Below, in pieces: positions 1-22,509 of a stretch of DNA of 22,509 nt. Position numbers and translations under genes: made by a program. How positions within the stretch are numbered: the stretch's first letter is position 1; each line of letters begins with the position of its first letter. This DNA is from a virus. The DNA is taken from positions 1 through 22,509 of the IMG/VR virus record IMGVR_UViG_3300011116_001278; one strand, given 5' to 3'. The notes beneath the pieces were generated by a model. It had not been told where the DNA came from and did not search any database. It was given only the letters and a program-made list of their open reading frames with translations.

Positions 1-8
1 CTCTATCT

Positions 9-1148
9 TCACGATATCTCCTTGATCTTTGCGCGAAGGTTTCCAATACCCGTAACAGGAATGCTTGCTGCGATTGAGCTTAACTCATCAACCGCAGACT
101 TTTCACAGGTAAAGACAAGAGCATCGTGTATGACACCCTTTTTCGATATCTCAACACCAGCACTTCTCGACATTCTGTCAAACTCTCTAAATGCAAGAAG
201 AGCTGCATCGACGCCAGTAGACTGAAGGTAGTAGTTGATAAGAGGAGAATCTTCTTGTGCAGTAATCCTTCTGCCGTAGAAGTTCTTGATATATCCTCCA
301 GAGGATTCTGCACGAAGCTTGACAAGCAGACCGGGAATGTTGAGGTAAGACCTAACATCTCCCAAGACTCTCTTTGCATCGACGCCCTTTGGGAGTTTCT
401 GAGCAAGCTTTTGTGCTGATATTCCGTATATCGCACATATCGTTGTGACCTTAGCCTCAGGGCGTCCTACATGTCCGCTTAGTACCTTCTCGCTGATGTG
501 TGTGTAGACATCATCTGGACATCTCTGTCCATCTATCAGAAGTGCAAGAGTGGGCTCGAGTGCAACCATGTCTATCTGGTAGACCCCTCTCGTGCTAGTC
601 TCAGGAAGAATTATCTTTCTAAGATCTTTGCGCAATCTTGTGATGTCTGGTCCTTCCGTGACACTCATTCTTCCTGTCACAGCAGCGAACCTGTCATATC
701 TAGGGATTCCTCCCTCTCTGAATGAGTCTAGCACACCTGAACTATCACTGGTTTCTTTCAGGATTTTTTCATCAATATCCATCTTCTCTAGTGAGAAGAG
801 AACCTCATTTCCTTGAGGAAATATCAGTTTCTCGTAATCTGAGGATGCATCCCATGCCTTTTTGACAAAATCTACAAGCTTTGAGACGTATTTCTTGCTC
901 TCTTCAGCAGGTAGCATCTGAGCCCATGCAGGATTTTTACTTGATATTTCCCGAGACAGATTCTGAAACCTTTCTGGTACCTGAGGTGTCTTTATCGACA
1001 TTAGTCTTGCAGTATCTTCTATGCTACGGACACTGCTGTGCACACACCACGAAGCATGCTCGTGAGATGTCACAAATAGACCTGTGTCAGTATCTACGTG
1101 AAGGTTTTTCTTCAGGCCTGTTTTAGATGAGCAGATGCAGATTAGCAT
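9..1148 (-). CDS. Stand-alone family A DNA polymerase core (palm and fingers)
   Basis: A 379-residue protein carrying the ordered polymerase motifs of family A (E. coli Pol I type). TGR at 158-160 matches the Arg668 motif of Pol I. Motif A is at 191-200, with D193 as the metal-binding Asp and E198 at the steric-gate Glu position. The finger O-helix is at 229-242 with R229, K233, I237, Y241 and G242. Motif C is at 340-345 with H341 and D342. Two positions differ from the family norm: I237 replaces Phe762 of Pol I, and A343 replaces the Glu of HDE. There is no 3'-5' or 5'-3' exonuclease domain, and only about 150 residues precede the TGR motif. Expected role is template-directed DNA synthesis in phage replication or repair. 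It is the last gene after the hub gene, with a 51-base gap. The ATG at 1148 follows an in-frame stop two codons upstream, and no clear Shine-Dalgarno is visible. Family assignment is firm; the exact role and activity are inferred. Confidence 0.85.
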   Translation of the reverse strand: MLICICSSKTGLKKNLHVDTDTGLFVTSHEHASWCVHSSVRSIEDTARLMSIKTPQVPERFQNLSREISSKNPAWAQMLPAEESKKYVSKLVDFVKKAWDASSDYEKLIFPQGNEVLFSLEKMDIDEKILKETSDSSGVLDSFREGGIPRYDRFAAVTGRMSVTEGPDITRLRKDLRKIILPETSTRGVYQIDMVALEPTLALLIDGQRCPDDVYTHISEKVLSGHVGRPEAKVTTICAIYGISAQKLAQKLPKGVDAKRVLGDVRSYLNIPGLLVKLRAESSGGYIKNFYGRRITAQEDSPLINYYLQSTGVDAALLAFREFDRMSRSAGVEISKKGVIHDALVFTCEKSAVDELSSIAASIPVTGIGNLRAKIKEIS

Positions 1149-1180
1149 ATGCTATTTTTTCACAAATCAAGTCTATTTTT

Positions 1181-1210
1181 CAAGTAAAAGTTCTATTGAT
1201 TATTTACTTG
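1181..1210 (-). repeat. Inverted repeat at the hub stop codon, before the polymerase gene
   Basis: Arms CAAGTAAA (1181-1188) and TTTACTTG (1203-1210) are perfect 8-base complements around a 14-base loop. One arm overlaps the TAA stop of the hub gene. The stem is AT-rich and, read in the direction of transcription, is followed by A residues rather than a U tract, so it does not fit an intrinsic terminator. It could be an mRNA processing or stabilising hairpin, or chance in an AT-rich gap. Confidence 0.35.
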
Positions 1211-4127
1211 CGCGCGGTGGAAATTCAAAGGTCTCGACTTTTGCCGAATTCAGACTAGCTGGAGGACCTTCTGCCAACCTCTTCTGGAGAGGAGTTGCTG
1301 GCACAAAAGGTTTATCGGTCAGTTTAGCCACTGCTGACTTAATAGCAGTCTTAAAGCTTCTCATAGACCCCTGATAAGAAGGAGTCATTGACATCTGTGT
1401 CGTGAAAGAATCAGGAGATATTGAGTGCTGGACACTTGTGACGATATAGATGCTATCTAGTGTTGTGCCCGTTCCTGCGTCGAGATAGAACTGCTGACCG
1501 TATTGGACCAGGGGTGACCCTAGCATTGTTACGTTGAGCGTGCTTGGCAGGACAACAATCTCCTCTGCACTAGCAGTTGAAGACTTTGAAGTCTGTGGAT
1601 CTATTGTTCCCCTGTATGCATCGATCATAAGTGCGTTAGCCAGCGCACCCCCAGTATTAGAAGATATTGATAGCTGACCAATGACTGAGCTGTCGGAACC
1701 TATCTTGATCACAGGCATGACAGATTTTATGATCTCCTTGATCTTGGCTTGATCAAACCTTGCGATGATCGCTGCAGATCCTTCCGACTTTATCACTTTT
1801 GTAACTTCTTCGATGCTAGTTCCAACTGCATCTTGCGTGCTAGTGCCGCTGCCCAACTTAACAGCCTTCCCAGCGTAAGTTGAGACAATATCAGAAGAAT
1901 TGATAGCCCTTAGGACAACCTGCTCCTTAAAATAGGGAGACCTGTGTTTGTCGAATATGTGTACTTTGGCCATCACGCCACCAGTGCGAGAAGCTACCTG
2001 CTTCGAATCAGGAGTATCCTCTGTCATTGACACAGATTCAACATAGATCCTAATATCTGGTAACTGAAAATCTGCAGATGGTGCTTGCAGCGAAGTCGCT
2101 ATCTCCTGTATCTTCCTCTCAATGTCAGGATCGCCTTCTCTTAGCTTACGATCTACTTCTTCCTGCTGATTTGCAGATTTCTCCTTTTCTTTTGCAGCGT
2201 CAGTCTTTGCATTCGGGTCTACACCTTCGCTTGAGGCTGTCTGAAGTCCTTCTTTTTTTGTGTAGAGATCTGATAAACCATAGGCTATGTAGCTAGGCTT
2301 TGTGATTGCTAGTTCGATTATCGTCCTTATCAGGGAGTAACAGGAAGGATTCTCAAGCTGCGATATTGCTGTCTCAACAACGCTTACGGGAACAGGAAAG
2401 TCTCCAACGTTTATGTTTGCAGCACCAAGTGCATTTACGTTTGCTGGATAAAAATGAACTTGGACCTCGTCAAATTTACAGCAGGCTGCGAGAGGCACTC
2501 CCAGGAATGCGTACACCAAGGAAGACAGCGGTAGATAATCTTCCTTCTTAATCCCACCAGTAACCAGCTTAATTCTCTCTCTAATAACATCAAGACGCTT
2601 GTCAAAAGGAGAAGAAGCACGCACGCTACTTCTTCTAACCTCAGTAAGCCTGTCCATAAGAATTGTCCTTATAGACTCGGGTGAGCTCTTGCTTGCATCG
2701 ATCCCAGCTATTATTCCAGAAGCTACTCTTGAAAACTCTTCTTTGTTAAAGGTAGCCTGAGAAGAAACCTTTAGGAGCTCCACGAGACTTTTTCTCGGTA
2801 TCATCGTGTTTGAAGACGATACGTTTTTAAGCTTGATAGGCATCTGTTGTTGGACGTCTGCTGACTGGACCTTGTTTTCGGAAGACTCTTCTCTCATGAC
2901 AGCTGCAAGAGCTGATTTGATTAACGATATCTGGACAGAATTTCCAGTTGCTGCAGACACTGATTTAATTTGCTCTGCAGGCATCATCGAAAGATTGAGA
3001 TCTATGGTGACAGAACCTGCAGACTCAGAGGACATGTTGAAACCCGTGCTTACGACCGTGTAAAGCTCCCTGCACCTCATGTTTCCAAGGAGTTTTCCAT
3101 AGTCGTTTGTTGATCCCTTGAAACCTTCTGGATGAGACCACCCATATTCTAGCACGACATAGTTTTGTGCAAAAAGATCAACGGCCAACAAGGGAGCCAC
3201 CTCAGGCATCCTTGTCCTGTCGTGAAGAGTAAGTTTGAGTTTAGCGGTCTTGTAAGAATAAAAAGCCTGCCCAGCGCTCTGCAACTGTATATCGCACGAA
3301 TTTAAAGTCATAAATGGAGCAAACTTGTTGACACCACGCAAGCCATCAGGATTTGAAACAGTCTGAGGAGCCGTAAAAAGCTCCATACCAGCAAACGATT
3401 TGTTCTTCGTAACACCTCCGAGAGAAAAATCATCAAAATCAGACGGGATGGGGTTATAAAAATTTGGATTATTCGATCTTTGTGACTCTGTTATGTCGTC
3501 TTTCAAGTATCCAGAAAGGCTTAGCTTTGAGACCTTGTTATTAGAAAATCTCTCGGAGAGAGAGACAAACTCTAGATTTAGATAAGGCACACACCTTGAC
3601 ATCTCTAGAGAAGACACACCTCCTGTAAACACAGAGACCACTTCGGTGTCCCTTCTGGGGAGGCTAGCAGCATCTCCTGAGTGCATGAAAAAAGCGATGT
3701 TTGGTCCGTCAAACCTGCTAGGCTCTGGCCTTGAGTTAATGCTGAATGTGGCGCTTGGCAAGCAGAGAGAGACATTACCCTTGTCTGTTTTTGGAAGGTC
3801 TGTCTTTGCTCCATAGTAGACGTCTATGAGGCCTGTTCTAGAGATGATATCTGCAGAGCTATCAATCGCTGCATATTGCGCCTTACTGGATCTAAGGAGA
3901 GCTGCTACTGAGAATCCTAGTCCATCTTGACCTGCTGTTAGCCTTGCTGGATCTCTTTCTGTAGAATCGCCATTTTGTCCTGCAGCAGGGTCTGAGGCTG
4001 GTACAGAAAGGCCGGGCGTGCTTTGCAGATTAACTCCAATCAGAGACGAAAGAGTCTCATTCTTCTTGAAAAGCTGGTAATCAGCAAGTCTGTCTGCTGC
4101 GCTGTAGAGGATCGTCTTATCGTACAT
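1200..4127 (-). CDS. Baseplate hub-type virion protein
   Basis: A 975-residue structural protein. Residues about 270-385 resemble tube-like beta domains of phage baseplate proteins, with a YGWSHPEG segment near 328-335. A charged, probably helical segment lies at about 640-685. Residues about 855-920 end in a beta-rich stretch including SIYIVTSVQHSISPDSF, typical of the C-terminal part of hub or gpD/gp27-like baseplate proteins. A basic, Pro-containing tail follows. No lysozyme or peptidase motif was seen. Its ATG overlaps the end of the LysM-like gene by 11 bases, suggesting translational coupling; only a weak purine stretch lies upstream. It is the last structural gene in the row. Hub function is inferred from the C-terminal pattern and from its neighbours; a generic baseplate wedge or peripheral protein is the alternative. 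It is far longer than T4 gp27 (about 390 residues). Confidence 0.6.
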   Translation of the reverse strand: MYDKTILYSAADRLADYQLFKKNETLSSLIGVNLQSTPGLSVPASDPAAGQNGDSTERDPARLTAGQDGLGFSVAALLRSSKAQYAAIDSSADIISRTGLIDVYYGAKTDLPKTDKGNVSLCLPSATFSINSRPEPSRFDGPNIAFFMHSGDAASLPRRDTEVVSVFTGGVSSLEMSRCVPYLNLEFVSLSERFSNNKVSKLSLSGYLKDDITESQRSNNPNFYNPIPSDFDDFSLGGVTKNKSFAGMELFTAPQTVSNPDGLRGVNKFAPFMTLNSCDIQLQSAGQAFYSYKTAKLKLTLHDRTRMPEVAPLLAVDLFAQNYVVLEYGWSHPEGFKGSTNDYGKLLGNMRCRELYTVVSTGFNMSSESAGSVTIDLNLSMMPAEQIKSVSAATGNSVQISLIKSALAAVMREESSENKVQSADVQQQMPIKLKNVSSSNTMIPRKSLVELLKVSSQATFNKEEFSRVASGIIAGIDASKSSPESIRTILMDRLTEVRRSSVRASSPFDKRLDVIRERIKLVTGGIKKEDYLPLSSLVYAFLGVPLAACCKFDEVQVHFYPANVNALGAANINVGDFPVPVSVVETAISQLENPSCYSLIRTIIELAITKPSYIAYGLSDLYTKKEGLQTASSEGVDPNAKTDAAKEKEKSANQQEEVDRKLREGDPDIERKIQEIATSLQAPSADFQLPDIRIYVESVSMTEDTPDSKQVASRTGGVMAKVHIFDKHRSPYFKEQVVLRAINSSDIVSTYAGKAVKLGSGTSTQDAVGTSIEEVTKVIKSEGSAAIIARFDQAKIKEIIKSVMPVIKIGSDSSVIGQLSISSNTGGALANALMIDAYRGTIDPQTSKSSTASAEEIVVLPSTLNVTMLGSPLVQYGQQFYLDAGTGTTLDSIYIVTSVQHSISPDSFTTQMSMTPSYQGSMRSFKTAIKSAVAKLTDKPFVPATPLQKRLAEGPPASLNSAKVETFEFPPRASK

Positions 4128-4419
4128 CTGATATGACTCTCATAACTGAGGCTATGCTGGATGGTATTCTAGCTATAGTGCCAGGAGGAACCTGTAATCC
4201 CCACCCGATGCCGGAAGCTGCTGCAATAATCCACCAGTACCTAGAGTCTCCATAAGCATTGGCTGCAATGTGATCGAGCCTTACGCCGTCTTTTACTTCA
4301 ACGTAGGTGCAAGGAAGGGTGCCATTCTGAACGGCTTGCAAAATCAAGTAAGAAGTGTTGCTATTCCCCACGACATTTGTCGAGACTCTCGGGGAATAGG
4401 TGTAGCGACTATCGACCAT
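4117..4419 (-). CDS. LysM-like baseplate protein (gp53 / tail protein X type)
   Basis: A 100-residue protein. Residues 41-86 follow the LysM-like pattern of small baseplate proteins: a VKDGVRLDHIAANAYGD segment, then RYWWIIAAAS, then a VPPGTIARIP turn. In phages such domains occur in T4 gp53 and P2 gpX, where they help hold the baseplate around the hub. The ATG shares one base with the TGA of the preceding baseplate gene (TGATG), and an AGGAGG Shine-Dalgarno lies five bases upstream, so translation is strongly coupled and efficient. The stop codon lies inside the start of the hub gene. The domain type is clear; which T4 protein it replaces is inference. Confidence 0.75.
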   Translation of the reverse strand: MVDSRYTYSPRVSTNVVGNSNTSYLILQAVQNGTLPCTYVEVKDGVRLDHIAANAYGDSRYWWIIAAASGIGWGLQVPPGTIARIPSSIASVMRVISDVR

Positions 4420-7400
4420 CAGTTCCTCCTACGTGATGCTTGCGATCCTGCAGATGTAAAGAATGTCTTTGATATCTCTCCATTGTCCGGGTATGGATCA
4501 CCTGAGAATGTATGCATAGTATCTCCAACATTGTAGACAGGCGCCCTGTTCATGCCAGCAGCATCGATGCCCGGGGCAATATCGTGAATTACCGTTAGAT
4601 TCATTGAAACTTTGCAAGACATTGGCGCACGAGAGTTCCAGTCAGTCTCCCACATTCCTGCATCTGATCCTATCCAGTTGTAGCTGAGGCTTGTGATTAC
4701 AGCTGCAAGGCCTCTTCCCATTGCGCTTTCAGCAGCACTTGTGAAAGGATTCTCATCAGGATCCATGAATTCCTGCTCTTTAGATCGAAGAATGTTAAGT
4801 GCATTTGTATTCGACAAATCTACACCGGCAGAAGCAGCGGCGCTCCTGGCTGCTGCGTTTGCAATATCTGCAACTACAGCGACAGGAGAATATAGGGCAG
4901 CAGCTGCAGACCAGGCAATCAGAGGATCTGGCATGACGTCTGCATGCGTCACTATTATCTCCCGCATAAAGAGATTGTAAGAGACGCCAGGATCGATGAT
5001 CATGACTGTATAATAAGTCTTTCTCTTTGACCTTGCGTCATAGAATCCTCGCTGAGGAATTCCTTCGTTTGTTAATTTAGGATCTTGTGGAAAGTCTGTT
5101 TGCACATTTCTCACCACACATCTAACAGGCCTTACAAGGCGGAGTCTATCTTTAGATACTCCAGAGCTCTTATAATCGATGTCAGCAAAATCGTACAACC
5201 TTCCATTGGAAGCTTTAACATAGCAGAAAGAGTTTGTTGCAAGACCCTTGCTGGGAACCCTTCCTCCTCCGGTGAGCAAACCATCAACAAAGTCAGAGAA
5301 ACCTGACAATGCATCCTCAGCTAGTCCTGCAGCTGCACCCGCTGGAACATCAGCGTCAGGTGTACTATCAGGATCATCAAAGACGCGTCTAACTAATGCA
5401 TATCCTAGAGGATTTGCAAATCCTCCGATTAGAAAGTTAGATGCAACTGAATTTACTACTTGTTTAAGGGGACCAGGGGTAGAGTCAGATGTCGTGTACT
5501 GAAAGGGTGATCCCATTATTCCGTAAAAGAGTTCAGCACCAGCAGCGTCTAAGAAATCAGTAGCGTCTGTTACTGCGCCTCCTATTCCTGTAGCTGCTGC
5601 TGCCTTAGCTGTTATGTTAACTTCTGCACCAGACCCTATTCCAAAGATCCTAGCGAGATTAAATCGAGAATAGTTGCTCTTAATTACATCACCTATGCGT
5701 ACTCGTATGATGGGACTTGAACCAATGACCTGACTAAAGGGCTGCATGAAACGCCTAGTGTTCTGTCCATCTCCCACGGCTGTGCCAACTGTCCACTGTG
5801 GATAGACTAGGGTTGTCAACTTATTGATCTTAAACCACATCTCATTAAAGTCTTCTTTTGATGTTGCAACCATCCTAAAATTGATGCCTAGAGTGCGAGA
5901 TGTCTTAGAATAGATCTGGACATCGTCGATTCTACCAAATCCTCGGGTGCCATTAAAAGAAGGAGAATATGAATCAGAAAGCGTGTCAAGAAAAGCATGC
6001 AGACCAATAATCTCGTTTGTCCTAAGATCGTGAAAGTAGAAAGGAACATATTCGGCGTCAAGTCTGTCCTCTAGTATCTTGACTACTTCTTTAGGAATCC
6101 TCCTTACAGAGTTATTAACTCCCTTGTTGACGTACACATCAAAGCCCCTATCAACGTAAGTCTTCTCATAAAGAGTTCCTGCAAGCATGGCCTTTGCAGG
6201 AGACGGTCCCGTAACGATAGAGTTCATTCTCGCCGATGCATCGAGCGCACCTCTACTTAGTGCGAATACCGAGGGAACGGAGCCATTGCGCCATGCTAGT
6301 GCTGTGCTATTTGTTCCGTTTCTTGATCTTGACTTTGAAACTCTCGTTGCTGGACCGTCTGGTATCGTGTCGACATCGTAGTCAAGAGGAGTAGAATTGA
6401 GATCTGCTAGGTTGCTGCTGCCCTTCGTCAGACGAAGTAGAATATCACCCGATGTTGCAGCTGCATTCATTAGACCGATGACCTTAGATCTGCTAATTGC
6501 ATCCAGGACTTTCCGTATCTTGTCCTTGTCATCTACTCCTGCAGCGTCCTTTCCTGCAGTGTATATCGCAGAAGCTACGATGTCAGTAGATCTGAGAACA
6601 GACCTGGCGATCGATAGCCAGAATCCAGGCGACTCATAAACCCCTTGTTTTCCTGCGAAGTTATCTGATCCGCTAAACATGATCTTGAGTCCTGCTCTCA
6701 CACAGTCAGAATATGGATATATCGTAGGGATAAAGACTGTTCTCTTGATGAACTCGTACTTAGCAAGCTTTCCAACCCTTGTAGAGTATCCTTTCGGATA
6801 TGGACCTGCACCTCGATTAACGTTCTCTGCGTTTGAAATGTAGTCTAGGACTTTTGGGATTGCCTCTTCTACTTTCGCTATCATCAAGCTAATAGCTGCG
6901 GCAGCTTGCGCCAGTATGACATTCGAGTTTGATGAGTAGAAAGGACTGTCAGGAGTAGTGACGCTGCCATACGATTTTGATGAGTCAGCTGATAGGTCTG
7001 AGGATACATATGACCCTCTGCCTGCACGAGTAGAGCCACCCTGTTCAGTCGTCGGTGCGCCATAAGCCCTATCAGGAGTAAGTCTGTAAGTATAGATTTC
7101 TCTGTCTAGGGTTCCTCTCGCGCCCGCGGGGGAGAAATCAGCGTCAGGAGACACGCTCTGCGTCGGGTTATCTCCGTCGTCCCAGCCAGCAGCCTTCAGA
7201 AGCATGCTCCCAGCAACGCTCTTGAGCTGTTCTAGGCTAATGCCTGTAGCTGTCTTGTCGTAGTCTCCGAAGTCACGCTGTGCTGTCGTGTATTTTGTGT
7301 TATCAAGATCTTGTGCAGTTGATCCTCTGTCGACAAAAACCTTTCCACCGAGAAGTTGTGTCGGGTTAAATCTGTTAAAATTCCGCAGAACTTGATTGAT

Positions 7401-7928
7401 GGGTTTTCCAAGTTTGCCAGTATCTTCCTCGGGTGTAGCAACAAAGACGCTGCCCAGCGTGTCAATAGGTGCACCTTTGACATCGGGCAGAAGGGTGTTT
7501 CCGTCAACCCCATTCACTTTGTTGATTATGGTGTCTAGAGGTCTAGTCGTAGAGTCAAAGTAACCGCTGTTGGAATAGTTCGTGTTAACACCGGATCCAT
7601 CAGATGGTGCGAAGACTATCTCTGCGCTAGAATTCTGCGCAGGCTGGATGCTAGATCCTCTTTCTGAGGATGGCGCTGTGCTATTTCCTCCTCGAAACGG
7701 GAAGAAAGTATCAACGTTGTCTGTGACATACTTCAGGTAGTCTCCAAGCAGGCCCCGTGTAGTTCCGTCAAGATCTAAAAGCTCCCTACCTGTCCCCGGG
7801 TCGACACCGAGATCATCATCTCCCTGGTTTAATTGTCCATCCCCGTTATCGTCAGAGACGACATAGGATATCTCCTGGCTGCTGTAGCCATTCGCGTTTA
7901 GGAAAGACTTAAGTGTCTCTCTGCTCAT
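4419..7928 (-). CDS. Large baseplate structural protein with N-terminal EF-hand-like loop
   Basis: A 1169-residue protein. Residues 26-37 (DDNGDGQLNQGD) fit a 12-residue EF-hand loop, with D26, N28, D30, G31, L33 and D37 at the expected places. Residues about 80-345 are Ser/Thr/Gly/Asp-rich and probably extended. Residues about 625-710 look like a tube-like beta domain found in phage baseplate proteins (HDLRTNEIIGLHAFL, then RIDDVQIYSKTSRTLGINF). A second such domain lies at about 1072-1135, with SLSYNW and LTVIHDIAPGID. An Ala-rich hydrophobic segment at 1005-1033 could be helical. It follows a 56-residue gene with a 20-base overlap and is coupled to the LysM-like gene. A TAGGAGA Shine-Dalgarno lies upstream of the ATG. 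The baseplate role is inferred from these domains and context; I cannot map it to one T4 gene product. Confidence 0.6.
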   Translation of the reverse strand: MSRETLKSFLNANGYSSQEISYVVSDDNGDGQLNQGDDDLGVDPGTGRELLDLDGTTRGLLGDYLKYVTDNVDTFFPFRGGNSTAPSSERGSSIQPAQNSSAEIVFAPSDGSGVNTNYSNSGYFDSTTRPLDTIINKVNGVDGNTLLPDVKGAPIDTLGSVFVATPEEDTGKLGKPINQVLRNFNRFNPTQLLGGKVFVDRGSTAQDLDNTKYTTAQRDFGDYDKTATGISLEQLKSVAGSMLLKAAGWDDGDNPTQSVSPDADFSPAGARGTLDREIYTYRLTPDRAYGAPTTEQGGSTRAGRGSYVSSDLSADSSKSYGSVTTPDSPFYSSNSNVILAQAAAAISLMIAKVEEAIPKVLDYISNAENVNRGAGPYPKGYSTRVGKLAKYEFIKRTVFIPTIYPYSDCVRAGLKIMFSGSDNFAGKQGVYESPGFWLSIARSVLRSTDIVASAIYTAGKDAAGVDDKDKIRKVLDAISRSKVIGLMNAAATSGDILLRLTKGSSNLADLNSTPLDYDVDTIPDGPATRVSKSRSRNGTNSTALAWRNGSVPSVFALSRGALDASARMNSIVTGPSPAKAMLAGTLYEKTYVDRGFDVYVNKGVNNSVRRIPKEVVKILEDRLDAEYVPFYFHDLRTNEIIGLHAFLDTLSDSYSPSFNGTRGFGRIDDVQIYSKTSRTLGINFRMVATSKEDFNEMWFKINKLTTLVYPQWTVGTAVGDGQNTRRFMQPFSQVIGSSPIIRVRIGDVIKSNYSRFNLARIFGIGSGAEVNITAKAAAATGIGGAVTDATDFLDAAGAELFYGIMGSPFQYTTSDSTPGPLKQVVNSVASNFLIGGFANPLGYALVRRVFDDPDSTPDADVPAGAAAGLAEDALSGFSDFVDGLLTGGGRVPSKGLATNSFCYVKASNGRLYDFADIDYKSSGVSKDRLRLVRPVRCVVRNVQTDFPQDPKLTNEGIPQRGFYDARSKRKTYYTVMIIDPGVSYNLFMREIIVTHADVMPDPLIAWSAAAALYSPVAVVADIANAAARSAAASAGVDLSNTNALNILRSKEQEFMDPDENPFTSAAESAMGRGLAAVITSLSYNWIGSDAGMWETDWNSRAPMSCKVSMNLTVIHDIAPGIDAAGMNRAPVYNVGDTMHTFSGDPYPDNGEISKTFFTSAGSQASRRRN

Positions 7929-8079
7929 CCTCGTCTCCTAATAGACTAATTATCATCTCTGCAATATCATCAGAAGACAGAGATGAAAGAGACGCCTCTA
8001 GATGCTGAATGCCCCTGAGTGCTTCTTCTCTTTCATCTAGAGTGAGCGATGATAGTAGTTCATCTAGATTAAATTTCAT
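7909..8079 (-). CDS. Small acidic helical protein, overlapping both neighbours
   Basis: A 56-residue frame (MKFNLDELLSSLTLDEREEA at its start, ending DEQRDT). It begins at an ATG in an ATGA overlap with the tape-measure stop, with GAGG just upstream, and ends 20 bases inside the start of the large baseplate gene. The sequence is acidic, with regular Leu/Ile spacing, and probably forms two or three helices. The tight coupling on both sides argues that it is translated. I do not recognise the family. A small chaperone or adaptor for the tape measure or baseplate would fit the position, but that is a guess. Confidence 0.65.
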   Translation of the reverse strand: MKFNLDELLSSLTLDEREEALRGIQHLEASLSSLSSDDIAEMIISLLGDEDEQRDT

Positions 8080-10115
8080 GGTCCCTCTACAGATCCACCA
8101 GTGAGCCCGGGAAGATCTTTCACGGGAACCTCTCTCTCAGTTCCCCCTGTTACTTCATAAGCCCTTATAGCCTTCGCAGTATTTTCGTCTAGAACTATCT
8201 TGATAACCCTCGTAGAGCCCGCAGGGCCCGGGACTTGCATTTCTCGTGTAGTCGTTCCTGTGAGGTTAGCAGCAGGAACCTGAGGTGCGGGCGTCGGAGC
8301 AGCAGGAACTGGGGTTGTAGCGGGTACCTCAGGTGCTACTGGTGCTGCTGCGACTGCAGCTTGAGCACTTGGGCCTAGTCCAGTCAATATCCTTAGATCT
8401 GCGACTGCTGTTTGAAGTTTTTCACCTATCGCTTTCGCTGTGAGATCTCCCTCTTTCAAGGGTTCCGTTACTGCGCTCTTAAGTGCTTGCAGGACTACAG
8501 TAGCAGGACCTTTTACCTTGTCTGCAAGATTATCAGTGAGGTTTTGAACCGCTTCTCCAGACTGCTGGCTCAGCTGCCCCATTGCCTCAGTCGCTATCCT
8601 TCCAGAAGCTGCGTTCATCTTAGCAGTCGCAGCAGCTGCTGCTTGCTCTAGTGGATCTGTGAGAACAGCTGAGAGGTCTTTGATTGCTTCCTTGAAACCG
8701 TCAGTAGCATTGAGAATAGCCTGCTCTGTCGAGATCTGCGTCTTCTCGTTCATCGCCTCGAGGCCTTCTCCAAGTGGCCCAAAGATCCTATCAACGTTTT
8801 CTACTCCGATTCCGCTTAGAGAATCAGATATTAGTCTCTTCTGAGCCAGGGACATGTTTTTCATGTCGATTCCAGCATCTTCAAAGGCTTCACGTAGAGT
8901 GATAAGAACCTGTTCTTGATCCTCGTTCGCCTGGTACATCAACTCCATTGCATCGAGGTTGACGCCAAAAGCTGCAGTCAATTTTCCTACGTTTGAAGCT
9001 GCACTTTCAAATCCCTGAAAACCACCCACTACCTGGTCTAGCTGCCTGAAATCGATTCCTAGCTTGAGAACTTGCGCAGAGATTCTTGCAGCAGCAGCAG
9101 AACCTACGTTGCCAAATCGCTCAGTACTCTCCATGATCTCTGCCATTATTGGCATCAGCTGCTTGGCGTGGACTCCCATGGCACTGCCTGCAGCTTGAGC
9201 AGCAGCGGTAGACTGCCTTAGAAGATCAGTGTTGGCTTTGCCTGTTCTCTCTACACTCCTGGAAATAAATGTCGCGAGCTGATCAGTTCGCAAACCGAAA
9301 GCTTTTCCTGCTAGGACAAGCTCCTGAGATATGACTTCTCCGCCATCTTTCGCAGCCTCTTGCGCGAGAAGAAGGCCGTTGCGAGAATCATTCATAATCT
9401 CTTGTACGAAGTTCTCGTAGTCTCGCAGGTAGCCCTTTGAAAGTGTCCCGATCGCCTGCCCGTTTACCTTGTAGACTTCACCAGCGTTATTTGCAGCTGC
9501 ATCCAGGTATTTCTGAAATGCTAGGTTTGCGTTTGCTGCAGCAGTGTTCGTTGTATCGGTAATGTTTCCGATCTGTCCGCCAAATTTTCCCTGTATTTCC
9601 TGAAAATACCCTGCAGTCTCACCTGCGAGCTGCTGGAATACCGGAAACATTAGCTTTGATCTCGCTACTTCTGCAATGTCACCGGCATTCTTCGATATAA
9701 AATCAGCTCCTTTTGCATAGTAGTTCGATATATCGAACATCTCGCCTATCTTTGCCGATCCATCTTTTAGAAATTCAACGAGGTCTCTTGCACCCTTGGC
9801 TAGAGCAGGGTCAAGGCCCTCGGCTGTCGCAAGCATTCCCTCGAGAGTTTCTGCAGCCTTGTCTATTGACTCTCTATAGACCTTTGATGCTTTGGCAGCA
9901 GCTTCTTGAAAATCTGCTGTCGACCTCGCTGTCTTCTCTTGCCTGCTAGCTGCATCAGAGTCTTCTTCGTCTTCGACGTCATAGCCCCCCGCCCTGCGGG
10001 AGGTGCGACCTCCGGACCCTGTACCGCCTTCCTCGACAAGGTCTTCGATACGCTCTACATGCTTGGCAATCTTGTTCAGAACCTCTGTGTAGTCTTCTGC
10101 CAAAGGATCCTCCAT
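8076..10115 (-). CDS. Tail tape measure protein
   Basis: A 679-residue, mostly helical, Ala/Gly-rich protein. Residues 1-60 are charged with an acidic stretch (about 45-53). Residues 60-575 are long predicted helices, including a segment at 360-450 with ANEDQEQVLITLREAFEDAG that looks like tape-measure proteins of T4-like myoviruses. A Pro/Ala linker spans about 578-616, followed by a short C-terminal domain. It should run inside the tail tube and set its length. At about 1.5 angstrom per helical residue it would suit a tail near 100 nm, a rough inference. Its place, after tube and gp26-like genes and before the baseplate genes, fits. No convincing Shine-Dalgarno precedes the ATG, and the start codon sits at the edge of a hairpin. 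An in-frame stop lies four codons upstream, so no earlier start is possible. No membrane segment or peptidase motif was seen. Confidence 0.75.
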   Translation of the reverse strand: MEDPLAEDYTEVLNKIAKHVERIEDLVEEGGTGSGGRTSRRAGGYDVEDEEDSDAASRQEKTARSTADFQEAAAKASKVYRESIDKAAETLEGMLATAEGLDPALAKGARDLVEFLKDGSAKIGEMFDISNYYAKGADFISKNAGDIAEVARSKLMFPVFQQLAGETAGYFQEIQGKFGGQIGNITDTTNTAAANANLAFQKYLDAAANNAGEVYKVNGQAIGTLSKGYLRDYENFVQEIMNDSRNGLLLAQEAAKDGGEVISQELVLAGKAFGLRTDQLATFISRSVERTGKANTDLLRQSTAAAQAAGSAMGVHAKQLMPIMAEIMESTERFGNVGSAAAARISAQVLKLGIDFRQLDQVVGGFQGFESAASNVGKLTAAFGVNLDAMELMYQANEDQEQVLITLREAFEDAGIDMKNMSLAQKRLISDSLSGIGVENVDRIFGPLGEGLEAMNEKTQISTEQAILNATDGFKEAIKDLSAVLTDPLEQAAAAATAKMNAASGRIATEAMGQLSQQSGEAVQNLTDNLADKVKGPATVVLQALKSAVTEPLKEGDLTAKAIGEKLQTAVADLRILTGLGPSAQAAVAAAPVAPEVPATTPVPAAPTPAPQVPAANLTGTTTREMQVPGPAGSTRVIKIVLDENTAKAIRAYEVTGGTEREVPVKDLPGLTGGSVEGP

Positions 10116-10136
10116 GTGTAAGTATCAAGGAGGATC
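10106..10136 (-). promoter_or_regulatory. Hairpin over the tape-measure start codon
   Basis: The mRNA can fold GATCCTCC (10136-10129) with GGAGGATC (10113-10106), a perfect 8-bp stem with a 15-base loop. The stem covers the stop codon of the frameshifted extension on one side. On the other side it covers the last base of the tape-measure ATG and the codons after it. With no visible Shine-Dalgarno, tape-measure translation may depend on ribosomes that terminate at the extension and open the stem. The pairing is seen; the function is inference. Confidence 0.45.
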
Positions 10137-11212
10137 ACTTATCGAACTTCTTCATCATGTTGCTCGTGAATCTATCGATGTCCCTGACAGAGGGTGCTTC
10201 CGTAGTCTCTTTCTTCTCGTGAGCCTTCTTGATTTCTTCAAAGTCTTTAATCAGCCTGTTTATAAGCCAGCGTCTGTACGGGATTGGCATTGCTCGAACC
10301 TCGTTCCAGGAAACGTTGAGGTTCTTAACCAGAGCGTAGTGCTCTTCGAGAACGTTCTCGATGTGGTCAATCCCGAGGCCAAAAAAAGGACGCCCCCATT
10401 GGGAGTGAGATCTCTGATGATGTAGAGCAGTGCGGGCATTTCATCTCTGTTGTCATGTCTATGCCGGGCTCGTTATCGTCCATGTACTTTCGAAGCTTTC
10501 TAGAATCAAGAGCGGGCATGGAGCGAACGAAGAGTGAGATCTCGTTTCTATCAGTCACGCCGTCAACTGACAGTATGCTTCTCTCCAAGCGAGTCGTGAC
10601 GTTATTCTCAAGTAGCATATCGGGCATTAGCTGCTTCTTGCGCTCATTTACCGTCGAAATCTCTTCCTCGTCTTCACCAGTTAGAAATCTAAACTGTACA
10701 AGCCTGCCACTCACTGGCAGCCTGTAATCGAAGCAGTTTTGCCACTGCCTAGAGGGCTCTATCTGGAGACGCTTTATTCCTAGGTTTGTTAGGTCAAACT
10801 TCTGAGTGGACTCTTTGTTGCACGAAGGACAGGTGGACTTCGCGCTGTAGTCAGATCCGTATCCTGTGATTCTAACAGAAACCATCAGAGCGTTTCTATC
10901 TCCGATGAGCATCTTCTGGACCGAGATGTCCTTGTTGACCAAGCACGATGCTATAAGGTGAGTTATCACAGTTCCCTGCTTGATCAGGGCCTTTGATGTT
11001 AGAATGTCCTCTTCCTTTGCGGTCATTGCCTTGATCTCAATCAGCTCCTTTCCGTGTAGAGGACTATCAGGAGGATAGACTGATCCACGGGAGGGTACTG
11101 GTACTGCCTCGACTGGAACTTCCCAAGATATGCTTCTATTCTGCTGGTGCTGCTGCTGTTGCGCACTAGTCCTGTCATTCTTGAAAATATCGTTCTTGCC
11201 TTCTCTAGCCAT
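10135..11212 (-). CDS. Frameshifted long form: gp26-like protein plus 81-residue extension
   Basis: A second frame overlaps the end of the 281-residue gene and continues to a TGA at 10135-10137. It encodes a clean 81-residue stretch starting GLGIDHIENVLEEHYALVKN and containing MPIPYRRWLINRLIKDFEE. This frame is open only from 10440 and has no ATG, GTG or TTG until an ATG 30 codons into the extension, so it can hardly be an independent gene. Joining at the T7 run gives a product of about 358 residues (+1 shift) or 359 (-2 shift). The arrangement, short and long products between tube and tape measure, is that of tail assembly chaperones (lambda G/GT, Mu). The long form would bind the tape measure during assembly. 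The alternative is a one-base sequencing or assembly error in the homopolymer. Confidence 0.7.
10367..11212 (-). CDS. gp26 / T4_baseplate-family protein, probable tail assembly chaperone (short form)
   Basis: A 281-residue protein with a Gln-rich N-terminus (residues 18-25) and a KAMTAKEEDIL segment (61-71) typical of the T4 baseplate hub gp26 family. Two CxxC pairs, C128/C131 and C259/C262, could together bind one zinc. The C-terminus is LPMGASFFWPRD. T4 gp26 has been described as a baseplate hub component. The position between tube and tape measure, together with the frameshifted extension, instead suggests a chaperone of tape-measure assembly. The two ideas are compatible. The ATG at 11212 lies eight bases after a GAGGG that forms the 3' arm of the upstream terminator, so expression should be low. 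Family assignment is good; the chaperone role is inferred. Confidence 0.75.
   Translation of the reverse strand: MAREGKNDIFKNDRTSAQQQQHQQNRSISWEVPVEAVPVPSRGSVYPPDSPLHGKELIEIKAMTAKEEDILTSKALIKQGTVITHLIASCLVNKDISVQKMLIGDRNALMVSVRITGYGSDYSAKSTCPSCNKESTQKFDLTNLGIKRLQIEPSRQWQNCFDYRLPVSGRLVQFRFLTGEDEEEISTVNERKKQLMPDMLLENNVTTRLERSILSVDGVTDRNEISLFVRSMPALDSRKLRKYMDDNEPGIDMTTEMKCPHCSTSSEISLPMGASFFWPRD
10379..10390 (-). other. Putative +1 or -2 programmed frameshift site (T7 run)
   Basis: In the zero frame the codons are TCC TTT TTT TGG, followed by a TGA four codons after the second TTT. The peptidyl-tRNA on the second TTT can re-pair perfectly on TTT after moving +1 or -2 within the seven T residues; both put GGC next and enter the extension frame. 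A -1 shift enters a different frame that stops after about 40 codons and looks non-coding. A G5 run a few bases upstream could also allow a +1 slip. Confidence 0.6.
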
Positions 11213-11215
11213 GCG

Positions 11216-11247
11216 AAAAACCCTCTAGAACAATTTGTCCTAGAGGG
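11216..11247 (-). terminator. Intrinsic terminator after the tail tube gene
   Basis: On the minus strand CCCTCTAG pairs with CTAGAGGG. Further pairs, including one G-U, extend this to a stem of about 12 bp with a tiny loop, followed directly by TTTTT. It sits 22 bases after the tube stop codon. The 3' arm provides the GAGGG that would serve as Shine-Dalgarno for the gp26-like gene, whose ATG lies 8 bases further on. Read-through transcripts would thus have this ribosome site folded away. Expected effect: high tube, low gp26-like and tape-measure expression. Confidence 0.8.
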
Positions 11248-11269
11248 CGTATTTCGTAAACTTAATCTA

Positions 11270-11761
11270 CTAGAACTGGAGAGTACAAATATCGTAGCGA
11301 AGAGTTAGTGTGATGTTTGCAGCTTCTGATCCCTGGCTGTAGTCAAGATTGCTAAAGTTTGCGCTCGTGATGAATGCTCCTTTCATGTCCCAAAGTTCAA
11401 CAACAGTACCTATAGGGTCTAGCATCTTAATCTGACAATCTCTCTTATAGAAGTCAGCATATCCAGCACGACCTGATACTGACTCGTAGTGTGTTCTAAT
11501 CCACTCCATCACCTGCTGTGCTCCGGAAGGAGCGATAGGGTCGTGCAGGGTAATCTGCATTGTCTCGAAGGTTCCTCTTCCTGCAATGTAGCGAGTAGCG
11601 TTGATGTAAGGAATCGTAAGAACTTCGTGAGATATGGTGGGTCTTCCCGCTGATTTGAGAAGGAATGAGTCGATGCCCTCTAGCGCGAAGATCCACCTAA
11701 AAGAACGCTTCGGCTCAAACTTGTTGGGAAGCATATCTGTGACTGATAGGGTCTCTGCCAT
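11270..11761 (-). CDS. Tail tube protein (T4 gp19-like)
   Basis: A 163-residue protein, the same length as T4 gp19. Recognisable features are the FRWIFALEGIDSFLLKSAGRP start region (22-42), YIAGRGTFETMQITLHDPIAP (58-78), MEWIRTHYESVSGRAGYADF (85-104) and IGTVVELWDMKGAFI (116-130). It polymerises into the rigid inner tube through which DNA passes, inside the sheath. CAGGAGA precedes the ATG, and it follows the second sheath gene by 37 bases. The intrinsic terminator just after it fits a highly expressed gene that ends a strong transcript. Confidence 0.92.
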   Translation of the reverse strand: MAETLSVTDMLPNKFEPKRSFRWIFALEGIDSFLLKSAGRPTISHEVLTIPYINATRYIAGRGTFETMQITLHDPIAPSGAQQVMEWIRTHYESVSGRAGYADFYKRDCQIKMLDPIGTVVELWDMKGAFITSANFSNLDYSQGSEAANITLTLRYDICTLQF

Positions 11762-11798
11762 AATTTCTCCTGTTTGGTCTCTTTTCTTAACTATTCAG

Positions 11799-14762
11799 CT
11801 AGAATGTTCCCGCATTCCTAACTTCGAACGTAAGCGATACGAACTCGACTGATCTAGTTGGCTGTACATATATCTGTCCCCTGATCGTGTTGTTCTCGAT
11901 ATCTGCCTGTGTTGTGGTTGAAGTATCTATGACAACCTTGTAGCGATCGAGACCGCTTCTCTCCTGTATGCTCTGCATTATAGGATTGACCAGGCTGCTG
12001 AACCTCTGGAGAGTCTCTGCCCTGTTAGGCTCGAAGAGCAGGCTGTTTCCGACAGACCTGACAGCCCTTCTTATCTCAATGAGAAGCCTTCTGACGTTAA
12101 CTCTATCGAGTGCATTGGCAGCAACCTGCAATGTCTTCTGGCCCCACACTACGAACCCTGTTCCGTCGAACCTTGTGATCGGATTTATCCTTGAGCTGTA
12201 CAGATTGTCAAGGTTCTGCTTGTTGAGAGGAACCGTTGTCGAGACAGTTGTCGACAGAGCGCCTCTTGCAAATCCAGCGGGCGCGAACCACGGGAATGCT
12301 CTCGAGTCATTGAGTGAGAAAGCACCTAGAACTGCCACTGTTGCGGGAACAGTGACAAGCGTTGATGTCGTTGGGTCTGTCATGTTGACGTCTGGGAAGT
12401 AAGCTGCAGCGAAAGAGCTGTCGATGCCTCTTGCGTTGAATGCGTTCACTGTGTAATCAACGCTTGTCCTTTGTGCCGAAGAGGTGACGTAGAGATTTCT
12501 TGTGTCATAGTTGTCAACGTCCATGATGTACATGGCGTCAAATCTGCTCTCAACAGCTGAGATAGCGTAATCTGTAACGCTTGTATGCCTAATTCCTGGT
12601 ATTGCAAGGAGCTTGATGTCGAAATCAAATTTATTGTTGATTATATCGACCGCCTTGCGATATGCAGAGACAGTAGGTCCGTTTATTCCGCCCTGATTTG
12701 TAGAGTCATCGTTCTCTCTCTTGACAGCGGTATTTGATAGTGCTGACTTCTCTTTGTCAAATATGTTGACGCCATCAAATCCTCCCTGCATGAACACGGT
12801 GAACTTTGCGTACCTCCTGTTCGTCGAGTTCGAGAGATCCGATAGCTGTAGAGCTCTTGTCTTGTTGGCTTCGCTGACAGTGATATTTCCATTTCTTACG
12901 TACGATGCTGAGAGCCACTGATCAGGATCAGCTGCAGTATTAGAAGCCGTGACAACCTGTATCTTGTCGAGGCTGAAGAGGTTGTTGTTGAATCGATCTG
13001 AGTCCAGAATTGACCCATTGACGTCAGCAGCCCCTGCGTTGTTTCCAACTGAGAAATTGAGACCAGAGAGAGAGTATCCCGGGAAGTACTTTGTAAATCC
13101 GAGCATAGACCTGTCAAAGTAAGAGTCAGTATTGGGCTCGTCAACACTCTTCTTATAGTTGAACTGAACGCCCCAGTATAGAAGACTGTTGACAGTCTTG
13201 TTGGGGGTTAGGCCAGTCGCTATGTTGCTTCTCATTGGAACGGGAGGCTGCACCGCTCTATTAAGAGTGTCATTAACATTAAATCTGGTCGAATCTGTCA
13301 CATTTGTCAGCATTGTGCTTCCAGATGTCACAAGATGACTTGGTCCCCTGAACCCAAATGGAATCGCTGTCGAGGGAACGTTTTGATCTAGAACGTTGTC
13401 TGCAACAACTACTCTGATGTACTTGGATCTATTCGGGAAGTCTCCCTGAACAACCAGACGCTGAGAAGCATTTACCTTGTCGAAGTCGAAGAACGTCTTC
13501 TGGTTTCCTATGACTCGAGCGAAGAACTGAGGTGAGCTAGGATTCATGCTCAGGCCTCTCCACTCTTCCTTGTAAGAAACGTTCGAATCAGTATCTTCAA
13601 AATCTCTTACAACCAGATCAAACGTGCCGTACTGCGGGTTCGTTGTGCTAGGGTCAGGTGCAATGTTCTCTATTGATATCTTAAATGCAGTGTTTGCGAA
13701 AGCACCGTCAGAAATTGATTCAACCCTGAACAGGTCATATCTCGTACCACCGAAATCCTGCGATACGAAGAAGGGAGTTGAAGCAGCAGCAAACCTGTCT
13801 TCAAACTGTTCGTAGTTCGGTGATGTGCTGTTTGAAGCATTCCTTCCAAGAGATCCTGTTGTGAGGAATGCAAAATCCTGCAAACCTCTGCTTATTGATG
13901 TCTTGAAGGCACCCGATCCAGTGACAGCGGCTAGTGAAGTTGGAACATCAAATGCTGCATAGAGAAGGTGTCCTCTCGACTCGAGAAGAAGAGGATCTCT
14001 GTTGAAAGCGTTGTAAAAGTATGACTCGCTGTCGTTCGTGTCAAACGAAGCAGATATTGCTGTCGGCAAACCATCAGGAGATGAGAAACCATTCAGCAGC
14101 ATAACGAAACCTAGGGTGGAATCGTTGACTGATCCCGTTAGTCCGCCCTTTGATGGAGAAGTAGTGGCAGCAACGGATGTTGATGGAGCTCCTGAATCGG
14201 GTATGTTGTTGCCAGATAGGGAGAGGACGACTCCAGAAGCAGCCATCAGGACTCCCCTGATTATGGGTCGAGAAATGTTCTCGCCTGAGACCTGGATACC
14301 AGCTTCTGAGAATATCGTTGAACCTGCAGACTCAGACATGAAGCATCCTAGGAAGTAAGTCCTTCCAAGAGGTCCTCCATATACAGCAGATCTATTGTTG
14401 GAGACGTATCCGCTTGGCTGAACTATCTGGTCTCCGACTACGAATCCCGCCCTATTGACCTTTCCTGTCGAATCGTCTCTCTTCTTGCCATCACCTGCGC
14501 CTAGAACTCTCACAAATGTGCAAGACTGTGCATTCCTAAGCCACTCGGAAACAGCAAGGGGACCAAATTTTTCACCATCAGTGGCGCCAAATCTTTCGAA
14601 AAAGTCTCTGGTGCTTCCAACTGTAACAGGAACGAATGCTGGTCCAAGGTTAGACGTTCCTATCACTCCAGCTGGAATTCCAACTGGTTGTGCGGTGGCT
14701 ATAGTTGTAGAATCACGCTCGATCGCAGAAACTCCGGCGCTCGAGTAAACTACTTCGGCCAT
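11799..14762 (-). CDS. Tail sheath protein, second copy (T4 gp18-like)
   Basis: A 987-residue contractile sheath protein, against 659 for T4 gp18. The N-terminal linker region (1-95) has VGIPAGVIGTSNLGPAFVPV and then ERFG and EWLRNAQSCTFVRVLGAG, the standard start of the sheath fold. The C-terminal conserved domain (about 840-987) has RINPITRFDGTGFVVWGQKT and LDRVNVRRLLIEI, then a strand that hands over to the next subunit. The long middle holds the variable, surface-exposed insertions. It is clearly paralogous to the upstream sheath gene at both ends. TAGGAGAA precedes the ATG, with a 28-base gap to the other sheath gene, so both should be made at high level. Confidence 0.92.
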   Translation of the reverse strand: MAEVVYSSAGVSAIERDSTTIATAQPVGIPAGVIGTSNLGPAFVPVTVGSTRDFFERFGATDGEKFGPLAVSEWLRNAQSCTFVRVLGAGDGKKRDDSTGKVNRAGFVVGDQIVQPSGYVSNNRSAVYGGPLGRTYFLGCFMSESAGSTIFSEAGIQVSGENISRPIIRGVLMAASGVVLSLSGNNIPDSGAPSTSVAATTSPSKGGLTGSVNDSTLGFVMLLNGFSSPDGLPTAISASFDTNDSESYFYNAFNRDPLLLESRGHLLYAAFDVPTSLAAVTGSGAFKTSISRGLQDFAFLTTGSLGRNASNSTSPNYEQFEDRFAAASTPFFVSQDFGGTRYDLFRVESISDGAFANTAFKISIENIAPDPSTTNPQYGTFDLVVRDFEDTDSNVSYKEEWRGLSMNPSSPQFFARVIGNQKTFFDFDKVNASQRLVVQGDFPNRSKYIRVVVADNVLDQNVPSTAIPFGFRGPSHLVTSGSTMLTNVTDSTRFNVNDTLNRAVQPPVPMRSNIATGLTPNKTVNSLLYWGVQFNYKKSVDEPNTDSYFDRSMLGFTKYFPGYSLSGLNFSVGNNAGAADVNGSILDSDRFNNNLFSLDKIQVVTASNTAADPDQWLSASYVRNGNITVSEANKTRALQLSDLSNSTNRRYAKFTVFMQGGFDGVNIFDKEKSALSNTAVKRENDDSTNQGGINGPTVSAYRKAVDIINNKFDFDIKLLAIPGIRHTSVTDYAISAVESRFDAMYIMDVDNYDTRNLYVTSSAQRTSVDYTVNAFNARGIDSSFAAAYFPDVNMTDPTTSTLVTVPATVAVLGAFSLNDSRAFPWFAPAGFARGALSTTVSTTVPLNKQNLDNLYSSRINPITRFDGTGFVVWGQKTLQVAANALDRVNVRRLLIEIRRAVRSVGNSLLFEPNRAETLQRFSSLVNPIMQSIQERSGLDRYKVVIDTSTTTQADIENNTIRGQIYVQPTRSVEFVSLTFEVRNAGTF

Positions 14763-14790
14763 CTTGTTCTCCTAATAGTGCTAAGTATCA

Positions 14791-17700
14791 TCATGTGAAT
14801 GTCACGCCCGTGCTATCCACCACAAAGTTGACAACAATGAACTCGACAGCCCTTGTTGGCGCAACAATTATCTTGCAGTTAAGCCTGTTGCCGTTGATGT
14901 CGTCCTGGGTGTTATTGGTAGAGTCACAGACGATCTTGAACTGATCAACTCCCTGCTGACTCTGTATGAGTGATAGAGAAGGTGTGAGCCTCGAAACGAA
15001 AGCTGCCCTTGTTGAAGCGTTGTTCTGCTCAAAGACGAAGTCCAGTGCAGCTGTAGACGCTATTCTCTTCACCTCTAGAAGCATTCTACGAACATTGACC
15101 CTGTCGAGAGATGATCTCGCCATCTGCAGCGTCTTCTGTCCGAATATTACGAACCCTGCATTCGGGAAAGAAGCTATGGGATTGATTCTATTGGTGTATA
15201 GTCTGTCTCTGTCAGCACTGTTGAGTCTCACTGCTACGTTAGAGAAGTTCTCAAGAGCACCCCTGTTGAAACCTGCAGGAGCAAACCATGGGAAAGAGAC
15301 GCTGTCGTTGAATCCGAGTGCGCTAAGCGCAGCTACAGAAGCTGCAACCTGGACAGGTCTACCAGTGTTCTGGTCAACAACGGATACATCTGGGTAGTAT
15401 GTCGCGACGTAGGAGTTATTGTAAGCTCTCCCGGCAAATGAATTTATCGTCGCATTCGTATCTGGCCTCTTGCTGTTGTATGTGAACAGCCTGACGCCCT
15501 GATCGTCATACGATGGAATATCCATGAGGTATATTGCTTTGGAGTAATTCTCTGTTGCCTTTGAGACGTAGTCTGTAACAAAAGCATCCTTGATACCGGG
15601 TATTGCAAGGATATTGATGGTGGAAACAGATGGGTCCAGGATGATTGATGAAGCCACCTGGTAAGACTGCACGTATCCGTTGTTAGCACCAACGCCAGGA
15701 GTGAAAGCCGTTGAAAGTCCTATGTTGAGGCTAGCAACAGCTTTTCCTCCACTCTCAGAAGACGTAGCTTTGTCATTCATCAAGCTCATATCCTTATCAA
15801 GGATATTTGTCCCATCAAATCCACCGTAGAAGATGTTGGTGAACTTGTTGTAGCTCTGCAGTGCATTGAAATATACAGATGACGTCAGGGAGACTAGTGA
15901 TCCAAGTGTAAGTCTCTGGTTTGAACCATCAACAACTGTGCCATCCGATGTGCTAGGAGATGCGTTCCTGATGTATGCAGCTTCACGCATTATCTCATCA
16001 GCAGACCCTGTAAAGTAGCTGTTGACAGCAGACATTATTGTCCCGCCTGCAGGCTTGTTCATTGGAAGAGCAACCCTTGCAAGTGTGAACTTGTTATTGT
16101 TGAAGATGTCTGCGCCAGATCCCGTCACCAGGCTGTCCATCTTGTAGATGCCCAGGAACTTCGTGTAGTTGTCAACAGTCTCGTTCTTCTGATTAGATCC
16201 GTTTGACGCAAGGACTGCTGTCGGTGTCGTTGAAAACAGGGGAACTCTCTGGAACTTTACGCCCCAGTAGAGACGAGGATCTGCTAGCTCGTACGCACCA
16301 GGCTGTCCAACGAAGCCTCCTCCAGAGTTTACCTCTCCCTTCGTCACCTTGAACCTGAAGGGAAGAGGCGGAACAATTGATCCAAGGATTGCACCATTGC
16401 TAGAAGCGATAGCAGCAGTCCTGTTTATCGCAATGTCGCCAGTTCCCACGATGGAAGATATTGCACGAGTAGAATCTGTGAGAGAGTCACTTGTCTTTAT
16501 TGCTGGTATTCCTCTGAATCCGAATGGGAGTGCGCTGCTTGGGGTTACCTTTCTCTCGACTTCCTCGTTCATTACGACCCTTACGAACCTTGATACATTG
16601 GGGTATCTTCCCGATGTGATCAACCTCCTGTCCGAGTCTGACTCTGCATCAAAGTTGTAGAATACCTTGTTGTCACCTATGACTTTGGCAATGTAGTTGT
16701 CTGATGCTGGGTTCAGATCACATGGACCAAACTGCTCGAGGACAACCTGGTTCGCATCAGTGTCGTTGAAGTCTCTCACCTGAACATTGAAAGTTCCGTA
16801 AGGATTATTGGGATCCTCTGACTTTCTAATGCTGTTGATGGAGATCTTGAAACGAGTGTTTGCGTTTGCTCCGTCGCTTATCGTCTCAAAGTGGAATAGA
16901 TCGTATTCTCTCTGCGAGAAGGGCTGAGATATGAACGATGTTGTTCTCGGGGTTGTGTACCTGCTATCAAACCTTCCAAAGAGGTTGATAAATGTCTGTC
17001 CTGACTTGCTGTTAGTATTGGCAGACCCTGACAGAATTGCAACAGAGTTAGAATCCGTTGAAACAGCAGCTATCTCGTCTTCGACTGGGAAGTGAGCGAG
17101 AAGAAGGTGCTCGTCTCTCTGGAAATTGTAAGGATCTGTGTTGAGTATCTTCTGAATGTAGTTGTCGCTTGTCGGATCAAGAGATGCAGTGTATATCTTG
17201 ATGCCAGTCTTTCCCTCGGTGTTTCCAAACCCGGGAGAGCTGCTAGAGATGACAAGCTTGAAATTCAGGTACGTAGGAGCACCTGTCGTAGACCCGATGG
17301 ATGCAAGATCATCTGCAGTTGTAGCGGAGGAGTAGAACTGGTCGTGATCCATGACCTGGATTCTTGTTCCGGTAGCAGTAAGGACTATTCCTCGAATGAT
17401 ATTCGCGAAGCTGCTAGTAAGATTGTAGCTGCTGTTAGAGCTGAACTCTGGGTAGCCTACGCTTGCAGCTGCTGATACGAAGTGTTTAGCGGCAATAAAC
17501 TGAACACAACCCTTCTGCCTCTTATCGTCGTTAAATGCCTGGGATCCCTGAATAATGAATCCCGCGCCGGTCGTCGTGCCATATGTCTCTGTCGTCAGAA
17601 TGTCGCTGCTTGTTGAGTTCTTACCTGCACCAAGCATGCGGACGAAAGTGAGTGCTGACCTGTTTCTAAGAAACTCGGCAACAGCGTATGGTGCCATGTA

Positions 17701-17889
17701 GCTAGGGTCAAGCTCTCCAAACTGCGCTACAAACTCAGCGAAGCTTCCGACTGTCACGGGTACAAATGCTGGTCCCATCATGGACGAGCCAATCACTCCA
17801 GCAGGTACTCCTGTCACAGCTGCAGCGGCTGCCGGAGCTACAACTTCTGAATCAAAGAATCCTGGTGAGCTAAATGTTTGCTCTGCCAT
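14791..17889 (-). CDS. Tail sheath protein, first copy (T4 gp18-like)
   Basis: A 1032-residue sheath protein, the largest of the two. The N-terminus has VTGVPAGVIGSSMMGPAFVP, then EFLRNRSALTFVRMLGAG. The C-terminus (about 870-1032) has RINPIASFPNAGFVIFGQKT and LDRVNVRRMLLEVKR, then APTRAVEFIVVNFVV. These blocks align with the second sheath copy, while the middle insertions differ much more. The role is contraction of the outer tail cylinder. AAGGAGA lies six bases before the ATG, a near-ideal ribosome site. Whether both copies join one sheath, or serve as alternatives, cannot be told here. Confidence 0.92.
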   Translation of the reverse strand: MAEQTFSSPGFFDSEVVAPAAAAAVTGVPAGVIGSSMMGPAFVPVTVGSFAEFVAQFGELDPSYMAPYAVAEFLRNRSALTFVRMLGAGKNSTSSDILTTETYGTTTGAGFIIQGSQAFNDDKRQKGCVQFIAAKHFVSAAASVGYPEFSSNSSYNLTSSFANIIRGIVLTATGTRIQVMDHDQFYSSATTADDLASIGSTTGAPTYLNFKLVISSSSPGFGNTEGKTGIKIYTASLDPTSDNYIQKILNTDPYNFQRDEHLLLAHFPVEDEIAAVSTDSNSVAILSGSANTNSKSGQTFINLFGRFDSRYTTPRTTSFISQPFSQREYDLFHFETISDGANANTRFKISINSIRKSEDPNNPYGTFNVQVRDFNDTDANQVVLEQFGPCDLNPASDNYIAKVIGDNKVFYNFDAESDSDRRLITSGRYPNVSRFVRVVMNEEVERKVTPSSALPFGFRGIPAIKTSDSLTDSTRAISSIVGTGDIAINRTAAIASSNGAILGSIVPPLPFRFKVTKGEVNSGGGFVGQPGAYELADPRLYWGVKFQRVPLFSTTPTAVLASNGSNQKNETVDNYTKFLGIYKMDSLVTGSGADIFNNNKFTLARVALPMNKPAGGTIMSAVNSYFTGSADEIMREAAYIRNASPSTSDGTVVDGSNQRLTLGSLVSLTSSVYFNALQSYNKFTNIFYGGFDGTNILDKDMSLMNDKATSSESGGKAVASLNIGLSTAFTPGVGANNGYVQSYQVASSIILDPSVSTINILAIPGIKDAFVTDYVSKATENYSKAIYLMDIPSYDDQGVRLFTYNSKRPDTNATINSFAGRAYNNSYVATYYPDVSVVDQNTGRPVQVAASVAALSALGFNDSVSFPWFAPAGFNRGALENFSNVAVRLNSADRDRLYTNRINPIASFPNAGFVIFGQKTLQMARSSLDRVNVRRMLLEVKRIASTAALDFVFEQNNASTRAAFVSRLTPSLSLIQSQQGVDQFKIVCDSTNNTQDDINGNRLNCKIIVAPTRAVEFIVVNFVVDSTGVTFT

Positions 17890-17904
17890 CTATATCTCCT
17901 TAGA

Positions 17905-17935
17905 CGCTTGTCAATCAGATGATAACTATCAAGCG
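17905..17935 (-). repeat. Nested inverted repeats before the first sheath gene
   Basis: In the 60-base gap between the gp15-like and sheath genes, CGCTTG (17905-17910) and CAAGCG (17930-17935) are complementary. The palindrome TGATAACTATCA (17920-17931) overlaps one arm. The stems are short (6 and 5 bp) and the outer loop is 19 bases. It might be a weak mRNA 5' structure ahead of the highly expressed sheath gene. I see no clear promoter in this gap. Confidence 0.25.
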
Positions 17936-17949
17936 GATAACCAAACTGC

Positions 17950-19143
17950 TCAATCCAGCTTATTCTCCAGGCTTACCACTACAAGACTGCTAGCAACCGT
18001 CTCTCCTGCTCTAGAGTTAGCTGCCAGTACGCTGACAGTTTTCTTGACAGACTTATTAGAGAATGGATCGACTATAGTCTGCACGACTTTCGTTCCATCG
18101 TCTCTTCTGGAAAGATTTGCAGTGCCGTCAGGATTGACATCGTCTGCATCGGACAGGATGAATCTATTAGCCTTTTCACCAGAAGGACCATTGTCAGGTT
18201 TGACAATCTGTGATGAAGATTGATTAAATCCAAACTCAACCATGGGAGCAGACAGAAATCGCCTGTAGGGGAGAGGTAATCCTGGATTCTGATTTGAGAG
18301 AATGTATCCTGGTACCCTGAGACCAAAGCTGTACCTTATTATCCTCTCGTCGTTAGAGAAGTCGCTAAAGTTGTCGCCTGCATTCAGGGGAGAATTAACA
18401 AATATGACGTATTCATATCCCTTCTCAGTCTTGACATAGAAGTCGTGGCCCTGTCCTGGGAACTTGGACATCATGGTCTCTAGCATCTGGTTCATCTGAG
18501 ATGTGTACTGTGTCCAGAAAGTAACTTCGTAGCTGGCCATTATGAACTTGGGGTACGGAATAGTGATTATCTCAAATATGTTGTTTCCCATCTGCTTCTC
18601 AAGCAGATTCTGTTCTCTCTCAACATAAGAGAGATTGCTGCCATTTCTTCGAGATGCTACTGTGCCTGGCTGAGCAACGTTTCCTGGAAAGATGCGGTTC
18701 TCAGAGAAGTTCTTGCGAGACGCCACGTTGTCCTGGTTTGCAATTTGCAACTTGTTCACAAGCTGTTGATATTGCCTATCTTGCGAAGACAACCTTCTCT
18801 TTACGACGTAGCCTGGCTGATCCCTGAAGGCGATTGCAGTTCCGTATCCTCCTTGTCCCGGGTCATGATCTATTGATTGCCTGTATATCGATATTATTGG
18901 AAGAATGATTGCGTTGTTTGCATCACGAATAGGTTGCCTGCGACGTGTCAGCGCAAACCTTTCACCTGACGCAAACACCACGGGAACGTGTGTGGTCTGC
19001 TCGTTGACCTTTACTTCAAAATTCAGAATTTTGTCGAAAAGCGTGAAAACAGCCCTGTCCATTTCCTCGATCCCTGCTTGCGGGAGAAAGAAATTGTCTG
19101 GAACGTTGTCGCCCGCTGTCGGATTTGGAAGTCCTGTTACCAT
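17950..19143 (-). CDS. Tail sheath stabiliser/terminator (T4 gp15-like)
   Basis: A 397-residue protein, against 272 for T4 gp15. The recognisable core lies at about 188-280: IFEIITIPYPKFIMASYEVT, then FWTQYTSQMNQMLETMMSKF, then a beta-rich part ending RYSFGLRVPGYIL. This matches the gp15 family, which caps the distal end of tube and sheath and joins the tail to the neck. The C-terminal 100 residues are polar, with an Asp-rich stretch near 332-350, and form an extension. The ATG lies 2 bases after the stop of the gp14-like gene. Its position directly before the sheath genes matches T4 gene order (13, 14, 15, 18, 19). Confidence 0.75.
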   Translation of the reverse strand: MVTGLPNPTAGDNVPDNFFLPQAGIEEMDRAVFTLFDKILNFEVKVNEQTTHVPVVFASGERFALTRRRQPIRDANNAIILPIISIYRQSIDHDPGQGGYGTAIAFRDQPGYVVKRRLSSQDRQYQQLVNKLQIANQDNVASRKNFSENRIFPGNVAQPGTVASRRNGSNLSYVEREQNLLEKQMGNNIFEIITIPYPKFIMASYEVTFWTQYTSQMNQMLETMMSKFPGQGHDFYVKTEKGYEYVIFVNSPLNAGDNFSDFSNDERIIRYSFGLRVPGYILSNQNPGLPLPYRRFLSAPMVEFGFNQSSSQIVKPDNGPSGEKANRFILSDADDVNPDGTANLSRRDDGTKVVQTIVDPFSNKSVKKTVSVLAANSRAGETVASSLVVVSLENKLD

Positions 19144-19145
19144 GG

Positions 19146-19811
19146 CTAGCTCTCGTCATAGAATGATGAACCAGCAGCAGTCGTTGTACCCTGTGGAGAT
19201 ACCTCTGCTGGTCCTGAAATTGGTGCATCAAGGACGCCCTGGCGTTGAAGCTCTCTGACATCTCCTGTCTCTCCAAGCCTGTTCTCTCCAAATCCTCTCT
19301 GCTGAACGAATGTTGTCTGAACAGCATCCTGATCTGAGTAGTCCTCTGATGTTGGACCAAAGATCTTGCTGAGAAACTGGCCCTTTCTTGACTGCTTAGC
19401 GATGATAGTTATAAAACTCTTGTACTCGATCTGGCCGAAGATGACATCTGACAGAGGAGCCTGAACTATCTCGAAGAAAGTGTCGCCATAGCTGAAGAAG
19501 TCTCCCTCTTTTATGTCGATGCCCTTGTCAATAAGGTCTCTCTTTTGCAGATATGCCTCTATCGTGTAGATCTGCTCGCTTCCGAATTTGTTAGCCCTGA
19601 CTTGCTGCGGCTGATATTTGACGAGGCAATCTATCTGAATTGGGTTCTCGAAAACCTTGTCGGGTGTCTCCTCGTAGATGTCGTGAACACGAGACTTGAT
19701 CTCAGAGATGGGGAAATAGTATATCTTCTGACCAATGACATCCTTGACAACCTCTTTCATGGTGTCATTGATGAAATTTATCTCTCTCTCAGATACGAAT
19801 AGTCTTGCCAT
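19146..19811 (-). CDS. Neck protein (T4 gp14-like)
   Basis: A 221-residue protein. Residues about 5-145 are a mixed alpha/beta domain with EVVKDVIGQKIYYFPISE and VHDIYEETPDKVFENPIQID, then a GDFFSYGDTFFEIVQ strand pair. These resemble neck proteins of marine T4-like phages. The C-terminal 70 residues are polar and Gly/Gln-rich, probably flexible. In T4, gp14 with gp13 closes the head after packaging and receives the tail. It is packed between the gp13-like gene (3-base gap) and the gp15-like gene (2-base gap). Assignment rests on gene order as much as on sequence. Confidence 0.65.
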   Translation of the reverse strand: MARLFVSEREINFINDTMKEVVKDVIGQKIYYFPISEIKSRVHDIYEETPDKVFENPIQIDCLVKYQPQQVRANKFGSEQIYTIEAYLQKRDLIDKGIDIKEGDFFSYGDTFFEIVQAPLSDVIFGQIEYKSFITIIAKQSRKGQFLSKIFGPTSEDYSDQDAVQTTFVQQRGFGENRLGETGDVRELQRQGVLDAPISGPAEVSPQGTTTAAGSSFYDES

Positions 19812-19814
19812 CTA

Positions 19815-20987
19815 TCACCCCATGAAGATTGCTTTGCCATTGATGACAGGAATGTGCTTGAGCTGCTTCATGATGTTCTCGGATCTCACAGCAGAGGTCT
19901 CAAGAAGCTTCTCGTATGTGAGCGACTCTAGCATCTCACGAAGCTTTGTGATCAGATCTTTCTTGTCTTCTCTTCCCTTGCCAGTGAGATCTGCACCGTT
20001 CAACGTAACGTTTCCGCCAGGAACAGGCAGGGTTCCAAATTTGCTTCGCACAAGGCCGAGCTGCTCCATGCTTAGAGCGAGAACGTACTGCCTGATCCAC
20101 TGCCTTCCAACAGAGTTTATGTTAGAGAACTGTATGTTTCCAAAGGGAGCATTCGCAAAGCTAGAAACACCGCCCCTGATTGTCTGGTCCTCATACGCCG
20201 GGTTAAGAGGATCATTGAAGTACCTCACCCTGAGAAACAGATTTTGAGGAAACATCTGGGTGGGCATGGGGAAGATACGGATCTTAGTTCCCACAACCTT
20301 GTAAGAATAGTTTGATCTTCTAACTCTCGTTGACAAATCAAGCATTCCTGCTCGAAGTATGTCTTCGAAAACAGGTAGGACGTAGAAGATCGTCTCAGGG
20401 GTGAACGACTCGAAGCTGAATTCATTGTTCAGGTAGTTAATAGCTGACGTCGTATCGAAGAAGCGATATGCTGCCTGAGGCCCGAAGTGGAACACCTCGG
20501 ATATCCTGAGCTTTGTCTTGAGCACACCAGGCTGATTCTGGAAAACATTGTTTCCATTTGAATCAACTAACTGATCGAATATGTCGTAATCCTGTACCTG
20601 CTTCTGAAGAGGTATGGATCCTGAGATCATATTGAACGATCCTCCGACGCCTGCTTCGGTCGCATAAGGCTCTGCGAATCTTGACAGGGACTCTAGCGTC
20701 TGTCGAGGGAAAGTGTTCTCTGAGCCTGTGAGAGATCCTGTGGGTGATCCTAGGAGAAGCAGGAGCTGTGACTTAATCGAATACTGGTTTACCTGGGCAC
20801 CAAACTCTAGAGTCGCTTCCTCGAAGTTCGCCCAGATCTGCTTCTTTGTCAACTCAACTGAGAGTATGTCGTCGCCCAGCTTCCTCTTGACGAAAGTGAT
20901 CATATTGTCAGCTTCTGACTGGAACTGTGTGTCAGCGTCGAATATCCCGAACGGTGTGGGACTCAATGTCTGAACGAATGTCGCCAC
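19815..20987 (-). CDS. Neck protein (T4 gp13-like)
   Basis: A 390-residue protein, against 309 for T4 gp13. The C-terminal third carries the family-like pattern: RQWIRQYVLALSMEQLGLVR at 296-315, then FGTLPVPGGNVTLNGADL at 317-334, then a helix ending TYEKLLETSAVRSENIMKQL (357-376). It should form part of the head-tail connector. The start is GTG at 20987, chosen because TAGGAGAG lies at the right distance and the neighbouring genes use the same type of site. That site lies in the 3' arm of a hairpin, which may control access. It heads the neck cluster after a 45-base gap. Confidence 0.65.
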   Translation of the reverse strand: MATFVQTLSPTPFGIFDADTQFQSEADNMITFVKRKLGDDILSVELTKKQIWANFEEATLEFGAQVNQYSIKSQLLLLLGSPTGSLTGSENTFPRQTLESLSRFAEPYATEAGVGGSFNMISGSIPLQKQVQDYDIFDQLVDSNGNNVFQNQPGVLKTKLRISEVFHFGPQAAYRFFDTTSAINYLNNEFSFESFTPETIFYVLPVFEDILRAGMLDLSTRVRRSNYSYKVVGTKIRIFPMPTQMFPQNLFLRVRYFNDPLNPAYEDQTIRGGVSSFANAPFGNIQFSNINSVGRQWIRQYVLALSMEQLGLVRSKFGTLPVPGGNVTLNGADLTGKGREDKKDLITKLREMLESLTYEKLLETSAVRSENIMKQLKHIPVINGKAIFMG

Positions 20988-20991
20988 GGCT

Positions 20992-21022
20992 CTCTCCTAC
21001 ATGTAAATAGGATGTAGGGGAG
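20992..21022 (-). promoter_or_regulatory. Hairpin burying the ribosome site of the gp13-like gene
   Basis: On the minus strand the stem CCTACAT/ATGTAGG (7 bp) is extended across one C-A mismatch by CTC/GAG, with a 9-base loop. The 3' arm contains the AGGAG that serves the GTG start at 20987. Folding would reduce initiation of the neck gene. No U tract follows, so it is not a terminator. Confidence 0.45.
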
Positions 21023-21032
21023 TTTTAGAGAA

Positions 21033-21236
21033 CTATCTCTTTTGCTTGCTAATCTCTATCGCAGCGAGCTGCCTCTTGGCGCCAGACAGTGTGTCGTGGA
21101 CTCCAAGACGACGCCTTCTCTTCTCCCCTTTCGGGATGTTCTTCGTGTAGACGGCGTATTTTGTGTCACCATCGATCTTGACTTTCCTGATGATCTCGAG
21201 CACTAGCTGCTCGATTAGATCGATTTCCTTGCTCAT
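21033..21236 (-). CDS. Small basic protein of unknown function
   Basis: A 67-residue protein: an N-terminal helix (IDLIEQLVLEIIRKVKI, 5-21), a short beta hairpin (KYAVYTKN), a very basic KGEKRRRRLG stretch (36-45) and a C-terminal helix ending in EISKQKR. The basic patch could bind nucleic acid or an acidic protein surface. CCAGGAGAAA lies about eight bases before the ATG, an efficient site. It lies between a possible head-related gene and the neck genes. I do not recognise a named family. Confidence 0.7.
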   Translation of the reverse strand: MSKEIDLIEQLVLEIIRKVKIDGDTKYAVYTKNIPKGEKRRRRLGVHDTLSGAKRQLAAIEISKQKR

Positions 21237-21383
21237 CTTTTGACTTTCTCCTGGCTTTTTGTGGAGAAATTTGCGTTGCAGGATCGCGCGCAGCAGTCTC
21301 CTAGAATTTCATGAGTGTATTATTGTCTGTTCACACAGAATAAAACGCGATGAAAGCAGCTGCGAATGAAGCTGATCTATTGC
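21237..21383 (-). other. 147-base gap, largest non-coding stretch in the window
   Basis: It separates the 338-residue and 67-residue genes. The minus strand has an AT-rich part with TAATAC (a possible -10) but no good -35, and a three-codon ATG-AAA-TTC-TAG mini-frame followed by AGGAGA. Short self-complementary pieces (CAGCT/AGCTG, GCGCGC) are present, but no terminator with a U tract. If the neck and tail block has its own late promoter, this is the best place for it; I cannot name the site. Confidence 0.3.
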
Positions 21384-22400
21384 TTACTCCTTAGCTTCTT
21401 TTTCGATAAAGAGCCTTGAGAGAGAAGTTCCTGCAATTTTGCTCTGATCGATGGCTCCATCTTTTCCGGGTTTGCCCCTGTAGTAAGCGAGGAGAAGGTG
21501 TGTCTTTCCTGACATTTTTGTTTTTGCATACTTGAAACCGTCCTGGTCAAAGCGGTTCTTATAGTCCAGAGACTCACCAGGGCTTACACTCAGCTGCCCA
21601 AGATAATCATCTGTGACAGGTAATTGTCTCTTTCCCTGTATGAACTCACCTTCGCGCATTCCTAAAGCAGCTGCCTGTGAGGTATCGAGCAGGTACACGA
21701 ATATCGTTATTGTTCCCCGGGATGTGTTGTTGAACTTGAATGTGAATCCATACTCTCCTTTCTTCACGCGCAAATCTGTCCCGATACGAGAGCTGCTCGC
21801 ACCCGAGGAAGATCCTCCTCGAGATGCCGTAGCTGCAGCAGGTGCAGCAGGTGGACCAGGCGAGTGAGTCGAACCTGATTTCGCGCCTTTCTTTGCCGCC
21901 TTTTGCTCTGCTTTTCTCTTATAGAAATCAGGACGGGCTTTATCGAGGCCGCCAGCAGCCTTCTGGAGTTTCTCATTTGCGACAGAATTGACAAGACCGG
22001 GAGTTCTTGCTGCTCTATTGAGCATGTTCACCGAGGCTATGTCTGCGCCCGGATTTGAACTCTTATATGCCTGTGCAGCTTTGATAGCAATGTCTGCAGT
22101 TACTATCTGAAGTCCACTTGGAAAATCTGCTTCATTCTTTTCGTAGGTCAACTCCTGCGGGTTCTTGTCTGGCACTTTGTCACCGTCGTAATCGAACCAA
22201 GGAGTCTCTTCTTCATCCACGCTTCCCACACTGTAGACTGCTACGACTTTCTGATCTCCGTCATCCCATTCGACATACATCTTTTTTGTTTTTGGATCAT
22301 AAGCCGTTCGCCCAGTCAGCTCAGGGTTGCGTTTCATCTCAGCTTCGGCAAGCACGCCCCTGACGAAGCCTCTGAATTCTGATAATCTCACTTTTCTCAT
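21384..22400 (-). CDS. Hypothetical virion-associated protein with a calcium-type loop and beta-rich C-terminus
   Basis: A 338-residue protein of unknown family. The N-terminal helix (MRKVRLSEFRGFVRGVLAEA) resembles the basic amphipathic leader seen on several head-related proteins of T4-like phages. D70, D72, D74 and D78 (DYDGDKVPD) form a DxDxDxxxD calcium-type loop. Residues 100-170 are helical and Lys/Ala-rich. Residues 172-205 are a Gly/Ser/Pro/Ala linker. Residues about 206-310 alternate strands and could be an Ig-like or other beta-sandwich. CAGGAA precedes the ATG. It could be a head decoration, vertex or fibre-attachment protein; that is a guess from layout and position. Confidence 0.6.
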   Translation of the reverse strand: MRKVRLSEFRGFVRGVLAEAEMKRNPELTGRTAYDPKTKKMYVEWDDGDQKVVAVYSVGSVDEEETPWFDYDGDKVPDKNPQELTYEKNEADFPSGLQIVTADIAIKAAQAYKSSNPGADIASVNMLNRAARTPGLVNSVANEKLQKAAGGLDKARPDFYKRKAEQKAAKKGAKSGSTHSPGPPAAPAAATASRGGSSSGASSSRIGTDLRVKKGEYGFTFKFNNTSRGTITIFVYLLDTSQAAALGMREGEFIQGKRQLPVTDDYLGQLSVSPGESLDYKNRFDQDGFKYAKTKMSGKTHLLLAYYRGKPGKDGAIDQSKIAGTSLSRLFIEKEAKE

Positions 22401-22423
22401 ATTCAGTTCCTGTCCTAAGTATT

Positions 22424-22467
22424 CGACACATACAGATCGAGCCGCCTCGCAGCGGCTCGATGTGTCG
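22424..22467 (-). terminator. Strong hairpin between the edge gene and the 338-residue gene
   Basis: Arms ATCGAGCCGC (22436-22445) and GCGGCTCGAT (22452-22461) pair perfectly over 10 bp with a 6-base loop. CGACAC (22424-22429) with GTGTCG (22462-22467) adds 6 bp across a one-sided bulge. It follows the stop codon of the edge gene. No U tract follows in either direction, so it may be a partial or factor-assisted terminator, or an RNA processing or stability element. Confidence 0.5.
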
Positions 22468-22482
22468 AGTTGCTTAAGCTAG

Positions 22483-22509
22483 TTATGCAACTGGGGTGCT
22501 GAAGGTGAG
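22483..22509 (-). CDS. C-terminal end of an unidentified gene (partial)
   Basis: The last eight codons, LTFSTPVA, and a TAA lie at the window edge in the same direction as all other genes. A hairpin follows. A gene here is expected from the packing of the operon and from the long spacer after the stop. Too little is present to identify it; gene order would fit a capsid or head gene. Confidence 0.4.
   Translation of the reverse strand, partial: LTFSTPVA

Follow-up and report, generated by a model that had tools for sequence, protein, structure and literature searches.

A conserved frameshift in phage tail genes was reportedly described by Xu, Hendrix and Duda in 2004. In phage lambda, a short chaperone and its C-terminally extended form, gpG and gpGT, are produced from a single gene located before the tape measure gene (PMC5009743), the extension being reached through a -1 shift at a slippery heptamer. 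The same review names T4 as the exception to this conserved tail-gene frameshift and considers a +1 shift very likely for the tail chaperone of the archaeal myovirus HSTV-2 (PMC5009743). Phage Mu, also a myophage, produces its tail chaperone gpGT by a -2 shift. In T4, gp26 and gp51 are encoded by two genes on opposite strands, without frameshift. Both are treated as assembly chaperones in the T4 literature (PMC3004832) and, according to PMC10885494, they were recognized as the short and long tail assembly chaperones, carried on two genes, by Vladimirov, Gautam and Davidson in 2022 (PMID 34826709). For cyanophages, a comparison published in 2010 found a gp51 reduced to ~20% of the T4 length and devoid of its first ~200 residues (PMC3037559).

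Here, we present the analysis of a tail gene from a 22.5-kb virus contig (22,509 nt, hereafter the window), whose contractile-tail module is located on the minus strand. Judging from its sequence, the product of this locus is very probably a tail assembly chaperone related to T4 gp26 and gp51, with a short form read in the zero frame and a long form obtained by +1 frameshifting. As in T4, the proteins belong to the family PF12322, the short form resembling gp26 and the long form, with its C-terminal extension, gp51, but a single gene and a +1 shift are found here in place of two genes. As in lambda, a short and a C-extended chaperone would arise from one gene preceding the tape measure, although the lambda shift is -1 and its proteins belong, by sequence, to another family. 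The Kyanoviridae cyanophages share both the family and the order of the short form and the extension domain, but with the extension in the -1 frame, following T TTT TTC. The extension of Mu gpGT occupies the same relative frame as here, whereas its -2 direction is excluded at this locus by natural TTC TTT TGG variants. HSTV-2 likewise concerns a myovirus tail chaperone with a +1 shift deduced from sequence.

Organization of the locus

The zero-frame ORF of 281 codons ends with TCC TTT TTT TGG CCT CGG GAT TGA, and its T7 run (10381-10387) is the only one on the minus strand. The +1 frame is open through this region and over 81 codons past the slip, an openness reached in 0.4% of base-shuffled trials, and it contains no ATG, GTG or TTG in its overlap with the zero frame or before codon +30 (Table 1). 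The frames, T7 run, lengths and lack of a start given in the preliminary description were right in every detail checked.

The gene sits between the tail tube gene and the tape measure gene, the latter being named by synteny only: for the downstream 679-aa protein itself, neither Pfam nor PHROG gave a name. The tail tube gene was found upstream in 194 related loci and, downstream of the extension, 150 of 153 loci have an ORF of 250 codons or more. Elsewhere in the window, two full-length tail sheath paralogues of 987 and 1032 aa, 34% identical, stand in tandem on the minus strand (11799-14762 and 14791-17889), and the C-terminal part of a family A DNA polymerase (9-1148, minus strand) lies directly after the tail module.

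Table 1. Coordinates of the features of the chaperone locus and its neighbours in the window
Feature	Position	Strand	Basis
Putative short form (TAC-N), 281 aa, PF12322/gp26-like, two CxxC pairs	10367..11212	-	Pfam T4_baseplate 2e-19; PHROG 150 8e-22; AF2 pLDDT 90.5
Shift site TTT TTT TGG; proposed P-site TTT 10382-10384 and A-site TGG 10379-10381	10379..10387	-	Motif in 256/266 distinct loci
+1-frame extension (predicted long-form C-terminal domain), 81 codons; stop 10135-10137	10138..10380	-	Conserved in homologues; dN/dS; gp51/cyanophage profile match
Entire +1-frame open stretch, 101 codons, including the zero-frame overlap	10138..10440	-	Frame reading
Palindrome CGAGAACGTTCTCG, ~20 nt 3' of the shift site; possible 3' hairpin, in this phage only	10347..10360	-	Folding
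Tail tube (gp19-like), upstream gene	11270..11761	-	Pfam Phage_T4_gp19
679-aa protein in tape-measure position, downstream gene	8076..10115	-	Gene order shared with the annotated tape measures of immuto and LIS04

Conservation of the shift site and the extension

Homologues were gathered with the zero-frame protein alone, so that the region downstream of it provides independent evidence. A first set comprised 211 distinct loci, extended to 266 by a further set. The motif (TTT/TTC/CTT)(TTT/CTT)TGG occurs shortly 5' of the stop in 256 of the 266, with a C-terminal TGG in 257, preceded by TTT TTT (183 loci), TTT CTT (58), TTC TTT (11), CTT TTT (3), TTC CTT (1) or TTT CTA (1). Nearly all motif-bearing loci run on into a conserved +1-frame extension of ~55-90 codons, and in the first set the median open length past the zero-frame stop was 66 codons in the +1 frame versus 12 in the other frame. 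The alignment of homologues proposed in the preliminary description bore out the recurrence of the overlapping frames and of the site (256/266), the T run itself being broken in 70 loci.

The extension evolves as a protein, under purifying selection in all pairs tested (dN/dS of 0.03-0.53 in 61/61 pairs of distinct loci), and its conservation reaches the shift site, its first two residues, G1 and L2, being more than 90% conserved. The P-site codon is able to re-pair one base forward and is kept beyond coding need. In the first set it is TTT (192 loci) or CTT (10) and never TTC, each time followed by T; all 192 P-site Phe codons are TTT, whereas 23% of the Phe codons elsewhere in these genes are TTC, a bias with a chance of ~1e-9 over 56 divergent clusters, if the clusters are independent. 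A scan of MAG contigs matched phage-like contigs only, most of them with the same shift site. A tblastn search with the window's extension alone, a short and divergent query, gave no phage match.

Protein family and predicted role

Pfam places the short form in PF12322 (T4_baseplate), the family of T4 gp26 and gp51, with a full-length match of 70.5 bits over residues 54-278 (cut-off 24.5; 2e-19), and it also matches PHROG 150 (8e-22). Among the 14 matching records, T4 carries two PF12322 genes and the other 13 one each. Aligning gp26 with gp51 revealed that gp51 consists of a gp26-like domain plus ~45 residues that start where gp26 ends. A profile of the extension matched the combined gp51 C-termini and cyanophage extensions (score 36, probability 83%, shuffled maximum 7.9), while its match to the gp51 C-termini alone was weak (probability 2%). 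At the level of sequence, the +1 extension and the C-terminal tail of T4 gp51 are thus homologous, with the cyanophage sequences as a bridge.

AlphaFold2 modelled the short form confidently (pLDDT 90.5) and the extension, modelled apart from it, as helical (pLDDT 89). The solved structure with the highest Foldseek probability was the HK97 tail assembly chaperone gp13 (2ob9), with a probability of 0.30, a non-significant E of 1.9 and a TM of 0.45 by target. Sequence search of solved structures gave no match for the short form and chance-level matches for the extension. The extension also matched NBD94, below cut-off, and DUF6760, weakly, the latter nevertheless recurring in 27 of 53 members. 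If the two forms act like lambda gpG/gpGT, the tape measure would be bound by the region common to both, and tail-tube subunits would be recruited by the extension.

A frameshift in a gp26-like gene giving a short and a long chaperone, as put forward in the preliminary description, is strongly supported by features visible in the sequences themselves: both frames, the conserved site, the selection acting on the extension, the synteny, and the homology with gp26 and T4 gp51.

Alternative explanations

A single ordinary gene with a miscounted T could underlie the two frames, homopolymer runs being error-prone and the window being a metagenome contig. However, the identical frame arrangement is found in about 255 distinct loci and in the completed genomes of the cultured phages immuto, Mel-JY01 and RM378, and persists where the T run is broken (TTT CTT TGG in 58 loci, TTC TTT TGG in 11); these relatives refute a sequencing or assembly error, whose likelihood is negligible. 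Broken runs also bear on transcriptional slippage, which would generate mRNAs one U short. Bacterial RNA polymerases are known to slip on T runs of this kind and the window does contain a T7, but 70 loci with runs of just 3-4 T retain the extension frame, which makes this origin extremely unlikely. The preliminary description had left +1 and -2 shifts side by side. A programmed -2 shift, as in Mu, results in the same frame, and in TTT TTT TGG a P-site tRNA moved by -2 pairs perfectly. In the 11 TTC TTT TGG loci, however, the -2 codon is TCT, with a mispaired middle base, and GXN1 (TTC TTT CGT) and BRock (CTG TTT CGC) also forbid it. Because -2 re-pairing fails in these 11 natural variants, the direction would be +1, which upholds the first half of the earlier proposal and leaves the second highly improbable.

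Another possibility is that the extension forms a separate small gene, translated independently or by reinitiation from its own start. GenBank does annotate small separate ORFs at this place, and two loci (L262 and L267) carry an ATG just past the stop, in the frame of the extension. Nevertheless, the window has no start before codon +30, a point already within the domain that is conserved; of 89 non-redundant loci, 32 lack any start codon ahead of codon +14; a start combined with an SD-like sequence occurs in 13 of the 89 only, at scattered positions; and conservation continues as far as the shift site, at G1 and L2. We consider this very unlikely and, like the -2 shift and transcriptional slippage, an independent start was tested and rejected as a general explanation. 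Finally, the frameshift could be real and the protein a structural component of the baseplate hub, as the PHROG and GenBank annotations ("baseplate hub") imply, and as does genetic work placing gp26 in the hub that is cited in a T4 review (PMC3004832). Yet both gp26 and gp51 are listed in a table of that review as chaperones of hub assembly, with gp51 absent from the particle, and the position between tube and tape measure, together with the short/long pair, matches the chaperone pattern. A structural role is therefore unlikely, and the assembly chaperone remains our preferred reading.

Proposed mechanism of the +1 shift

A short and a long form are both predicted from the sequence. Most ribosomes would remain in the zero frame and stop four codons past the slippery codons, yielding the 281-aa short form. 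Where the P site holds UUU or CUU and the next base is U, the tRNA would move one base forward and re-pair, a slip that a slow zero-frame UGG in the A site would trigger; GGC would then enter the A site, and 81 more codons would lead to a 358-aa long form. In prfB, the P-site tRNA on CUU U moves one base forward and re-pairs. In E. coli prfB (CUU UGA) and influenza PA-X (UCC UUU CGU; PMC3498833), a tRNA on CUU or UUU slips by +1 in the P site while the A-site codon is decoded slowly, the latter site being resembled by the UUU CGU and UUU CGC of GXN1 and BRock. At the present site the A-site codon is a sense codon, nearly invariant as UGG across loci, and in the tail genes of the window UGG is four times rarer than GGC (4.0 versus 16.4 per 1000 codons). 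Codon use thus fits slippage at a slow A site, the kinetics being conjectural. The occurrence and efficiency of slippage in vivo, like its triggering by a slow UGG and the function of the protein as a chaperone in this phage, are inferred.

A prfB-like SD stimulator was considered and rejected, no SD-like element being found in 82 of 89 loci. The 60 nt 3' of the site gave a fold z of -2.5 in the window, while the mean over 88 relatives was -0.49, versus -0.18 for a control stretch. No strong conserved RNA structure was found downstream of the site in these 88 relatives; conserved 3' structure is at most slight, and the palindrome of the window may be incidental.

Decoding strategies across relatives

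In 75/75 distinct cyanophage-like loci, T TTT TTC is followed by the extension domain in the -1 frame. In their gp26 genes (L374-L453 and L273), this heptamer stands one or two codons 5' of the stop, with the gp51-like domain following in the -1 frame; the cyanophage gp51 would thus be short because it is the frameshifted (-1) tail of gp26. The -1 arrangement was also observed in 121Q, PA5oct, Desulfovibrio phage 7757 and LR756511, some of these relatives being jumbo phages. In the window, the extension is in the +1 frame and does not follow the X_XXY_YYZ pattern of -1 shifting. The +1 arrangement, found at TTT TTT TGG in RM378 and at TTT CTT TGG in immuto, also occurs at UUU followed by C or A in SP-15, GXN1, BRock, LIS04 and LR756508. 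A protein tree implies three changes for the +1 label and four for the -1 label, with long branches that leave the exact counts unsure.

In L262 (2227 onward) and L267 (2193 onward), the downstream domain, with about 25 extra N-terminal residues, lies in a different frame and begins at an ATG just past the short-form stop. Relatives with a downstream gene of its own start, named in the preliminary description as evidence against a frameshift, do therefore exist, but as an exceptional subclade nested within the +1 phages, next to immuto, and with the extension in a different frame. They represent a natural loss of the frameshift, which is no longer needed there. The recurring DUF6760 match led to injection-system-like loci of Bacteroidota with sheath and tube genes, where a gp26-like zinc domain and DUF6760 are joined in frame within a 255-aa ORF (a single ORF at L292:859-1626 and L293:859-1626). 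As a separate observation, the gene of cyanophage S-SCSM1 ends with TTT TTC GCT TAG like its kin, while its gp51-like domain (L272:3150-3374) occupies the +1 frame instead of the -1 frame, possibly owing to an internal start or an indel.

It seems reasonably likely that a single chaperone family, always at the same gene position, switched its decoding strategy several times: +1 sites at YUU_UGG, with a sense codon and without SD element, as the standard across an abundant environmental clade; -1 sites (U_UUU_UUC) in the cyanophages as well as 121Q, PA5oct, Desulfovibrio phage 7757 and LR756511; the pair of genes of T4; a fusion in frame in the injection-system-like loci; and the split of L262 and L267. 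The +1 sites would then constitute a class of their own among bacterial recoding signals.

Known aspects and implications

Frameshifted tail chaperones and the identity of gp26/gp51 are already known: the link between the gp26 family and the chaperone system drawn in the preliminary description holds, but had been made by Vladimirov, Gautam and Davidson in 2022, according to PMC10885494. In the literature searched, where that study figured through papers citing it, we found no account of the +1 site, of its near-universality in the clade or of a change of direction within one family. The variety of recoding (+1, -1, two genes, fusion, separate start) appears to be the new part. Part of it may nonetheless be known, since PMC12846349 cites the same 2022 study for polyT -1 signals in T4-like phages.

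The gene calls of many phage genomes would need correcting, the extension being missed or annotated as a hypothetical gene, and the site variants offer a natural series on which the determinants of +1 versus -1 slippage could be tested. Our results suggest that the two-gene solution of T4 is one of several, most environmental relatives frameshifting at the same gene position in two opposite directions; in a large environmental T4-like group, a single gene appears to yield a short and a long helper by skipping one base.
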